From Flavobacterium sp. YO12 (GTDB lineage: Bacteria; Bacteroidota; Bacteroidia; Flavobacteriales; Flavobacteriaceae): a stretch of DNA of 64,000 bases. The notes beneath the pieces were generated by a model. It ran no database searches and was not told the origin of the DNA. It saw only the letters and a list, made by a program, of their open reading frames with translations. The position numbers were made by a program, and so were the translations under genes. The DNA lies in assembly GCF_004119495.1 (NCBI RefSeq), contig NZ_NRQU01000003.1:1-64000 (forward strand). Direction: 5' to 3'. This document shows, one piece after another, positions 1 to 64,000 of the stretch; within the stretch, counting starts at the first letter, position 1, and each line of letters starts with the position of its first letter.

Positions 1-20
1 ATATTCAAATTGAAAAAATC

Positions 21-248
21 TTAATTCGTTTTCATTGGCGGTAAATCGAATGCAACAGATTCGTGTTCGAAATTATTTCTGTGTCCGCCATCGCAAAATG
101 GTTTGTTTGCAGATAATCCACAACGGCAAAGACCAAGTGCAGATCTTCCTTGTAATCCGTATACAGCTCCTTCTGAATCCATGATTTCAAAATCACCTTC
201 GATTTTGATTGATCCATTTTTATTGATGATTAATTTTGTCTTGCTCAT
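21..248 (-). CDS. CDGSH iron-sulfur domain protein
   Basis: A small protein of 75 residues carrying the CDGSH-type 2Fe-2S binding motif: C-R-C followed by a spacer ending P-F-C-D-G-G-H, the three-Cys one-His ligand set of this family. Such proteins bind a redox-active, labile 2Fe-2S cluster; the bacterial role is not firmly established. An upstream in-frame extension to 317 exists, but the ATG at 248 begins a typical MSKTKL N-terminus and the extension looks like spacer sequence, so I chose 248. It stands alone at the window edge. Assignment to the family is firm; cellular function is unknown. Confidence 0.88.
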   Translation of the reverse strand: MSKTKLIINKNGSIKIEGDFEIMDSEGAVYGLQGRSALGLCRCGLSANKPFCDGGHRNNFEHESVAFDLPPMKTN

Positions 249-363
249 AAACTTGTTTTTTAGTTTTTTTTCGGAAGGCAAAGATTGCGAAATAAATCTT
301 GAAGATTTTAGCGGCAATGCTAGTTTAAACTGGTTCTATTTTACACCCAATACATCCAATATT

Positions 364-463
364 GTCGTTTCGACGAAGGAGAAATCTTCGCGAGAAGCTC
401 CATTCCTAAAGTCGCCAATCTTTGTCGAGCTACTTGCTAAGATTTCTCCTTCGTCGAAATGAC
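364..463. repeat. Long imperfect palindrome (MITE/REP-like)
   Basis: Arms 364-388 and 439-463 are reverse complements at 24 of 25 positions, and the inner flanks (AGCTC / GAGCT) continue to pair partially. The arm core is CGACGAAGGAGAAATCTT. The gap between metG and the CDGSH gene (249-584) holds no convincing gene; this element and a CTTTG-word repeat fill most of it. Confidence 0.8.
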
Positions 464-477
464 ATAAAATGAGAAAA

Positions 478-505
478 AACTTTGCGCCTCTGCGACTTTG
501 CGAGA
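478..505. repeat. CTTTG-word repeat
   Basis: Short phrase in which TTTGCG and CTGCG/CTTTGCG words recur, reading roughly ACTTTGCGCCTCTGCGACTT then TGCGAG. It belongs to the same loose family as the copies near 15.3, 16.3, 17.6, 23.6-23.7, 26.9, 27.5, 42.5-42.7 and 52.2 kb. It lies between the 364-463 palindrome and the metG promoter. Confidence 0.6.
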
Positions 506-557
506 TTAAAAAACTCAGCGAATGGCTGCGTAATAACAAAATCTCAATTCTATTGCT

Positions 558-583
558 TATTTTTGCACTCAATAAAATTGAGT
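558..583 (+). promoter_or_regulatory. metG promoter and start-site palindrome
   Basis: TATTTTTG at 558-565 matches the Bacteroidota -7 consensus TAnnTTTG. It is followed by a perfect palindrome ACTCAAT-AAA-ATTGAGT at 567-583, ending one base before the metG ATG. The palindrome would cover the predicted transcription start and whole leader. I found no clear -33 TTTG at the usual spacing. Confidence 0.5.
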
Positions 584-584
584 T

Positions 585-2720
585 ATGATACAAAATCCAA
601 AGAGATATACTATTACAGCAGCATTACCTTATACTAATGGACCAATCCATATTGGGCATTTGGCGGGGGTTTACGTGCCTGCAGATATATATTCTAGATA
701 CTTGCGTTTGCAAAATAAAGATGTTGCGTTTATCTGCGGAAGCGATGAACACGGTGTTGCAATTTCGATGAAAGCAAAAAAAGAAGGAGTTACGCCACAA
801 GAAGTTATTGATAAATATGACGGAATCATCCGTAAATCGTTTGCTGATTTCGGAATTTCATTTGATAATTATTCTAGAACTTCTGCAAAAGTGCATCACG
901 ATACGGCTTCAGAATTCTTTAGAACGTTGTATGATAAAGGCGATTTTATTGAAGAAGTTACAGAGCAATTGTATGATGCAAAAGCAAATCAGTTTTTAGC
1001 AGACCGTTTTGTGGTTGGAACTTGTCCTAAATGCGACAATCCAGAAGCTTACGGCGATCAATGCGAAAAATGCGGATCGACTTTGAACGCTACTGATTTA
1101 ATCAATCCAAAATCGACAATTACGGGTGAAACTCCAATTTTAAAAGAAACAAAACACTGGTTTTTACCTTTAGACCGCTATTCTGATTTCTTAACAAAAT
1201 GGATTTTAGAAGGTCATAAAAACGATTGGAAACCTAACGTTTACGGTCAAGTAAAATCTTGGATCGACGGCGGACTTGAACCTCGCGCGGTAACGCGTGA
1301 CCTTGATTGGGGAATTGATGTTCCTGTTGAAGGTGCTGAAGGAAAAAAATTATACGTTTGGTTTGATGCGCCAATTGGTTATATTTCGTCTACAAAAGAA
1401 TGGGCTGCTCGCGAAGGAAAAGATTGGGAACCATACTGGAAAGATGAAGAAACAAAATTGGTTCACTTTATCGGAAAAGACAATATCGTTTTTCACTGTA
1501 TCATTTTCCCAGCGATGTTAAAAGCTGAAGGAAGTTATATTTTACCAGACAATGTTCCTGCAAATGAGTTTTTGAACCTGGAAGGAAACAAACTTTCGAC
1601 TTCTAAAAACTGGGCGGTTTGGTTACACGAATATTTAGAAGAATTTCCAGACAAACAGGATGTTTTGCGTTATGCATTGACATCAAACGCACCGGAAACA
1701 AAAGATAATGATTTTACTTGGAAAGATTTCCAGGCTAGAAATAACAACGAATTAGTTGCCATTTTCGGAAACTTCATTAATCGTGTGGTGGTTTTAACCA
1801 ACAAATATTATGAAGGTGTTATTCCAACGCCAAATGAATTTAGTGAAGTTGACGAAGCTGTTTTAGCAGAATTAAAAGCGTATCCAGCTGTAATTTCAAG
1901 TTCTGTTGAGCGTTACAGATTCCGTGAAGCATTAGGCGAATTGATGAATGTTGCTCGTTTAGGAAACAAATATCTTGCTGACGAAGAGCCTTGGAAGGTA
2001 ATGAAAGACAATCCAGAGCGTGTAAAAACGCAAATGTATGTAGCACTTCAAATTGCTGCGGCATTGAGCGTTTTGGCTGAACCATTTTTACCTTTTACAG
2101 CGGCTAAACTTTCTAAAATCTTGAATTTAGGTGATCTTAAAGAACATTTTGAAGGATTCAGCAAATTCTTGAAAGAGAAAAATCGTGATGCAAAAGACAT
2201 CATTTTGGATAAAACATTGGGTTGGAATGATATTACTGAAAATTCAGATTTGATTCCAGCAGGACACAAAATTAGCGAAGCAGAATTGCTTTTCGCTAAA
2301 ATTGAAGACGAAGAAATACAAAAACAAATAGACAAATTGGAAGCAACAAAAACAGCTAATTTAGCTGAAAGCAAACAACCAGAACCGCAAAAAGATTTAA
2401 TTCAGTTTGAAGATTTTGCGAAAATGGATATCCGTATCGGAACTATTCTTGAGGCTGAAAAAATGCCAAAAGCAAACAAACTTTTAGTTCTTAAAGTGGA
2501 TACTGGAATTGATGTTCGTACAATTGTTTCAGGAATTGCCGAGAGTTTTTCTCCAGAAGAAATCGTTGGAAAACGTGTTTCTGTTTTAGCAAATTTAGCA
2601 CCAAGAGCTTTACGCGGAGTTGAAAGCCAGGGAATGATCTTGATGACAACAAATGCCGAAGGAAAATTGGTATTTGTAAACCCAGATGCTGAAGCACCTA
2701 ATGGATCGACGGTAAACTAA
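585..2720 (+). CDS. metG: Methionyl-tRNA synthetase
   Basis: Class I aminoacyl-tRNA synthetase that charges tRNA-Met, 711 residues. Visible landmarks: HIGH motif at residues 22-25, a zinc-knuckle insertion with two CxxC pairs around residues 147-163, a KMSKS-type loop reading KLSTSK at 336-341, a helical anticodon-binding region, and a C-terminal EMAP/Trbp111-type tRNA-binding OB fold beginning [15 protein letters not shown]. This is the long, dimerising form of the enzyme. The ATG at 585 directly precedes the conserved [19 protein letters not shown] start. A strong terminator follows, so it appears monocistronic. Confidence 0.97.
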
Positions 2721-2742
2721 AGTTTTATTATATTATAAAATT

Positions 2743-2780
2743 GCGTGAATCGATTAATCCTTAATTGATTCACGCTTTTA
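2743..2780 (+). terminator. Rho-independent terminator after metG
   Basis: Arms 2743-2757 and 2761-2775 pair at 14 of 15 positions around a 3-base loop, followed by a T-rich tract (TTTTACTTTTT). Confidence 0.8.
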
Positions 2781-2827
2781 CTTTTTATCGAATACACAAA
2801 AAAAACAAATTGAAAAATTAAGTAATA

Positions 2828-3712
2828 ATGAAACTCACCAAACCAAGATTAGCTCTAATCTGCGGTATACTCTGCATCTCGATTTTCCCGATATTGGTTA
2901 AATTACGTTTAACATCAGGATTGATTTCGGCTTTTTACCGAATGTTTTTTGCAGTTATTCTCCTTTTGCCTTACGTGCTTTTAAGCAAAAACTTTAAACT
3001 TCCGAGTTTAAAACTTACGCTTTTGGCAATGCTTTGCGGAATTTTATTTTCATCAGATGTTGCCGTTTGGAATATCGCTATTCAGGATTCGAGTGCGACG
3101 CAGGCTTCATTGCTTACAAACTTATCGCCAGTTTGGGTAGGAATTGGTTCCTTTTTATTTCTAAAATCAAAACCTGCGACAAATTTCTGGATTGGAACAA
3201 TTGTTTCTTTATTCGGAATGGTAACTTTGGTTGGTTTTGAGTTTTTTATTGATCTTAATTTCAATCAAGCCTTTCTGTTTGCCGTTTTATCAGGAATTTT
3301 ATATTCGATTTATCTTTTGGTGAGCAAAAATGTATTGTCAGAAGTTGATGTACTTTCCTTTATGACAATCAGTTTATTTACATCAAGTATTTATTTAGGA
3401 ATTCTATGTTATTCATTAAACGAACCTTTTACAGGGTTTACAAATACAGGTTGGTTTGTATTAGTACTTCAAGCAGTAATTTGTCAATTGTGTGCGTGGC
3501 TTTCGATTAGTTATGCCACACAACATATGCGCGCAACAAGAGTATCGCTGAGTTTATTAAGTCAGGCTGTAATAACATCAATTTTAGCTTGGTTGTTTTT
3601 AGAAGAAAAAATAACTTTACAAATGGTTTTTGGCGGTATTATTTTACTTTTCGGAATCCGAATTACGTTTTATGATAAAACGATTTCTTTGAAAAGGCTT
3701 TTTTCTAAGTAA
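2828..3712 (+). CDS. EamA/DMT-family transporter
   Basis: A 294-residue polytopic inner-membrane protein with about ten hydrophobic segments in two internally repeated halves, the architecture of the drug/metabolite transporter superfamily (EamA, RhaT-like). The first half runs from LALICGILCISIFPILVKL through the segment ending VGFEFF; the second starts near AFLFAVLSGILYSIYLLVSK. It probably exports or imports a small metabolite; the substrate cannot be read from sequence. It sits alone between the metG terminator and a repeat-rich spacer. Confidence 0.88.
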   Translation: MKLTKPRLALICGILCISIFPILVKLRLTSGLISAFYRMFFAVILLLPYVLLSKNFKLPSLKLTLLAMLCGILFSSDVAVWNIAIQDSSATQASLLTNLSPVWVGIGSFLFLKSKPATNFWIGTIVSLFGMVTLVGFEFFIDLNFNQAFLFAVLSGILYSIYLLVSKNVLSEVDVLSFMTISLFTSSIYLGILCYSLNEPFTGFTNTGWFVLVLQAVICQLCAWLSISYATQHMRATRVSLSLLSQAVITSILAWLFLEEKITLQMVFGGIILLFGIRITFYDKTISLKRLFSK

Positions 3713-3990
3713 AGAACAGCTCATAGATTTCTACAGATTTAAAGAATTAACACAGATTAATTAATTTTAAAAAAAGTTCTCACGCAGATTTGGCAGATTA
3801 AGCAAATAAAAATCCTTTTAATCTTAATAATCTGTGGCAAAAAATTAGTGCAATTCGTGTAATTTGTGGCTAAATATTTTCACGCAGATTCAGCAGATTT
3901 AAGCAGATTTTAAAAAACACTTTAATCTCAATATCACGATAGCTATCGGGAGTGGCAAAAAACCTGAAACCTGAAACAAAAAACTTGAAA
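3713..3990. repeat. Mosaic of short-word repeats
   Basis: A gene-free spacer made of recurring words: CACGCAGATTTGGCAGATTA at 3781-3800 and again CACGCAGATTCAGCAGATTT near 3891, AATCTGTGGC and AATTTGTGGC phrases, the palindromic tag CGATAGCTATCG at 3937-3948 followed by GGAGTGGC, and CCTGAAAC repeated at 3963-3977. Related copies occur at 45.8-45.9 and 58.2 kb. No ORF or RNA gene is recognisable here. Confidence 0.7.
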
Positions 3991-4001
3991 CAAAAAACAT
4001 T

Positions 4002-4709
4002 ATGTTACATAAAACTAAAATACCAAACTTAAAAGTAATCGCATTTGATGCCGATGATACTTTATTTGTAAACGAACCTTATTTTCAAGAAACGGAACAT
4101 AAATTTTGTGCTTTGATGGAAGATTATCTTTCACATCAAGGTATTTCGCAAGAATTATTTAAAATTGAAATAGAGAATCTGCCGTTGTACGGATACGGAA
4201 TCAAAGGTTACATTCTTTCGATGATTGAAGCTGCGATGAACATTTCAAACAACACAATTCCAATTGAAGTTATTGAAAAGATCATTCAATATGGAAAAGA
4301 ATTACTTGAAAAGCCAATCGAACTTTTAGACGGAGTTGAAGAAACTTTGCAGGCACTGCACGGAAAATATAAACTAGTTGTTGCTACAAAAGGCGATCTT
4401 AAAGATCAGCACAGCAAATTGCATCGTTCTGGTTTGGGTCATTATTTTCACCATATTGAAGTAATGTCAGACAAGCAAAATATTGATTATCAAAAACTGC
4501 TTGGCCGTTTAGACATTAAATCTCATGAGTTTCTAATGATAGGAAACTCATTAAAATCAGATGTTCTGCCTGTTTTAGAAATTGGAGGATATGCCGTTCA
4601 TATACCATTTCATACTACTTGGGAACACGAAAAAATTAATCATAAAATAGAACACGAACATTTTAGTTCATTTGAAAATATAACTGAAGTCCTTCAGAAC
4701 TTACTATAA
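4002..4709 (+). CDS. HAD-superfamily hydrolase
   Basis: A 235-residue haloacid-dehalogenase-like protein, probably a small-molecule phosphatase. Motif I is FDADDTLF (nucleophile and acid/base aspartates at residues 16 and 18), motif II is VVATKGD, a lysine lies in the linker before motif IV, and motif IV is IGNSLKSDVLP. A helical cap lies between motifs I and II. Its stop overlaps the start of the next gene by one base (TAATG), so the two are translationally coupled. The substrate is not predictable. Confidence 0.9.
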   Translation: MLHKTKIPNLKVIAFDADDTLFVNEPYFQETEHKFCALMEDYLSHQGISQELFKIEIENLPLYGYGIKGYILSMIEAAMNISNNTIPIEVIEKIIQYGKELLEKPIELLDGVEETLQALHGKYKLVVATKGDLKDQHSKLHRSGLGHYFHHIEVMSDKQNIDYQKLLGRLDIKSHEFLMIGNSLKSDVLPVLEIGGYAVHIPFHTTWEHEKINHKIEHEHFSSFENITEVLQNLL

Positions 4710-5341
4710 TGAAAACACTTTTAGATCTAGAAAACTGGAACAGAAAAGAGCATTTTGCACACTTTAAACAAATGGAAGAGCCGTTTTTTGGCGTAACCGT
4801 AGAAATTGATTGTACAAAAGCGTATCAAACGGCAAAAGAATTAAATGTTTCTTTTTTTATCTACTACTTACACAAAACATTAGTTGCTGTAAATTCAGTA
4901 GAAAATTTTAAATACAGAATTGCCGATGATAAAATTTACATCAACGATCATATTGATGCATCGGCAACAATTGGAAGAGAAGACGGCACTTTCGGATTTT
5001 CATTAATTGAATACCATCCAGATTTTAATTTGTTCAAACAAAATGCTTTAGCCGAAATTGAACGTATTCAAAACACAACCGGTCTTTTTACAAGATCATT
5101 TGATGATGATAATTTGATTCATTTCTCGGCTATTCCGTGGATAAATTTCACTTCGATTTCACACGCCAGAAGTTACACGTTTCCAGACAGCTGCCCTAAA
5201 ATTTCTTTTGGAAAAATGACAACTTCCGAAACTGGAAAACGAACAATTTCAATGTCAGTACATGTTCATCATGCTTTAATGGATGGTTTACATGTAGGAC
5301 AATTTATATATCGCTTTGAAGAGGAAATGAATCATAAATAG
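4709..5341 (+). CDS. Chloramphenicol acetyltransferase-like protein
   Basis: A 210-residue protein of the CAT family (trimeric acetyl-CoA-dependent O-acetyltransferases). The catalytic signature HHALMDG (HHxxxDG) lies near the C-terminus, and the N-terminus begins with the typical ENWNRKEHFAHF pattern. Coupling to a HAD phosphatase argues for a metabolic acetyltransferase rather than a dedicated resistance enzyme. Whether it acetylates chloramphenicol cannot be told from the sequence. Confidence 0.85.
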   Translation: MKTLLDLENWNRKEHFAHFKQMEEPFFGVTVEIDCTKAYQTAKELNVSFFIYYLHKTLVAVNSVENFKYRIADDKIYINDHIDASATIGREDGTFGFSLIEYHPDFNLFKQNALAEIERIQNTTGLFTRSFDDDNLIHFSAIPWINFTSISHARSYTFPDSCPKISFGKMTTSETGKRTISMSVHVHHALMDGLHVGQFIYRFEEEMNHK

Positions 5342-5409
5342 TTTTTATCTTACATTTTTTACCTTATTCTGCTATTATAATAACTTTTAATGGACAGCAT
5401 AAACGCTGA

Positions 5410-5417
5410 TAAATTTG
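5410..5417 (+). promoter_or_regulatory. -7 element of the OmpA-family gene
   Basis: TAAATTTG matches TAnnTTTG, 33 bases before the ATG. A CTTTTA stretch about 21 bases upstream may serve as the -33 element. Confidence 0.5.
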
Positions 5418-5450
5418 TTGGTTTGAGGAAAATTTAAAACTCAAATTACA

Positions 5451-6578
5451 ATGAAAAAAATTGTTATTACTCTAGCATTTGCACTAGGGTTAATTCATGT
5501 AAATGCACAAACAGAACATACTGCAAACAACTACAATAAGTGGTCTGTAGAATTGGCAGGAGGACTAACTAAACCTCAACGACCATTCTCTTCTGGTTAT
5601 TCAACAGACACTCCAAGTCCATGGGTTGGAGATTTAGGAGTTCGCTATATGTTTAACAACAAATTTGGTTTGAAAGCTGATTTTGGTTACAACAGTTTTA
5701 CTTCAAAAAGTAATTCTATCGATTTTGATTCAAAATACTACAGAGTAGATTTACAGGCGGTTGCTAACTTAGGCCGCATCATGAACTTTGAAACTTGGAC
5801 AAATACTTTTGGTTTATTAGGACATGCTGGTTTTGGTTATGCTCAATTAAGAAGCGATAGTTTTAGAGGTGCTGATGAAATGGGTAATTTTATTGCTGGT
5901 GTAACTGGGCAAATTAGATTATCTAACAGAGTTGCTTTAACTGGAGATTTCTCTACTATTTTAAACGCATCACAAGATCGTGCTTTTGACGGTGCATATC
6001 TTGAAGGTAACAGAGGTTTTTCTGGATTACTTTTCAATGGTACTGTTGGTTTAAATATTTACTTAGGTAAAAACACTAAACATGCAGACTGGACGGTAAT
6101 TTCTGAAAATGTAGATCTTAGAGCTTACGATGAGAAAATCGCTAATCTTGAAAATCAAATCAAGAACATGCCTTCTAAACAAGTTATCGTAGAAAAACCA
6201 GTTACAACAACTGTTGTAAACGATAAAGACGTTGTAAAAGAAATGATAAACGATAAATACTATAGTGTATATTTCGATTTCAACAAATCAACTCCAATCG
6301 AAAATTCAACGGCTGCAATTGATGTTGTTTTATCTTATTTAAGAAAAAATCCTTCAGCTTCACTTGACATTTTAGGATATGCTGATCAGGTTGGAAAATC
6401 TGAATACAACGAAAAACTATCAAACACAAGAGCTACAAATGTTAAAACTATTCTTGAAAAAGCAGGTATTGCATCTTCAAGATTAAATGTAGTTGCTCAA
6501 GGTGCCGATACTTCAATTCAAAAAGACTCTGAAGAAGCTAGAAGATTAGCAAGAAGAGTTACTTTTAGAGTAAAATAA
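5451..6578 (+). CDS. OmpA-family outer membrane protein
   Basis: A 375-residue outer-membrane protein: signal peptide ending near HVNA, an N-terminal eight-strand-type beta-barrel (about residues 25-205), a short coiled linker (ANLENQIKNMP region), and a C-terminal OmpA/MotB peptidoglycan-binding domain (about 265-375) with the YFDFNKST strand and the NxxLSxxRAxxV motif. It anchors the outer membrane to peptidoglycan. It has its own promoter and terminator and is likely strongly expressed. The GYADQVG stretch replaces the commoner GxTDxxG. Confidence 0.92.
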   Translation: MKKIVITLAFALGLIHVNAQTEHTANNYNKWSVELAGGLTKPQRPFSSGYSTDTPSPWVGDLGVRYMFNNKFGLKADFGYNSFTSKSNSIDFDSKYYRVDLQAVANLGRIMNFETWTNTFGLLGHAGFGYAQLRSDSFRGADEMGNFIAGVTGQIRLSNRVALTGDFSTILNASQDRAFDGAYLEGNRGFSGLLFNGTVGLNIYLGKNTKHADWTVISENVDLRAYDEKIANLENQIKNMPSKQVIVEKPVTTTVVNDKDVVKEMINDKYYSVYFDFNKSTPIENSTAAIDVVLSYLRKNPSASLDILGYADQVGKSEYNEKLSNTRATNVKTILEKAGIASSRLNVVAQGADTSIQKDSEEARRLARRVTFRVK

Positions 6579-6599
6579 CCGTTCTTAACTAAACTTAAA

Positions 6600-6633
6600 A
6601 AGTCCTAAGGAAATTTCTTTAGGGCTTTTTTTT
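6600..6633 (+). terminator. Terminator after the OmpA-family gene
   Basis: Arms 6600-6613 and 6614-6627 are complementary with two G-U pairs, followed by a run of T. Confidence 0.8.
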
Positions 6634-6735
6634 ATCTCCTTCAAAAGAAAAAGTATAAGTATTAAAGATCATTTTGGTTTCGGAACAGAAAATTTATTTC
6701 ACTAAATTTGGAATGATTTTTGTCGCAAAATACTC

Positions 6736-8208
6736 ATGAAAAAAATACTACTTTTCCTTGTTTTACTCCATAATTCAATACTGCTAAGTCAAACAGTATT
6801 AAATAGTTTTCCGTTAAATTTAAATAATCCGCTAGAAAATGGTCAGAGCTTAAATATAGAGGATGTAAAAACTAATGAAATATATGTATTTGCCACAGAC
6901 AATAACAATGTCAATATTTTAAAATACAATAAATCCCTATTTCTAAGAGGTCAGTTTACTGATTCTATAAAAAGTGCCAAAAATGGAATTTTGCTGGGCA
7001 GCAGCTTAAGCGAAGACGGAAATCCATCGCTGTATTGGAGCTCTCCTGACTATAAAAACTTAAGAATTATTAAGTATTACTTTGATACAAAAGCTTCCAA
7101 AACTTTAAGTTTTGATTTTGGTTCTTACAATTCTTATGTTATAAGCCATTTTCAAAAAGACAACTCGTTTTATGTTTTAGCAAAGGAAATAAAAGAGCCG
7201 CATTTACTTCTTTTTATATTTAATAACGGAAAATGCGAAATAAAAATGTTTGATTTTTCAGGAATTTTATTTCAAAATAAAAATGACCAGCGCTTTTCTT
7301 TCAGCACAATTCTCCAGTATTTTCCCATAGAAAAAATGGAATATAACAACTTTAATCCGCTGGATAAAAGCGTAAGCAAAAACAAAATGTATGTTTTAGA
7401 CAATCACATTCTTTTAACTTTAGATTACAATACAAAAAAAACGCAAGTTTTAGATCTTAATTTGGAAACTCAGGAAGTAACCGAGAAAAACTACGATCAG
7501 CCTGTATCTAAAAAGCCTTCTAAAACTTCAAATTCTTTTTATAACGACAACAAACTATTTCAAATCAGCACCAATAACGACGAGTTTTTATTTGATGTAA
7601 AGGACTTGTCTACCGGCAAATCTGTTAAAACAGTTTCTATTTCAAAAAAGGATACCATACGCTTTAAAAACTCTCCGCTGTTTATTCAAAATAACGGATA
7701 CAAACCGCAGGAAATTACTACTACAGCTAAATTTCTAAAGCAATTATCTGCTTTAAATTCTGGAGTTACTGTTTTTAAAAACAAAGAAAATAGTTTTATC
7801 ACCTTTGGCGGATTTCTGGAATATCAAATCTCACGAGCACCAAGTTTTAATTACAATCAAAACGATGCTTTCTTTGGATTTGAAGACTACAATACTTATC
7901 CTGCTTACACACAAAGCCGAATGGTTTACTTTGATTCGATGCTGAATCCTGATTATGAGTTTGTAAACAACCAACAAACTGAGCCTTTGGCTGTTGACAA
8001 TATATTTTATTTTTTAGGAAAAAGTAAAAACATTATCCTGGAAAACATCATAAAACTAAAAGACTATTCGCTTTTAGGTTATTATGATCTGGGAACAAAA
8101 CAATATGTAATTCGTAAATTTACTGATGGCTTTATGCGTGAAGATGCAGGAAACCCTATTAGCAATAAAGCTGTTTTTTCGAAAAATTTCCCTGTAAATA
8201 AGCCTTAA
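6736..8208 (+). CDS. Secreted protein of unknown function
   Basis: A 490-residue protein with a clear N-terminal signal peptide (hydrophobic stretch after MKK, ending near LLSQT). The rest is rich in Asn, Lys, Phe and Tyr with alternating beta-strand-like segments, suggestive of a beta-propeller or similar extracytoplasmic fold, but I recognise no named family. It lies downstream of a terminator and upstream of ferritin with no obvious operon partner. No C-terminal type IX sorting signal is evident. Confidence 0.75.
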   Translation: MKKILLFLVLLHNSILLSQTVLNSFPLNLNNPLENGQSLNIEDVKTNEIYVFATDNNNVNILKYNKSLFLRGQFTDSIKSAKNGILLGSSLSEDGNPSLYWSSPDYKNLRIIKYYFDTKASKTLSFDFGSYNSYVISHFQKDNSFYVLAKEIKEPHLLLFIFNNGKCEIKMFDFSGILFQNKNDQRFSFSTILQYFPIEKMEYNNFNPLDKSVSKNKMYVLDNHILLTLDYNTKKTQVLDLNLETQEVTEKNYDQPVSKKPSKTSNSFYNDNKLFQISTNNDEFLFDVKDLSTGKSVKTVSISKKDTIRFKNSPLFIQNNGYKPQEITTTAKFLKQLSALNSGVTVFKNKENSFITFGGFLEYQISRAPSFNYNQNDAFFGFEDYNTYPAYTQSRMVYFDSMLNPDYEFVNNQQTEPLAVDNIFYFLGKSKNIILENIIKLKDYSLLGYYDLGTKQYVIRKFTDGFMREDAGNPISNKAVFSKNFPVNKP

Positions 8209-8302
8209 TTTTATTGTGAATTAATCCAAATGTGCCATGTTTTCTTGGTTTCGAAAAAATGGAATGAATTATTTTTTCTAACTTTACAAAAAAGACATCA
8301 TT

Positions 8303-8821
8303 ATGCTATCAAAAAATATTGAAACGGCTTTAAACAAGCAAATTCGCATAGAAGCAGAATCTTCGCAAACTTATCTTTCTATGGCTTGTTGGGCTGAAGT
8401 ACACGGATTAGAGGGAATCGCTCAATTTATGTACACACAATCAGATGAAGAGCGTGCACATATGCTAAAATTAGTAAAATATGTAAACGAACGCGGAGGA
8501 CACGCTCATATAACAGATCTAAAAGCGCCAAAAACAAGCTATTCTACTTTTAAAGAAATGTTTGAGGAGCTTTATAATCATGAACTTTTTGTTTCAAAAT
8601 CGATCAACGAATTAGTACACATAACTTTTGAAGAAAAAGATTATGCAACACATAATTTCTTACAATGGTATGTTTCTGAACAAATCGAGGAAGAAGCAAC
8701 TGCTAAATCAATTTTAGATAAAATAAACTTAATTGGAGATGATAAAGGCGGACTTTACTTGTTTGATCGTGATATTCAGCAATTAACAGTTACGAGCTCA
8801 ATTGCAATCAATCCAAAATAA
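8303..8821 (+). CDS. ftnA: Bacterial non-heme ferritin
   Basis: A 172-residue four-helix-bundle ferritin that oxidises Fe(II) and stores iron inside a 24-mer shell. Ferroxidase residues fall at the same numbers as in E. coli FtnA: E17, Y24, E50 and H53, followed by the helix-D stretch QWYVSEQIEEE carrying the Gln and Glu of the third iron site. Length is normal. TAACTTTA just upstream (8279-8286) resembles a -7 box with one mismatch. Confidence 0.95.
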   Translation: MLSKNIETALNKQIRIEAESSQTYLSMACWAEVHGLEGIAQFMYTQSDEERAHMLKLVKYVNERGGHAHITDLKAPKTSYSTFKEMFEELYNHELFVSKSINELVHITFEEKDYATHNFLQWYVSEQIEEEATAKSILDKINLIGDDKGGLYLFDRDIQQLTVTSSIAINPK

Positions 8822-8868
8822 AAAAAGTTAAAGTTTATTTAGAATACTTAAAAATAACTTTTTTGATT

Positions 8869-8876
8869 TATATTTG
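8869..8876 (+). promoter_or_regulatory. -7 element of the small Lys/Cys-rich gene
   Basis: TATATTTG, a perfect TAnnTTTG match, 27 bases before the TTG start at 8904. It supports independent transcription of the small gene. Confidence 0.55.
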
Positions 8877-8903
8877 CTACTGTTTTTATAATACAGAGGA
8901 AAA

Positions 8904-9089
8904 TTGGGCAAGAAAGAAAAAGACAAGGACAAGAAAAAGGATAAAAAGAAAAAAAAGAATAAAGCTATCCTTGAAAACATCAAGAAGTTAGAAAACTGTA
9001 AATCTTCTTGTTGTGAGAAATACAAAAAAAGTGAAAAGAAACGTTGTTCACGTTGTCCTATGTTTGATTTATTCAAAAAAACGGCTTAA
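8904..9089 (+). CDS. Small Lys/Cys-rich protein
   Basis: A 61-residue protein that appears to start at TTG (8904), with GAGGA at 8896-8900. The first third is almost pure Lys/Asp/Glu; the second half has five cysteines in the pattern C-x3-CC-x10-C-x2-C followed by PMFDLF. It is bracketed by its own -7 box and its own terminator, which argues that it is a real gene. The cysteine arrangement could bind zinc, but no known family is recognised and the function is unknown. Confidence 0.65.
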   Translation: MGKKEKDKDKKKDKKKKKNKAILENIKKLENCKSSCCEKYKKSEKKRCSRCPMFDLFKKTA

Positions 9090-9099
9090 CGATATATAG

Positions 9100-9130
9100 A
9101 AAACCCACCAATAGATTTGGTGGGTTTTTA
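9100..9130 (+). terminator. Terminator after the small Lys/Cys-rich gene
   Basis: Perfect 10-bp stem (9101-9110 with 9118-9127), 7-base loop, then a T tract. Confidence 0.85.
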
Positions 9131-9182
9131 ATTTTAAAGTAAATTCAGCATCTGATTTTAAAAAACACTTTCATAACTAAAT

Positions 9183-9875
9183 ATGGAAAATCACATAACT
9201 ATACCAAAATCCAGCCTTGATTTTTTGTCTCAACTTAAAGAAAACAATAACAAACCTTGGTTTGATGCACATAAACCGGAATACTTAAAAGAATTAAATC
9301 ATATTGAAACTTTTGCAGGCGCGTTGTTACAAGAACTTTCTAAAACTGATCTTATAGAAACAGCTTCCGGCAAAAAAAGTGTGTACCGAATTTATCGAGA
9401 TATTCGTTTTTCTAAAGACAAAACTCCTTTTAAAACCTTTTGGGGCGGCAGTTTTACGCGAGCAACAAGTGAAAGACGAGGCGGTTATTATTTTCATATC
9501 GAAAAAGGAAATACTTTTGTTGGCGGGGGATTTTGGGGACCGAATGCAGCAGATTTAAAACGTATAAGAAGCGAATTTGGACACGATTCAGAATCGTTTA
9601 GAACAATCTTAAACTCAAAATCTTTTGTTTCTACCTTTGGAACTTTACAAGGTGAACAGCTTAAAACAGCACCAAAAGGTTTTGACACAACTCACGAAGC
9701 AATTGACTTACTACGTTACAAACAGTTTTTAGTACTTAAGCGCTTTACAGATGATGAAGTTTTGAGCCCTCAGTTTTTAGAACAAGCTTTAGAAACTTTC
9801 AAGAACATGCGGCCTTTTTTAGATTACATGAGCGAAGTATTAACAACGGATACAAATGGCGCTTCGATTCTATAA
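9183..9875 (+). CDS. DUF2461 domain-containing protein
   Basis: A 230-residue protein of the DUF2461/TIGR02453 family. Recognisable signatures are the N-terminal FLSQLKENNNKPWFDAHK, the central YRIYRDIRFSKDKTPFKT and the Gly-rich FVGGGFWGP. The family is widespread in bacteria and fungi; its biochemical role has not been established as far as I know. It converges on the ssb gene, and the two share a bidirectional hairpin. Confidence 0.88.
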   Translation: MENHITIPKSSLDFLSQLKENNNKPWFDAHKPEYLKELNHIETFAGALLQELSKTDLIETASGKKSVYRIYRDIRFSKDKTPFKTFWGGSFTRATSERRGGYYFHIEKGNTFVGGGFWGPNAADLKRIRSEFGHDSESFRTILNSKSFVSTFGTLQGEQLKTAPKGFDTTHEAIDLLRYKQFLVLKRFTDDEVLSPQFLEQALETFKNMRPFLDYMSEVLTTDTNGASIL

Positions 9876-9885
9876 TTTCATAAAA

Positions 9886-9918
9886 AAACCTAACACGTTT
9901 TAAAAACATGTTAGGTTT
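9886..9918. terminator. Bidirectional terminator
   Basis: 16-bp arms (9886-9901, 9903-9918) pair with one G-U; A and T runs on both sides serve the convergent DUF2461 and ssb genes. Confidence 0.8.
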
Positions 9919-9942
9919 AGTTTTATTCTTTTGATTAAAAGA

Positions 9943-10275
9943 TTATTTACTAAGCAGCAAAATTTCATTTACAACAACTTCAGTAATAAATCTTTTCTCT
10001 CCATTTTTATCATCATAACTTCTGTGCGTTAATTTGCCATCTATAGCAACCTCTTTTCCTTTTACAACAAACTTTTCAATGATTTCAGCCGTTTTTCCCC
10101 ACGCTGTTACTCGATGCCATTCTGTTTTTTCTACTTTATCGCCTTTCTCATTTTTATAAATCTCATTTGTAGCGATAGTTAAATGGGCTAATTTTTTACC
10201 TGTTTCTAACGTTTTAATTTCTGGATCATTTCCTACGTTACCAATTAATTGTACTCTGTTTTTCATTGCATTCAT
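9943..10275 (-). CDS. ssb: Short single-stranded DNA-binding protein
   Basis: A 110-residue SSB with a single OB fold: NRVQLIGNVGNDPEI start, the EWHRVTAWGKTAEI core, and the GKEVAIDGKLTHRSY strand. It stops right after the fold (VNEILLLSK) and lacks the disordered linker and acidic DDDIPF-type tip that recruits partner proteins in canonical SSBs. It is therefore probably an accessory paralogue rather than the replicative SSB. Start could be the second Met (10266). No recognisable partner is adjacent. Confidence 0.88.
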   Translation of the reverse strand: MNAMKNRVQLIGNVGNDPEIKTLETGKKLAHLTIATNEIYKNEKGDKVEKTEWHRVTAWGKTAEIIEKFVVKGKEVAIDGKLTHRSYDDKNGEKRFITEVVVNEILLLSK

Positions 10276-10403
10276 GGCTTTTACTTTTTTAAATGTTCAT
10301 ATAAAGAATTCGTTGATCAAATTCAACAAGGCAAAGATGCGACCGACCACAAAAAATATTCGGTTATAAACTACTTACTTTCGGTTGTAAATACTTGTAA
10401 GCG

Positions 10404-10433
10404 TTTGTAAATGGAAATCTTTTTGTATATTTG
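10404..10433 (+). promoter_or_regulatory. Promoter of the GNAT-nitrilase gene
   Basis: TTTG at 10404-10407, an 18-base spacer and TATATTTG at 10426-10433: a complete Bacteroidota -33/-7 pair, 16 bases before the ATG. Confidence 0.65.
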
Positions 10434-10449
10434 AGATAAATCCTACGAT

Positions 10450-11976
10450 ATGCAAGCAGAAATCAAAAAAGTAGAACTACGAAATTTAGCTCTTGAAGAT
10501 TACAAACAATTGAAAAACTCAATGGTTGAAGCGTATCCTGAAATGGCCAATTCGTATTGGAGATCTAGTGACATCAAAAAATTACTTTCGATATTTCCCG
10601 AAGGACAATTAGTTATCCTTGTTGATGGTGTAGTTGTTGGATCGGCATTATCGCTTATTGTTGATGAAAAACTAGTTGATAAAAGACACAACTACAAACA
10701 AATTATTGGCGATTATACGTTTTCAACTCACAATCCTAATGGAGAAATTTTGTACGGAATTGATGTTTTTATTCATCCCAACTATCGAGGTCTTCGTTTA
10801 GGCCGACGTCTTTACGATGCGCGTAAGGAACTTTGCGAACAACTTAATCTAAAAGCCATTGTTTTTGCCGGAAGAATTCCAAATTACAATCAATACGCTA
10901 AAAAATTATCTCCAAAAAACTATATCGAAAAAGTTAAAGATAAGGAACTGCACGATCCTGTACTTTCTTTTCAGCTCAGCAATGATTTTCATGTATTGAG
11001 AATCATCAAAAACTATTTAGAAGGCGACGAGGAATCAAAAGAATTTGCGGTTCTATTAGAATGGAATAATGTTTACTATGACGAAAGTCCGAAACTTATA
11101 AATCTTGAAAAAAGCGTTATCAGGCTGGGATTAATACAATGGCAGATGCGCCAGTTAAACAATGTCGAAGCTCTTTTTGAACAGGCCGAATTTTTTATAG
11201 ATGTTGTTTCTGGTTATGGAAGTGATTTTGCATTATTTCCAGAGCTTTTTATCGCTCCTTTAATGGCCGATTTCAATCATTTATCCGAAGCCGAAGCAAT
11301 TAGAGAACTAGCGCGTCATTCAGATCCAATTCGAAAGCGTTTTCAGGAATTTGCCATTTCATATAATATCAATATTATAACTGGAAGTATGCCGCATTTG
11401 GAAAATGGTAATTTATACAATGTTGGTTTTTTATGCAAAAGAGACGGTACTTCTGAGATGTATTCAAAAATTCATATCACACCAAATGAAGTACAGCATT
11501 GGGGAATGAAAGGCGGTTCTGAATTTAAAACCTACGATACGGATTGTGGTAAAATTGGTATTTTGATTTGCTATGATGTCGAATTCCCAGAACTTTCAAG
11601 ATTATTGGCAGATGAAGGAATGAATATTTTATTTGTTCCGTTTTTAACCGATACTCAAAATGCGTACACTCGTGTAAAACACTGTTCACAAGCTCGTGCT
11701 ATCGAAAATGAATGTTATGTTGCGATTGCCGGCTGTGTTGGCAATCTTCCGAAGGTAAATAATATGGACATTCAATATGCGCAGGCTTCTGTGTTTACGC
11801 CTTCAGATTTTGCTTTTCCTAGTAATGGAATTAAAGCGGAAGCAACACCAAATACCGAAATGACATTGATTGTAGATGTTGATTTAAATCTGCTTAAAGA
11901 GCTTCATGAACACGGAAGCGTTCGAATTCTAAAAGACAGAAGAACAGATCTGTATGAAACTAAAAAAATAAATTAA
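10450..11976 (+). CDS. GNAT acetyltransferase-nitrilase fusion
   Basis: A 508-residue two-domain enzyme. Residues about 1-215 form a GNAT acyltransferase fold, with the acyl-CoA loop near the YRGLRLGRRLYDAR segment. Residues about 225-505 are a carbon-nitrogen hydrolase with the full catalytic triad: E265 (FPELF), K340 (SKIH) and C374 (ICYDVEFPE). The nitrilase half probably cleaves an amide or carbamoyl group and the GNAT half may acylate the product or substrate. Substrate unknown. It overlaps the next gene by one base, and a good promoter precedes it. Confidence 0.92.
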   Translation: MQAEIKKVELRNLALEDYKQLKNSMVEAYPEMANSYWRSSDIKKLLSIFPEGQLVILVDGVVVGSALSLIVDEKLVDKRHNYKQIIGDYTFSTHNPNGEILYGIDVFIHPNYRGLRLGRRLYDARKELCEQLNLKAIVFAGRIPNYNQYAKKLSPKNYIEKVKDKELHDPVLSFQLSNDFHVLRIIKNYLEGDEESKEFAVLLEWNNVYYDESPKLINLEKSVIRLGLIQWQMRQLNNVEALFEQAEFFIDVVSGYGSDFALFPELFIAPLMADFNHLSEAEAIRELARHSDPIRKRFQEFAISYNINIITGSMPHLENGNLYNVGFLCKRDGTSEMYSKIHITPNEVQHWGMKGGSEFKTYDTDCGKIGILICYDVEFPELSRLLADEGMNILFVPFLTDTQNAYTRVKHCSQARAIENECYVAIAGCVGNLPKVNNMDIQYAQASVFTPSDFAFPSNGIKAEATPNTEMTLIVDVDLNLLKELHEHGSVRILKDRRTDLYETKKIN

Positions 11977-12323
11977 TGAAAACGTGCCTCGAATGTTCGG
12001 AAAAACTTTTTGGAAGAGAAGACAAAAAATTCTGCTCAGACAGCTGCCGAAATGCCTACAACAATAAAATAAATAAAGACAGCAACAATTATATGCGTAA
12101 TGTAAACAATAAATTACGAAAAAATTACCGTATTTTGTCTGAGTTAAATACTGATGGGAAATCAAAAGCAACAAAAGATAAAATGATTAATAAAGGCTTT
12201 GATTTTGATTTCTTTACCAATATCTTGCTGACCAAAACAGGAAATACCTACTATTTCCTATACGACCAAGGATATCGCTCTTTGGACAATGATTATTATA
12301 TGCTTGTTAAAAAAGAAATTTAG
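11976..12323 (+). CDS. Zinc-ribbon small protein
   Basis: A 115-residue protein beginning with a treble-clef/zinc-ribbon signature C-x2-C ... C-x3-C (CLEC, then CSDSC) in the first 25 residues, followed by a Lys/Asn-rich helical stretch and a tail ending YDQGYRSLDNDYYMLVKKEI. The TAATG overlap with the upstream GNAT-nitrilase gene indicates translational coupling. Such proteins often bind nucleic acid, but the role here is unknown. Confidence 0.78.
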   Translation: MKTCLECSEKLFGREDKKFCSDSCRNAYNNKINKDSNNYMRNVNNKLRKNYRILSELNTDGKSKATKDKMINKGFDFDFFTNILLTKTGNTYYFLYDQGYRSLDNDYYMLVKKEI

Positions 12324-12336
12324 TTTAATACTCATC

Positions 12337-14730
12337 ATGAAAAAAAACCCAGCCTCAATTCTGGCAGTAGTCTGCATTTTAACCATATTAGGCATTATTT
12401 ATGCCGCAATGATGCCGCAATGGCTGTCAAAAAATGATGAAGCACTCGCTGATTTTTCAACTGAAAGAGCCTTCAATCAAGTGCAGATTATCGCTCAGAA
12501 ACCACATTATGTTGGGTCAACAAATCATGAATTAGTAGCAAATTATCTTAAGCTTGAACTTAATCGAATAGGTTTAGAAACTAGTGTTCAAGAGGGTTTT
12601 ACACTAAACGACAAAGGTCTTTTAGTAAAATCAAAAAACATTCTAGCCCGTATTAAGGGTACTAATAATACTAAAGCACTTTTACTTTTATCGCATTACG
12701 ACAGTGCTCCACACTCTTTTTCAAAAGGCGCAAGTGATGATGCATCGGGCGTAGCCACAATTCTAGAAGGAATTCGTGCTTTTTTATACGCTAAACAGCC
12801 ACAAAAAAATGACATTATTATTCTTTTCTCAGATGCTGAAGAATTGGGTTTGAATGGCGCTGCCCTTTTTGTAAACAAACACCCATGGGCAAAAGACATT
12901 GGTTTAGTTTTAAACTTTGAAGCCAGAGGAACTTCGGGACCAAGTTATATGTTAATGGAAACGAACAAAGGCAATCAAACGCTTGTTGAAGAATTTTCGA
13001 AGGCAAAAACAGCTTATCCCGTTTCTAACTCGTTAATGTACAGCATCTATAAAATGCTTCCAAACGATACTGATTTAACTGTTTTTAGAGAACAGGGAAA
13101 TATTCAAGGATTCAACTTTGCTTTTATCGACGGACATTACAATTATCATACACAGCAAGACGATATTCATCATTTAAGCAAAACTACTCTGGCACATCAA
13201 GGATCTTATTTAATGCCTTTGCTGAAATATTTTGCCAATACAGACTTAAACAAAACTTCATCAACAGAAGATAATGTATATTTTAACATTCCATTTTCAT
13301 TTATAAGCTATCCGTTTTCATGGGTTGCGCCAATGACTCTGATTGCTTTTGGTCTATTGATTATTCTTATTTTCATTGGAAAAGCGAAACGTATTATTAC
13401 TTTCAGAGAAATATTTAAAGGTTTTGTTCCGCTTTTAGGATCTATAATTACGGCTGGATTAGTTACTTTTCTGGGTTGGAAAATTATCTTAGAAATCTAT
13501 CCGCAATATTCTGATTTACTAAACGGATTTACCTATAATGGTCACGCTTATATTGGAGCATTTGTAACGCTGAGTATTGCCATTTGTTTTGCCTTTTATC
13601 ATCACTTTTCAGATGCAAAGGCTACTATGAATCATTTTGCAGCTCCTTTATTACTTTGGATTATCATAAATGCTTTTTTAGCAAACAGCTTAACTGGCGC
13701 AGGATTTTTAATTATTCCTGTTTATTTTGGAATAGTATTACTCGCAATCTACGTTTTTACTCAATATTCCGGCTTGGGTTTAAACTTGATTTTTAGTATT
13801 CCTGCATTGGCAATTGTAGCACCTTTTATTGTGATGTTCCCAATTGGTTTAGGCTTAAAAATACTTTTTGGAAGCGCAGTTCTAACTGTTCTTCTTTTCG
13901 GATTACTGCTTCCGGTTTTTAACTCTTTCATAAAAAAAGGCGTTTGGCTTATCGTTTTCTTTGCCTCCTCAATAGGGTTTTTCGTTTATGCGGGTTATCA
14001 TTCTGGATATGAACCAGGAAAGGCAAAATCAAATAGCTTATTATACATCTACAATGCAAATTCAAACTCAGCAATTTGGGCTACTTACGATACAAATCTA
14101 GATGATTGGACAAAAGCTTATTTGGGAGAAAAAAACCAGAAAGCTCCGGGATTAAATAATCTGCCATTAAGCAGTAAATACAGCTCAGGTTTTACATACA
14201 GTGCAATCGCTCCAGTTGTCGATGTACCAAAACCAACTATCTCTTTTATAAAAGACAGTGTTGTGGGCAATAATCGTTATTTAAAAATTAAAATTACTCC
14301 TAATCGAAAAGTAAATAGATACGATATTTACGCTAACCCAAAAATGACATTTTACAACTTTAAGGCAAATGGAGTTTCGACTTCAGACGAAAAAGGAAAT
14401 CGTTTAGAGCGAGAAGGAATGCGTCTTTTATGTTACTATGTTGTAGGCAATGAACCTCTTGTTTTGGATTTCTATATTAATAAATCGTCTATTTTTGATA
14501 TGGATTTAATAGAGAGTTCTTTTGATTTGTTATCCAATCCGTTGCTTAAAATCAAACCTAGAAGTGACTGGATGATGCCGACTCCTTTTGTTTTAAATGA
14601 TGCGGTTTTAATACAACAAAAAATAAAACGATATACACCGCCTGCCCCCGTTTTACCGCCTGCTGTAACTGTAAAAGATTCTACCATTATTACAAAAGAC
14701 AGTTTAAAACCAGTTATTAAACAACAATAG
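12337..14730 (+). CDS. Membrane-anchored M28 metallopeptidase
   Basis: A 797-residue integral membrane zinc peptidase. After an N-terminal membrane anchor comes an M28 aminopeptidase domain with the expected metal ligands: H120 (HYDSAP), D134 (SDDASG), the E168-E169 pair (DAEELG), a NFEARG acidic ligand and a C-terminal His (YHTQQDD). Eight or so transmembrane segments follow (about residues 330-570), then a periplasmic domain with a Pro-rich tail. This layout resembles the ERMP1/Fxna group. The ATG at 12337 was preferred to one at 12289 inside the preceding gene. It probably trims peptides in the periplasm. Confidence 0.9.
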   Translation: MKKNPASILAVVCILTILGIIYAAMMPQWLSKNDEALADFSTERAFNQVQIIAQKPHYVGSTNHELVANYLKLELNRIGLETSVQEGFTLNDKGLLVKSKNILARIKGTNNTKALLLLSHYDSAPHSFSKGASDDASGVATILEGIRAFLYAKQPQKNDIIILFSDAEELGLNGAALFVNKHPWAKDIGLVLNFEARGTSGPSYMLMETNKGNQTLVEEFSKAKTAYPVSNSLMYSIYKMLPNDTDLTVFREQGNIQGFNFAFIDGHYNYHTQQDDIHHLSKTTLAHQGSYLMPLLKYFANTDLNKTSSTEDNVYFNIPFSFISYPFSWVAPMTLIAFGLLIILIFIGKAKRIITFREIFKGFVPLLGSIITAGLVTFLGWKIILEIYPQYSDLLNGFTYNGHAYIGAFVTLSIAICFAFYHHFSDAKATMNHFAAPLLLWIIINAFLANSLTGAGFLIIPVYFGIVLLAIYVFTQYSGLGLNLIFSIPALAIVAPFIVMFPIGLGLKILFGSAVLTVLLFGLLLPVFNSFIKKGVWLIVFFASSIGFFVYAGYHSGYEPGKAKSNSLLYIYNANSNSAIWATYDTNLDDWTKAYLGEKNQKAPGLNNLPLSSKYSSGFTYSAIAPVVDVPKPTISFIKDSVVGNNRYLKIKITPNRKVNRYDIYANPKMTFYNFKANGVSTSDEKGNRLEREGMRLLCYYVVGNEPLVLDFYINKSSIFDMDLIESSFDLLSNPLLKIKPRSDWMMPTPFVLNDAVLIQQKIKRYTPPAPVLPPAVTVKDSTIITKDSLKPVIKQQ

Positions 14731-14734
14731 TTTT

Positions 14735-15154
14735 ATGGCAACAAACATTTCAACTACAATCTTAAATGCATCTATTGAAGAAGTTTGGAATGCATTGACA
14801 AAACCAGAGTTAGTAAAACAGTGGCAATATGGCAGCGAACTTATTACAGACTGGAAAACAGGTAATGAAATACGTTTTAGAAATGAATGGCAAGGTCAAG
14901 TCTTTGAGCAATGGGGCAGTATTTTAGAAATTGTTCCAAATCAGAAAATAAAATACTCTTTGTTTTTTCCACGTCCAGAATTAGAGGACAAACCAGAAAA
15001 TTATTTCATAATGAGTTATATTTTATCTGAAGAAAACTACAAAGTAAAACTACAAATAATTCAAGAAGACAATCGTCCTGGAGCCATTCAGGAAGAACCT
15101 CAAGGTGATGAAAATCCTATACTTCAAAGTTTAAAAACTTTGGTCGAAAATTAA
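14735..15154 (+). CDS. SRPBCC/AHSA1-family protein
   Basis: A 139-residue START/AHSA1-like protein: the N-terminal ILNASIEEVWNALTKPELVKQW is typical, as is the W-x-G-N-x-I-x-F strand. The fold forms a helix-grip hydrophobic cavity; members bind lipids or act in stress responses. It starts 4 bases after the M28 peptidase gene, so it is the last gene of that operon, and a terminator follows. Confidence 0.88.
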   Translation: MATNISTTILNASIEEVWNALTKPELVKQWQYGSELITDWKTGNEIRFRNEWQGQVFEQWGSILEIVPNQKIKYSLFFPRPELEDKPENYFIMSYILSEENYKVKLQIIQEDNRPGAIQEEPQGDENPILQSLKTLVEN

Positions 15155-15159
15155 ATCTC

Positions 15160-15198
15160 AGGGCAGACTTTTAAATTAAGTACTGCCCTTCCTTTTTT
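15160..15198 (+). terminator. Terminator after the SRPBCC gene
   Basis: AGGGCAG (15160-15166) pairs with CTGCCCT (15183-15189), with an inner CTT/AAG stem and a T run after it. Confidence 0.75.
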
Positions 15199-15287
15199 TC
15201 AGAAATCTTCTTTACTCAATCTTTTGTTGTTCTTGCAAACATTCTGAAACAATCGCAAGACAAGCATAAAAAGTCTTTTATAAGTTT

Positions 15288-15318
15288 TAACTTTGAGCCT
15301 TTTCAACTTTGAATCTTT
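15288..15318 (+). promoter_or_regulatory. CTTTG-word repeat containing a -7 element
   Basis: TAACTTTG at 15288-15295 is a perfect TAnnTTTG and is also the first word of a CTTTG repeat (CTTTGAGCCTTTTCAACTTT then GAATC). It lies 31 bases before the epimerase ATG. Confidence 0.45.
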
Positions 15319-15326
15319 ACACGAAA

Positions 15327-16142
15327 ATGGCAAAAATAAGCATACTGGGCTGCGGATGGCTGGGTTTACCTCTGGCTAAAAAACTAATTGAAACAGGAAA
15401 TTCGGTAAAAGGATCAACAACTTCTGAACATAAACTTTCCATTTTAGAAAATGCAGGCATAAATCCTTTTTTAGTTTCGGTTGAGAGCGACAGAATTTCA
15501 GAAAGTATAGACGCTTTTTTAGACGGAAACGAAATTTTAATTATTGATATTCCGCCCAAATTAAGAGAAAACAACTCTGATTCTTCCGATAAAATTTTTG
15601 TCAAAAAAATTGAAAATTTAATTCCCTTTATAGAAAATGCAGCAATCAAAAAAGTCCTTTTTGTAAGTTCAACTTCTGTATATGGTAATGAAAACAGTTT
15701 AATTACAGAAGAAACAAACCCAAATCCAGAAACCGAAAGCGGTCGGCAATTGCTTTTGGCAGAGCAGATTCTTCAAAAAAATCAAAATTTCGAAACCACA
15801 ATACTTCGTTTCGGCGGATTAATTGGGGCAGACAGACAACCTGTAAAGTTCTTAGCCGGAAAAGAAAATCTTAAGAACCCAGATGCTCCCGTAAATCTTA
15901 TTCATCAAAATGACTGCATTGGCATAATTGAAGCCATCATCATACAATCAAAATGGAATGAAGTTTTTAATGCTGCTGCACCTTTTCATCCTTCGCGAAA
16001 AGAATATTACACTCAAAAAGCAAAAGAATTGAATTTAGTTTTGCCAATATTCAGTTCTGAAAAATCAGATATAAAAAAGACTATTTCAAGCGAAAAAATT
16101 CAAAACGAATTAAACTATCATTTTAAACTGGAGAATTATTAA
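15327..16142 (+). CDS. NAD(P)-dependent epimerase/dehydratase-like protein
   Basis: A 271-residue extended SDR-like protein with an N-terminal Rossmann glycine motif (GCGWLGLPLA), a KKVLFVSSTSVYGN strand carrying the SDR Ser/Tyr region, and an ILRFGGLIG segment. It resembles the YeeZ-type subgroup of sugar-nucleotide epimerase relatives. The ATG at 15327 is preferred over an upstream TTG because it directly precedes the Rossmann strand. Substrate unknown. Confidence 0.85.
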   Translation: MAKISILGCGWLGLPLAKKLIETGNSVKGSTTSEHKLSILENAGINPFLVSVESDRISESIDAFLDGNEILIIDIPPKLRENNSDSSDKIFVKKIENLIPFIENAAIKKVLFVSSTSVYGNENSLITEETNPNPETESGRQLLLAEQILQKNQNFETTILRFGGLIGADRQPVKFLAGKENLKNPDAPVNLIHQNDCIGIIEAIIIQSKWNEVFNAAAPFHPSRKEYYTQKAKELNLVLPIFSSEKSDIKKTISSEKIQNELNYHFKLENY

Positions 16143-16153
16143 AGATGACGAAT

Positions 16154-16216
16154 GTCAGGCTGAGCGAAGTCGAAGTCCTTTTGTTTTCATAAGCCTTCGA
16201 CTTCGCTCAGGGTGAC
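16154..16216. repeat. Inverted repeat, GAGCGAAGTCGAAG family
   Basis: Arms 16154-16175 and 16195-16216 are reverse complements at 20 of 22 positions (core CTGAGCGAAGTCGAAG). This sequence type is a common intergenic repeat in Bacteroidota and other phyla. It may also act as a terminator for the epimerase gene. Confidence 0.75.
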
Positions 16217-16284
16217 AATAGTGTAGACTTTACGAACTTTAGTAAAACGAACAAAAACTTAAATTACTCACATAGAACCCTATA

Positions 16285-16335
16285 TGGTTTAAAAAAACTT
16301 TGCGAACTTTGCGATATACCTTTGCACCTTTGCAG
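16285..16335 (+). repeat. CTTTG-word repeat forming the ogt leader
   Basis: ACTTTGCGAACTTTGCG, then TACCTTTG (16317-16324, a TAnnTTTG match), then CACCTTTGCAG, ending 11 bases before the start codon. The preceding TATATGGTTTAAA (about 16281-16293) resembles one arm of the 60625-60705 repeat. Confidence 0.5.
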
Positions 16336-16345
16336 TAAAAAAACT

Positions 16346-16822
16346 ATGGAAACAGTTTATATCAATTCACCATTAGGAATCACCAAAATTATTGGAGATG
16401 AAAATGGTATTGCTGTAATTTCAGTTTCAGATATGGGCAGCAATGAGATTTCTAAAACAATTCCTGACGTTTTGCAAGAAGCTGTTTTGCAGCTCCAAGA
16501 ATATTTTGAAGGGAAAAGAACCGATTTTGATCTAAAACTAAACCCAAAAGGCACCGAGTTCCAACAAAAAGTATGGAAATCGTTACTTGAAATTCCGTAT
16601 GGAAAAACGGTGAGTTATATGGATCAAAGCAAAAAATTGGGCGATGTAAAAGCGATTCGCGCAGTGGCTTCGGCAAATGGAAAAAACCCGCTCTGGATTG
16701 TAGTTCCCTGTCATCGTGTTATTGGTACAAATGGTTCTTTAACCGGTTACGCAGGCGGATTATCTCGTAAAAAATGGCTTTTGGAACACGAAAACCCAAG
16801 TACACAACAAAGCTTATTTTAA
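16346..16822 (+). CDS. ogt: Methylated-DNA-protein-cysteine methyltransferase
   Basis: A 159-residue suicide repair protein that removes alkyl groups from O6-alkylguanine in DNA. The acceptor cysteine is C122 in the PCHRVIG motif; FQQKVWKSLLEIPYGKTVSY is the conserved helix-turn region and NPLWIVVPCHR precedes the active site. It lacks an Ada-type N-terminal regulatory domain. The ATG at 16346 is chosen over an in-frame TTG within the repeat. Confidence 0.93.
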   Translation: METVYINSPLGITKIIGDENGIAVISVSDMGSNEISKTIPDVLQEAVLQLQEYFEGKRTDFDLKLNPKGTEFQQKVWKSLLEIPYGKTVSYMDQSKKLGDVKAIRAVASANGKNPLWIVVPCHRVIGTNGSLTGYAGGLSRKKWLLEHENPSTQQSLF

Positions 16823-16888
16823 AAAAATAGGTTAATTCTTATATAACGATTAGTTTTTGTACTTTTATAAATCTAAGATGTCTAAATA

Positions 16889-17602
16889 ATGATTGAAAAA
16901 ATAAACCTCAATAACATTCTCTTTCTCGATATAGAAACCGTTCCAGAAGAAGAAAATTTCAATTCGCTTGATGCAGAAATGCAGCTGCTTTGGGATCATA
17001 AAACACAATATCAGCGAAAAGACGATTTTACTGCAGAAGAATTTTACGATCGTGCTGGAATTTGGGCCGAGTTTGGAAAAATCGTCTGTATATCTGTCGG
17101 TTATTTTACCATTAAAGGGGACATTCGTAATTTTAGAGTGACTTCTTTTTTTGGAGAAGAAAAAAAGATCTTGAAAGATTTTAATAATTTATTGAACAAT
17201 CATTTCAATCAGCCGCAGCATCTTTTATGCGGACACAATGCAAAAGAATTTGATATTCCGTTTCTAGCCCGCCGAATGATTATCAATGAAATTGCAATTC
17301 CAGATAAACTAAATTTATTTGGTAAAAAACCTTGGGAAATCGCACATTTGGATACTTTAGAATTATGGAAGTTTGGCGATTATAAACATTTTACATCCTT
17401 AAAATTACTAACTAAAATTCTAGGTGTTCCATCGCCAAAAGGAGATATTGACGGCAGTCAAGTTGCCCACGTGTTTTATGTAGAAAAAGATATCGATCGA
17501 ATTGTGACGTATTGCGAAAAAGATACTATTGCCGTTGCACAGATTTTTCTCCGTCTGCGTCGCGAAGATTTATTGATTGATGATGAAATTATTCACGTTT
17601 AA
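16889..17602 (+). CDS. PolB-like 3'-5' exonuclease
   Basis: A 237-residue DEDDy-type exonuclease domain protein without a polymerase domain. Exo I is FLDIETVPEE, Exo II is the CGHNAKEFDIPFLARR block, and Exo III is YCEKDTIAVAQIFLRL with the final Asp. Families annotated as 'predicted 3'-5' exonuclease related to PolB exonuclease' match this. It probably trims or repairs DNA ends; its closeness to the ogt and AlkZ-like genes fits DNA repair, but that is inference. Confidence 0.87.
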   Translation: MIEKINLNNILFLDIETVPEEENFNSLDAEMQLLWDHKTQYQRKDDFTAEEFYDRAGIWAEFGKIVCISVGYFTIKGDIRNFRVTSFFGEEKKILKDFNNLLNNHFNQPQHLLCGHNAKEFDIPFLARRMIINEIAIPDKLNLFGKKPWEIAHLDTLELWKFGDYKHFTSLKLLTKILGVPSPKGDIDGSQVAHVFYVEKDIDRIVTYCEKDTIAVAQIFLRLRREDLLIDDEIIHV

Positions 17603-17607
17603 TTTTT

Positions 17608-17643
17608 AAGGTACAGAGGCACAAAGGTGCAGAGATGCAAAGT
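17608..17643. repeat. CAAAG-word repeat
   Basis: AGGTACAGAGGCACAAAGGT then GCAGAGATGCAAAG, the reverse orientation of the CTTTG family, between two same-strand genes. Confidence 0.6.
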
Positions 17644-17662
17644 TTATTTTGATATTTAAAAA

Positions 17663-18736
17663 ATGACACATTCGGAAATTTCACATCATCGTCTTGTTTC
17701 TCAAAAACTTTACAAAACAACTAAATGTTCTCCACAAGAAGTTGTACACTATTTAGGTGCAATGCAAGCGCAAGATTATGCCATGGCAAAATGGGCTGTG
17801 GGATCTCGGTGTGATACATCTGAAAAGGAAATTGAAGAAGCTGTAGATTCTGGTAAGATTATCAGAACCCATATTTTAAGACCGACTTGGCATTTTGTTT
17901 CGGCAGATGATATTTATTGGATGCTTGATCTTTCAGCACCGCAAGTAAAAAGATTCACTACTTCAGCGGCAAAAAAATATGGTTTTGATTCCAAAAAACT
18001 AGATCAAATTAATATTTCGATTGAAAAATTATTGGCGAGAAACAATCATTTGACACGAGATGAAATAATGCAGGAACTAGGCATTAAAAAAACTTCGAAA
18101 GAAGATTTTCTAAGTGCCGCAATTATGATGAATGCAGAACTCGATGGTTTGGTTTGTAACGGTAAAATGAATGGCAAACAAATTACATATGCACTTCTTG
18201 AAGAACGTGTTGAACGACCAAATACTAAACTGACAAAAGAAGAGGGACTGACAAAATTAGCAAAACGTTATTTCGAAAGTCATGGCCCGGCAACTTTACT
18301 TGATTTTTCGTGGTGGTCTGGTTTTTCGCCTACAGTCTGTAAACTGGTGATTCATTCAATCGCATCAGAATTGAATTCGGTCGAAATTGAAAATCAAACT
18401 TATTGGTTTGGTTCTGATACTTCTAATGAGAATATCTTCCGCGAAAGCGTACATTTTCTCCCTGCTTTTGATGAAATTCTCATATCATATAAAACGCGTG
18501 AAGCATCAATTTTATTAGAACATCAAGCTAAAGCCTTTACCAATAACGGTATTTTTAAACCCATAATTATGGAAAACGGAAAGGTTATTGGAACATGGAA
18601 AAGAACGATCAAAAAAGATCACGCAAAAATTGAAACACAGTTTTTTAGTGAAATCAAAAGCGCCAAAAAAGAACTGCTTTTTAAAGAAATTAAAACTTTT
18701 GAAAATTATCTCGAAACCAAAATTATCATTGAATAA
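17663..18736 (+). CDS. Winged-helix protein, AlkZ/YcaQ family (HTH_42)
   Basis: A 357-residue member of the HTH_42 family. It carries the Q-x-Q motif (Q35 and Q37 in AMQAQD) that is catalytic in the characterised DNA glycosylases AlkZ and YcaQ, which unhook interstrand crosslinks. It also has the FLPAFDEIL segment typical of the family and three predicted winged-helix repeats. Its position next to ogt and an exonuclease is consistent with DNA repair. Family call is firm; glycosylase activity is inferred from the conserved motif. Confidence 0.82.
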   Translation: MTHSEISHHRLVSQKLYKTTKCSPQEVVHYLGAMQAQDYAMAKWAVGSRCDTSEKEIEEAVDSGKIIRTHILRPTWHFVSADDIYWMLDLSAPQVKRFTTSAAKKYGFDSKKLDQINISIEKLLARNNHLTRDEIMQELGIKKTSKEDFLSAAIMMNAELDGLVCNGKMNGKQITYALLEERVERPNTKLTKEEGLTKLAKRYFESHGPATLLDFSWWSGFSPTVCKLVIHSIASELNSVEIENQTYWFGSDTSNENIFRESVHFLPAFDEILISYKTREASILLEHQAKAFTNNGIFKPIIMENGKVIGTWKRTIKKDHAKIETQFFSEIKSAKKELLFKEIKTFENYLETKIIIE

Positions 18737-18798
18737 ATCAAAATTTCACTAAATGATTATTACTTGTGAGAGATACTTCATGTTTCGATTATAAAATC

Positions 18799-18831
18799 TT
18801 TGTGCATATTATCCCTAAATAATTACATTTA
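18799..18831 (+). promoter_or_regulatory. Probable promoter of the SpmA/B fusion gene
   Basis: TTTG at 18799-18802, 21-base spacer, TACATTTA at 18824-18831 (final G replaced by A), 18 bases before the ATG. Confidence 0.4.
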
Positions 18832-18849
18832 CAAAAAAAAATTAGCATT

Positions 18850-20289
18850 ATGGTATTAAGCAGATTCTGGTTAGTGATTTTTATTTCTTCGATTGTCTTT
18901 ATTGTAGTCAGTTTATTTACTGCCAATACTTATACTATTGATTCTGTCTTGAATGGAAAAAAAGATGATCCGATTTTAGTTTCAGAAAAATACATTGAAC
19001 AACTTCCTGCTTTTATCAAGGATAGTATTAAAAAAGCGCCAGATCAAACGATGATTATCAATCGTGATACGCTTAATGCTGACACAACTTATGTTTATAA
19101 AAACAAAACAGTAAAAATTTTCAGCGGTCTTCAAAAATCGGATGGTTTACTTCCAACTTGTAAAACTACTTTACTTGACTTAATTCTGCCTCTTATGGCA
19201 TATCTAGCCTTTTTCTGCGGATTAATGGAGCTTTTAATTGTTTCCGGAGCATCTGGAAGACTGGCTAAAGTATTAAGTCCTGTATTTGTAAAGGTATTTC
19301 CAAGTATTCCTAAAAATCATCCCTCAATATCTTATATGACTTTAAACTTTGCTGCTAATTTCTTAGGATTAGATTCAGCTGCGACTCCGTTTGGACTTAA
19401 GGCTATGGAAAGTTTACAGGAAATAAACCCCGACAAAGACAAAGCGAGCGATGCTCAAATTATGTTTATGTGTCTTCACGCTTCTGGATTAACATTAATT
19501 GCGACTTCTATTATTGGATATCGTGCGGCAGCTAATGCAACTAATCCAGCTGATGTTATGCTGCCTTGTATCATTACATCTTTTATTGGCACAATTGCGG
19601 CCTTTTTAATTGTTGGAATTAAACAAAAAATCAATTTTAAAAGCGCTTCACTTCTAATTGTTTTAATGGGATTAATTGCTACTATTGTTGGCTTGCTGAT
19701 GTATGTAAATCATTTAGATTTAATTGGAAAAAACTACTTTACCTCTAACCTTTCTGGTTTGATATTAATTGCAATTATCGCTTTTACTTTGATTTTTTCA
19801 TTCATTCACGAAAAAAAATTTACTGATGCCAATACAACCGTTTTTGAGACATTTGTAGTTGGCGCAAACAATGGTGTAAAAACTGGTGTTACTATTTTCC
19901 CTTATGTATTGGGTATGTTAGTCGCTATTTCTTTGTTCAGAAACAGTGGTTTATTTGAAATTATAAGTGATGGAATTGCTTTTGTATTCTCGAATATGGG
20001 TGTGAGTAAAGAAATCACAAATGCTTTGCCTGTAGCAATGCTTCGTCCATTTAGTTCAGCAGGATCTCGCGGATTTTTGATTGATTCTATGAATACTTTT
20101 GGAGCAGATTCATTGACGGCTAGATTAAGCAGTATTTTTCAATGCAGCGCCGAAAGTACTTTTTACGTAATTGCCGTTTACTTTGGATCTGTAAATATCA
20201 AAAACACACGCTACGCTTTGGGAACAATGCTTTTGGTTGATTTGATTTGTGTGATAACAGCTATTTTTGTGGCTACTTGGTTTTTTTAA
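18850..20289 (+). CDS. Nucleoside-recognition (Gate) domain membrane protein, SpmA-SpmB fusion
   Basis: A 479-residue inner-membrane protein with an N-terminal membrane anchor, a short extracytoplasmic stretch (about residues 35-100) and two Gate/nucleoside-recognition halves: one around LILPLMAYLAFFCGLMEL with GLDSAATPFGLKAMESLQ, the second around VVGANNGVKTGVTIFPYVLGMLVA with LRPFSSAGSRGFLID. In Bacillus the halves are the separate spore maturation proteins SpmA and SpmB. This organism has no sign of sporulation, so the role is unknown, possibly transport. It is probably monocistronic. Confidence 0.88.
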   Translation: MVLSRFWLVIFISSIVFIVVSLFTANTYTIDSVLNGKKDDPILVSEKYIEQLPAFIKDSIKKAPDQTMIINRDTLNADTTYVYKNKTVKIFSGLQKSDGLLPTCKTTLLDLILPLMAYLAFFCGLMELLIVSGASGRLAKVLSPVFVKVFPSIPKNHPSISYMTLNFAANFLGLDSAATPFGLKAMESLQEINPDKDKASDAQIMFMCLHASGLTLIATSIIGYRAAANATNPADVMLPCIITSFIGTIAAFLIVGIKQKINFKSASLLIVLMGLIATIVGLLMYVNHLDLIGKNYFTSNLSGLILIAIIAFTLIFSFIHEKKFTDANTTVFETFVVGANNGVKTGVTIFPYVLGMLVAISLFRNSGLFEIISDGIAFVFSNMGVSKEITNALPVAMLRPFSSAGSRGFLIDSMNTFGADSLTARLSSIFQCSAESTFYVIAVYFGSVNIKNTRYALGTMLLVDLICVITAIFVATWFF

Positions 20290-20310
20290 CTAATTGATTC
20301 TGCATATTGT

Positions 20311-20343
20311 GTAAACTGGACTGAAGTCCAGCCCTACAATATT
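20311..20343 (+). repeat. REP-like hairpin copy 1
   Basis: Contains the hairpin CTGGACT-GA-AGTCCAG, preceded by GTAAA and followed by CCCTACAATATT. Direct orientation, upstream of the transposase remnant. Confidence 0.75.
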
Positions 20344-20390
20344 GTTCGTACTTATGCACTTTTCTTGATTTTGAAGAACCAATTTATTCT

Positions 20391-20425
20391 GTATAAACTG
20401 GACTGAAGTCCCGCCCTACAATATT
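20391..20425 (+). repeat. REP-like hairpin copy 2
   Basis: Same unit in the same orientation, with one stem mismatch (CTGGACT-GA-AGTCCCG) and an identical CCCTACAATATT tail. Confidence 0.72.
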
Positions 20426-20455
20426 ATTTTTTAAATTCCGAAGGAATGATTTATT

Positions 20456-20484
20456 TTGTAGAGCTGGACTTCAGTCCAGTTTAA
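20456..20484 (-). repeat. REP-like hairpin copy 3 (inverted)
   Basis: Reverse-complement copy of the unit; TTGTAGAGCTGGACTTCAGT then CCAGTTTA on the plus strand. With copies 1 and 2 it occupies most of the 20290-20569 spacer. Confidence 0.72.
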
Positions 20485-20569
20485 AATAAATTTGAGATTG
20501 AATCAACAAATTTGTAAGGTATTTTGTATTATGATGATGATAAAAATCATTACAAATTAATACAGAAAT

Positions 20570-21032
20570 ATGTCAAATACCTTTCATCAAGTTTATATTC
20601 AGGCAGTTTTTGCAGTTAAATATAGAGAAGCGCTTATTACCGTTGAATGTAAATCAAAAATATTAGGTGTTATTGGTAATCTAATTAATGAAACTGGATG
20701 TAAAACAATAATTGTAAATGGAACAGAAGATCATGTTCATTGTTTCTTCGGTTTAAAACCAACAGTTTCTACCTCTGAATTAATGAAAAATTGTAAAAGG
20801 AAAATCTTCAAAATACATTAATGATAATCAATTAACGACTTCTAGATTTGAATGGCAGGAAGGCTACGGCGCTTTTTCCTATAGTCAGTCTCATATTGAT
20901 GCTGTTTATAAATACATCAAAAATCAAGAAGAACATCATAAAAAACAAAATTTTAAAGATGAATACTTTTCTTTCTTGGAAAAATTCAACGTCAAATTTG
21001 AACAAAAACATGTTTTCCAAAACTTAATATAA
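20570..21032 (+). pseudogene. REP-associated tyrosine transposase (IS200-like, Y1_Tnp), frameshifted
   Basis: The first frame (20570-20821) gives an IS200/RAYT N-terminus with the HUH metal motif (DHVHCFFGL). It then ends abruptly in KRKIFKIH. The +1 frame from 20802 continues KSSKYINDNQ, the GYGAFSYSQS block and VYKYIKNQEEHH with the likely nucleophilic Tyr, to a stop at 21032. Removing one A from the AAAA run at 20801-20804 restores a 153-residue protein of normal length. The gene is flanked by four REP-like hairpins (three upstream, one downstream), the usual substrate arrangement for RAYTs. It is inactive as read unless the extra base is a sequence error or is bypassed by frameshifting. 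Confidence 0.85.
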
Positions 21033-21050
21033 TTTGATTTTAAAATCGTT

Positions 21051-21082
21051 GTAAACTGGACTGAAGTCCAGCTCTATAATAT
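21051..21082 (+). repeat. REP-like hairpin copy 4
   Basis: GTAAA-CTGGACT-GA-AGTCCAG-CTCTATAATAT, direct orientation, 18 bases after the transposase remnant's restored stop codon. Confidence 0.75.
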
Positions 21083-21157
21083 GAATAGAATGGGTTTAAT
21101 ATGTTGAAACTATAACTTTACTGAAAAGGAACATTGATAATAATAATTAAAAAAATA

Positions 21158-21886
21158 ATGAAACCACAAGCTCTTTTATTTTTATTGCTTTTTATAAGCT
21201 GTCAAAAACCAAAACCTGAAACGCAACTTACAAGTACAACTGCAGAATCTAAAACAGAAACAACTGCCGTAAAAGAACATTTTTTAAAAACAGATACAAT
21301 TTCAATTGCTGAGGGAGAAGAAACCTCAAAAAGTAATTTTATTTTGGCACATCTTCTAAATCAAACAGCAGATAAAGACAGCATTGTAACTGCAAAATAT
21401 CGTCTTGATTTCTATGTAAATAAAACTAAAGTTACCGATTCACAAATTTCAATTAAAGGCGTTGATAAAGGATCTGAATGGGGAGCAACTTATGGATTAA
21501 ATTCTACTGCTTCCAAAAATTCTCCTTTTGTTCAAATTACTTTTGGATATCCTGCCTGCGGTTATAGCCAAAATAATTATTTGTTTTATTTAAAAAACAG
21601 TGACTTACAACTGGTTCATGAATGGGATTCTATGCTCGATGGCGGTTGGGGAAGCTGGGTTGAGTTTGACAATCCTAATGCAAAATCTAATCCTGAATCT
21701 TTTTATTGTAAAACCGTGACCTATTTCCCCGAAGACGATAATGAAGATATGGGAACTGTTTCACATTCTGACTCTATTGCTTTTCGCTTAAACGGCAATC
21801 ATTGGAAAAAGCAGTTAGTTTCTGCCAAAGACAAGGTTTATTTCGAGAAAAAAGTATCTTTTGACGAATTTCACAAACGAGAATAA
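21158..21886 (+). CDS. Putative lipoprotein of unknown function
   Basis: A 242-residue protein starting MKPQ with a hydrophobic signal and a lipobox ending LLFISC, so probably a diacylglyceryl-anchored lipoprotein. A Thr/Lys/Glu-rich linker (to about residue 50) precedes a beta-rich globular region with GYPACGYSQN and two Trp-rich segments (HEWDSMLDGGWGSWVEF). No family recognised. ATG 21158 is chosen over an upstream start because it gives a proper signal peptide. Confidence 0.72.
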   Translation: MKPQALLFLLLFISCQKPKPETQLTSTTAESKTETTAVKEHFLKTDTISIAEGEETSKSNFILAHLLNQTADKDSIVTAKYRLDFYVNKTKVTDSQISIKGVDKGSEWGATYGLNSTASKNSPFVQITFGYPACGYSQNNYLFYLKNSDLQLVHEWDSMLDGGWGSWVEFDNPNAKSNPESFYCKTVTYFPEDDNEDMGTVSHSDSIAFRLNGNHWKKQLVSAKDKVYFEKKVSFDEFHKRE

Positions 21887-21935
21887 ACACTCAAAAACAA
21901 GTCTTATTCAAATTCTTTCTTAGGTAAATAATTTC

Positions 21936-21943
21936 TAACTTTG
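21936..21943 (+). promoter_or_regulatory. Fumarase -7 element
   Basis: TAACTTTG, perfect TAnnTTTG, only 14 bases before the ATG, implying a very short leader of roughly 8 bases. Confidence 0.55.
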
Positions 21944-21957
21944 TAAAAAACAAAGCA

Positions 21958-23562
21958 ATGATTGATTTTATATACCAAGATCCTTATCCTATTTTAAAGG
22001 ATGATACGCAATACCGCAAAATCACTTCTGATTTTGTAAAAGTGGAACAATTTGGTGAACGCGAAGTTCTTACCGTTGACCCAAAAGGTTTAGAGTTATT
22101 GGCTGAAGAAGCTTTAACTGATGTTTCGTTTATGCTTAGAACGACGCATTTACAGAAATTAAGAAAAATTCTTGACGATCCTGAAGCTACAGATAATGAT
22201 CGTTTTGTGGCTTACAATTTGCTTCAAAATGCTTCTGTCGCTGCCGAAGGACAATTGCCAAGCTGCCAAGATACCGGAACTGCAATTGTAATGGCAAAAA
22301 AAGGTGAAAGCATTTTCACTGGTGTTGATGATGCAGAATGGTTAAGCAAAGGAATTTTTAATACCTATCAAAAACGTAATTTACGTTATTCGCAGATCGT
22401 TCCAATTTCGATGTTTGAAGAAAAGAATTCAGGTTCAAATCTTCCGGCTCAAATTGATATTTATGCTAAAAAAGGGGCTTCTTACGAGTTCTTATTTATG
22501 GCAAAAGGCGGAGGTTCTGCAAATAAAACGTATTTATACCAACAAACTAAGTCTTTATTAAACGATAAATCTTTAGATGCTTTTATCCGTACTAAGATTA
22601 AAGATTTAGGAACTTCAGCTTGTCCGCCATACCATTTAGCTTTGGTTATTGGAGGAACTTCTGCTGAAGCGAATTTAAGTGCTGTAAAAAAAGCTTCTGC
22701 GGGCTATTATGACCATTTACCAACTTCAGGAAACATGGCTGGTCAGGCATTTCGTGATCATGAATGGGAAGAACGTGTACAGCAAATTTGTCAGGAAAGT
22801 GCAATTGGCGCTCAGTTTGGAGGAAAATATTTTACACATGATGTTCGTGTAATTCGTTTACCGCGTCACGCTGCTTCTTGCCCGGTTGGATTAGGAGTTT
22901 CTTGTTCTGCAGATAGAAATATCAAAGGAAAAATTACGAAAGACGGAATTTTTGTTGAGCAGTTAGAAGTGAATCCAAAACAATTTTTACCAGAAACAGC
23001 TCCGCATTTAGAAGCTCCGGTTGAAATTGACTTAAATCAGCCAATGGCAGATATGCTGGCAAAACTATCTCAATATCCTATCAAAACACGTTTAAAGTTA
23101 AACGGAACTGTAATTGTAGCACGTGATATTGCACATGCTAAAATTAAAGAGATGCTTGAAGAAGGAAAACCAATGCCGGAATATTTTAAAAACCACCCAG
23201 TGTATTATGCTGGACCAGCTAAAACACCAGAAGGAATGCCTTCAGGAAGTTTTGGTCCAACTACGGCAGGACGTATGGATGTTTATGTTGATGAATTTCA
23301 AAAACATGGCGGAAGCATGATTATGCTTGCAAAAGGAAACAGAACCAAACAGGTTACGGATGCTTGTCATAAATACGGCGGATTCTATTTAGGTTCTATT
23401 GGCGGGCCGGCAGCTATTTTGGCTCAAGATAATATTCTAAAAGTTGAAGTTGTTGATTTTGAAGAATTAGGAATGGAAGCGGTTAGAAAAATCACCGTTA
23501 AAGATTTCCCAGCTTTTATTATCACTGACGATAAAGGAAATGACTTCTTTGAAAATTTATAG
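21958..23562 (+). CDS. fumA: Class I fumarate hydratase
   Basis: A 534-residue iron-sulfur fumarase that interconverts fumarate and malate in the TCA cycle. It contains both FumA halves: the alpha part with PSCQDTGTA and the [14 protein letters not shown] block (4Fe-4S ligand cysteines), and the C-terminal beta part with [21 protein letters not shown] and the [16 protein letters not shown] segment. Length is normal for the fused form. Own promoter and a strong terminator make it monocistronic. Confidence 0.95.
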
Positions 23563-23569
23563 TTTTTTC

Positions 23570-23608
23570 TAGATGCTGAGGAACTAAGGTTCTGAGGTAC
23601 TTAGATTT
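23570..23608. repeat. CTAAGG-word repeat
   Basis: GATGCTGAGGAACTAAGGTT then CTGAGGTACTTAG; similar to the AAGGTTCTAAGGTT phrase near 53.94 kb. Confidence 0.5.
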
Positions 23609-23610
23609 TA

Positions 23611-23643
23611 AAAAAGAAACCGCCATTTGGCGGTTTCTTTTTT
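23611..23643. terminator. Strong terminator after fumarase
   Basis: Perfect 14-bp stem (23611-23624 with 23629-23642), ATTT loop, T tail; A run on the other side makes it bidirectional. Confidence 0.9.
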
Positions 23644-23681
23644 ACTATAACTTAAAGGTCTACCCTTTTATGATTTTCTTT

Positions 23682-23720
23682 AGTGACTCTGAGCCTTTGT
23701 CACTTTGAGCCTTTGAACCT
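23682..23720. repeat. CTTTG-word repeat
   Basis: GTGACTCTGAGCCTTTGTCA then CTTTGAGCCTTTGAACCTA, immediately beyond the restored end of the PAS gene. Confidence 0.65.
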
Positions 23721-23724
23721 AAAA

Positions 23725-24224
23725 CTAAGCACTTTTATCTTCTTTTTCGAAAGCTATAAAATGAGAAACTTTACCTTTTAAATTATAAACAGGTATTGCA
23801 TCAATGTTGCATTTGTAAACTTTTCCGTCTTTTTATAGTTTTTAAGGGTTTTATTGAATGGAACTTGCTGTTGTATCGCTTCTCTTATTTCATTTAAAAC
23901 CACTTTTGATGTGGCTGGCCCTTGAAACATTTTTGGTGTTTTTCCTAAAACTTCATCTTCTGTATAACCAGTCATTTTTTTAATTCCATTTGAAGCGAAA
24001 ATGATTTTCAAATTCAAATCTGTAACCAAAACAACTTCCTTTGTAATACGTTCTTCAATATCAAAGTTTTCCTGATTCCAAACGAACTGATTGGAGATTT
24101 TATTCATTCTTTTTAAGTCTGCAAGAAATGCTTTGAGCTCTCTAAAATACTCACAATGAAAATCCCACGCCAAAATAGGAACTGAATTACGATCCGAAGT
24201 CTCCTCAGATAAGTTTGTTTTCAT
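23725..24224 (-). pseudogene. PAS-domain protein with a single-base frameshift
   Basis: The first 132 or so codons give an N-terminal helical region and a PAS fold (VVLVTDLNLKIIFAS, KKMTGYTEDEVLGKTPKMFQGP). The frame then runs into an aberrant tail and stops at 23778. The -1 frame continues with KDGKVYKCNIDAIPVYN, then LKGKVSHFIAFEKED, a textbook PAS C-terminal strand set, stopping at 23725. One extra A in the A5 run (plus-strand T5 at 23830-23834) restores a 166-residue protein. The cause may be a true mutation, a sequence error, or frameshifting at AAAAAG. If intact it would be a stand-alone signal-sensing domain. Confidence 0.82.
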
Positions 24225-24325
24225 GCTCAGATATTTGATTTTATCTAAATTTTCAACTCAAATATAAGAAGAAAATTCATCACAAAAACAAAAATATTCA
24301 TAAGTTTAATTATTTAATAATACAC

Positions 24326-25408
24326 TTAAAATGAAAACTTTAACTGCACAACAACGGCTTTTTTCTCTTCGGTATTTAGATTACTTAAAGAAATTCCCAA
24401 CAATCGAACTGAATCTTTCATTTTCTCCTGATATAGTAATTCTTCAACAATTTCGATAATTAAACTTTTATCCGAAATAAAATAAGGCAGTGTTTTACTT
24501 CTAGTTTGCTGTGTAAAATCGCTGTATTTTATTTTAAGTGTAACTGTTTTTCCTGAAATAGTATGCTTTTTCAACCGCCTTTCTAGTGAAGCGGCAATTT
24601 TTTCAAGCTGCTCCAGCATAAAAATTTCAGAAGACAAGTTAACATCAAAAGTATGTTCGGCTGCGACGGACTTAGTTGTACGAGATGCTTTTACCTCGCT
24701 GTTATGAACGCCTCGAACAACATGGTAGTAAAAAGTTCCTGACTTGCCAAAATGTTTTTCAAGAAACTCCAGCGATTTGTTTTTTAAATCTAATCCTGTA
24801 AAAATGCCCAATTGATACATTTTTTCTGTTGTGACTTTTCCAACACCATAAAACTTTCGAATAGGCAGTTCTTCCAAAAAACTTAAAATTTCATCTGGAT
24901 TTACCGTTTTTTGTCCGTTTGGTTTGTTGACATCACTGGCAATTTTGGCCACAAACTTATTAACTGAAATTCCAGCCGAAGCGGTTAGACCAACTTCATT
25001 TAAAATCCTAAGCCTAATTTCTTGCGCCAATAAACTTGCACTGGGATTTCCTTTTTTATTTTGAGTAACGTCGAGATAAGCTTCATCCAGCGAAAGCGGT
25101 TCAACTAAATCTGTATAGTCATGAAAGATCTTATGAATTTTACTAGAGATTTCTCTATATCGATCAAATCTCAGAGGAACAAAAATAATATCTGGACAGT
25201 ATTTTTTGGCCAAAACTCCGCTTATCGCACTTCTAACTCCAAACTTTCGAGCTTCATAACTTGCTGCAGAAACCACTCCTCTATTCTCTGAGCCTCCAAC
25301 TGCCACAGGTTTTCCTCTCAGCATCGGATTGTCCATCTGCTCAACAGAAGCATAAAAAGCATCCATATCAATATGAATAATTTTTCGATATGTTGGCAAG
25401 TCTGACAT
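24326..25408 (-). CDS. dinB: DNA polymerase IV (Y-family)
   Basis: A 360-residue translesion polymerase. Catalytic carboxylates lie in HIDMDAFYASVEQ (palm, near residues 13-23) and SLDEAYLD (about 104-111); thumb helix-hairpin-helix IRKFYGVGKVTTEKM and the little-finger domain follow. The C-terminus ends QLKFSF, a good match to the beta-clamp-binding motif. It makes error-prone copies past lesions. A TAAATTTG box lies only four bases from the ATG. No LexA-type box was evident. Confidence 0.95.
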   Translation of the reverse strand: MSDLPTYRKIIHIDMDAFYASVEQMDNPMLRGKPVAVGGSENRGVVSAASYEARKFGVRSAISGVLAKKYCPDIIFVPLRFDRYREISSKIHKIFHDYTDLVEPLSLDEAYLDVTQNKKGNPSASLLAQEIRLRILNEVGLTASAGISVNKFVAKIASDVNKPNGQKTVNPDEILSFLEELPIRKFYGVGKVTTEKMYQLGIFTGLDLKNKSLEFLEKHFGKSGTFYYHVVRGVHNSEVKASRTTKSVAAEHTFDVNLSSEIFMLEQLEKIAASLERRLKKHTISGKTVTLKIKYSDFTQQTRSKTLPYFISDKSLIIEIVEELLYQEKMKDSVRLLGISLSNLNTEEKKAVVVQLKFSF

Positions 25409-25412
25409 AATG

Positions 25413-25420
25413 CAAATTTA
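25413..25420 (-). promoter_or_regulatory. dinB -7 element, possibly leaderless
   Basis: Minus-strand TAAATTTG ends at 25413, with the dinB ATG at 25408. With usual -7 spacing transcription would start at or next to the A of ATG. No clear -33 is seen. Confidence 0.4.
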
Positions 25421-25515
25421 AACAGGAAACCTATAACTAGAGAGCTTCTGCTGTTATAAATAGTATCAATTTTTAAAGATTAACAACTAAATGATTCCAA
25501 ACAAATCATTTTAAT

Positions 25516-25523
25516 TATTTTTG
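25516..25523 (+). promoter_or_regulatory. -7 element of the phosphatase gene
   Basis: TATTTTTG, 25 bases before the ATG, in the divergent spacer with dinB. Confidence 0.4.
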
Positions 25524-25548
25524 TAGTTAATACCCGAAATTTTTTAAA

Positions 25549-26283
25549 ATGCGAACATTTGTTATAGGCGACATACACGGAGGATTACTCGCACTTGAGC
25601 AAGTGATGAAAAAAGCTCAAGTTACTACAAAAGATACTCTTATATTTTTAGGTGATTATGTTGACGGCTGGAGTCAGTCAGCAGAAGTGATTGATTATTT
25701 GATTGATCTAAAAAGTAAACAAAACTGCATCTGCATTAGAGGAAATCACGATCAATTGGCTTTAGAATGGCTTGAAAACAGACATGATGACCTTGATGAA
25801 GAAATGTGGTATAAACATGGCGGAAGAGCAACTGTTGAAGGCTATGCCAAAGTATCTGAAGAAAAAAAGAAAACACATATTACTTTTTTAGAAGCACTTA
25901 AGGATTATTATTTAGATGATCAAAATCGTCTATTTGTACATGCTGGTTTTACTAATTTAAATGGTGTTGTTTGGGAATACTTTCCAAAACTATTTTATTG
26001 GGATAGAACACTATGGGAAACTGCACTTTCATTAGATCCAAACTTAAAACCAGATGATTTGTACTATCCGAAGCGTTTTACAGTTTATAAAGAAATCTAT
26101 ATTGGGCATACGCCTGTTACCAGAATTGGACAGACTATACCTGTACAAAAGGCTTGTGTTTGGAATGTTGACACTGGTGCTGCTTTTAAAGGTCCGTTGA
26201 CAATTATGGATATTGATACTAAAGAATTCTGGCAGAGTGATCCGCTGAACGAATTATATTCCGATGAAAAAGGTAGGAATTAG
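25549..26283 (+). CDS. Serine/threonine phosphatase-like metallophosphoesterase
   Basis: A 244-residue PPP-type metallophosphatase with the ordered metal motifs GDIHGG, FLGDYVDG and RGNHDQ, then a later HAG (FVHAGF) and GHTPV, all in the expected order. It resembles the bacterial PrpA/Ap4A-hydrolase group. The substrate could be a phosphoprotein or a dinucleotide polyphosphate; the sequence does not decide. Confidence 0.9.
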   Translation: MRTFVIGDIHGGLLALEQVMKKAQVTTKDTLIFLGDYVDGWSQSAEVIDYLIDLKSKQNCICIRGNHDQLALEWLENRHDDLDEEMWYKHGGRATVEGYAKVSEEKKKTHITFLEALKDYYLDDQNRLFVHAGFTNLNGVVWEYFPKLFYWDRTLWETALSLDPNLKPDDLYYPKRFTVYKEIYIGHTPVTRIGQTIPVQKACVWNVDTGAAFKGPLTIMDIDTKEFWQSDPLNELYSDEKGRN

Positions 26284-26295
26284 CACCTAAAAAAC

Positions 26296-26303
26296 TAAAT
26301 TTG
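26296..26303 (+). promoter_or_regulatory. -7 element of the beta-barrel gene
   Basis: TAAATTTG followed directly by CACTCAATAA; the run TTTGCACTCAATAA is identical at the metG promoter (562-575). Confidence 0.45.
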
Positions 26304-26329
26304 CACTCAATAATTAATATTTAAGTTTT

Positions 26330-26860
26330 ATGAAAAAGGTTATTACATTTTTGTTTTTAGTAACATTTGGGTTTACTCAGGCGCAGCAGGCTTTTAAAGG
26401 AAAAGGAGACATGAAAGTAAACGTTGGTGCTAATATACAAGATGGAGGTTCTGGAATTCAAGGGTCTGTAGATTTTGGTTTAGGAGAAAATTTCTCTTTT
26501 GGTTTTGTTGCCAATTATTTACTTGGAGTAGATAATTTTACTGGTTTCTATCATAACAACCCAACTCCTTACAACGATTACAAACCAGATTTTCAAGATC
26601 GTTTTGACGCTAAAGCAAGAATTAATGCTAATTTAAGTAGTGTTATTGGTGTAGAACAATTAGATATTTACCCGGGTTTAAGTTTAGGATTACATAATTT
26701 TGGAGGTCACATTGGCGGACGTTATTTCTTTACAGATGGTTTTGGAGTTTTTACTGAAATTGGATTTCCAATTGCAAAATACGGAAGTAATGATGGTGTT
26801 TTTGATCACTTAAATAATCAAACGACTTTTAGTTTAGGAGCTTCTTTCAATTTAGATTAA
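26330..26860 (+). CDS. Small outer-membrane beta-barrel protein (DUF6646-like)
   Basis: A 176-residue protein with a signal peptide (MKKVITFLFLVTFGFTQAQQ). It then has alternating amphipathic strands rich in Gly and aromatic residues (VNVGANIQDGGSGIQGSVDFGLG, FSFGFVANYLLG) and ends in Phe-containing strands, as expected for an outer-membrane barrel. It resembles the conserved Flavobacteriia DUF6646 family. Function unknown. A terminator follows. Confidence 0.78.
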   Translation: MKKVITFLFLVTFGFTQAQQAFKGKGDMKVNVGANIQDGGSGIQGSVDFGLGENFSFGFVANYLLGVDNFTGFYHNNPTPYNDYKPDFQDRFDAKARINANLSSVIGVEQLDIYPGLSLGLHNFGGHIGGRYFFTDGFGVFTEIGFPIAKYGSNDGVFDHLNNQTTFSLGASFNLD

Positions 26861-26866
26861 GTTTTT

Positions 26867-26905
26867 AAGTTCCAAAGGCTCAAAGTGGCAAAGGGACAAA
26901 GTTTT
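26867..26905. repeat. CAAAG-word repeat (left of the membrane gene)
   Basis: AAGTTCCAAAGGCTCAAAGT then GGCAAAGGGACAAAG. It is in inverted orientation to the copy at 27511-27547, so the two flank the gene between them. Confidence 0.65.
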
Positions 26906-26915
26906 TAAAAAGAAA

Positions 26916-26945
26916 AAAAACCGCCTTATTGGCGGTTTTTGTGTT
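26916..26945. terminator. Terminator
   Basis: Perfect AAAAACCGCC / GGCGGTTTTT stem (26916-26925, 26931-26940) with TTATT loop; serves convergent genes on both sides. Confidence 0.85.
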
Positions 26946-26951
26946 TTATAT

Positions 26952-27398
26952 CTAAATTTCTGACACTAGTCTAAGTTTTCTTTTTAACATAAAAATAAAA
27001 TCATTTAATGTAGTGGAGTAGTCTTCATTTGAATCCTCATCAATCAAAAATTCGGAAAGGTCTTTTTTTCGATGATAAATCAATAAGGAAGAGTAATTTA
27101 TACCTATACTCGGAGCCCAATTTACAAATGACATCAGAAAGAAATAGAATATCAAAACCCTAATAAAAACAAAGAACTTCCAAAAACCTTTACTTAAACC
27201 ATTTTCATTATTTTCTCTAAAAGCTTTAATGGTAAAATAAAGCAGTTGAATTATAAAAATCGGTATAAGAATATTCGACAGATGTAATAAACACCGAACA
27301 TCTATCAAAAACATTAACAATGCTATAAAATTCGAAATTGCTGTATTTATTATGAAGAAATAACTTCCCCATTTAATATCTATTTCAAACTTTTCCAA
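26952..27398 (-). CDS. Hypothetical membrane protein
   Basis: A 148-residue protein with about three or four transmembrane segments (FFIINTAISNFIALLMFLI, LSNILIPIFIIQLLYFTI, FWKFFVFIRVLIFYFFLMSFV) and a charged cytoplasmic-type tail rich in Asp/Glu, then a Lys/Arg-rich end. I recognise no family. It is bracketed by inverted CAAAG/CTTTG-word repeats, which may mark an inserted segment. Confidence 0.62.
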   Translation of the reverse strand: MEKFEIDIKWGSYFFIINTAISNFIALLMFLIDVRCLLHLSNILIPIFIIQLLYFTIKAFRENNENGLSKGFWKFFVFIRVLIFYFFLMSFVNWAPSIGINYSSLLIYHRKKDLSEFLIDEDSNEDYSTTLNDFIFMLKRKLRLVSEI

Positions 27399-27510
27399 AT
27401 TTGCGTGTTTTTTAAGTCAGAGCTAATGTAAATAAAAGATTACACTCTATTAATGCCCTCTCGGAAATAAAAAAAATCTTCATTCAAGAAAGTTCTCTTT
27501 ATCTAAATCA

Positions 27511-27547
27511 CTCTTTACACCTTTGTGCCTCTGAGTCTTTGAGCCTA
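27511..27547. repeat. CTTTG-word repeat (right of the membrane gene)
   Basis: CTCTTTACACCTTTGTGCCT then CTGAGTCTTTGAGCCTA, inverted relative to 26867-26905; the shared outer phrase is AGGCTCAAAG. Confidence 0.65.
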
Positions 27548-27551
27548 AAAA

Positions 27552-28205
27552 TCAAATCGCCATTTCTGGAATTTCTCCCTCAATAATCAAATCGGCTTCA
27601 GTTGAAGCAATGATATGCTCAACAGAAACACCTGGCGCTCGTTCTAAGAGCTTAAAACCTTTTTCTGTTACTTCGAGAACCGCAAGCTCAGTTACAACCT
27701 TTTTAACGCATCCTACACCTGTTAATGGCAAAGTACATTTTTTTAAGATTTTAGATTCGCCTGCTTTATTCACATGCATCATAGCAACGATGATGTTTTC
27801 GGCGGAAGCCACTAAATCCATCGCACCTCCCATTCCTTTTACCATTTTACCCGGAATTTTCCAGTTTGCGATATCTCCGTTTTCAGAAACTTCCATTGCT
27901 CCTAGAATGGTTAAATCTACTTTTTGACTGCGAATCATTCCGAAACTAAACGCCGAGTCGAAAAAACTTGCACCCGGAAGTGTGGTTATGGTTTGTTTTC
28001 CTGCATTGATAATATCTGCATCTTCTTCACCGGCGAAAGGAAAAGGTCCCATACCAAGAACTCCGTTTTCGCTTTGAAATTCAACTGCAATATCTTCTCT
28101 GACATAATTTGCAACCAAAGTCGGGATCCCGATTCCAAGGTTTACAAAATATCTGTCTTTTACTTCTTTTGCAATTCGTTTTGCTATATCTTCTTTTGTT
28201 AACAT
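27552..28205 (-). CDS. scoB: 3-oxoacid CoA-transferase subunit B
   Basis: A 217-residue beta subunit of succinyl-CoA:3-ketoacid CoA-transferase, which moves CoA from succinyl-CoA to acetoacetate. The catalytic glutamate sits in the SENGVLGMGP motif near residue 46; GAMEVSENGDIANWKIPGK and KGMGGAMDLV are further family signatures. It follows subunit A on the same strand across an 80-base spacer containing a 17-bp inverted repeat. Length is normal. Confidence 0.94.
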   Translation of the reverse strand: MLTKEDIAKRIAKEVKDRYFVNLGIGIPTLVANYVREDIAVEFQSENGVLGMGPFPFAGEEDADIINAGKQTITTLPGASFFDSAFSFGMIRSQKVDLTILGAMEVSENGDIANWKIPGKMVKGMGGAMDLVASAENIIVAMMHVNKAGESKILKKCTLPLTGVGCVKKVVTELAVLEVTEKGFKLLERAPGVSVEHIIASTEADLIIEGEIPEMAI

Positions 28206-28223
28206 GTCTTGAATGTGTTAATT

Positions 28224-28279
28224 AGAAAATTTGATAATTAGAAAATTTTTACGCAATCTGCTTAATTATCAAATTTTCT
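28224..28279. repeat. Inverted repeat inside the sco operon
   Basis: Perfect 17-bp arms (28224-28240, 28263-28279) around a 22-base loop, with a partial internal direct repeat TTAGAAAATTT. It fills the gap between the two subunit genes. Confidence 0.78.
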
Positions 28280-28285
28280 CATTAT

Positions 28286-28987
28286 CTAATTTTTAGTTCT
28301 CACTGTTCGTTGCTCGATTCTTTTTTCAAATTTTTCTCCTTGAAAGATACGCTGTACCATAATTCCTGGAATATGAATTTGATTTGGATCTAAAGTCCCA
28401 ACTGGAACCAATTCTTCAACCTCTGCAATTGTAATTTTCCCTGCACCGGCCATACAAGCATTGAAGTTTCTGGCAGTTCCTTTAAAAATCAAATTTCCAG
28501 CTTCGTCACCTTTCCATGCTTTTACAATGGCAAAATCGGCTTTAAAAGCTTGTTCCATAATATGCATTTTACCGTTGAATTCGCGAACTTCTTTTCCTTC
28601 GGCAACTTCAGTTCCGTAACCAGCAGGTGTAAAGAAAGCTGGAATTCCGGCTTGTGCCGCACGACAGCGTTCTGCCAAAGTTCCTTGCGGCGTTAATTCA
28701 ACCTCCAATTCTCCTGAAAGCATCTGACGCTCGAACTCGGCATTTTCTCCCACATAAGAGGAGATCATTTTTTTGATTTGTTTTTTCTGCAAAAGCAATC
28801 CTAAACCAAAATCATCGACTCCGGCATTGTTCGAAATACAAGTTAAATCTGAAATTGTAGTTTCTACTAAAGCCGCAATAGTATTTTCAGGAATACCGCA
28901 TAGACCAAAACCGCCAAACATAATTGTCATTCCCGTTTTTATTCCATCAATTGCTTCCTGAACATTATTTACTTTTTTTGTTATCAT
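28286..28987 (-). CDS. scoA: 3-oxoacid CoA-transferase subunit A
   Basis: A 233-residue alpha subunit of the same CoA-transferase; the CoA-binding glycine motif MFGGFGLCG is at residues about 22-30, followed by [15 protein letters not shown] and the [17 protein letters not shown] signature. The active enzyme is an A-B heterodimer or its dimer. It is the first gene of the two-gene operon and is used in ketone body and branched-chain catabolism. Confidence 0.94.
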
Positions 28988-29076
28988 AACAAAGGGTCTT
29001 TATTATCGTATATTTTTGATAAAAATAAGATTTTTAGATTAATTTATATCGATTTCGTAAAAAATAAAATCAACCA

Positions 29077-29133
29077 ATCCAAAAAAATATCCTTTTGCGT
29101 TTTTCAAATCTGAAAGCCGCAAAAGGATATTTT
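29077..29133 (-). terminator. Terminator of the ricT-gldH-mrcA operon
   Basis: Perfect 16-bp arms (29084-29099, 29118-29133); on the minus strand the hairpin is followed by a T run. It lies just beyond the PBP1A stop codon. Confidence 0.85.
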
Positions 29134-29154
29134 ATATTTTAAAAAGAGACTAAA

Positions 29155-31461
29155 TTACAACTCGAATTCGTCTGTATTTTGTTCTGTTTGTGTTGTGTCT
29201 TTTACAACAGCAGGTCTGCTGTAACAATCTACTTTTATAGAAAGATTTGCTGGACGTTCAAATTCTGATTTAGAAATTTGAAGTCCTGGATCAGCATAAC
29301 AAAGTTTCATGAAATAACCCCAAATTGGTAATGCTGCTGTAGCTCCTTGTCCGTAAGTTAAACTTTTAAAACGAGCCGAACGATCTTCGCAACCTACCCA
29401 AACTCCAGTTACTAAATTCGGAACCATTCCCATAAACCATCCATCTGACTGATTTTGTGTTGTTCCGGTTTTACCTGCAATTGGATTTTTGAACATATAC
29501 GGATATCCTGTCCATCTATTATCACCACTTCCTCCGCCTTGCGTACGCAAACGAGCACCAGAACCAGTTTCTGTAACCCCTTCTAACAATTTGATTACGG
29601 CAAAAGCAATATCTTTATTTAAAACGTCATGAGATTCTGGAATTGGTTCGTAAATAACCTCGCCGCTTTTATTTTCGATACGGCTTAAAAATTGTGGTTT
29701 TACATACACTCCTTGATTGGCAAATGTACTATAAGCAGCCACCATATCTTCAACCGTAATATCAACAGCTCCAAGAGCAATAGACGGCTGTGCAGGAATT
29801 TCGGTTTTTACCCCTAATTTATGTGTTAATTCAACCACAGCTTCTGGGCCAGTTCTGTCAATTAATTTTGCTGAAATCGTATTAATCGAATTAGCCAAAC
29901 CTTGCTTTAAAGTAACCATTCCGCGGTATCTGTTGTCAGAGTTTCTCGGTTCCCAATCTGCTGTAACATTATGACGTCCTTTATGAATCATAAATGGTCC
30001 ATCTAGAATTGAATCACAAGGAGACATATTTAATTGTTCAATAGCAGTTGCGTAAACAAATGGTTTAAAAGTAGAACCAACTTGTCTTGCTCCTTGCCCA
30101 ACGTGATCGTATTGGAAATATTTATAATTAATTCCCCCAACCCATGCTTTAATATTTCCAGTTTGCGGCTCCATAGCCATCATACCTGATTGTAAAAAAT
30201 GCTTGAAATAACGAATAGAATCTAATGGCGTCATTACTGTATCACGCTCGCCTTTCCAAGTAAAGATGCGCATCTTTGTTTTTACTTTGAATGAAGCAAT
30301 AATATCATCTTCGCTTTTGTCCATGTCTTTCATCTGAGCCCAGCGAACAGAGTTTTTCATTGCCTGCATCATAATACGATCAGTCTCTGCTTGCGTAATG
30401 TTTACGAAAGGCGCATTTTTATTGGTTTTCATTTCAATAAAAAATTGCTGCTGCAGATTTTTCATATGCTCAGAAACTGCTTCTTCGGCATGTGCCTGCA
30501 TTCTCGAATCGATGGTAGTATATATTTTTAAACCGTCTTTATAAATATCATAATCTGAACCATCTGGTTTTTTATTTTCGGCAACCCATTTTTTCATGTA
30601 ATCACGAAGGTATTCTCTAAAATAAGTAGCTGTTCCTTCACGGTGGCTTTCTAGTTTGAATTTTAATGCAATTGGCAAGGCCTGCAACCTCAACTTTTCA
30701 GCTTCAGTAATCATTTTTGCTTTTTCCATTTGAGAAAGCACTACGTTACGACGATTTTTTACTCCTTCTGGATTACGAACGGGATTGTATAATCCTGAGT
30801 TTTTGAACATTCCGACTAAAATAGCCGATTCGTCCATGGTTAAATCTTTTGGATCTTTTGAGAAATAAGTTTGAGCAGCAGAACTAACTCCTACTGAATA
30901 ATTTCCGAAATCGTAAACGTTGCAATACATTGCCAAAATTTCGTTTTTGGTGTATTGTCGTTCTAGACGAATTGCGATAATCCATTCTTTTATTTTTTGT
31001 ACAATTCTAAAAGGGAGAAATTTAGAACCTTCTCCATGAAATAATTGTTTTGCAAGCTGTTGTGTTAATGTACTTGCTCCTCCATTTGTTCCTAAACTAA
31101 ATACCGCTCTTAAAGTTCCACGTCCGTCGATTCCTGAATGTTCGTAAAAACGAGCATCTTCGGTTGCAACCAAAGCTTCAACTAAACTTTTTGGTAAATC
31201 CGAATATTTAAGCTGAGATCTATTGGTTTTAAAATACTTACCAATTACAACTCCATCAGAAGAAATAATCTCGGTTGCCAAATTAGAATCTGGATTTTCC
31301 AAATCTTCAAATGAAGGCATCGAGCCAAAAAGTCCCCAAGAAGCAAATAAAAAGAAAGCCAGAATACCTAATAAGGAATAAGCAAAAACTCTCCAGAACT
31401 TCTTTTTGTAATAATTAATATCCTTAACGCTATTTGTTTGATTGTTTTTCTTAGCAGCCAT
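29155..31461 (-). CDS. mrcA: Penicillin-binding protein 1A (bifunctional)
   Basis: A 768-residue class A PBP that polymerises and crosslinks peptidoglycan in the periplasm. Order of domains: short cytoplasmic tail, one transmembrane segment (about residues 27-47), GT51 glycosyltransferase with the EDARFYEHSGID motif, and a transpeptidase with the SxxK serine in GSTFKPF (near residue 463), the SIN motif (ANSINTI) and KTGTT. It is third in a minus-strand operon after ricT and gldH, 9 bases from gldH. Confidence 0.95.
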   Translation of the reverse strand: MAAKKNNQTNSVKDINYYKKKFWRVFAYSLLGILAFFLFASWGLFGSMPSFEDLENPDSNLATEIISSDGVVIGKYFKTNRSQLKYSDLPKSLVEALVATEDARFYEHSGIDGRGTLRAVFSLGTNGGASTLTQQLAKQLFHGEGSKFLPFRIVQKIKEWIIAIRLERQYTKNEILAMYCNVYDFGNYSVGVSSAAQTYFSKDPKDLTMDESAILVGMFKNSGLYNPVRNPEGVKNRRNVVLSQMEKAKMITEAEKLRLQALPIALKFKLESHREGTATYFREYLRDYMKKWVAENKKPDGSDYDIYKDGLKIYTTIDSRMQAHAEEAVSEHMKNLQQQFFIEMKTNKNAPFVNITQAETDRIMMQAMKNSVRWAQMKDMDKSEDDIIASFKVKTKMRIFTWKGERDTVMTPLDSIRYFKHFLQSGMMAMEPQTGNIKAWVGGINYKYFQYDHVGQGARQVGSTFKPFVYATAIEQLNMSPCDSILDGPFMIHKGRHNVTADWEPRNSDNRYRGMVTLKQGLANSINTISAKLIDRTGPEAVVELTHKLGVKTEIPAQPSIALGAVDITVEDMVAAYSTFANQGVYVKPQFLSRIENKSGEVIYEPIPESHDVLNKDIAFAVIKLLEGVTETGSGARLRTQGGGSGDNRWTGYPYMFKNPIAGKTGTTQNQSDGWFMGMVPNLVTGVWVGCEDRSARFKSLTYGQGATAALPIWGYFMKLCYADPGLQISKSEFERPANLSIKVDCYSRPAVVKDTTQTEQNTDEFEL

Positions 31462-31470
31462 AACTATTTT

Positions 31471-31950
31471 CTAATCTTTTTGTTCTATTCTAAAACCTAC
31501 ATCTGTAATACCATCTAAAGCTTCAACTCCTGGTATTTTTCCTGATTCTCTAACCGCTTGTTTAATATGAACTTTGTAGGTTCCTTTAAACTTTACATCT
31601 TCTTTGTAAAAAAGTTTACTTTCTTTAATATCGCTAAAACCGTTTCCTAAAAGAGTTCCGTCAGGATTTGCCATTTGATATTCTAAAGTATCCACTTTTG
31701 TAAAACCGCTTGGTGTTTCTAAAGCTACAATTAAGAACAGATTATTAAACGGATAATTGTTGTTGTCTCTCAAATTTACAAACAAATTGTATTTTTTGGT
31801 AGAATCTAAAACTGGCAGATCAAAAGTTATAATACTGTCTTTGTGCCAAGCACTTCCAACAGATTTATACTCATCGAACACTCTTTTTTTATCGCACGAA
31901 AAAAGGAGTATCGCTGCCAAAAAAAGAATTCCGCTATTTTTTATTCTCAT
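31471..31950 (-). CDS. gldH: Gliding motility lipoprotein GldH
   Basis: A 159-residue lipoprotein with signal and lipobox (LLFSC), matching GldH, one of the lipoproteins needed for gliding in Flavobacterium. The sequence SCDKKRVFDEYKSVGSAWHK and the VGFRIEQKD end are characteristic. The start lies inside the end of ricT (17-base overlap), so translation is coupled. Its presence is the best single taxonomic marker in the window. Confidence 0.92.
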   Translation of the reverse strand: MRIKNSGILFLAAILLFSCDKKRVFDEYKSVGSAWHKDSIITFDLPVLDSTKKYNLFVNLRDNNNYPFNNLFLIVALETPSGFTKVDTLEYQMANPDGTLLGNGFSDIKESKLFYKEDVKFKGTYKVHIKQAVRESGKIPGVEALDGITDVGFRIEQKD

Positions 31951-33298
31951 TTTTTGTAATAATTATAGGTTTTCTAGGTTCAGCCGTTTTATTTTCATTT
32001 GAATTTGGCTTATTCGAGTTATTTCCTTTATTCGTATTTTGCGGCTTATTCTGGTGATTTGGCTTATTCGGATTATTCCCTTTATTTGGTTTATTCGAAT
32101 TTCCTCCACCAGGTTTATTATTAGCTTGCTGTGTTTTTTCAGGAGCAGCAACAATCGCATTTTCAGCATTTGGCTTACGCTTGCGATTTGGTTTTTTCTT
32201 TCTTTTCGGCTGGTCAAAACGAGTTAAACTTTCTTGACCCATTGCATTATTAAAGTCTTTTTCAGGCTCTGAAGTCACTTCAATTGCAAAATCTTCTAAT
32301 GAAGAAACTTTGTTTTTTTGTTTATTCTCAGCTATAATTTCTTTTACCTGATCAATTTTTAAAACATGCCAATTTGCAAAATTATTGGTATAAGCAAACC
32401 ACATTAATCCTTTAAAAATATCTTGTTTCTGACAAATTGCGTCTCCTTTTTCAGTCACTAATTTAGTGTCGTAATCTGGAAAATCTTTCAATGCGTCCAT
32501 GTAAGTATCTAACTCGTAGTTTAGACAGCATTTTAATTTACCACATTGTCCTGCTAATTTCTGCGGATTCAATGAAAGCTGCTGGTAACGTGCTGCCGAT
32601 GTGTTGACACTTCTAAAATCTGTTAACCAAGTGGAACAGCAAAGTTCTCTTCCGCAAGATCCAATTCCACCCAAACGAGCAGCTTCCTGACGGAAACCAA
32701 CTTGTTTCATCTCAACTCTTGTGCTAAATTCTTTTGCAAAATCTTTAATCAAAAGTCTAAAATCGACTCTGTCATTTGCGGTGTAATAAAAAGTAGCTTT
32801 TGATCCATCACCTTGAAATTCAATATCTGAAATCTTCATTTCCAGCTTATGCTGAATTGCCAATTCACGTGCACGAACTTTCATTGGTTCTTCACGATCA
32901 CGTGCTACTGACCAAATATCAATATCTTTTTGAGATGCTTTTCTATAAATCTTTGGAACTTCGTTACTATCTGGATTTACTCCTTTTTTCTTCATTTGAA
33001 TTTTTACCAATTCTCCTGTCAAAGTAACAATTCCTATATCATGTCCTGGTGATGCAACAGTTGCTACAATATCACCTATGCTTAACGTTAATTTTTCTGA
33101 ATTTCTAAAAAACTCTTTACGTCCGTTCTTAAAACGAACCTCAACACAATCAAAAACCACCTCTCCATTAGACGGGCTCATGTTCGAAAGCCAATCAAAA
33201 ACCGTCAATTTATTGCAGCTGTCGGTGCCGCAAGTCCCATTATTTTTACAACCCTTTGGTGCGCCGCCATCAGAGGTTGAACAACTTGTACATGCCAT
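31934..33298 (-). CDS. ricT: RicT/PSP1-domain regulatory protein
   Basis: A 454-residue PSP1 (YaaT/RicT) protein. In Bacillus, RicT joins RicA and RicF in a complex carrying 4Fe-4S clusters that affects RNA processing; no ricA or ricF is visible here. The PSP1 core spans about residues 60-280 and holds CGRELCC and CGKLKCC cysteine clusters. Two features are unusual: an N-terminal extension with five cysteines in the first 28 residues, and a low-complexity Asn/Pro/Lys/Gly tail from about residue 390. ATG 33298 is chosen because an earlier in-frame start only adds unlikely sequence. Confidence 0.88.
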   Translation of the reverse strand: MACTSCSTSDGGAPKGCKNNGTCGTDSCNKLTVFDWLSNMSPSNGEVVFDCVEVRFKNGRKEFFRNSEKLTLSIGDIVATVASPGHDIGIVTLTGELVKIQMKKKGVNPDSNEVPKIYRKASQKDIDIWSVARDREEPMKVRARELAIQHKLEMKISDIEFQGDGSKATFYYTANDRVDFRLLIKDFAKEFSTRVEMKQVGFRQEAARLGGIGSCGRELCCSTWLTDFRSVNTSAARYQQLSLNPQKLAGQCGKLKCCLNYELDTYMDALKDFPDYDTKLVTEKGDAICQKQDIFKGLMWFAYTNNFANWHVLKIDQVKEIIAENKQKNKVSSLEDFAIEVTSEPEKDFNNAMGQESLTRFDQPKRKKKPNRKRKPNAENAIVAAPEKTQQANNKPGGGNSNKPNKGNNPNKPNHQNKPQNTNKGNNSNKPNSNENKTAEPRKPIIITKNENKK

Positions 33299-33411
33299 AA
33301 TTATATATGTAGTGTTGCAAAAAAGCAACTTAAGTTCATAAACGTTTGATCGGTAAAGATAGTATTTTTTTTATTTTGCTTTTTATCGTTTGAATTATAA
33401 GACGTGTAAAA

Positions 33412-33455
33412 TAAAAAAACCTGTTCTGTTTAACACAAAATAGGTTTTTTTAAGC
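33412..33455 (-). terminator. Probable terminator after the ferredoxin gene
   Basis: AAAAAACCTGTT and AATAGGTTTTTT arms with imperfect inner pairing; A/T runs on both sides. Confidence 0.5.
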
Positions 33456-33475
33456 TTTTTTTAGGCTGAATATAT

Positions 33476-33706
33476 CTATGTCTCTTTAACCGTAATAATT
33501 TTCACAGGACAAGCTTTTGCTGCTAGTTCGCAGCTTTCAACAATACTATGATTTGGAGATTTTAATGTAAAAAAGCCTTTTGCATTCACCGAATGAATCA
33601 AAACTGATTTCCCATCCTTTTTTGACATTTGAAAATGCACTGGATCCATTTCGACGCAGTAATTACATCCAATACATTTATCTCTTTGTAAAGTTACGAT
33701 AACCAT
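33476..33706 (-). CDS. Single-cluster 4Fe-4S ferredoxin
   Basis: A 76-residue ferredoxin with CIGCNYC (C-x2-C-x2-C) near residue 12 and a distal CP motif (KACPVKI), giving one 4Fe-4S cluster; an extra Cys is in VESCELAAKACP. Its start codon overlaps the stop of the U32 gene by one base, which indicates coupled expression. It may supply electrons to, or maintain a cluster in, the U32 protein; this is inference. Confidence 0.9.
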   Translation of the reverse strand: MVIVTLQRDKCIGCNYCVEMDPVHFQMSKKDGKSVLIHSVNAKGFFTLKSPNHSIVESCELAAKACPVKIITVKET

Positions 33707-34947
33707 TACGCTTCAACAATTTTATATAATTTGTCCGACATTCTGATTCTAAATGGAAGTTTAAAAGTACAATCGTCTCCTTTTGTAGCTTTTTCTGCTG
33801 CGAGATCATTTACAAACATCTCATCAATAATCATTTCCTGAGCGCCGGTGCTTGGTCCGGTTACGAGAATTTTATCCCCAATTTTTATATCGTAAGCTTC
33901 TATTTTGAATTGTCCTACGTTGGCTTTTGGAAAATAATGTGTTCCTTTTCCAACATAAACCTTTTTCTGTGTTGCTGCAGATCCTGGAATAGCACTCCAT
34001 TCTCCTAATTCTTGTCCCAAATAATATCCTGACCAGAAACCACGATTGTAGACAGTTTCTAAAGCCTGCATCCAAACTGTTACTTTTTCTTTGGAGAAAG
34101 TTCCATCATAATAAGCGTCAATAGCTTCACGATAGGTTTTAATAACTGTTGCTACATATTCTGGCGCACGACCGCGCCCTTCAATTTTTAAAACCTGAAT
34201 TCCAGAATCTATAACTTGATCTAAGAAATCCAGCGTACATAAATCTTTTGGCGACATCATGTATTCGTTATCAAGTTCGATTTCAAAACCAGTTTCCTGA
34301 TCGATAACAGTATATTTTTTTCGGCAGTTTTGTTTGCAGGCGCCACGATTCGCAGATGAATTATGAGAGTGTAAACTCAAATAACATTTCCCTGAAACTG
34401 CCATACACAAAGCTCCGTGGCCAAAAATTTCGATTTCGACTAAATTTCCATTTGGACCTTTTATCTGTTCTTTTTCAATTTGAGCCGTAATATTCTTTAC
34501 TTGACGCAAGCTTAATTCTCGACTCAAAACCATTGTATCTGCAAATAAACTGTAGAATTTTATGGTTTCGATATTCGTTACATTTAACTGAGTTGAAATA
34601 TGAACTTCCATTCCAATTGATCTTGCCATGGCAATTACGGCTTGATCAGAAGCAATTACCGCAGTTATATTAGCTTCCTTCGCTTTGTTCAATAATGTTT
34701 TTACGACAGATAAATCGTGATCGTAAATGATCGTGTTTAATGTAAGATAGCTTCTAACATTTTTGGCTTCACAACGCTTCGCAATTTCTTTTAAATCTTC
34801 AATTGTAAAGTTCACCGTCGAACGTGCGCGCATATTCAGCTGTTCAACTCCAAAATATACGGAATCACAACCATTATCTAAAGCAGCCTGAAGCGACTCA
34901 AAGTTCCCTGCGGGAGCCATGAGTTCAATTTTGTTGGTAAGTGTCAT
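33706..34947 (-). CDS. U32-family protein, candidate TrhP-type tRNA hydroxylation factor
   Basis: A 413-residue U32 'peptidase' family protein. Four conserved cysteines (CMAVSGKC, then GACKQNC) match the iron-sulfur ligand set of U32 enzymes such as UbiU/V and TrhP. The N-terminus MAPAGNFESLQAALDNG and the FGHGALCMAVSG block are canonical. Residues about 327-413 are a U32 C-terminal beta domain that is also found in the adjacent TrhO. E. coli TrhP makes 5-hydroxyuridine at tRNA position 34; the neighbourhood favours that over RlhA (rRNA) but does not prove it. Confidence 0.85.
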   Translation of the reverse strand: MTLTNKIELMAPAGNFESLQAALDNGCDSVYFGVEQLNMRARSTVNFTIEDLKEIAKRCEAKNVRSYLTLNTIIYDHDLSVVKTLLNKAKEANITAVIASDQAVIAMARSIGMEVHISTQLNVTNIETIKFYSLFADTMVLSRELSLRQVKNITAQIEKEQIKGPNGNLVEIEIFGHGALCMAVSGKCYLSLHSHNSSANRGACKQNCRKKYTVIDQETGFEIELDNEYMMSPKDLCTLDFLDQVIDSGIQVLKIEGRGRAPEYVATVIKTYREAIDAYYDGTFSKEKVTVWMQALETVYNRGFWSGYYLGQELGEWSAIPGSAATQKKVYVGKGTHYFPKANVGQFKIEAYDIKIGDKILVTGPSTGAQEMIIDEMFVNDLAAEKATKGDDCTFKLPFRIRMSDKLYKIVEA

Positions 34948-34968
34948 TTTGATTTATTATTCAAATGA

Positions 34969-35015
34969 CAAAAATAATGCGGGTATAGATTAGATTCCTA
35001 TGATTTATATCATAG
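34969..35015 (-). promoter_or_regulatory. U32 promoter with upstream palindrome
   Basis: Minus-strand TATTTTTG at 34976-34969 lies 21 bases before the ATG. Just upstream is a perfect palindrome CTATGAT-TTAT-ATCATAG at 34998-35015, covering the -33 to -50 region: a candidate operator. The remainder of 34948-35169 is AT-rich with one imperfect hairpin (about 35053-35086). Confidence 0.42.
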
Positions 35016-35169
35016 TCTATATTTTAAAAATTATTTGTAACACATTAATATAGCCCACGATTGAAACCATGGACTATATTTATATTAATTTTTGGTGGAC
35101 AAAATGGCATGAATCCATAATTTGGTAAAATATGGCTGCACCATTTTAAATTTAGGATTTTAAAAATCA

Positions 35170-36528
35170 CTAATTTAAAATTTTATACAATTTATCTGAT
35201 AATCTAATTCTAAAAGGAACTTCAAAAGTAACTTTATCACCAATTTTAGCTGTTGCAGTTTCTGCCCCATCAACAATTAGTTTTTCTAAAATCATTTCCT
35301 GATTACCTGTTGTTGGTCCCGAAATTAAGATTTTATCTCCGCTGTTTAACTCTTGGTTTTCAATAGTAAATTGTCCCACTTGCGCTTTTACGTAGTAATG
35401 TTCTGCTTTTCCAAGAAGTACTTTTTTTACTTTAACTTTCTGGCGAATATCAACAGGCTTTTCGGCCGCACCCAAAGCTGAGTTTGGCAGTTCACCTGAA
35501 TGTTTGAATTTTAGATTTTCTGATTTTCCTTTTCTAAACACTTTGTTTCCAACTTGTTTTCCGGTTCTTAAACGAACTTGGTCTACTAAAGGCATATGAA
35601 TAATCTCTAAACATTCTGTAGAACAACAGTTTTCCATTGCGGCTTTACAATCGTCACATTGAATAAACAATAAATGACAGCCGTCATTTTCGCAGTTTGT
35701 GTGATTATCGCAAGGTTTTCCGCATTGGTGGCATTGTGAGATAATATCATCTGTAATTCTTTCTCCAAGACGATTATCAAATACAAAGTTTTTTCCAATG
35801 AATTTGCTTTCTAAACCTTCAGCTTCAATTTGTTTAGCATAATTGATAATTCCGCCTTCTAATTGAAATACATTTTTAAAACCTTGGTGTTTAAAATAAG
35901 CACTTGCTTTTTCGCAACGAATTCCTCCGGTACAATACATTACCAGATTTTTATCTTCTTTATGGTTCTGAAGTTGATCGTTGATTATTGGCAGACTTTC
36001 TCTAAAAGTTTCAACGTCTGGAGTAATGGCGTTTTTAAAATGTCCTACTTCACTTTCGTAGTGATTTCTAAAATCAACAACAATTGTGTTTGGATCATCT
36101 AAAATCTCGTTGAATTCTTTGGCTTTCAAGTGAACGCCTATATTGGTAACATCAAAAGTATCATCATTTAAACCGTCGGCAACGATTTTATGACGAACTT
36201 TAATAGTTAATTTTAAAAAGGAATGGTCATCATGTTCTACAGCTTCATTTAAACGAATGCCTTTCATGAAATCATAAATTTCAAGAGTTGCTCTAAAAGC
36301 TTCCAAATTTTCTTCAGGAATACTCATTTGAGCATTAATTCCTTCGTTAGCAACGTAAATTCGACCTAAAGCATCAAGTGCGTTCCAGGCTAGAAATAAA
36401 TCATCGCGAAATTTTTTGGGATCTTCAATTTTTGCATACGCATAGAAAGACAACGTAAGACGTTGTTTACCTGCATCATCGATCATGATGGCTCTTTCTT
36501 CTGCGCTCAAAGTGTTGTACAGTTGCAT
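35170..36528 (-). CDS. trhO: TrhO rhodanese-like tRNA uridine hydroxylase with extra C-terminal domain
   Basis: A 452-residue relative of E. coli TrhO (YceA, about 350 residues), the O2-dependent enzyme for 5-hydroxyuridine at tRNA position 34. It has an N-terminal acylphosphatase-like domain, a rhodanese domain with the catalytic loop CTGGIRC (C199-C205), and a Cys-rich region with eight or more cysteines (CHQCGKPC ... CDDC ... CC ... C) around residues 255-300. Residues 367-452 are additional and align gap-free with the C-terminal domain of the U32 protein downstream. It is 222 bases upstream of the U32 gene on the same strand. Confidence 0.92.
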   Translation of the reverse strand: MQLYNTLSAEERAIMIDDAGKQRLTLSFYAYAKIEDPKKFRDDLFLAWNALDALGRIYVANEGINAQMSIPEENLEAFRATLEIYDFMKGIRLNEAVEHDDHSFLKLTIKVRHKIVADGLNDDTFDVTNIGVHLKAKEFNEILDDPNTIVVDFRNHYESEVGHFKNAITPDVETFRESLPIINDQLQNHKEDKNLVMYCTGGIRCEKASAYFKHQGFKNVFQLEGGIINYAKQIEAEGLESKFIGKNFVFDNRLGERITDDIISQCHQCGKPCDNHTNCENDGCHLLFIQCDDCKAAMENCCSTECLEIIHMPLVDQVRLRTGKQVGNKVFRKGKSENLKFKHSGELPNSALGAAEKPVDIRQKVKVKKVLLGKAEHYYVKAQVGQFTIENQELNSGDKILISGPTTGNQEMILEKLIVDGAETATAKIGDKVTFEVPFRIRLSDKLYKILN

Positions 36529-36848
36529 GCTATAAACAGTTTTAAGTTAAGAATATATGTGATTTTTAAAATCTGCTGCAAAAATAAGGTTTATTTTCAG
36601 ATTAAAAATTCTATTAACATTTTATCTGTTTTTTTTGATTCAAAGAATTGGATCAATTCATTCATTTTCTCTTTACTTCTCATCAAAACCTCCGTAATTA
36701 CTGATTATCAAATAAATACAGTCTTTACAAAGTGAGATAAAATGAAATATACTTTTTTTACTTTTTTATTAAAAAAATGTTAACTTAGCTATGGACTTAA
36801 TTGGTTTTTAATTAGTTGAATATTAATGCATCTTAATATAAATTAAAA
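36529..36848. other. Intergenic region between trhO and the efflux operon
   Basis: No gene is seen. A minus-strand TATTTTTG (36579-36586) may be the trhO -7 box. A short palindrome GAATTG-GAT-CAATTC lies at 36645-36659 and could be an operator. Near the efflux operon TTAACTTAG (36780s) is only a weak -7 candidate. Confidence 0.4.
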
Positions 36849-37994
36849 ATGAACAAAATTTACCTCTCGGCAATTCTATCCCTTTTCTTTCTTTCAGCCT
36901 GCAAAAAAGAAACTCCGCCAGCGCCCAAACCATTAGAAATCTCAATCCTTACAGTTTTGAATCAGGATGTTAAAGTTGAATCTGAATACACTGGACAAAC
37001 TTACGGGCAATCAGATATTCAAATAAATCCGCGAGTCGATGGTATTATTACAAGCTTAAATTTTAAAGAAGGTGGTTTTGTAACCAAAGGTCAGTTATTG
37101 TACAGCATTGATCCATTACCATATAAAGCAAAAGTTGCCGAAGCCGAAGGAACATTGGCAGAATCGCAAGCACGTTTGGCAAAAACCAAGGCCGACTTAG
37201 ATATGATTGCACCTTTAGCTAAAATAAATGCTGTTAGTCAGAGAGAATTAATTTCGGCAAAATCTGCCAATAGTGCTTCTCAAGCTCAAATTAAAGCATC
37301 ACAAGCTTCTTTAGAAAATTCAAAAATTGAATTGGGTTACTGCCAAATTCTAGCTCCAATTTCAGGTTTAATTGGAATATCTAAAGTAAGAGTGGGCGAT
37401 TATGTGAGACCTGGTGCGGCATCTGTTTTAAATACAATTTCTGATCTAGGCGATGTTAGAGTCCGATTTACAATGAGCGAACAAGAATTTCTGCGTCTTT
37501 TTAGAGAATTTAGTAAACCCGATTCTCCCTTAAAAGGATCTGGCGCAGTAGTTTCTCTAAAATTATCAGACGGATCAACGTACCCTGAAACAGGTCGAGT
37601 TAGTTTTGCCGACAGACAAATTGATCCTTCTACTGGTGCCATAACATTTGAAGCTTCATTTGCAAACCCTGATAAATTATTGCGTCCGGGACAATATGTA
37701 AAAATTGGTTTACTTACAGATGTTCGCAAAAATGCAATCGTGATTCCGCAGCGAGCAGTAATAGAAGTACAAGGTATTTATCAAGTGTATGTTCTTGGAA
37801 AAGACAATAAAGTCAATATGCAGATTGTAAAACCGGGTCCATCAGTAAAAGATGGTTATGTTATTGAAGATGGTTTAAAACCTGGAGATAAGATTGCCAT
37901 GGGAGGCACTTCATTATTAAAAAATGGAAGTGTTATTACACCAAAAATAGTGCAATGGGAATTAGGTCAGACTGGGGCTGGAGCAGCTAAATAA
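36849..37994 (+). CDS. RND efflux periplasmic adaptor (membrane fusion lipoprotein)
   Basis: A 381-residue MexA/AcrA-type adaptor linking the inner-membrane pump to the outer-membrane channel. It has a lipobox (FLSAC), a biotinyl-lipoyl-like segment (VDGIITSLNFKEGGFVTKGQLLYSIDP), an alpha-hairpin (about residues 95-155), a matching lipoyl half (LGYCQILAPISGLIGISKVRVGDYV), then beta-barrel and membrane-proximal domains. It is first in a three-gene operon. Confidence 0.94.
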   Translation: MNKIYLSAILSLFFLSACKKETPPAPKPLEISILTVLNQDVKVESEYTGQTYGQSDIQINPRVDGIITSLNFKEGGFVTKGQLLYSIDPLPYKAKVAEAEGTLAESQARLAKTKADLDMIAPLAKINAVSQRELISAKSANSASQAQIKASQASLENSKIELGYCQILAPISGLIGISKVRVGDYVRPGAASVLNTISDLGDVRVRFTMSEQEFLRLFREFSKPDSPLKGSGAVVSLKLSDGSTYPETGRVSFADRQIDPSTGAITFEASFANPDKLLRPGQYVKIGLLTDVRKNAIVIPQRAVIEVQGIYQVYVLGKDNKVNMQIVKPGPSVKDGYVIEDGLKPGDKIAMGGTSLLKNGSVITPKIVQWELGQTGAGAAK

Positions 37995-38012
37995 TTTATA
38001 CAACACAGTATT

Positions 38013-41000
38013 ATGGGAGAATTTTTCGTTCGCAGACCAATTGTTGCTATTGTAATAAGTATTATTATTGTAATACTTGGATTACTGGCACTACAAAAAA
38101 CGCCTATTTCACAATATCCTGACATCAATCCGCCTGTTGTAAAAATTACTACAAGTTTTACAGGAGCTAATGCATTGAATGTTGAACAAGCTGTTGCTAC
38201 ACCAATTGAACAAAAGGTAAATGGTGTAGAAAATATGTTATACATGAAATCTACCAATACTTCTGATGGAGCTTGTACCATTGAGGTAACTTTTGATGTA
38301 GGAACCAATTTGGACAATGCCAATATGCTTACGCAAAACAGGCAGAATCAATCTTCGCCTTTTATGCCTTCAAGTGTAAAACAACAAGGTGTTGTGGTAA
38401 AAAAGTCACTTTCATTCCCAATGATGTTGTTTACAGTAACATCAAACAATCCAAAATATGATGCTAAATTTTTAAATAATTATGCCAGTATCAATATTGT
38501 AGATCAATTGGCACGTATAAAGGGTGTTGGAGAAGTTTCACTCTTTGGAGGAAGTGATTATTCAATGCGTATTTGGCTAAAAGCAGATGTAATGAGCAAA
38601 CTAGGCGTTACTGTTGATGATGTCAAAAATGCATTGAATGCTCAAAACATGATTAGCCCGGGAGGAAAATTTGGAGCTGAGCCTGCACCGCCCGGAACCG
38701 AGTTTACTTATGGTGTTACACTGCAGGATCGTTTAGTTACTGAAAAACAATTTGGAGAAATTGTTGTTCGAAGTAAAAAAGACGGTGCTCAGGTTTTACT
38801 AAGTGACATCTCAAGAATTGAATTAGGAACTGAAAATTATAGTTCTTCTGCTCGTCGTAACAGCTCTCCAAGTGCGGTAATGGCAGTTTATCAAATGCCG
38901 GGCAGTAATGCTCTCGAAGTGGCTAAACTAGCCAAAAGCACCATGAAAGACTTGTCTGAAAAATTCCCAAAAGACATAGAATATCAAGAATCATTAGATA
39001 CTACTCTTGCCATTACTGCAGGAGTTGATGATATTGTTCATACGCTCTTTGAAGCTATTATACTAGTAATTTTGGTCGTTTTTATTTTCCTTCAAAACTG
39101 GCGTGCAACATTAATACCTTTAATCACAGTCCCAGTTTCTTTAATAGGCACAATTGCCGTTTTCCCATTATTAGGATTCTCTATAAATACACTTTCGCTT
39201 TTAGGATTAGTATTAGCTATTGGTATCGTAGTTGATGATGCCATTGTTGTTGTAGAAGCCGTAATTCATCATATCGAAAAAGGAAAAAGTCCGCGAGAAG
39301 CAACAATTCAAGCAATGCGTGAAGTATCTGGTCCTGTAATTGCAATTGCCTTAATTTTGATTGCTGTATTTGTACCTGTTGCAATGACTCCAGGAATTAC
39401 AGGTCGTTTTTATCAGCAGTTTGCCATAACCATTGCCGTCTCTGTAGCATTCTCTGCATTTAGTGCCTTATCTTTAAGTCCCGCTTTATGTGCCATGCTG
39501 TTGAAACCAACTAAACCAATCGAAGAACAAACAGGCTGGTTAGCTAAGTTTTTTACTGGATTTAATAGAATTTTCGAAAAAGTAACGGGCAGATACATAA
39601 AAGGAGCCACTTTTTTTGCCAAAAAATCAATGCGAATTGTTGTATTACTGGCAGTTATTCTAACTGCGGTTGTATTACTAGGCAAAAAAATTCCGTTGGG
39701 ATTCATTCCTGAAGAAGATCAAGGTTATGTATTGGTCAATATGTCTTTACCGCCCGCATCTTCATTGCAACGTACTGATGAAGTATCAAGAAAAGTGGAT
39801 AGTTTTTTAAAAGAAGAAAAATCAATACTGTCCTATACTACCATAAACGGGTTTAGTATGCTTACGAATTCTTACCAGCCTAATAGTGCATTTGTTTTCA
39901 TTTCATTAAAACCTTGGGAAGAAAGAGAAGAAACCTCTAAACAATTTGTTGACAGAATAAACAAAAAATTTGCAACTCAAATAACGACTGCTTCTGTATT
40001 TGGATTTGGTCCTCCGGCAATTCAAGGTCTTGGCGCGTCTGCCGGTTTTAGTTTAATGCTGCAGGATAAAGGCGGTAACACGCCGCAATATTTAGCCGAG
40101 CAAACTCAGGCTTTTATAGCGGCAGCTCAGCAGCGCCCTGAAATAAAACGTATTTACACCACCTTTAATGCTGGTTCTCCGCAAATTAAACTTGATATTG
40201 ATAATGACAAAGCCATGAAACTGGGCGTACCCGTATCGAAAGTTACAGAAGCTTTAGGTGCATTTTTAGGAGGAAGTTATGTAAATGACTTTAATCGTTT
40301 TGGGCGTCAGTATAAAGTTTTCATACAAGGTGAAGCTGTTAATAGAGTAAAGCCAGAAGATTTGAATTTAATTTATATCAAGAATAATGATGGCGATATG
40401 CTGCCAATATCTACATTAGTTACGGCGACAAAAGTTATGGGGCCAGATTTCACCAATCGTCTAAATCTATTTAGATCTGCCGAAATTGGAGGAAGCCCTG
40501 GTGACGGTTACAGTAGTGCCCAAGCCTTACAAGCTTTAGAGGAAGTTGCCAAACAAACTCTGCCTTCAGACATGGGCTACGATTACATCAACCTTTCCTA
40601 TCAAGAAAAACATTCTCCCGGCGGAAGTTCAGTATTTATAATGGCATTAGTTTTTGTATTTCTAATTCTAGCCGCACAGTACGAAAGCTGGAAACTGCCT
40701 TTTAGTGTTTTACTTGGTGCCCCTTTTGCCGTTTTTGGTGCATTTTTAGGGCTGCTTTTAGCGAGAATTGGAAGTGATGCATATGTCAACAACGTTTTTG
40801 CTCAAATTGGACTAGTACTGTTAATTGGATTAGTCGCCAAAAATGCCATTCTAATTGTCGAGTTTGCCAAAGAAGAATATGAAAAAGGAAAACCGCTTTA
40901 TGAATCAGCAATGGTAGCAGCAAAACTTCGTTTTCGACCAATTTTAATGACCGCCTTTGCTTTTATTCTTGGAGTTGTTCCGCTGTTAACCGCTACAGGA

Positions 41001-41186
41001 GCAGGTTCTCAGGCTCGAATTGTAATGGGAATGGCAGTATTCAGCGGTATGTTAATCGCTACCGTTTTAGGTGTATTAATTGTTCCCGGCTTATTTGTAA
41101 TGATTGAAAACATCGGTAAAAAGAAAGATGATGAGATCGTAACATCTGAAAATAATATGGACTCAAAAACTACAGACCATGATTAA
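38013..41186 (+). CDS. RND multidrug efflux pump, inner-membrane subunit (HAE1 family)
   Basis: A 1057-residue AcrB/MexB-type proton antiporter with the FFVRRPIVAIVISIIIVILG N-terminus, twelve expected transmembrane segments in two halves, the TM4 proton-relay Asp pair (IGIVVDDAIVVVEAV), and large periplasmic porter domains. The GXXRLRPILMT-type motif reads AKLRFRPILMTAFAF. HAE1-like sequence suggests hydrophobic or amphiphilic drug export. It is 18 bases from the adaptor gene and overlaps the channel gene by 8 bases. Confidence 0.95.
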   Translation: MGEFFVRRPIVAIVISIIIVILGLLALQKTPISQYPDINPPVVKITTSFTGANALNVEQAVATPIEQKVNGVENMLYMKSTNTSDGACTIEVTFDVGTNLDNANMLTQNRQNQSSPFMPSSVKQQGVVVKKSLSFPMMLFTVTSNNPKYDAKFLNNYASINIVDQLARIKGVGEVSLFGGSDYSMRIWLKADVMSKLGVTVDDVKNALNAQNMISPGGKFGAEPAPPGTEFTYGVTLQDRLVTEKQFGEIVVRSKKDGAQVLLSDISRIELGTENYSSSARRNSSPSAVMAVYQMPGSNALEVAKLAKSTMKDLSEKFPKDIEYQESLDTTLAITAGVDDIVHTLFEAIILVILVVFIFLQNWRATLIPLITVPVSLIGTIAVFPLLGFSINTLSLLGLVLAIGIVVDDAIVVVEAVIHHIEKGKSPREATIQAMREVSGPVIAIALILIAVFVPVAMTPGITGRFYQQFAITIAVSVAFSAFSALSLSPALCAMLLKPTKPIEEQTGWLAKFFTGFNRIFEKVTGRYIKGATFFAKKSMRIVVLLAVILTAVVLLGKKIPLGFIPEEDQGYVLVNMSLPPASSLQRTDEVSRKVDSFLKEEKSILSYTTINGFSMLTNSYQPNSAFVFISLKPWEEREETSKQFVDRINKKFATQITTASVFGFGPPAIQGLGASAGFSLMLQDKGGNTPQYLAEQTQAFIAAAQQRPEIKRIYTTFNAGSPQIKLDIDNDKAMKLGVPVSKVTEALGAFLGGSYVNDFNRFGRQYKVFIQGEAVNRVKPEDLNLIYIKNNDGDMLPISTLVTATKVMGPDFTNRLNLFRSAEIGGSPGDGYSSAQALQALEEVAKQTLPSDMGYDYINLSYQEKHSPGGSSVFIMALVFVFLILAAQYESWKLPFSVLLGAPFAVFGAFLGLLLARIGSDAYVNNVFAQIGLVLLIGLVAKNAILIVEFAKEEYEKGKPLYESAMVAAKLRFRPILMTAFAFILGVVPLLTATGAGSQARIVMGMAVFSGMLIATVLGVLIVPGLFVMIENIGKKKDDEIVTSENNMDSKTTDHD

Positions 41187-42546
41187 GAAATACAAAATAA
41201 TCGTAGTTATATTTATACTTTCACTACTACCGGTGGGCTGTATGGTGGGACCAAAATATACTAAACCAGAACAGCTAAAGTCAGATTCTTATAAAAACGA
41301 GAGAAATTTAGATACACTGGCTTCTGTAACCAACTTAAAATGGTTTGATCTATTTAATGATGATGTTTTAAAAGATTTGATTACAAAAGGACTTCAAAAT
41401 AATTATGATTTAAAAATTGCAGTCGCTAGAATTGATCAGCTTAGAGCAGAATTAGGATACTCTAAAACAAATTTATTGCCTTCATTTCAATATGGAGCAA
41501 CAATAAACAGCAATGAGAAAAACTTAACGCCATCGAATGTTGGAGCCAGTATGTCATGGGAAATTGATTTTTGGGGAAGATACCGCCATGAAAATAATGC
41601 TGTACAAAATGAACTTCTTGCGACAGAAGAAGCTCGAAAAGTTGTTTTGTCTGATATTGTAAGCAGTATAGCTACAGCTTATTTTCAGATGCGAAACTTT
41701 GACGATCAATTGGAAATTGCAAAACATACTCTTTCTACTAGAGAAAAGTACTATGAAATTATAAGCAAAAGATTTGAAAGCGGTTATATCTCTGAGGTTG
41801 ATAAAGTTCAAATTGAACAGCAGGTTGCCATAGCGCAAGCCGCCATTCCTAATATCAAAAGGCAGATTACCTATCAAGAAAATGTTATTTCTCTTCTTAC
41901 AGGTCAGCTTCCATCTGAAATTCCGCGAGGAAAATCTAACACTGAACTGCGAGTTGTAAATGAAATACCATTATCAATTCCTTCTTCCTTATTAGAAAAC
42001 AGACCTGATGTAAAAGCTGCAGAATTAAAGTACAAAGCTTCAAATGAAAGAATTGGAACAGCTCAGGCCATGCGTTTTCCTTCTCTAAACCTTGCCGCAA
42101 TTGCAGGATTTGCTAGTGCCGATTTAAGCAATTTATTTTTAGGAAGTTCCTATGCTCAGAATGCATCGGCTGGAATTGCCGGACCAATATTTGCTTTTGG
42201 AAAAAACAAACGAAGAGTTGAAATATACAGACAACAGGCTGAAGAGCTCAAATTTTCTTATCAAAAAACTTATATTTCTGCTGTTACCGAAGTAGAACAA
42301 TCTATTCAAAACATCAAAACCTACAAAGAAGAATGGGAAGCTCGCAACAGACAGGTTAAAGCGGCTTTAATAAACTTTAATCTTTCTCGAGAAAGATACG
42401 ACAGCGGCTACGTTTCTTACTTAGAAGTCCTAGATGTAGAAACTAATTTATTTAATGCTCAATTAAGCTTAGCACAATTATCTGAAAGACAATTAAGCTC
42501 GATGGTGGAGTTGTATAAAGCACTTGGCGGGGGATGGAGCTTATAA
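41179..42546 (+). CDS. Outer-membrane efflux channel (OprM/TolC family, NodT type)
   Basis: A 455-residue outer-membrane lipoprotein channel (lipobox LPVGC followed by MVGPKYTKPE, typical of OprM/NodT proteins). Two outer-membrane-efflux repeats of long helices are visible, the first ending around LLTGQLPSEIPRG and the second with RPDVKAAELKYKASNERIGTAQAMRFPSL. It completes the tripartite pump. A hairpin terminator follows at 42605. Confidence 0.94.
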   Translation: MIKKYKIIVVIFILSLLPVGCMVGPKYTKPEQLKSDSYKNERNLDTLASVTNLKWFDLFNDDVLKDLITKGLQNNYDLKIAVARIDQLRAELGYSKTNLLPSFQYGATINSNEKNLTPSNVGASMSWEIDFWGRYRHENNAVQNELLATEEARKVVLSDIVSSIATAYFQMRNFDDQLEIAKHTLSTREKYYEIISKRFESGYISEVDKVQIEQQVAIAQAAIPNIKRQITYQENVISLLTGQLPSEIPRGKSNTELRVVNEIPLSIPSSLLENRPDVKAAELKYKASNERIGTAQAMRFPSLNLAAIAGFASADLSNLFLGSSYAQNASAGIAGPIFAFGKNKRRVEIYRQQAEELKFSYQKTYISAVTEVEQSIQNIKTYKEEWEARNRQVKAALINFNLSRERYDSGYVSYLEVLDVETNLFNAQLSLAQLSERQLSSMVELYKALGGGWSL

Positions 42547-42581
42547 AGGCGCAAAGGTTCAGAGTGACAAAGGTTCAAAGG
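42546..42581. repeat. CAAAG-word repeat, left arm
   Basis: AGGCGCAAAGGTTCAGAGTG then ACAAAGGTTCAAAGG, overlapping the efflux operon's last bases. It is inverted relative to 42638-42673. Confidence 0.65.
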
Positions 42582-42604
42582 TTTCTTAACATACTCTAAA
42601 AAAC

Positions 42605-42636
42605 AAAAAAGCACTATTTTCATAGTGCTTTTTTTT
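42605..42636. terminator. Bidirectional terminator
   Basis: GCACTAT / ATAGTGC stem with flanking A6/T8 runs, between two convergent transcription units and between the two repeat arms. Confidence 0.85.
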
Positions 42637-42637
42637 A

Positions 42638-42673
42638 ATCTTTGTCCCTCTGTGCCTTTGCTACTTTGAACCT
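42638..42673. repeat. CTTTG-word repeat, right arm
   Basis: ATCTTTGTCCCTCTGTGCCT then TTGCTACTTTGAACCT, the inverted partner of 42546-42581 (shared AGGTTCAAAG). Confidence 0.65.
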
Positions 42674-42679
42674 AACGAA

Positions 42680-43090
42680 TTAACAAAACTCATTAAATGC
42701 ATCTTGCAAATTCTCAGCGATCATTTCAGCTGGACGACCTTCAATGTGGTGACGCTCTAACATGTGAACCAATTCTCCGTTTTTGAACAAAGCCATAGAT
42801 GGCGATGATGGAGGAAATGGGAACATATGTTGTCTTGCAGCATCAACAGCTTCTTTGTCTACACCAGCAAAAACTGTAATAAGATGATCTGGTTTTTTAG
42901 CACCTTCTAAACTCATTTTTGCTCCTGGACGTGCATTTCTTGCAGCACAACCACAAACAGAGTTTACAACAACTAAAGTGGTACCTTCAGCTTTGATAGC
43001 ATTATCTACAGCCTCAGCACTATGTAAATCTTGAAAACCTGCAGCAGTTAATTCAGCTTGCATTGGTTTTACCATTTCTTCTGGATACAT
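42680..43090 (-). CDS. BrxA/BrxB-family bacilliredoxin
   Basis: A 136-residue thioredoxin-fold protein of the YphP/YqiW (BrxA/BrxB) family, with the CGC redox motif in [14 protein letters not shown] and the conserved [16 protein letters not shown] stretch. In Firmicutes these remove bacillithiol from proteins; whether this organism makes bacillithiol cannot be seen here. Monocistronic. Confidence 0.92.
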
Positions 43091-43294
43091 ATTTTTTATT
43101 TTTAAATTTTACTTTTGAATTGCAAAGTTACAAAGTTTACTCGCAACTACTTAATTTGAAGTATAAAGTTTTGTTATAGTTCGATCGATTTAGTCAAAAA
43201 TTGTAAAGTCTTAAATCAAAAGTCAAAACCAAATTGAAAAATAACCTCTTTTTAAAATAAAACGCATAATTAACTTGATTACAATGGCATAATC

Positions 43295-44092
43295 TTATTT
43301 AGTGAATTTCTTTTGGTACGGATAAGTTTCATAAATAGTATTGTCTTCATTAATCGAAAATCCTTTCGCCGCATCCTCTCTAGCAATTCCTACCAAAGCC
43401 ACAACTTCTTCTCTTGGCTTACCTTGTTTCAGCCAGCAAATTGCTTTGTAATATTTAGCATCTGAGAATTCAGGATAGATTTTTAGAGCTTTGTCAAAAA
43501 TAGCAATTGCTTCATCCCATTTTTTAAGTTCATACTTTGCAATTCCCTGATAAAAATAAGCCGTAGCATGTTCTAGTTGTTGTCTGTTTTTATAAATATC
43601 ATTTACATAATCATCAAAAAGCTTTTCTGCCTTTTCGTATTCGTTCAACTGAAGATAGCAAAGCCCTTTATAAAAATTAAACGAATGATCCATAACATAG
43701 CTGTTTCCGTATAATTTTATTGCTTCATCAAAATCAATAATAGCTTCTTTATATTCACGCGAAAAAATGCATTTCATAAAAGCACGATAAGACAGCCAGC
43801 GATCTTTATTATAAAAAACAGCTTTATTTAAATATTGCATTCCAACTTCATATTTTTTACACTTAAAATACGGCATTGCTTTTTGCTGCCAGAGATAGGC
43901 AACAGTACTGTCTTTTTTTAATCCCTGATCAAGGCAGTCCTGCCATTCAGCCATTTCGAAAACATAATTGTGTTTTTCGGCGCAATTGGTTAAAAACTCC
44001 TCCACAATAGCATCATGCACTTTATTTGTAGAAACTTGTCCAGATGATAAAAGAGTAAAAAAGAAAGAAATTCCTAAAGTAATATTTTTCAA
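43295..44092 (-). CDS. Tetratricopeptide-repeat protein
   Basis: A 265-residue protein with an N-terminal signal-like segment (ISFFFTLLSSGQV) and several TPR units (AYLWQQKAMPYFKCKKYEVGMQYLNKAV, ATAYFYQGIAKYELKKWDEAIAIFDKAL). TPRs mediate protein contacts; this one is probably periplasmic. It starts 3 bases after crtY and is the last gene of that unit. No specific function is recognisable. Confidence 0.82.
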   Translation of the reverse strand: MKNITLGISFFFTLLSSGQVSTNKVHDAIVEEFLTNCAEKHNYVFEMAEWQDCLDQGLKKDSTVAYLWQQKAMPYFKCKKYEVGMQYLNKAVFYNKDRWLSYRAFMKCIFSREYKEAIIDFDEAIKLYGNSYVMDHSFNFYKGLCYLQLNEYEKAEKLFDDYVNDIYKNRQQLEHATAYFYQGIAKYELKKWDEAIAIFDKALKIYPEFSDAKYYKAICWLKQGKPREEVVALVGIAREDAAKGFSINEDNTIYETYPYQKKFTK

Positions 44093-44095
44093 AGG

Positions 44096-45280
44096 TTATT
44101 GGTTTTGGTTAATTTTATTTGAGAGAAAAATCACCCTAAATAACGCTTTAATAAATGGGATTTTTGGACACTTTAAAATAACTTTAACATCTTCCCAAAA
44201 ACTCGTTTCTTCGTCTAAGAACTTAAAAATCAATTGAGGATTTCCTTTTCTAAATAAAGAAGAAAAAATAGAACTTCCTAATTCATTATGACGATACAAA
44301 ATATCCAACAACAGTAAATCATAAAACCAAAATCGGCTTCTCTTGTGAAAATCTTTCATTTTGAAATTCTCATCTTGAAGAAAATCAACTAATTCCGAAG
44401 ATTTTTTATCCGAATTTTTAAAGGTATAGCCTGTACTTGCTTTTGTCCATCCGCCTGCAGTTCCAATGTTTAAAACCCTTTTTGTGTTTTTCTTCCAAAA
44501 AGGATAACAAGTCATCGGGATACTTCCCTGCTCTTTTTCTTTAATTTCATATTTCTGAATTCCGAGTTTTTCCAAATAAACTTGAATTTCACTTTCGTAT
44601 TCTTCTGTAGAAAGCCTTTTTTCTGAAAACAAAGTATATTCAACCAAAGCTTCAGTTGTAGAAGTCGGCAAAACATACATAAATCGAGTATTCCCTTTTT
44701 GTTCAACCGAAAAATCCATAAAAGTGACTTTTTCGGAATTAAAAATTTCAGTTTCAGTTTTCACAAACCAACCCACAAAATGCTGTTGTAAAACTGGGTA
44801 TTTGTTTTGACTTTCGGCAAAAGCCTTTGTGTAAATACTATTGAATAAACGATTACAGGTATATCGATTTTCTTCCGTACCCACAAAAACATGAGTTTCG
44901 AGTTCGTTTATATCCGTAACTTTCTCGTTCGAAAAAGTAACATTTGGCTGATTTGAAATAATTTCAAAAACGAAATTATAAAAATCTAATCCATTGATTT
45001 TATTATATGTATAAGGGCTAAGATCTAAATCACGTTTAAAATCTTGATTCGCAAACAAAGCCAAATCCCATTTTTTTGAAATAACAGGATTCCAAATTGA
45101 ATCTTCCTTTTCCCAAAAACACCAAGTTCTGTCGTTTCTTTTCTTTGAATCTTGATCTAACAGCAAAATAGATTTATCTGAAAATTTTTCAGCTAAAATC
45201 ATTTTGTAAACTGTCATTAAAGCAGCCAGCCCAGTTCCCGTAAAAATGTAATCGAAGTGTTTGATTTGCGAAGAATTCAT
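44096..45280 (-). CDS. crtY: Lycopene beta-cyclase
   Basis: A 394-residue flavin-dependent lycopene cyclase that forms the beta-ionone rings of carotene for the zeaxanthin-type pigments of Flavobacteria. It has a Rossmann dinucleotide-binding start (YIFTGTGLAALMTVYKM), the NDRTWCFWE motif, and the IGTAGGWTKASTGYTF signature. ATG 45280 is preferred over an upstream TTG. Other carotenoid genes (crtB, crtI, crtZ) are not in this window. It sits between a thioredoxin-like gene (18 bases) and a TPR gene (3 bases). Confidence 0.9.
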   Translation of the reverse strand: MNSSQIKHFDYIFTGTGLAALMTVYKMILAEKFSDKSILLLDQDSKKRNDRTWCFWEKEDSIWNPVISKKWDLALFANQDFKRDLDLSPYTYNKINGLDFYNFVFEIISNQPNVTFSNEKVTDINELETHVFVGTEENRYTCNRLFNSIYTKAFAESQNKYPVLQQHFVGWFVKTETEIFNSEKVTFMDFSVEQKGNTRFMYVLPTSTTEALVEYTLFSEKRLSTEEYESEIQVYLEKLGIQKYEIKEKEQGSIPMTCYPFWKKNTKRVLNIGTAGGWTKASTGYTFKNSDKKSSELVDFLQDENFKMKDFHKRSRFWFYDLLLLDILYRHNELGSSIFSSLFRKGNPQLIFKFLDEETSFWEDVKVILKCPKIPFIKALFRVIFLSNKINQNQ

Positions 45281-45298
45281 TCTCAAAAATAAGAAATT

Positions 45299-45763
45299 TT
45301 ATTCTTCCAATTTTTCTAAAAGAAGTTTAAAATCTTTTGGACTTAAATAGTTGTTGTACTGAAGAATGATTTCATAATTCTCATTCAAAACGCATAAAAC
45401 CGGATATACAATTTGGTTGTTAATTGTTCCAAGCTGCAAAGCCAGTTCATGAACGCCAACATTATTTCCTGAAGGTTTGTATTTAAATATCTTATTGTTA
45501 AAAGCAATATTGCGTTTTTCTTCGGCATTAAAATCAATGAAATAGAAATTTGAATTTAATATTTCAATGATTTCTTTATTCTTAAAAGTTGTCGCTTTCA
45601 TTCTTTGGCAAAACTGACACCAATCAGTATGAATGAAAACGATGATTTTTCTTTTTTGAATTTGCTGCAAACTATCTACTTCTTCAAAAGTTCTACTCTT
45701 TAACTGGCAGAATCCTGTTGAAGTTATTCCTAACAAGCAAATTAAGAGAAATAGCTTTTTCAT
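45299..45763 (-). CDS. Periplasmic thioredoxin-like protein
   Basis: A 154-residue protein with a signal peptide (MKKLFLLICLLGITSTGFCQ) and a thioredoxin fold with CQFC redox motif (HTDWCQFCQRM), of the thioredoxin_7/DUF255-like type. Probably a thiol oxidoreductase in the periplasm. ATG 45763 chosen over a GTG at 45781 since it begins the signal peptide. It is upstream of crtY in the same unit; the TonB receptor is further upstream. Confidence 0.87.
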   Translation of the reverse strand: MKKLFLLICLLGITSTGFCQLKSRTFEEVDSLQQIQKRKIIVFIHTDWCQFCQRMKATTFKNKEIIEILNSNFYFIDFNAEEKRNIAFNNKIFKYKPSGNNVGVHELALQLGTINNQIVYPVLCVLNENYEIILQYNNYLSPKDFKLLLEKLEE

Positions 45764-45801
45764 TGTTTTGTTTTTTTTCACAAATTAAAAAAGATTTTTT
45801 C

Positions 45802-45879
45802 GCCACGAATTGCACGAATTTGCACAAATTAGTGCATAGTAAAATTTTAAAATTCGTGGAAATTCGTGCAATTCGTGGC
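45802..45879. repeat. Inverted repeat, CACGAATTGCACGAATT family
   Basis: Perfect 20-bp arms (45802-45821, 45860-45879) flanking a 38-base loop, in the gap between the TonB receptor and thioredoxin genes. Related words occur at 3841-3870. Confidence 0.8.
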
Positions 45880-45910
45880 AACATTTTGGAATCTTTTTAA
45901 CCTTCGATCC

Positions 45911-45930
45911 CGATAGCTATCTGGAGTGGC
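45911..45930. repeat. CGATAGCTATC tag
   Basis: 19 of 20 bases identical to 3937-3956 (CGATAGCTATC-GGAGTGGC with one difference). A degenerate third copy may lie at 54020-54034. Confidence 0.65.
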
Positions 45931-45938
45931 CTATAAAT

Positions 45939-48200
45939 TTATCTCAAAGTATATCGTAATCCTACAAAACCACGAATAGTTTGGTTTTGCCCGTAAACAT
46001 AAGTTGTATCAAAAGTTAAACCGTATGGATTATCAGGCGTAACCAATACTTTTCCAGCCGAATCATATTGTACATTTTTATCGAAAGGATCGTTTGCTCT
46101 CGAAATCAAAAATGGATTATTCCGCATTGGAGTAAAATTAAGCAGATTTTTTACTCCGCCGTAAAGCTCAAAATTTTTCCATCCTGTATACGTAAACTGA
46201 ATATTTTGAATACTGTACCAAGGCGAGTTTGGATTTCTTGGATCATATTCGTTCAGCAAAGGCAGCTTCATTGGGCTGTACACATTTCCGGTATAATCTA
46301 ATAACAAATTCCAAGGTTCAATCTTATACGAAATACTCCAAGTTCCCGTAAAGTTTTCTGTTAAAAAAGGGCGTGAAGCAATTCCATCTTCAACATTTTT
46401 ATTATCCAAAAAAGTCGCGCCGAGAATAAATTTCAATCCATTGGTAAAATTCACATCAACATTAGTGCTGATTCCTTGACTTAAAGCATATCCATCAATA
46501 TTATCATAAATAATTTTGTTAGGATCAGTCTCGTAATCTGAAATTATTTTATTGCTGAATCGTGTATAAAAAGCAGTCGTTTCAATACCCATAAATGTTC
46601 CATTTCCGAAATTAATCTTCTGAATATAATTCAAATTAACATTTACAGATTTTTCTGGTTTCAAATCATTCTGAATTACAACATCTCGAGAACCTGTAAG
46701 TGCTGCGTGATCTTCGGTAAATAAATTCACAACTCTAAATCCTGTTCCAGCATTCAATCTAAAAATAGTATTTTCATTTGCTTTTAGGCGATAAGCAAAT
46801 CTTGGCGTAAAAATCGAACCATGAATGGAGTTATAATCATAGCGCGCTCCTAACAAAATTTGGCTTTTGGGAGAAATTGTAATTTCATCCTGAACAAAAA
46901 TTCCAGGAAGCCAAGTACTTTCAGCTTCTTTTGTTGCCGTAGTGTTATCATCATAATAAGAATATCGAGTGGCAATTCCGGCAAGGAAATCATTTCTGCC
47001 TATTTTTTTATCCCAAGTCAATTGCAGAAAACCAATTTTTTGATTTGCTATATACGAAGTTGTTCCGTAACGACTGTCCTGATAATGCACGTTTCCAGAG
47101 AAAGAAAGCATTAATTTCTCTTCAAACGGTAATTGATAACTTCCTATCAACTCTCCTCTTTTTGTATAAATACTTTCGCCATAAATTTCGTCGCCGCCTC
47201 GATATTTTTTCTCCCATCTTACATCTCCACCCCACCGATCTTCATACATTCCGCGTGCTGCAATGGTAAACAAACGATTATTATTTCGACGAAAACTCCA
47301 TTTATTAAAAACTGAAATACGATCAGAAAGCGTGACATCTGTAAAATTATCCTTGTCTTTATCGATAACCTGATCATAATTGAAGTAATTAATTCCTAAA
47401 AGTGAAGTTGCTTTTTTTCCAACATTAAATTTCATTCCCAAATCAAGATTATTCTCAAAATAAGTTGTTGTAAAATAATCTGCAGAGAACATTGGTGCAT
47501 TTGTTGGATTTTTAGTGATAATATTAATTAATCCGCCAACCGCCTCACTTCCGTAAAGAGAAGAAGCGGGACCTTTTACAATTTCAATTCTCTCGACCAG
47601 CGAATTTGGTATTCCTGACAAACCATAAACTGTCGAAAGACTGCTTACAATTGGCATTCCATCAATCAAAACTAAAGTATAAGGCCCTTCCAAACCGTTT
47701 ATATGAATATCACCCGTGTTGCAAACGCCGCAATTGAGCTGAGGACGAACGCCATTTACATTTTGAAGTGCATCGTAAATACTTGGTGTTGGGTTTTTCT
47801 TGAAGAAAACGGGCGAATAAACCTCAACTGGAACAGCACTTTCTAATCGCTTTACGGCTTTTAAAGTCCCAGAAACTACTACTTCATTAAGCTGATTCTC
47901 ATTATCGGTCAATTCAAAATCATAAGATTGAATAGAATCTTTAGTTACTTCTATTTTCTTTTTCAGGGTCTGAAATCCCATTTGAGAAACCTGAATGGTG
48001 TAATTCCCAAAAGCAACATTCTCAAAAGCATAAAACCCTAAACTGTCCGTAACCGTTTTTTGCTTTGAACCTAATAAATGAACATTTGCGGCTTGTATTT
48101 TCCTTCCTTCTCCAGATATAAAACCCGATACTTTTGTAGTTTCTTGTGCAAAAGAAAAGTGTAAATTAAATAATATCAATATCCAAATTGAATTTTTCAT
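45939..48200 (-). CDS. TonB-dependent outer-membrane receptor
   Basis: A 753-residue receptor for active import across the outer membrane. It has a signal peptide (to about FSFAQ), a carboxypeptidase-regulatory-like domain (VSGFISGEGRKIQAANVHLLGS), a plug with the sequence GLEGPYTLVLIDGMPIVSSL and ERIEIVKGPASSLYGSEAVGGLINIITK, and a long barrel ending in aromatic residues. The plug carries the pair NCGVCNTGDIHI, cysteines that might bind metal. Substrate is unknown; metal or metallophore transport is plausible. ATG 48200 gives the signal peptide. Confidence 0.9.
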   Translation of the reverse strand: MKNSIWILILFNLHFSFAQETTKVSGFISGEGRKIQAANVHLLGSKQKTVTDSLGFYAFENVAFGNYTIQVSQMGFQTLKKKIEVTKDSIQSYDFELTDNENQLNEVVVSGTLKAVKRLESAVPVEVYSPVFFKKNPTPSIYDALQNVNGVRPQLNCGVCNTGDIHINGLEGPYTLVLIDGMPIVSSLSTVYGLSGIPNSLVERIEIVKGPASSLYGSEAVGGLINIITKNPTNAPMFSADYFTTTYFENNLDLGMKFNVGKKATSLLGINYFNYDQVIDKDKDNFTDVTLSDRISVFNKWSFRRNNNRLFTIAARGMYEDRWGGDVRWEKKYRGGDEIYGESIYTKRGELIGSYQLPFEEKLMLSFSGNVHYQDSRYGTTSYIANQKIGFLQLTWDKKIGRNDFLAGIATRYSYYDDNTTATKEAESTWLPGIFVQDEITISPKSQILLGARYDYNSIHGSIFTPRFAYRLKANENTIFRLNAGTGFRVVNLFTEDHAALTGSRDVVIQNDLKPEKSVNVNLNYIQKINFGNGTFMGIETTAFYTRFSNKIISDYETDPNKIIYDNIDGYALSQGISTNVDVNFTNGLKFILGATFLDNKNVEDGIASRPFLTENFTGTWSISYKIEPWNLLLDYTGNVYSPMKLPLLNEYDPRNPNSPWYSIQNIQFTYTGWKNFELYGGVKNLLNFTPMRNNPFLISRANDPFDKNVQYDSAGKVLVTPDNPYGLTFDTTYVYGQNQTIRGFVGLRYTLR

Positions 48201-48524
48201 CGTGGTAAAATTAAATTTAGACAAAACTAAAAATTAAATTTGACAAATATTGTTTCTGTTTAAAATAATTTTAAACGGATTGAATTCAATGTGTTAGATT
48301 TTTATTTTTTTTAAAGATCTAAAACAAAATAAACTCAATAAAGTCAAGCTTTATCTGGATCTTTCATGAATGATACAAACAAAGACTTTAAACATAATTA
48401 AAATTTGGCTAAAGCCCTTTTGAATACAAATCGTATTCCCCTAGCTGAAACTAGTGGCTATGAAAAAATCTAAACGTTCCATTTTACAAAGCCGACAGCT
48501 TTTAAAAACCTATCTAATTTAACA
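48201..48524. other. Gene-free spacer between the TonB receptor and oxidoreductase
   Basis: AT-rich, no ORF with coding character, no strong hairpin with a U tract. It probably contains the receptor promoter (minus-strand TAAATTTA and TAATTTTA patterns), but none is convincing. Confidence 0.4.
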
Positions 48525-49430
48525 TCAAAAATCCTCATCAATAAGTTCTTTATTAATCACAGCTCCGGCAAACGATCCTGTAGAAACTGCTATTGAGACA
48601 GATCGCATTTGAGTCGTGCAATCTCCACTTGCATAAATACCGGCAATATTTGTTTTTTGCATTGCATCTACTTTTAGCAAACCTTGCTCGTTTAAATCAC
48701 AACCTAATGTTACGGGCAATGAACAATGTTGTTCTAAAGGCGGTTTCGCATACACAGCCTTTACAGCCGTTTTTTTACCATTTTTGAAGACAATATATTC
48801 CACATATCCATTTGTATGCTCAAAAGCTTCAATTTCATCCACAAATAGGATAACTCCATGTTTTTTTAAAGCATCAATTTGATCTAAAGTCAAAGTTGAT
48901 TTTCCGTTCGTACATAATCTAAGATCTTTTGTCCAATTTGAAATCAGCTTTGCATATTCAAAAGCCATTTCACCATTAGCAATAATTGCCGTTTTTTCGT
49001 TCTTAACTTCATAACCATGACAATACGGACAATGCAAAACTGAAATTCCCCAGCAATCTGCAAAACCTTTAATTTCAGGAAGTAAATCTTTAACGCCAGT
49101 TGCAAACAAGACTTTTCTAACGCCGAAAACTTCACCAGATTCTGTTGAAATTTCAAATCCGTTTTCTCTCTTAACCGCTCCTACCGCAAGTCCATTATAA
49201 AAATGAATCGTTTTATAAAGATCAACCTGCAATTTGGCTTTCGCCGAAATAACAGCCGGTTTTTCACCGTCCTGCGTAATAAAATTATGAGAATAAGGTG
49301 TCTGCCTGTTACAAGGCAAACCACTATCGATAACCAAAACCTGACGCAGAGCGCGCCCCAAACTCATTGCCGCTGACAAACCGCTATAACTGCCGCCAAC
49401 GATAATTACATCAAAATTTTTCTGTTTCAT
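48525..49430 (-). CDS. NAD(P)/FAD-dependent oxidoreductase, thioredoxin-reductase fold
   Basis: A 301-residue flavoprotein of the thioredoxin-reductase type: FAD motif DVIIVGGSYSGLSAAMSLGR, redox-active CPYC (LHCPYCHGYEV), NAD(P)-binding region and C-terminal GIYASGDCTTQMRSVSIAVSTGSFAG. It starts 12 bases after merC, so the two genes form an operon under the shared control region near 49.8 kb. Its substrate could be a thiol protein or a small disulfide. Confidence 0.88.
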   Translation of the reverse strand: MKQKNFDVIIVGGSYSGLSAAMSLGRALRQVLVIDSGLPCNRQTPYSHNFITQDGEKPAVISAKAKLQVDLYKTIHFYNGLAVGAVKRENGFEISTESGEVFGVRKVLFATGVKDLLPEIKGFADCWGISVLHCPYCHGYEVKNEKTAIIANGEMAFEYAKLISNWTKDLRLCTNGKSTLTLDQIDALKKHGVILFVDEIEAFEHTNGYVEYIVFKNGKKTAVKAVYAKPPLEQHCSLPVTLGCDLNEQGLLKVDAMQKTNIAGIYASGDCTTQMRSVSIAVSTGSFAGAVINKELIDEDF

Positions 49431-49442
49431 AACAATGCTTTT

Positions 49443-49796
49443 TTAATGATTTTGTTTTTTGTGTAATTTGTAATTGATCAAATGCCCGATAATCATTCCG
49501 ATGCCTCCCAAATAAATTAAATCTGAATGTATGTCTAACACCAGCTCGCTTAAAATGCTTATCCAGATCAACATCATTGAAACAACTAGAATTGTTGAGA
49601 CTAAAAGAGCAGATTTTTTAATAATTTTGAAGATGGCAAATAAACCTATTGAAGCAAATAATAAATCGATAATTGGATTGTGACTTAAGCCTAAAGGCAA
49701 AATGGTTAAGAGTGGAAAAATTAAACAATGAACCAGGCAAATAGTTGCACTCGAAATTCCTAAAATATCGTAAAAGGATGTTGTTGTTTTCTTCAT
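49443..49796 (-). CDS. MerC-domain membrane protein
   Basis: A 117-residue protein with about four transmembrane segments. The first contains LVHCLIFPLL, the MerC hallmark (His-Cys after ILGISSATICLVHC). MerC proteins move Hg(II), but many MerC relatives in Bacteroidota lie in metal-homeostasis loci without mer genes. Its divergence from a Fur-family regulator with shared palindromes suggests metal-regulated expression; zinc is a possibility. Confidence 0.85.
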   Translation of the reverse strand: MKKTTTSFYDILGISSATICLVHCLIFPLLTILPLGLSHNPIIDLLFASIGLFAIFKIIKKSALLVSTILVVSMMLIWISILSELVLDIHSDLIYLGGIGMIIGHLINYKLHKKQNH

Positions 49797-49815
49797 TTCT
49801 TGTATTTTTGCTTAA

Positions 49816-49836
49816 TGCAATTTTGTTGCAAATATA
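49816..49836 (-). promoter_or_regulatory. merC -7 box overlapped by operator site 1
   Basis: Inverted repeat TGCAA-TTTTG-TTGCA (49816-49830) overlaps the start of minus-strand TATATTTG (49829-49836). Half-sites follow GCAAY-N3-GTTGC, as in site 2. Confidence 0.6.
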
Positions 49837-49849
49837 CACATTAAAACCA

Positions 49850-49868
49850 AACGCAACATTGTTGCGTT
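49850..49868. promoter_or_regulatory. Operator site 2 of the Fur-family/merC region
   Basis: Perfect 8-bp inverted repeat AACGCAAC-ATT-GTTGCGTT. It lies 36 bp centre-to-centre from site 1, would cover the merC -33 region, and is just upstream of the regulator's start codon. Confidence 0.65.
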
Positions 49869-49890
49869 AATTTTTTAATTTATAAATAGA

Positions 49891-50283
49891 ATGAAAACCA
49901 CACGCAATACTACAGCAAAGACAGCCGTTTTAGAGATTTTTGAGAAATCTAAAACAGCTCTGTCTCATACCGAAATTCAAAAACAATTGAACGAGATATG
50001 CGATCGTGTCACTACTTATCGAATTTTAGACCGTCTGGTTAACGATGATATTATTCATAAAATTTCAAATCTAGACGGCACAGTAAAATATGCAAAATGC
50101 AATCATTCGCATCAGCGTGTCCATATACATAACCATGCCCATTTTAGCTGTGAAAACTGTCATGAAATTACCTGCCTCGAAAATGTAAAGCCAAGTTATA
50201 TTATGCCGCATAATTATAAAGTAAACGAGATAAATTTTACATTATCAGGATTATGTCCAAATTGTTTAAATTCTAACATCTAA
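49891..50283 (+). CDS. Fur-family metalloregulator (Zur-like)
   Basis: A 130-residue Fur-superfamily repressor: N-terminal winged helix with VTTYRILDRLVNDDIIHKI, the HIHNHAHFSCENC metal and dimerisation stretch, and two structural CxxC pairs (CENC, CPNC). Such proteins bind palindromes when metal-loaded; the divergent region carries two matching palindromes. The missing leading part of the N-terminal helix and the context with MerC suggest Zur rather than Fur, but this is not decided. Confidence 0.87.
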   Translation: MKTTRNTTAKTAVLEIFEKSKTALSHTEIQKQLNEICDRVTTYRILDRLVNDDIIHKISNLDGTVKYAKCNHSHQRVHIHNHAHFSCENCHEITCLENVKPSYIMPHNYKVNEINFTLSGLCPNCLNSNI

Positions 50284-50285
50284 TA

Positions 50286-50338
50286 TTTAGACTCGCCTAA
50301 AAATATTGTTCTGCGAATATAATTTATCCCTATATTTG
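50286..50338 (+). promoter_or_regulatory. Nramp promoter with candidate MntR operator
   Basis: TATATTTG at 50331-50338 is a perfect -7 match, with TTG at 50308-50310 as a possible -33. Upstream, TTTAG-ACTCGC-CTAAA (50286-50301) is a palindrome (12 of 16 positions paired) of the general DtxR/MntR operator type. Confidence 0.45.
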
Positions 50339-50357
50339 TTAAAACAATACTTTTAAA

Positions 50358-52226
50358 ATGACCAAATCTTTAGAAGAGGTAAACCAATCGGTTGCTACAG
50401 AACATAAAAAAACAGGTTTTAGAAAAATATTAGCCTTTCTAGGCCCCGCATATCTAGTAAGTGTTGGATACATGGATCCCGGAAACTGGGCAACGGATAT
50501 CGCCGGCGGAAGTCAATTTGGTTACACTTTAGTCTGGGTTTTATTAATGAGTAACTTAATGGCTTTGTTGCTGCAAAGCTTAAGTGCGCGCTTAGGAATT
50601 GTAACGCAGCGCGATCTTGCGCAGGCTTCAAGAGAAACCTATTCAAAATTCATTAATTACATTTTATATTTTCTGGCAGAAATTGCCATTGCCGCCTGTG
50701 ATCTTGCAGAAGTTCTTGGAATGGCGATTGGAATTAATTTATTGTTTGGAATTCCACTTTTCGAAGGTGTTTTAATAACGGTATTAGATACTTTTCTTCT
50801 CTTATTCTTAATAAATAAAGGAATTCGAAAAATGGAGGCCTTTATAATTGTTTTGGTCGCAATTATTGGTCTTTCTTTCATTTTTGAAATGATTTTTGCA
50901 CAACCTGAAGTTCCTAAAATCCTTGCGGGCCTTATTCCATCAATTCCAAATTCGGCAGCTTTATACATCGCGATCGGAATTATTGGAGCGACTGTAATGC
51001 CGCACAATTTATATCTGCATTCTTCTTTAGTACAAACTAGAAAATTTGACCGAAGTCCAGCAGGCATAAAACAAGCTTTAAAATACAATTTAATCGATTC
51101 TACGATTGCCTTAAACTTAGCTTTCTTCGTAAACGCCGCAATTTTAATTCTTGCAGCTGCAACTTTTCATAAAAACGGAATGTTTGAGGTTGCTGAAATA
51201 CAAGACGCACATCAATTTCTAGAACCACTATTAGGAACAAAATGGGCTCCAATTTTATTTGCTGTTGCCCTTATTGCTGCAGGACAAAGTTCTACTGTAA
51301 CGGGAACTCTTGCCGGACAAATTGTAATGGAAGGTTATTTGCATTTGCGTATTCAGCCTTGGGTTCGTCGTATTCTAACTCGTTTAATTGCAATTGTTCC
51401 CGCGTTAATTGTTATATCAATTTATGGCGAAAGTGTTACTGGAAAATTGTTAATCTTAAGTCAGGTAATTTTAAGTCTTCAGCTTGGCTTTGCTATTATT
51501 CCTTTAATTCATTTTGTGAGTGATAAATCTAAAATGAATGGTTTTCATATCTCTAAAACTACTCAAGCCGTTTCTTGGATCATTGCTGCGATCATTGTTT
51601 CATTAAATGCTAAATTGGTTTATGACGAAATAACTACTTGGCTTGCTACTTCAGAGCATCCCGCAATAATATGGTTTACGGTTGTTCCGCTTGCTTTTGG
51701 TTTTCTAGCTTTGTTACTTTATATCATTGTAAAACCATTTATTGCCAGAGCAAAATCAAACATCGAGAATCACTCTCCACACCATCTTAAATTACAATAT
51801 GTTCAAAAAGAGATCTACAACAAGAAAAACATAGCCATTTCTGTTGATTTTTCTAAGGCTGATGAAGCGGCGCTTAACAATGCGTTTGAACTGGGCGGAA
51901 TTAACGCTCAGTACACTTTAATTCATATTGTTGAAACAGTAGGAGCATTAATGTACGGAGGAAATATTGCCGACCATGAAACTACTATAGACGGAAAATT
52001 ATTGCTGGAATATAAAGATATGCTTTCGCAGAAAGGGTTTAAAATCGAAACTGAACTTGGTTTTGGAAAACCTAACACTGTGATTCCAAATATTGTTAAT
52101 CAAGGAAATTTTGATGTTTTAGTTATGGGAACTCACGGCCACACCGGATTAAAAGATATTCTTTTTGGCACTACAGTAGACAAACTCAGACATAAAATTT
52201 CGATACCTTTGTTGATTGTTAAATGA
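50358..52226 (+). CDS. mntH: Nramp divalent-metal transporter fused to a UspA domain
   Basis: A 622-residue protein. Residues about 25-460 are an Nramp Mn/Fe transporter with the DPGNWATD metal motif in TM1 and MPHNLYLHSSLVQTR in TM6. Residues about 490-622 are a universal stress protein domain ending GTHGHTGLKDILFGTTVDKLRH, which has the nucleotide-binding G-x2-G-x9-G-S/T pattern. The fusion suggests cytoplasmic nucleotide control of metal uptake; that is inference. The gene for an MntR-type regulator follows. Confidence 0.92.
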   Translation: MTKSLEEVNQSVATEHKKTGFRKILAFLGPAYLVSVGYMDPGNWATDIAGGSQFGYTLVWVLLMSNLMALLLQSLSARLGIVTQRDLAQASRETYSKFINYILYFLAEIAIAACDLAEVLGMAIGINLLFGIPLFEGVLITVLDTFLLLFLINKGIRKMEAFIIVLVAIIGLSFIFEMIFAQPEVPKILAGLIPSIPNSAALYIAIGIIGATVMPHNLYLHSSLVQTRKFDRSPAGIKQALKYNLIDSTIALNLAFFVNAAILILAAATFHKNGMFEVAEIQDAHQFLEPLLGTKWAPILFAVALIAAGQSSTVTGTLAGQIVMEGYLHLRIQPWVRRILTRLIAIVPALIVISIYGESVTGKLLILSQVILSLQLGFAIIPLIHFVSDKSKMNGFHISKTTQAVSWIIAAIIVSLNAKLVYDEITTWLATSEHPAIIWFTVVPLAFGFLALLLYIIVKPFIARAKSNIENHSPHHLKLQYVQKEIYNKKNIAISVDFSKADEAALNNAFELGGINAQYTLIHIVETVGALMYGGNIADHETTIDGKLLLEYKDMLSQKGFKIETELGFGKPNTVIPNIVNQGNFDVLVMGTHGHTGLKDILFGTTVDKLRHKISIPLLIVK

Positions 52227-52249
52227 AATAGGTTCAAAGCCCCAAAGTA

Positions 52250-52300
52250 ACAAAGTGACAAAGGTTTTTTCTTTGCTCCTTTGCTCCTTTGTCACTTTGT
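52250..52300. repeat. Inverted CAAAG/CTTTG repeat between mntH and mntR
   Basis: Perfect 15-bp arms (52250-52264, 52286-52300), with extra CAAAG and CTTTG words outside and in the loop. The hairpin ends 19 bases before the mntR ATG. Confidence 0.75.
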
Positions 52301-52318
52301 CCCTCAAAAAGAAAAAAA

Positions 52319-52972
52319 ATGACTTTTTCAGAAGAAAACTACCTTAAATCTATATACCACCTTACAGCTTCTCTTGAAACTGAGGTGAGCACGAATGCTA
52401 TTGCCGAAATGATGGAAACTAAAGCTTCATCTGTTACCGATATGCTTAAAAAGTTAGCCGAGAAAGATTTGGTTAACTATAAAAAATATCAAGGTGTTTC
52501 GTTAACTGAAAATGGAAAACTGGCGGCAAAAATGATTGTTAGAAAGCATCGCTTATGGGAGGTTTTTCTTGTTGAAAAACTAAATTTCAGCTGGGATGAG
52601 GTTCATGATATTGCAGAACAATTAGAACACATAAAATCTGAGCAGCTAATAAATCGTTTGGATGATTTTCTTGGAAATCCGACTGAAGATCCACACGGAG
52701 ATCCAATTCCAGATGCAAATGGCCGAATTATTAAGATCGAGAAACAACTGCTTTCTGAATTATCCGAAAATCAAACAGGCGTTTGTGTTGGGGTAAAAGA
52801 CACTTCATCAGAATTCTTGAAGTATCTGGACAAGCAAGGAATTGCTCTAGGTTCTAAAATAGAATTTCTTTCTAAAGAATCTTTTGATTTATCGGTTAAA
52901 ATAAAGGTTGACAACAAAGAATTGTCTATTTCGAACAAAATTGCTTCTAATTTATTTGTGAAATTAGTGTAG
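52319..52972 (+). CDS. mntR: DtxR/MntR-family metal-dependent regulator
   Basis: A 217-residue protein: winged-helix DNA-binding domain (MTFSEENYLKSIYHL, TNAIAEMMETKASSVTDMLKKLAEKDLVNY), metal-binding dimerisation domain (RKHRLWEVFLVEKLNFSW, DEVHDIAEQLEHIKSEQL), then the PTEDPHGDPIP loop and a FeoA/SH3-like C-terminal domain. It most likely represses the upstream Nramp gene under metal-replete conditions. ATG 52319 is chosen over a TTG within the repeat. Confidence 0.92.
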   Translation: MTFSEENYLKSIYHLTASLETEVSTNAIAEMMETKASSVTDMLKKLAEKDLVNYKKYQGVSLTENGKLAAKMIVRKHRLWEVFLVEKLNFSWDEVHDIAEQLEHIKSEQLINRLDDFLGNPTEDPHGDPIPDANGRIIKIEKQLLSELSENQTGVCVGVKDTSSEFLKYLDKQGIALGSKIEFLSKESFDLSVKIKVDNKELSISNKIASNLFVKLV

Positions 52973-52984
52973 ATTATCTATCAA

Positions 52985-53452
52985 TTAGAAATCTAAATTT
53001 GTAAATCGCACTTCTAAACTGCGTATCAAATTATTTGTTCTTTCTAAACTAACAAGATTTATCGCAATCTGTTTTTTCTCGTTTGAATTTGTGACTATGT
53101 AAAGCATTGAATTATTAATTTTATAGCCTTTTATCTCACCGTATGCAAGTTTTCGGGTACTAAATATGTTTCTTGAAATAATAGAATCATTTGTAAAAAT
53201 GACTCTTCTGACAAAGACATTAATTAATAAAATTAGGGCTAAGGCAATAATCACAATTGCTAACAACACCACTAGAGCATTTAAATAAATGGAAGAACAA
53301 CAGAAACTGTACAATTCCAAAATACGGGAATCTGGCGGTAATGTAACAAAAGGAACTAGCAATAAGCTGCCAAAAATCAATATTAATACTATTGAAAAAA
53401 AGAAAATAAAAGCTTTCAATCGACCTGATACTCTATATACATTCATCTGCAA
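52985..53452 (-). CDS. Membrane protein with bacterial PH-like domain
   Basis: A 155-residue protein with two hydrophobic segments (AFIFFFSIVLILIFGSLLLVPF and LNALVVLLAIVIIALALILLINVF) followed by a C-terminal beta-rich domain (RRVIFTNDSIISRNIF, LAYGEIKGYKI) of the bPH type. Start could be the second Met (53446). Converges with mntR. Function unknown. Confidence 0.72.
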   Translation of the reverse strand: MQMNVYRVSGRLKAFIFFFSIVLILIFGSLLLVPFVTLPPDSRILELYSFCCSSIYLNALVVLLAIVIIALALILLINVFVRRVIFTNDSIISRNIFSTRKLAYGEIKGYKINNSMLYIVTNSNEKKQIAINLVSLERTNNLIRSLEVRFTNLDF

Positions 53453-53530
53453 TTATCTTTAATCTGAAAATCACTGCTAAAATAAAGTATTTTTCTTACG
53501 AATTAGAAAAAGACACTAACTTTAACTATA

Positions 53531-53929
53531 TTAAATAATTCCCTTCTCAATCATCTCCAGCATTACTGGTGAAGCATTTTTAAATGTCGGCTGTTGTTCG
53601 ATAATACTTCCAGCATTCTTTTTGTTTACTTTAAAAGTAACGTCATTGTCTGTTGTAAATAATAAAGCGGTTAAAAACGGATTTTTAATATAGGTGCCTA
53701 ACACTAATAAGGCTTCGTCTAAAGTATGAATACTTTCAACTTCTTCTGTTTTATAACGTGTGGTTAATGAAATCGAAAAAGTATTATCTTCATTTAAAAC
53801 CAAACGAAAGTAGATGTTTTTAATCTCTGTATCTCCCATTGTTTTGGCCAAAGTAAGTTTCGCAAAAGTTCCATTTTGAATACTTTCTCTAACACGTTCG
53901 CAAAAAAGAGCAAATATTGGTTCGTACAT
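53531..53929 (-). CDS. Conserved hypothetical protein
   Basis: A 132-residue cytoplasmic protein starting MYEPIFALFCERVRESI, with IYFRLVLNEDNTFSISLTTRYKT and FLTALLFTTDNDVTFKVNKK strands. From memory it resembles the N-terminal region of a longer Bacteroidota protein that continues into a SAM-dependent methyltransferase; here the reading frame stops before any such domain, so it may be a truncated or stand-alone form. No function assigned. Confidence 0.62.
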   Translation of the reverse strand: MYEPIFALFCERVRESIQNGTFAKLTLAKTMGDTEIKNIYFRLVLNEDNTFSISLTTRYKTEEVESIHTLDEALLVLGTYIKNPFLTALLFTTDNDVTFKVNKKNAGSIIEQQPTFKNASPVMLEMIEKGII

Positions 53930-53936
53930 TTTTTTT

Positions 53937-54053
53937 AAGGTTCTAAGGTTGTAAGAGACTAAGGTTCTAAGTTTTTAAAACCTTTGTCTGTTATTATTTA
54001 ACCGCAAAGTTCGCAATTTTGATAACTATCTGGATTATGAGCTTTGCGGTTAA
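53937..54053. repeat. CTAAGG words and a 12-bp inverted repeat
   Basis: AAGGTTCTAAGGTT words (53938-53972) followed by perfect 12-bp arms TTAACCGCAAAG / CTTTGCGGTTAA (53998-54009, 54042-54053). The hairpin lies just past the crotonase stop, but no U tract follows on the minus strand. Confidence 0.6.
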
Positions 54054-54059
54054 GAAAAA

Positions 54060-54842
54060 TTATTTTCCTGTAAATTCGGCTTTACGCTTTTCTAAAAACG
54101 CTGTTGTACCTTCTTTAAAATCTTGGGTTCCAAAACATTTTCCAAACGATTTTATTTCAGTATCAAACCCATTCTTTCCATCGGTAAAGTTTGCATTGAT
54201 TGCTTTAATCGCTTTACTTATTGCAAATGGAGCATTTTTAATTATTTTTTGCGCGATACCGTTTGTAAACGATAAAAGTTCTTCTTGAGACACAACATGA
54301 TTTACCAAACCGTATTGTTTTGCTTCTTCAGCAGAAATCATTGCTGCGGTCATAATCATTTCCATTGCGCGTCCTTTTCCAACTAATTGAGGCAAACGCT
54401 GTGTTCCGCCATAACCTGGAATTAATCCTAAAGTAACCTCTGGCAATCCCATTTTAGCATTATCTGATGCTACTCTAAAATGACATGCCATTGCTAATTC
54501 TAATCCGCCTCCTAATGCAAAACCATTTACAGCTGCAATAACCGGTTTTTTAAGGTTTTCGATAAAATCAAATAGTGATTCCTGACCTTCAGCTGCTAAT
54601 TGTGCACCTTCTATAATAGTGTAGTTTGCAAATTCTGAAATATCGGCTCCAGCCACAAACGCTTTTTCTCCGCTTCCTGTTAAAATAATAACACGAACAT
54701 CGTCGTTTTTTCCCAATAATTTAATCGCTTTACTAAGATCACTAATTGTTGCTTTGTTTAAAGCATTCAGTTTTGCAGGTCTGTTAATCGTAACAGTCGC
54801 GATTTTTTCCTCAATCGAAATTAAAAGATTTTCGTAGTTCAT
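54060..54842 (-). CDS. Enoyl-CoA hydratase/isomerase family protein
   Basis: A 260-residue crotonase with the oxyanion-hole pattern (AFVAGADISEF) and the second block KPVIAAVNGFALGGGLELAMACHFRVAS, plus ALGLIPGYGGTQRLP with the catalytic Glu region (GLPEVTLGLIPGYGGTQRL). It likely hydrates enoyl-CoA in fatty acid or amino acid breakdown. It starts 10 bases after the histidine kinase gene on the same strand. Confidence 0.93.
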   Translation of the reverse strand: MNYENLLISIEEKIATVTINRPAKLNALNKATISDLSKAIKLLGKNDDVRVIILTGSGEKAFVAGADISEFANYTIIEGAQLAAEGQESLFDFIENLKKPVIAAVNGFALGGGLELAMACHFRVASDNAKMGLPEVTLGLIPGYGGTQRLPQLVGKGRAMEMIMTAAMISAEEAKQYGLVNHVVSQEELLSFTNGIAQKIIKNAPFAISKAIKAINANFTDGKNGFDTEIKSFGKCFGTQDFKEGTTAFLEKRKAEFTGK

Positions 54843-54852
54843 GACCTTGAAT

Positions 54853-56322
54853 TTATGAGTTTGTTATTGGTAAAGAAACTCTAAAAGTGGTTCCCTTCCC
54901 GTATGTTGATTCAAAGGTAATTGTTCCTTTGTAATTTTCGATAATGTTTTTTATAATTCCTAATCCAAGACCCATTCCGCTGGTTTTAGTGGTGAATTTT
55001 GGCTCAAATATTCGGCTTATATCTTGTTTTTGAATTCCAATTCCGTTGTCCTTTACGGCGATTTCAACATTATTGTTTCGTCTTTTCACCTTGACAACAA
55101 TCGATTTATGAATCTGACTTTCTGGAATTGCTTGTGTTGCATTTTTAACCAAATTGGTAATTACACGTATTAATTGCGTACGATCCATCTTTGAAATGAT
55201 CTCTTCCTCATCACTTTCAAAAGAAATATAATCTTCATTAAAAATATCCAATGCCAATTCTACAACCTCAACTACATTTAATGTCTCATTTTGCTGTGCC
55301 GGCATCGAGGCGAAATTCGAGAATGCCGAAGCAACGGCTGTCATGGTATCGATTTGCTGAATTAAAGTTTCGGAATAATCGTTCATCTTCTGCTTTACAT
55401 CAGGATCGTTTGGATCGAATTTTCGTTGAAAACTCTGAACAGTTAAACGCATTGGGGTAAGCGGATTTTTTATTTCATGCGCCACTTGTTTCGCCATTTC
55501 GCGCCAAGCTTCTTCACGCTCGCTTTGAGCCAATTTTATGGCACTGGTTTCAAGTTTATCCACCATTCCATTGTATGCCTTGATCAAGAAGTTTACCTCC
55601 TTACTGGTGGCTTCTATTACGATTTTCTCGTTTTTCTGATCTAAATTGGTTTCTTCTAATTTATCAGAAATTGTTTTTAATGATTTTGTAATATAAGTCG
55701 AAAGAAAATACGCCAACGCAAAAGCAACAAGCAACATAAAAGAATATACTTGACTTAAACGGATTAAAAACGTATTCAGCTCATTATCATAATAACCGTC
55801 GTCTTCTAAATAGGGAAGATTTAAAATCCCTAGAGGTTTGAATTTTTCGTCTTTAATTAAACTGTACGACGATCTATTTTTAACGCCGTCGATGGTTTTA
55901 ATATCCACAAAACGTTTTTCGATTGATGAACGAACTAATTTCAGAATATATTCAGGAATTGGCGGTGATATTTTATCGACTGCAAAGGATTCTTTTGAAG
56001 ATTTTAGCAGCTTTCCGTCGAGGCTGTAAATATTGATTTCAATTTTATGAATCTGAGCAAGTTCATGAATTTTATCTTTGAAAATTAAATCTAGATTTTG
56101 GGTTTTCAAAGGATAAGTGGTTGTAGAAAGCACATAATTAATATGCTCTTTTACGGCATTTTCTTTACGTTCGAGCCGCTCTTGATGGTATTCTTTTGCT
56201 TCGGTTTTGAATTGGATAATCGAAATCGAAGCCAATAAAAAAGATGCTACAACAATCAATACAATCATCGACAGGAAAATCCTGGTACGAAGTGAAAGCA
56301 TTGACATTTTGAAGTTGAGCAT
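54853..56322 (-). CDS. Membrane sensor histidine kinase (NtrY-like)
   Basis: A 489-residue kinase with two transmembrane segments (about residues 12-32 and 190-210), a periplasmic sensor of about 155 residues, HAMP-like linker, DHp domain with the H-box EIKNPLTPMRLTVQSFQRKF, and an HATPase with N-box VTNLVKNATQAIP, G1 VKDNGIG and G2 GMGLGLG. The response regulator is not adjacent. Its gene overlaps no neighbour. Confidence 0.9.
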   Translation of the reverse strand: MLNFKMSMLSLRTRIFLSMIVLIVVASFLLASISIIQFKTEAKEYHQERLERKENAVKEHINYVLSTTTYPLKTQNLDLIFKDKIHELAQIHKIEINIYSLDGKLLKSSKESFAVDKISPPIPEYILKLVRSSIEKRFVDIKTIDGVKNRSSYSLIKDEKFKPLGILNLPYLEDDGYYDNELNTFLIRLSQVYSFMLLVAFALAYFLSTYITKSLKTISDKLEETNLDQKNEKIVIEATSKEVNFLIKAYNGMVDKLETSAIKLAQSEREEAWREMAKQVAHEIKNPLTPMRLTVQSFQRKFDPNDPDVKQKMNDYSETLIQQIDTMTAVASAFSNFASMPAQQNETLNVVEVVELALDIFNEDYISFESDEEEIISKMDRTQLIRVITNLVKNATQAIPESQIHKSIVVKVKRRNNNVEIAVKDNGIGIQKQDISRIFEPKFTTKTSGMGLGLGIIKNIIENYKGTITFESTYGKGTTFRVSLPITNS

Positions 56323-56329
56323 GATTTTA

Positions 56330-56458
56330 GTATTCAGTGTTCAGATTGTTAGTGTTCAGTTATTTTGCAAACGTGTAAATTCGTTTTAAAGTTATAATAT
56401 ATAAAAATTTAAAAGACAATGATTGTAAACTGATCACTAAAAAACTGACCACTGCCAA
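56330..56458. repeat. GTGTTCAG/ACTGAxCACT repeat pair
   Basis: CAGTGTTCAG and TTAGTGTTCAG at 56334-56360 and the inverse words AAACTGATCACT and AACTGACCACT at 56427-56452, between hemJ and the sensor kinase. Confidence 0.55.
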
Positions 56459-57007
56459 CTATTTCCTTTCTCTAATTCTTTTATAAAACCTAAATCCAAG
56501 CATAATTAAAACTGAGAATAAAATAATTCCTATTACTCCAAAAATCCAGTTGATGGCACTTTTTAAAACTACTAAAAAAACAACCGCAAATAGTATAATT
56601 GTTGCGCCTTCATTCCATAAACGCATAAAATTATTGGAATATTTTACTTCGTCATTTTGCAGCTGTTTAAAAATCTGATGGCATTTTCCATGATATAAAT
56701 ATAACAGAAAAACGAAGCATAATTTTACGTGCATCCACGGCATTTTGATCCAAACGCTTCCGGCATCTGTAAAAAACAGCATCCAAAAAGCAAAAATACT
56801 CGCCAAAACTGCCGAGGGCCACGTAATAATGTACCACAAACGGTAAGCCATTATTTTGTATTGTGCCTGCAGAATTTCTTTTTCTGGAGATGGTTTTTCA
56901 TTGGCTTCAATTTGGTAAACAAACAAACGCACAATATAAAACAAACCAGCAAACCAAGTGATTACAAATATAAGATGCAATGATTTTAGATAATTGTAAT
57001 ATTCCAT
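56459..57007 (-). CDS. hemJ: HemJ-type protoporphyrinogen oxidase
   Basis: A 182-residue membrane protein of the HemJ/CopD type with four to five transmembrane segments: LKSLHLIFVITWFAGLFYIVRLFVYQ, then the cytoplasmic-type MPWMHVKLCF segment, and others. HemJ oxidises protoporphyrinogen IX to protoporphyrin IX, the step before ferrochelatase. The conserved His and Lys of HemJ lie in LHLIF and MHVKL. Its position 31 bases after hemH strongly supports the assignment. Confidence 0.82.
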   Translation of the reverse strand: MEYYNYLKSLHLIFVITWFAGLFYIVRLFVYQIEANEKPSPEKEILQAQYKIMAYRLWYIITWPSAVLASIFAFWMLFFTDAGSVWIKMPWMHVKLCFVFLLYLYHGKCHQIFKQLQNDEVKYSNNFMRLWNEGATIILFAVVFLVVLKSAINWIFGVIGIILFSVLIMLGFRFYKRIRERK

Positions 57008-57038
57008 AAAGTCTTTTCTTTACTCTTGCTTCTATTCT

Positions 57039-58052
57039 CTATTTAGCCCAATCGTTTATCCAATTCCCAACAGTCTCACACCATTCGTCATCATCATTCA
57101 AGCAAGGAATTGCCAAAAACTCTTCTCCTCCGTTTGCTTCAAAATCTTCTTTGGCGCGCATTGCGATTTCTTCCAAAGTTTCTAAACAATCCGAAACGAA
57201 AGCTGGTGTTACAACTGCCAATTTCTTGATTCCTTTTGCCGGCATGTTATCAATTTCAACATCCGTGTAAGGTTCTAACCATTTGTCTCCAGCTAAACGC
57301 GATTGAAATGTCAAACTATATTTATCCTCAGGAAGTCCTAATAGCTTAATAACTTGTCTTGTCGTTTCATAACATTGGTGACGGTAACAAAAATCGTGTG
57401 CAGGAGATGGCGTATTACAACAAGAACCATCAATTTTACAATGTGATTTGGTTACATCTGTTTTGCGAATGTGACGCTCTGGGATTCCGTGGTATGAGAA
57501 CAATAGATGATCATAATCAAACCCAACTAAATGCTTCTGAATCGAATCAGCCAAATTCTTGATATAATCTGGTTTGTTGTAAAATGCCGGAACATCAGTA
57601 AATGTTATATGTGGAAATTTCTTCTTGCGAATTTCTTCCGCTTTAACCAAAATTGTCAAAGTTGAAGCCATTGCATATTGAGGATAAAGCGGAAAAAGTA
57701 AAACTTCTGTAACACCTTTATCACTCAATTCCTGAAGACCTTTTTCGATTGTCATGCTTCCGTAACGCATTGCTAAAGAAACCGGAACATTTACCAAAGG
57801 CTGTACTTTTTTCTGCATTCTTTCAGAAAGAACGACTAAAGGAGAACCTTCTTCCCACCAAATTTTTGCATAAGCATGTGCTGATTCTTCTGGTCTTTTT
57901 CTTAAAATAATACCGCGAACTAATAATGCTCTCAACAAATACGGAACGTCAATCACGTATTTATCCATTAAAAATTCATCTAAATAAGGTTTTACATCTT
58001 TTGTTGTTGGACTGTCTGGAGACCCTAGATTTACTAATAATACGCCTTTCAT
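57039..58052 (-). CDS. hemH: Ferrochelatase
   Basis: A 337-residue ferrochelatase that inserts Fe(II) into protoporphyrin. The start MKGVLLVNLGSPDSPTTKDVKPYLDEFL, the FSYHGIPERHI motif with the metal-inserting His, and VVTPAFVSDCLETLEE are canonical. Four cysteines near CKIDGSCCNTPSPAHDFC suggest a 2Fe-2S site as in some bacterial ferrochelatases. It is paired with hemJ on the minus strand, across from hemA. Confidence 0.95.
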   Translation of the reverse strand: MKGVLLVNLGSPDSPTTKDVKPYLDEFLMDKYVIDVPYLLRALLVRGIILRKRPEESAHAYAKIWWEEGSPLVVLSERMQKKVQPLVNVPVSLAMRYGSMTIEKGLQELSDKGVTEVLLFPLYPQYAMASTLTILVKAEEIRKKKFPHITFTDVPAFYNKPDYIKNLADSIQKHLVGFDYDHLLFSYHGIPERHIRKTDVTKSHCKIDGSCCNTPSPAHDFCYRHQCYETTRQVIKLLGLPEDKYSLTFQSRLAGDKWLEPYTDVEIDNMPAKGIKKLAVVTPAFVSDCLETLEEIAMRAKEDFEANGGEEFLAIPCLNDDDEWCETVGNWINDWAK

Positions 58053-58059
58053 TATTTTT

Positions 58060-58123
58060 TACTTTAGGCTTTAAGCATTAGGCTTTAAGCTTTTTATTTG
58101 TTTTTAAAATTTCGTCAAAAGTA
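58060..58123 (-). promoter_or_regulatory. hemH promoter region with AAGCCTAAAG repeat
   Basis: Minus-strand TACTTTTG at 58116-58123 matches the -7 consensus. The leader between it and the ATG is formed by CTTTAGGCTTTAAGC and TTAGGCTTTAAGC words (58070-58092), the same family as 62312-62388. Confidence 0.48.
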
Positions 58124-58205
58124 GAACTTGCTGCTTTTTAGAAATATGATATTTATTACTTTTTAATTATTGTGGAATACCCAAAATCAATATTGCAGCA
58201 ATTTT

Positions 58206-58240
58206 TCACGCAGATTTCGCAGATCTTGCAGATTTTTAAT
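58206..58240. repeat. CACGCAGATTT-word repeat
   Basis: TTCACGCAGATTTCGCAGAT then CTTGCAGATTTTTA, same family as the 3781-3910 copies, in the gap between hemH and the AraC-type gene. Confidence 0.6.
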
Positions 58241-58263
58241 TTGTGAAATTAGCGGCAAAAAAT

Positions 58264-59136
58264 CTAAACATTCGCATTAATTGACATTAAATACTTTTTT
58301 GGAGTTGTCGCAAATTTTTTCTTGAACGCCGCTATAAAATGACTTCCAGTGCTGTATCCAATTTTAAGCCCAACTTCGTTTACGTTATAAGATCCGCTGT
58401 CAAGAAGCTTTCGAGCGAAATCCATTTTATAATCAAATAGAAAGCCATAAACGGTGTCACCGTAAATTTGTTTGAAACCCATTTTGAGCTTCTTCAAATT
58501 CAAACCAATTTCATCTGCTAATTCTTGTAATCCCGGCGGTTCAGCCATATTAGCAATGATAATTTCTTTGGCTCTGCGAATTTTAAGCACGTTATCTTCA
58601 TCTATCAAAAACGGACATTGTTCTGCGTTTGGGTCTTCTGTTCGATTGAAATATAAACTCAATAATTCGTATCCTTTTCCTTTATAATAAAGGTTTTTTA
58701 TAGATGGATGAAGATTATAATGAAACAACTGACTTAAAACAATTGCCATTGACGGACTGATATTTCCTTCGTTATAATACTTTTTATCCTTATTATCAGG
58801 ACTTAAAAAAGTAATGTAATCAGCTTCGGCAGAAAATAATGCGTGAAATTTTTTAATAGAGACAATTACAGAAATCACCCAAGAGTTTGGAGCTAATTCT
58901 AAATTCAGCGGTAATTCTTTTTGCGGATTGTACAAAAGCAGCGATTTTTCTTCTTTCAATTCTAAAGCATAATTACCTTGATTGAACAAAAATTTGGCGT
59001 TGCCTTTTATTCCGAAGTGAAACTGTATCAGCCCACTACCTACTTCATGCTGCCCAAAAAAGGGTTCTGAACTATCGTTTTGAAAACGGATCAGCGTAAA
59101 GTCGTCTTCAATTTTTATAATTTCTTGAGAACTCAT
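58264..59136 (-). CDS. AraC-family transcriptional regulator
   Basis: A 290-residue regulator with an N-terminal cupin-like sensing region and a C-terminal AraC double helix-turn-helix: LQELADEIGLNLKKLKMGFKQIYG then NVNEVGLKIGYSTGSHFIAAFKKKFATTPKKYL. It lies between hemH and hemA in a divergent arrangement, so it probably controls heme genes. The intergenic region with hemA contains repeated ACGACT/AGTCGT and AAAGTACT motifs. Confidence 0.9.
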   Translation of the reverse strand: MSSQEIIKIEDDFTLIRFQNDSSEPFFGQHEVGSGLIQFHFGIKGNAKFLFNQGNYALELKEEKSLLLYNPQKELPLNLELAPNSWVISVIVSIKKFHALFSAEADYITFLSPDNKDKKYYNEGNISPSMAIVLSQLFHYNLHPSIKNLYYKGKGYELLSLYFNRTEDPNAEQCPFLIDEDNVLKIRRAKEIIIANMAEPPGLQELADEIGLNLKKLKMGFKQIYGDTVYGFLFDYKMDFARKLLDSGSYNVNEVGLKIGYSTGSHFIAAFKKKFATTPKKYLMSINANV

Positions 59137-59187
59137 AGCGATGTTTTTTAGAAAAGAAAATCAAAGCAAATCCAGAATGTTATTTAG

Positions 59188-59300
59188 AACGACTCTAAAC
59201 AAATCATTTCAAACGACTTGATTTTGCTACAAAAGTACTTCTTTTTGCATAAAAACAGTCGTTTACAATCAAAAAAACACATAGCGATACAAAAAGTACT
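59188..59300. promoter_or_regulatory. Candidate operators between the AraC gene and hemA
   Basis: AACGACT at 59188-59194, AAACGACT at 59211-59218 and the inverse AGTCGTTT at 59257-59264; TACAAAAGTACTT at 59228-59240 and TACAAAAAGTACTT at 59288-59301. These are direct and inverted repeats upstream of the hemA -7 box. Confidence 0.5.
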
Positions 59301-59331
59301 TTAAGCGTTACTTTTATAAACACTATAGTAA

Positions 59332-59339
59332 TAATTTTG
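59332..59339 (+). promoter_or_regulatory. hemA -7 element
   Basis: TAATTTTG, perfect TAnnTTTG, 24 bases before the ATG at 59364. It shows that an upstream TTG at 59337 lies inside the promoter and is not a start. Confidence 0.6.
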
Positions 59340-59363
59340 TTGCACTTTTATGAAAGTGAATTT

Positions 59364-60614
59364 ATGGAAAACAATAACGTACCGAAACACCTTTATTTTT
59401 ACTCAGTTGGTCTGAGTTATAAAAAAGCTGATGCTGAGGTCAGAGGTCAATTTAGTTTGGATGCTGTTGCAAAAACTCGTTTGCTGGAACAAGCTAAAAA
59501 TGATGGAATAGAAAGTTTAATTGTTACTTCAACCTGCAACAGAACCGAAATCTATGGTTTTGCAGAACATCCTTTTCAATTAATCAAACTTATTTGCGAC
59601 AACAGCAACGGTTCTGTTGATGCTTTTCAAAAAGTTGGTTTTGTTTACAAAAACCAAGAAGCAATTAATCATATGTTTCGCGTAGGAACCGGTTTAGATA
59701 GTCAGATTCTAGGCGATTTTGAAATTATATCTCAAATTAAAACCAGTTTTGCCCATTCAAAATCAATGGGATTAGCCAATGCTTTTTTAGAAAGATTGGT
59801 TAATGCAGTTATTCAGGCCAGTAAAAGAATCAAAAACGAAACAGAAATAAGTTCTGGTGCAACTTCGGTTTCTTTTGCTTCGGTACAATACATTCTTAAA
59901 AATGTAGAAGACATCAGCAATAAAAATATTTTGCTTTTTGGAACTGGAAAAATTGGTAGAAATACTTGCGAGAATTTAGTAAAACATACTAAAAACGAAC
60001 ACATTACTTTAATTAACCGAACTAAAGACAAAGCTGAAAAATTAGCTGGAAAACTTAATTTGATTGTTAAAGATTATTCTGAACTTCATTTAGAACTTCA
60101 AAAAGCAGATGTTGTGGTTGTTGCAACAGGCGCTCAAAACCCAACGGTTGATAAAGCAATTTTAAATCTTAAAAAACCGTTATTGATTCTGGATTTGTCT
60201 ATTCCGAAAAACGTGAATGAAAACGTAGAGGAATTAGACGGTGTAACCTTGATTCACATGGATTATTTGTCGCAATTGACAGATGAAACTTTAGAAAATA
60301 GAAAATTACACATTCCGGCTGCGGAAGCGATCATTGAAGAAATCAAAGAAGAATTTGTAATTTGGATGAAAGGCCGCAAATTTGCTCCAACAATTAACGC
60401 CTTAAAAGAGAAATTAAACGCAATAAAAGCTTCGGAATTAGATTTTCAAAGTAAAAAAATTGCTGATTTTAATGAAGAACAAGCTGAAATCATCAGTAAT
60501 AGAATCATCCAAAAAATCACTACTCATTTTGCCAATCATTTAAAAGACGACGATACCATGGTCGATGAAAGCATCGAATGGATCGAAAAAGTCTTCAAAA
60601 TAAAAGCATCTTAA
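59364..60614 (+). CDS. hemA: Glutamyl-tRNA reductase
   Basis: A 416-residue enzyme that reduces glutamyl-tRNA to glutamate-1-semialdehyde, the first committed step of heme synthesis by the C5 route. The catalytic Cys is C58 (STCNRTEIYG), the DSQILGDFEIISQIK block and the NADPH-binding FGTGKIGRNT follow, then a helical dimerisation domain. It heads the hemA-hemC-hemD-hemE run and is divergent from the AraC-type regulator. Confidence 0.95.
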   Translation: MENNNVPKHLYFYSVGLSYKKADAEVRGQFSLDAVAKTRLLEQAKNDGIESLIVTSTCNRTEIYGFAEHPFQLIKLICDNSNGSVDAFQKVGFVYKNQEAINHMFRVGTGLDSQILGDFEIISQIKTSFAHSKSMGLANAFLERLVNAVIQASKRIKNETEISSGATSVSFASVQYILKNVEDISNKNILLFGTGKIGRNTCENLVKHTKNEHITLINRTKDKAEKLAGKLNLIVKDYSELHLELQKADVVVVATGAQNPTVDKAILNLKKPLLILDLSIPKNVNENVEELDGVTLIHMDYLSQLTDETLENRKLHIPAAEAIIEEIKEEFVIWMKGRKFAPTINALKEKLNAIKASELDFQSKKIADFNEEQAEIISNRIIQKITTHFANHLKDDDTMVDESIEWIEKVFKIKAS

Positions 60615-60624
60615 ATAAAATTTA

Positions 60625-60705
60625 AACCATATAAGTTATATAAGTTCATTTAAAAACTGTGTTTTACCCAAACTGCTTAAATTTACTTATATAACTTATA
60701 TGGTT
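60625..60705. repeat. Long inverted repeat between hemA and hemC
   Basis: Perfect 21-bp arms (60625-60645, 60685-60705; arm core CATATAAGTTATATAAGT) with further inner pairing (ATTTAA/TTAAAT). It fills nearly all of the 104-base spacer. A fragment of the arm may recur near 16.28 kb. Confidence 0.85.
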
Positions 60706-60718
60706 CAAAAAATAAAAC

Positions 60719-61642
60719 ATGGCTGAAAAAACAATCAGAATTGGAACACGAGACAGCGAATTGGCTCTTTGGCAGGCACATACTGTCGAGAAAAAACTAA
60801 ATGATTTAGGTTATAAAACCTCAATTGTTGCTGTAAAATCTCAAGGTGATATTATTCTGGACAAACCTCTTTACGAATTAGGGATTACAGGAATTTTTAC
60901 AAAAACGCTGGATATTGCCATGATTAATGGTGATATAGATATTGCGGTTCATTCTATGAAAGATGTTCCAACGGCTTTACCAAAAGGAATTGTTCAGGCA
61001 GCTGTTCTCGAAAGAGCCAATGTTTTAGATATTTTAGTCCATAAAGGAAATCCTGATTTTGCTAATCCAAGTACAATTGCAACCGGCAGTTTACGTCGTC
61101 AGGCACAATGGTTCAATAAATATCCAAATCATACTGTAGTTGATTTACGCGGAAATGTAAATACGCGTATGCAAAAACTACAGGACAATGATTGGGATGG
61201 AGCTGTTTTTGCTGCTGCAGGTTTAGAACGAATTAACTTAAAACCTGAAAATTTCATCAATTTAGACTGGATGATTCCTGCGCCGGCACAAGGAGCAATG
61301 CTTGTTGTGGCAATGGAAAACGATAATTATACTTTAGATGCGCTATCGCAGCTAAATCATATCGAAACTGAAATTTGCACGTATATCGAACGTCAATTTT
61401 TGAGAACACTTGAAGGCGGATGTACGGCACCAATTGGAGCTTTGGTAAACTATAACGAAGACGAGGATACACTTCATTTTCAAGGTGTGTTGCTTTCTAT
61501 TGACGGAAAACAGAAATTAGAAATCAACAAAACGGTTGATATTTCAGAATGGAAAAAATTAGGTTTTCATTCCGCTCAGGAGATTTTAAACAATGGCGGA
61601 GTAGAATTAATGCAGAAGATTAAAGAATCCCTGAAAAAATAA
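60719..61642 (+). CDS. hemC: Hydroxymethylbilane synthase (porphobilinogen deaminase)
   Basis: A 307-residue enzyme that links four porphobilinogen units. RIGTRDSELALWQA begins the fold, HSMKDVPTALP is the catalytic Asp region, and C235 (EGGCTAPIGA) is the dipyrromethane cofactor attachment site. Its stop overlaps hemD's start (TAATG), so the two are coupled. Confidence 0.96.
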   Translation: MAEKTIRIGTRDSELALWQAHTVEKKLNDLGYKTSIVAVKSQGDIILDKPLYELGITGIFTKTLDIAMINGDIDIAVHSMKDVPTALPKGIVQAAVLERANVLDILVHKGNPDFANPSTIATGSLRRQAQWFNKYPNHTVVDLRGNVNTRMQKLQDNDWDGAVFAAAGLERINLKPENFINLDWMIPAPAQGAMLVVAMENDNYTLDALSQLNHIETEICTYIERQFLRTLEGGCTAPIGALVNYNEDEDTLHFQGVLLSIDGKQKLEINKTVDISEWKKLGFHSAQEILNNGGVELMQKIKESLKK

Positions 61643-62307
61643 TGGCAAAATCAATTCAGATATTATCCACAAAAATATTATCTCCTGTTCAAAAACAAGA
61701 GTTGACAAAAGCTGGCATAGAAGTAATCGAAGCTGATTTTATCAAAACCCAAAACAAACCTTTTGAACTTAAAAACCTCAACGAAAGTTTGATTTTTACC
61801 AGTCAAAATGCAGTTCGAAGTGTTTTATCGAATCCAAAATCAGAAGATCTTAAAAGTAAAAACGTGTATTGCGTTGGCTTAAAAACAAAGATCCTTTTAT
61901 CTGAAAACGGGTTCAATGTTGTAGCCTATACAGGTTATGCCGCTGATTTAGCAGAAATTATCACTCTAATTTACCGCAATGAAAGTTATACTTTCTTCAG
62001 TGGAAATCTTAGACGAGATACTTTACCAACGGCTTTAAAAGAAGCTGAAATAAAACTGAACGAAATTCAGGTTTACGAAACTTCATTACAGCCTCAAAAA
62101 ATAAAAACTGCCGTTGATGCAATTTTATTTTACAGTCCGTCTGGAGTTGAAAGTTATTTAAAAGAAAATACGATCAAGAAAGAAATCTGTTTTTGCATTG
62201 GAGAAACTACTGCAGAAGCTTTACATAAAATTACCAAAAACATCATTATTGCAGATCAGCCCACAGTTGAAGATGTAATTGAAGATGTAATTAACGAATA
62301 CAAGTAG
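61642..62307 (+). CDS. hemD: Uroporphyrinogen-III synthase
   Basis: A 221-residue HemD with the weakly conserved two-lobe fold: LIFTSQNAVRSVLSNP, the YCVGLKTKILL motif and AILFYSPSGVESYL are the expected signatures; the sequence is otherwise divergent, as is usual for HemD. Translationally coupled to hemC. It closes the linear tetrapyrrole to uroporphyrinogen III. Confidence 0.9.
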   Translation: MAKSIQILSTKILSPVQKQELTKAGIEVIEADFIKTQNKPFELKNLNESLIFTSQNAVRSVLSNPKSEDLKSKNVYCVGLKTKILLSENGFNVVAYTGYAADLAEIITLIYRNESYTFFSGNLRRDTLPTALKEAEIKLNEIQVYETSLQPQKIKTAVDAILFYSPSGVESYLKENTIKKEICFCIGETTAEALHKITKNIIIADQPTVEDVIEDVINEYK

Positions 62308-62311
62308 CAAT

Positions 62312-62388
62312 AGGCTTTAGGCTGTAAGCCGTAAGCTAAAAAATAAAAATAAATATCGCTTAAAGCCTAAAGCTTAAAGCCTAAAGCA
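62312..62388. repeat. AAGCCTAAAGC repeat pair between hemD and hemE
   Basis: GGCTTTAGGCTGTAAGCC words at 62313-62330 and the inverse TTAAAGCCTAAAGC, repeated, at 62359-62388. The matching family copy is upstream of hemH (58070-58092). Confidence 0.72.
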
Positions 62389-62396
62389 AGAAAAAA

Positions 62397-63422
62397 ATGT
62401 TAAAAAACGACCTATTTTTAAGAGCATTAAAAGGAGAAACAGTGCAACGTCCGCCAGTATGGATGATGCGTCAGGCAGGAAGATATTTGCCAGAATTTAG
62501 AGAACTTCGTGATAAATATGATTTTTTTACGCGTTGTGAAACTCCAGAATTAGCTGCTGAAATTACAGTTCAGCCAATTCGCAGAATTGCTCCGGATGCT
62601 GCTATTTTATTTTCGGATATTTTGGTAGTACCTCGCGCAATGGGAATTCATGTAGAATTGAAAGACAATTTAGGGCCGATTATTCCAAATCCAATTCGTT
62701 CTTTGGCCGATGTTCACAAAGTTTATGTTCCAGATGTAAATGAAACTTTAGGTTACGTTTTTGATGCTGTGAAATTGACCAAAGAAATGTTGAACGACGA
62801 AGTACCATTAATTGGTTTCGCAGGTTCTCCTTGGACAATTTTCTGTTATGCTGTTGAAGGAAAAGGTTCTAAAAGTTTTGATATTGCAAAAGGATTCTGC
62901 TTTTCAAATCCAGCTGCAGCACATACTTTATTACAAAAAATCACAGATACGACTATTTTATACTTAAAAGAAAAAGTAAAATCGGGTGTAAATGCGGTTC
63001 AGATTTTTGATTCTTGGGGAGGAATGCTTTCTCCTGTTGATTATCAAGAGTTTTCATGGAAATACATCAACCAGATTGTTGATGCTTTAGCTGATATTAC
63101 TCCCGTTATTGTTTTTGGAAAAGGTTGTTGGTTTGCTCTTGGCGAAATGGGAAAAAGTAAAGCTTCTGCATTAGGAGTTGACTGGACTTGTTCGGCTAGA
63201 AATGCTCGTTATTTGTCAGGTGGAAACATTACATTACAAGGAAATTTTGATCCGTCAAGATTACTTTCTCCAATTCCGACTATCAAGAAAATGGTTCACG
63301 AAATGATCGACGAGTTCGGAAAAGATAAATATATTGTAAATTTAGGTCACGGAATTTTACCACATATCCCTGTAGATCACGCAAAAGCGTTTATTGACGC
63401 GGTTAAGGAATACGGGCAATAA
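62397..63422 (+). CDS. hemE: Uroporphyrinogen decarboxylase
   Basis: A 341-residue enzyme that decarboxylates uroporphyrinogen III to coproporphyrinogen [23 protein letters not shown] and [19 protein letters not shown] are canonical, as is [12 protein letters not shown] and the C-terminal [12 protein letters not shown]. Normal length. It follows the hemD spacer with a repeat pair and is followed by another inverted repeat. Confidence 0.96.
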
Positions 63423-63424
63423 TC

Positions 63425-63483
63425 GTTGATAGTTTTTGGTTGATGGTTGTTGAAAATGTAACGATCAACCAAAAACTATCAAC
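63425..63483. repeat. Inverted repeat after hemE
   Basis: Perfect 20-bp arms (63425-63444, 63464-63483; arm core TTGATAGTTTTTGGTTG) with GGTTGATGGTTGTTG words extending into the loop. It could act as a terminator or processing signal, but no U tract follows. Confidence 0.82.
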
Positions 63484-63500
63484 CATCAACTTAAAGAAAC

Positions 63501-63878
63501 ATGCTGAACAAAGGACTTAGAGACGAAGAATCTATTAGAATAGAAAATACTCTGCGAACTTTGCATGCCTTAATTTTTGTTCCAAAATTTTGGAATGCTG
63601 AAGACACAAGTCTTATTGATGAACAATTAAAAAGTTTTGGCTTAAGCCTGCAGAGAACAATTGAAATTCCAGAAGAGGAATTAATTACTCTATTGCAACA
63701 ATGTCATTTAGACTGGAATCAGCAAGAACAATTTGCCGATATTTTGATGGGACTTTCTGCAGAGAAACAATTTGATTTTCTAGAAAAAGCTCTTGCCATT
63801 TACCAATATATCCAACAAGAAAGCAAAGTTTTTTCTTTTGGGATTAACGCTAAAATTGCTTCGGCCAAAAACAAATAG
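63501..63878 (+). CDS. Conserved hypothetical protein downstream of hemE
   Basis: A 125-residue soluble, mostly helical protein starting MLNKGLRDEESIRIENTLRTL; a Gln-rich helix (HLDWNQQEQFADILMG) and the segment AIYQYIQQES are notable. No known motif. It ends two bases before the next gene's start, so it is co-transcribed with the acetyltransferase and probably with the heme genes. Confidence 0.75.
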   Translation: MLNKGLRDEESIRIENTLRTLHALIFVPKFWNAEDTSLIDEQLKSFGLSLQRTIEIPEEELITLLQQCHLDWNQQEQFADILMGLSAEKQFDFLEKALAIYQYIQQESKVFSFGINAKIASAKNK

Positions 63879-63880
63879 AG

Positions 63881-64000
63881 ATGAGTTTTACAGACTGGAA
63901 AACAGAGCGAATTGAAAGCATTCTTCCCGAAGATTTTTACACGCTTATTGAAAAGAATGCAAAACACATCGAAAAAACTTTTCCAGTAACTTTATCTCAT
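63881..64000 (+). CDS. Probable GNAT acetyltransferase (partial)
   Basis: Only the first 40 residues are in the window (start MSFTDWKTERIESILPEDF). The reading frame is open to the window end. From memory it resembles the N-terminus of a RimJ/RimL-type acetyltransferase found downstream of hemE in Flavobacterium; too little is present to confirm it. Confidence 0.5.
   Translation, partial: MSFTDWKTERIESILPEDFYTLIEKNAKHIEKTFPVTLSH

Follow-up and report, generated by a model that had tools for sequence, protein, structure and literature searches.

Two palindromes occupy the short gap between a merC-type gene and a divergent Fur-family gene of Flavobacterium sp. YO12, and the locus raises the question of which regulator binds them and which metal that regulator senses. 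The gap (94 bp, positions 49797–49890 of the 64,000-nucleotide stretch analyzed, hereafter the window) is bounded at each edge by the ATG of a divergent open reading frame (ORF), one encoding a MerC-family membrane protein (49443..49796, minus strand; 117 aa) and the other a Fur-family regulator (49891..50283, plus strand; 130 aa). Site 1 (49816..49830, no strand assigned) reads TGCAATTTTGTTGCA, and site 2 (49850..49868, no strand assigned) reads AACGCAACATTGTTGCGTT, a perfect 9-1-9 palindrome located 22 bp 5′ of the regulator ATG. The coordinates in the original prediction, its pattern GCAAY-N3-GTTGC, which fits both sites as read from the sequence, and its spacing of 36 bp, given by the cores at 49817 and 49853, were right to the base, and site 2 lies 5′ of the regulator start where it had been placed. 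The relaxed form GCAAY-N3-RTTGC was not found in the window beyond sites 1 and 2; when the gap was dinucleotide-shuffled 20,000 times, two copies of it never arose, and one or more arose in 0.4% of the shuffles. We consider it likely, from sequence comparison, that the 130-aa protein is a Zur of Flavobacteriaceae type and that the 2 palindromes are its operators, through which it would repress the merC–oxidoreductase pair and its own gene, designated zur below.

Site 1 runs into the predicted merC promoter. The −7 element (49829..49836, minus strand; TATATTTG) fits TAnnTTTG and has 2 bases in common with site 1, an overlap that had been foreseen in the original prediction. The minus-strand promoter sequence is TATATTTGCAACAAAATTGCA, and the −7 consensus of the main Bacteroidota sigma factor has been described as TANNTTTG (PMC6847099; also PMC9723704). 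Transcription of merC would start near 49824, inside site 1, which would leave a leader of 28 nt. A possible −33 TTG (49854..49856, minus strand) lies inside site 2, 17 nt 5′ of the −7 element; this assignment is a weak one, because the −33 motif is weak in F. johnsoniae (PMC6847099). No clear promoter of the regulator gene was seen in the gap sequence.

The locus was compared with its counterparts in close relatives, taken as the best 80 of 302 from a contig scan (76 Flavobacterium, 3 Flavobacteriaceae bacterium, and 1 [Flexibacter]). In all of these best 80 loci, the TonB receptor, MerC, the regulator, mntH, and mntR were matched in one order. The oxidoreductase gene lies directly 3′ of merC in 65 of the best 80, a COG0523 gene is located between the two in 11, and an oxidoreductase match is absent in 4. 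Exactly 2 boxes are present in 78 of the best 80 (spacing of 36 bp in 61 loci and 37 bp in 17), counts that are not independent because the rows are close relatives; the 2 exceptions (L197 and L217) have one altered base in site 1. TAnnTTTGC abuts site 1 in 78 of the same best 80 loci. One carrier of the locus is a strain of F. johnsoniae (L171). Over the 61 rows with a spacing of 36 bp, the conservation of the commonest base is 0.988 and 0.970 for the 2 sites and 0.813 for the spacer (0.739 without the −7 box), and it is 0.676 for the third codon positions of zur (80 rows, the best 80 of 302).

Distant copies of the regulator are a stronger test of conservation than close relatives. An orthologue at E ≤ 1e-25 was found in only 76 of 249 genus genomes, and the divergent set comprises 40 stretches around genus copies of 40–89% identity, 2 of which come from one genome. 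Two boxes are present in 29 of these 40 copies, one in 8, and none in 3; the spacing in the two-box copies is 36 bp (9 copies), 37 bp (7), 38 bp (12), or 40 bp (1). Among the copies that are boxless by pattern, L147 has a looser TGCAA-N5-TTGCA and L155 has a TCGCA variant; in L136, no box was seen by eye. The divergent neighbour in the distant orthologues is MerC with COG0523 or MerC with the oxidoreductase, with the boxes mostly kept; other divergent neighbours are COG0523 alone, the oxidoreductase alone, and a small His/Cys-rich protein with a TonB receptor, and in L131, MerC and GTP cyclohydrolase I face the regulator across a gap with one box. According to Pfam, the cyclohydrolase of these relatives is of the PF01227 type and COG0523 is PF02492. 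At the family level (19 loci), 7 loci have 2 boxes, 9 have one, and 3 have none. TAnnTTTGC abuts the upstream site in 30 of the 37 box-bearing divergent genus copies and in 8 of the 16 box-bearing family loci. Sequence comparison establishes that the boxes, with their overlap of the −7 element, are conserved and are linked to the regulator gene and its predicted targets. In most orthologues, the boxes track the regulator gene even where the gene across the gap has been swapped, which strongly supports the co-regulated and autoregulated Fur-family locus that had been proposed.

We propose that each TGCAAY-N3-RTTGCA box would hold a zinc-loaded Zur dimer. The end of the merC −7 element and the predicted start lie within site 1, and the possible −33 TTG lies within site 2, so that bound Zur would keep RNA polymerase off the merC–oxidoreductase promoter; site 2 would also let Zur limit its own synthesis. 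Under zinc shortage, Zur would be released and merC, the oxidoreductase gene, and zur would be switched on, together with at least one unlinked operon on contig C7 (encoding a small His/Cys-rich protein, an ABC ATPase, and a TonB receptor; described below). Promoter geometry offers an explanation for the usual box spacing of 36–38 bp: the TTG of site 2 (at the spacing minus 19) falls 17–19 nt before TAnnTTTG wherever this element abuts site 1. A spacing set by the cooperative binding of 2 dimers was also considered, and promoter geometry would explain the spacing equally well. Box and Bacteroidota promoter element run together (TAnnTTTG into TTTGCAAC), an arrangement that may account for the near-fixed spacing of the pair.

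The regulator belongs to the Fur family (PF01475, 26.1 bits; cut-off 23.1). Its 2 CxxC pairs (Cys87, Cys90, Cys122, and Cys125), which correspond to the structural zinc site of Zurs, are invariant in 18 of 18 diverse rows, as is Cys70, which aligns with Cys88 of Escherichia coli Zur, the site-B residue described as best conserved among Zurs (PMC4219657). His56 aligns with E. coli Zur His77 and is invariant in the 18 rows. At the place of Cys70, the aligned Zur chains have a cysteine and the aligned Fur chain of Bacillus cereus lacks one. A structure model of moderate confidence (mean pLDDT 72.3) gave a fold list in which ranks 1–14 are Fur-family chains with Zur first; ranks 1–3 are all Zurs, from S. 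coelicolor (Z 11.7), E. coli (Z 11.6), and Xanthomonas (Z 11.1), with rmsds of 4.3, 3.9, and 3.6, respectively, over 116–119 residues. The fourth Zur row (Z 9.9) ties with the first Fur (Z 9.4), and the Zurs of M. tuberculosis (2o03, Z 8.1) and of cyanobacteria (7ne9, Z 7.5) rank low. Sequence alone did not distinguish Zur from Fur in the PDB ranking: the best match is Fur 9ire with 24.3 bits versus 20.7 for E. coli Zur (45.8 versus 44.8 by profile). The NCBIfam matches, all far below their cut-offs, are PerR (first), Fur, and Zur; the regulator is not an E. coli-type Zur equivalog, because it scored 26.4 bits for NF008646 against a cut-off of 167. Compared with E. coli Zur (4MTD/4MTE; Gilston et al. 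2014, PMC4219657), it has the Fur-family fold, both CxxC pairs, and a cysteine and a histidine that align with Cys88 and His77. It differs in its identity (23% in the fold match) and in the counterparts of His96 and Glu111, which have no certain placing; His78, His80, His82, and His84 compete in the alignment for the place of His96.

The boxes themselves have a published counterpart. A predicted Zur box, ATGCAACNNNGTTGCAT, precedes znuABC-zur of 2 Desulfovibrio (Rodionov et al. 2004, PMC545781), with the same half-sites, the same N3 spacing, a Fur-family regulator encoded with the box, and predicted zinc control; the likeness is one of boxes, drawn from the box sequence. In contrast to the znuABC target of Desulfovibrio, the predicted targets here, in another phylum, are merC, an oxidoreductase gene, and a TonB-receptor operon, and most orthologues have box pairs. 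COG0523 genes have been placed downstream of Zur sites in Firmicutes, proteobacteria, and cyanobacteria (Haas et al. 2009, PMC2770081), and the loci of relatives likewise have a COG0523 GTPase beside a Zur-type box. Unlike those systems, the YO12 locus has no COG0523 gene, and 2 weak PF02492 matches were found elsewhere in the genome. The same paper describes zinc-independent FolE2 as the Zur-controlled GTP cyclohydrolase isozyme, whereas the cyclohydrolase in the relatives is the ordinary PF01227 type; a term search of its main text returned neither "Bacteroid" nor "Flavobacter". Zinc is the best reading of the metal because the Zur-type cysteine, the Zur-first fold list, the published Zur box, and the company of COG0523 and GTP cyclohydrolase I in relatives combine in its favor.

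These comparisons make two rival readings less likely, one on the metal and one on the regulator that binds. The first holds that the protein is a Fur-family regulator sensing manganese, iron, or peroxide (of the Mur, Fur, or PerR type), whose locus would belong, with mntH and mntR next to it, to a manganese module; we regard it as unlikely. An Nramp gene fused to a universal stress domain (mntH-Usp), followed by an MntR/DtxR-type gene, occupies 50358–52972 of the window, and this arrangement 3′ of the regulator recurs in all 80 of the best 80 of 302 loci, as such a module would have it; the Fur chain at the head of the PDB sequence matches and the sub-cut-off PerR match at the head of the NCBIfam list point the same way. 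However, no box was found at mntH or mntR within the window, in distant orthologues it is COG0523, the oxidoreductase, and MerC that the boxes accompany, and the site-B cysteine is that of the aligned Zur chains and not of the aligned Fur, with Zur heading the fold list. With Zur as the preferred reading, the constant position of mntH and mntR behind the regulator predicts that zinc control and manganese control lie side by side.

The second rival reading concerns the identity of the binder. The genome encodes a second Fur-type protein (contig C1, C1:71517–71894, L040) with the same YxxC feature, and the palindromes could be bound mainly by this C1 Cys-type Fur-family protein or by both regulators, which we judge improbable. 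The shared YxxC is in its favor, as is a similar perfect palindrome, TGCAATCCGATTGCA (C1:78401–78413; L275:2402), which lies approximately 6.5 kb from the C1 gene and 26 bp 5′ of a small His-rich ORF. However, the boxes stay beside the local regulator gene in 80 loci (the best 80 of 302) and in most divergent copies, and the C1 type branches separately (support 91/92) in a tree built from 37 Fur-type proteins, its gene lying among genes that resemble metal efflux genes as judged by eye. The same tree requires 2 changes for the merC-linked rows and leaves 13 of its 34 inner forks open. The C1 protein may be a sister regulator that uses a similar box.

If the local Zur is the binder, its main predicted target is merC. 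The MerC-family protein passes the PF03203 cut-off (45.5 bits; cut-off 27.6) and carries a CxxHC motif; Met1, Asp10, Gly13, Cys20, His23, Cys24, Pro28, Asp44, and His105 do not vary among the 13 homologues compared, all of them from zur loci. Judged from the sequence, the CxxHC motif with the conserved aspartate and histidine residues would fit a metal. The model is that of a small helical protein (mean pLDDT 74.1, pTM 0.49). An FAD-dependent oxidoreductase of thiol-disulfide type (48525..49430, minus strand; CPYCHG; PF07992) is encoded 12 bp 3′ of merC, and the 2 genes are probably in one operon. The TonB-dependent receptor gene downstream (45939..48200, minus strand), with a homologue in all 80 of the best 80 of 302 loci, is a possible further member without a box of its own. 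A thiol function is plausible for the oxidoreductase, because its closest PDB chains by sequence are 3fbs (a putative thioredoxin reductase), 4fk1, DepH, and GliT; that it keeps metal-binding thiols in the right state is a guess. Two further proteins are encoded near the locus, one at 42680–43090 of the window with a CGCA motif, which to us recalls bacilliredoxins, and one at 45299–45781, which we take to be thioredoxin-like. A PADLOC search found nothing.

The names of MerC and the oxidoreductase would suggest a module for mercury or thiol-stress detoxification, and the Pfam MerC match and the closeness of the oxidoreductase to DepH/GliT and thioredoxin reductases agree with them; against this very improbable reading, the regulator is of Fur type, and the COG0523, cyclohydrolase, and TonB-receptor genes point to metal shortage. 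No mer genes were noticed beside merC. The protein resembles the MerC mercury-resistance family in its Pfam match and its small helical model, and departs from that family in its linkage to a Fur-type regulator and zinc-type genes. Of the "metal or thiol stress module" offered in the original prediction, the metal part narrows to probable zinc limitation, since COG0523 GTPases and TonB receptors occupy the same regulated places, the regulator has the Zur-type cysteine, and the box matches a published Zur box; the thiol part persists as the plausible function of the oxidoreductase.

The predicted Zur control raises the question of what MerC would do for zinc. In the YO12 genome, no ZnuA-family match was found (0 matches; the control search was positive in 11 of 14 known genomes) and the ZIP family is represented by one frame, so MerC could be a Zur-controlled inner-membrane route. 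More broadly, and tentatively, the MerC-family proteins of Flavobacteriaceae may be Zur-controlled inner-membrane zinc importers that stand in for ZnuABC, for which an unlinked merC with its own Zur-type box in a relative (L251) also serves as a basis. If true, a family annotated as mercury resistance would move to zinc nutrition. Zur regulons that combine an autoregulated locus with lineage-specific targets are a known kind, and what surprises here is MerC as a predicted target. Among the open-licence matches listed, none dealt with a Zur regulon in Flavobacterium or with Zur control of MerC; the main texts of the Zur reviews PMC6103462 and PMC8000910 hold no word starting with Bacteroid or Flavobacter by term counts, and a zinc paper on Riemerella (Flavobacteriales) treats ZntR and makes no mention of MerC (PMC11960050). 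The predicted sites define a candidate zinc regulon that can be put to the test in a large bacterial group from soil, fresh water, and fish.

A genome-wide motif search, which had been put forward as a check of the 2 palindromes, extended the predicted regulon beyond the locus. The relaxed form occurs at 24 places in the genome (4.89 Mb, 172 contigs), 17 of which are inside ORFs of at least 212 aa. A further operon, on contig C7, also carries the box. That 17 of the 24 places lie inside long ORFs and are probably chance might suggest chance palindromes at the locus as well, a reading with practically no probability left given conservation and spacing in 78 of the best 80 of 302 loci versus 1 background match in 980,466 bp of the same 80 loci. 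The C7 box (C7:28469), accompanied by a −7 element, marks a third such promoter in the genome and is located approximately 53 bp 5′ of the gene for the small His/Cys-rich protein (sHC), which is followed by the genes for the ABC ATPase and the TonB receptor (TBDR). Of 101 genus genomes, 95 contain a match to sHC, and 30 sHC loci were compared. All 12 of these loci with the order sHC-ABC-TBDR have a box 32–66 bp upstream, versus none of the other 18. A zur orthologue is present in 12 of 12 genomes with sHC-ABC-TBDR versus 31 of 101 (p 1.2e-7, uncorrected for kinship). Copies of sHC that face zur share the zur boxes (L125, L130, L134, and L137), and a copy in genome G172 has TGCAACAGGGTTGCA just 5′. 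The oxidoreductase gene of L125 and L130 lies apart from the zur gap and has a box or box pair to itself. In L126 and L138, a second box pair lies 5′ of a lipoprotein-like gene.

At the family level, 15 genomes, picked because their zur loci showed boxes, were scanned with TGCAACNNNGTTGC. The scan gave 40 strand matches, with 7 for the reversed control, and 26 distinct places, 18 of which are directly 5′ of a zur gene. Six of the other 8 places were inspected; they are 5′ of the unlinked merC (L251), of an oxidoreductase gene in L266 that is approximately 2.5 kb away from zur, of a lipoprotein-like gene (L253), and of a second zur-like gene (L258), or inside ORFs (L254 and L257). Among 61 genus genomes, exact 15-mers were found in 11 of 17 with a regulator orthologue versus 6 of 44 without, a comparison that is weak because coding DNA can yield such matches by chance. 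In the YO12 genome, an exact TGCAAC-N3-GTTGCA 15-mer occurs only once (C18:68273–68287, L036) and has a TAnnTTTG box; it was rejected as a regulon member, being inside a 469-aa ORF.

Two minor observations concern the relatives. The lipoprotein-like genes behind Zur-type boxes (L126:6025–6773, L138:4102–4776, and L253:1501–2271) have no Pfam match and possibly encode zinc-related surface proteins. Sibling regulators in L008, L010, L011, L013, L017, L020, and other loci mostly face an oxidoreductase gene across variant boxes in which TCGCA replaces TTGCA, for example, TTGCAACAAAGTCGCAA in L013, and these variants hint at a shift in DNA specificity.
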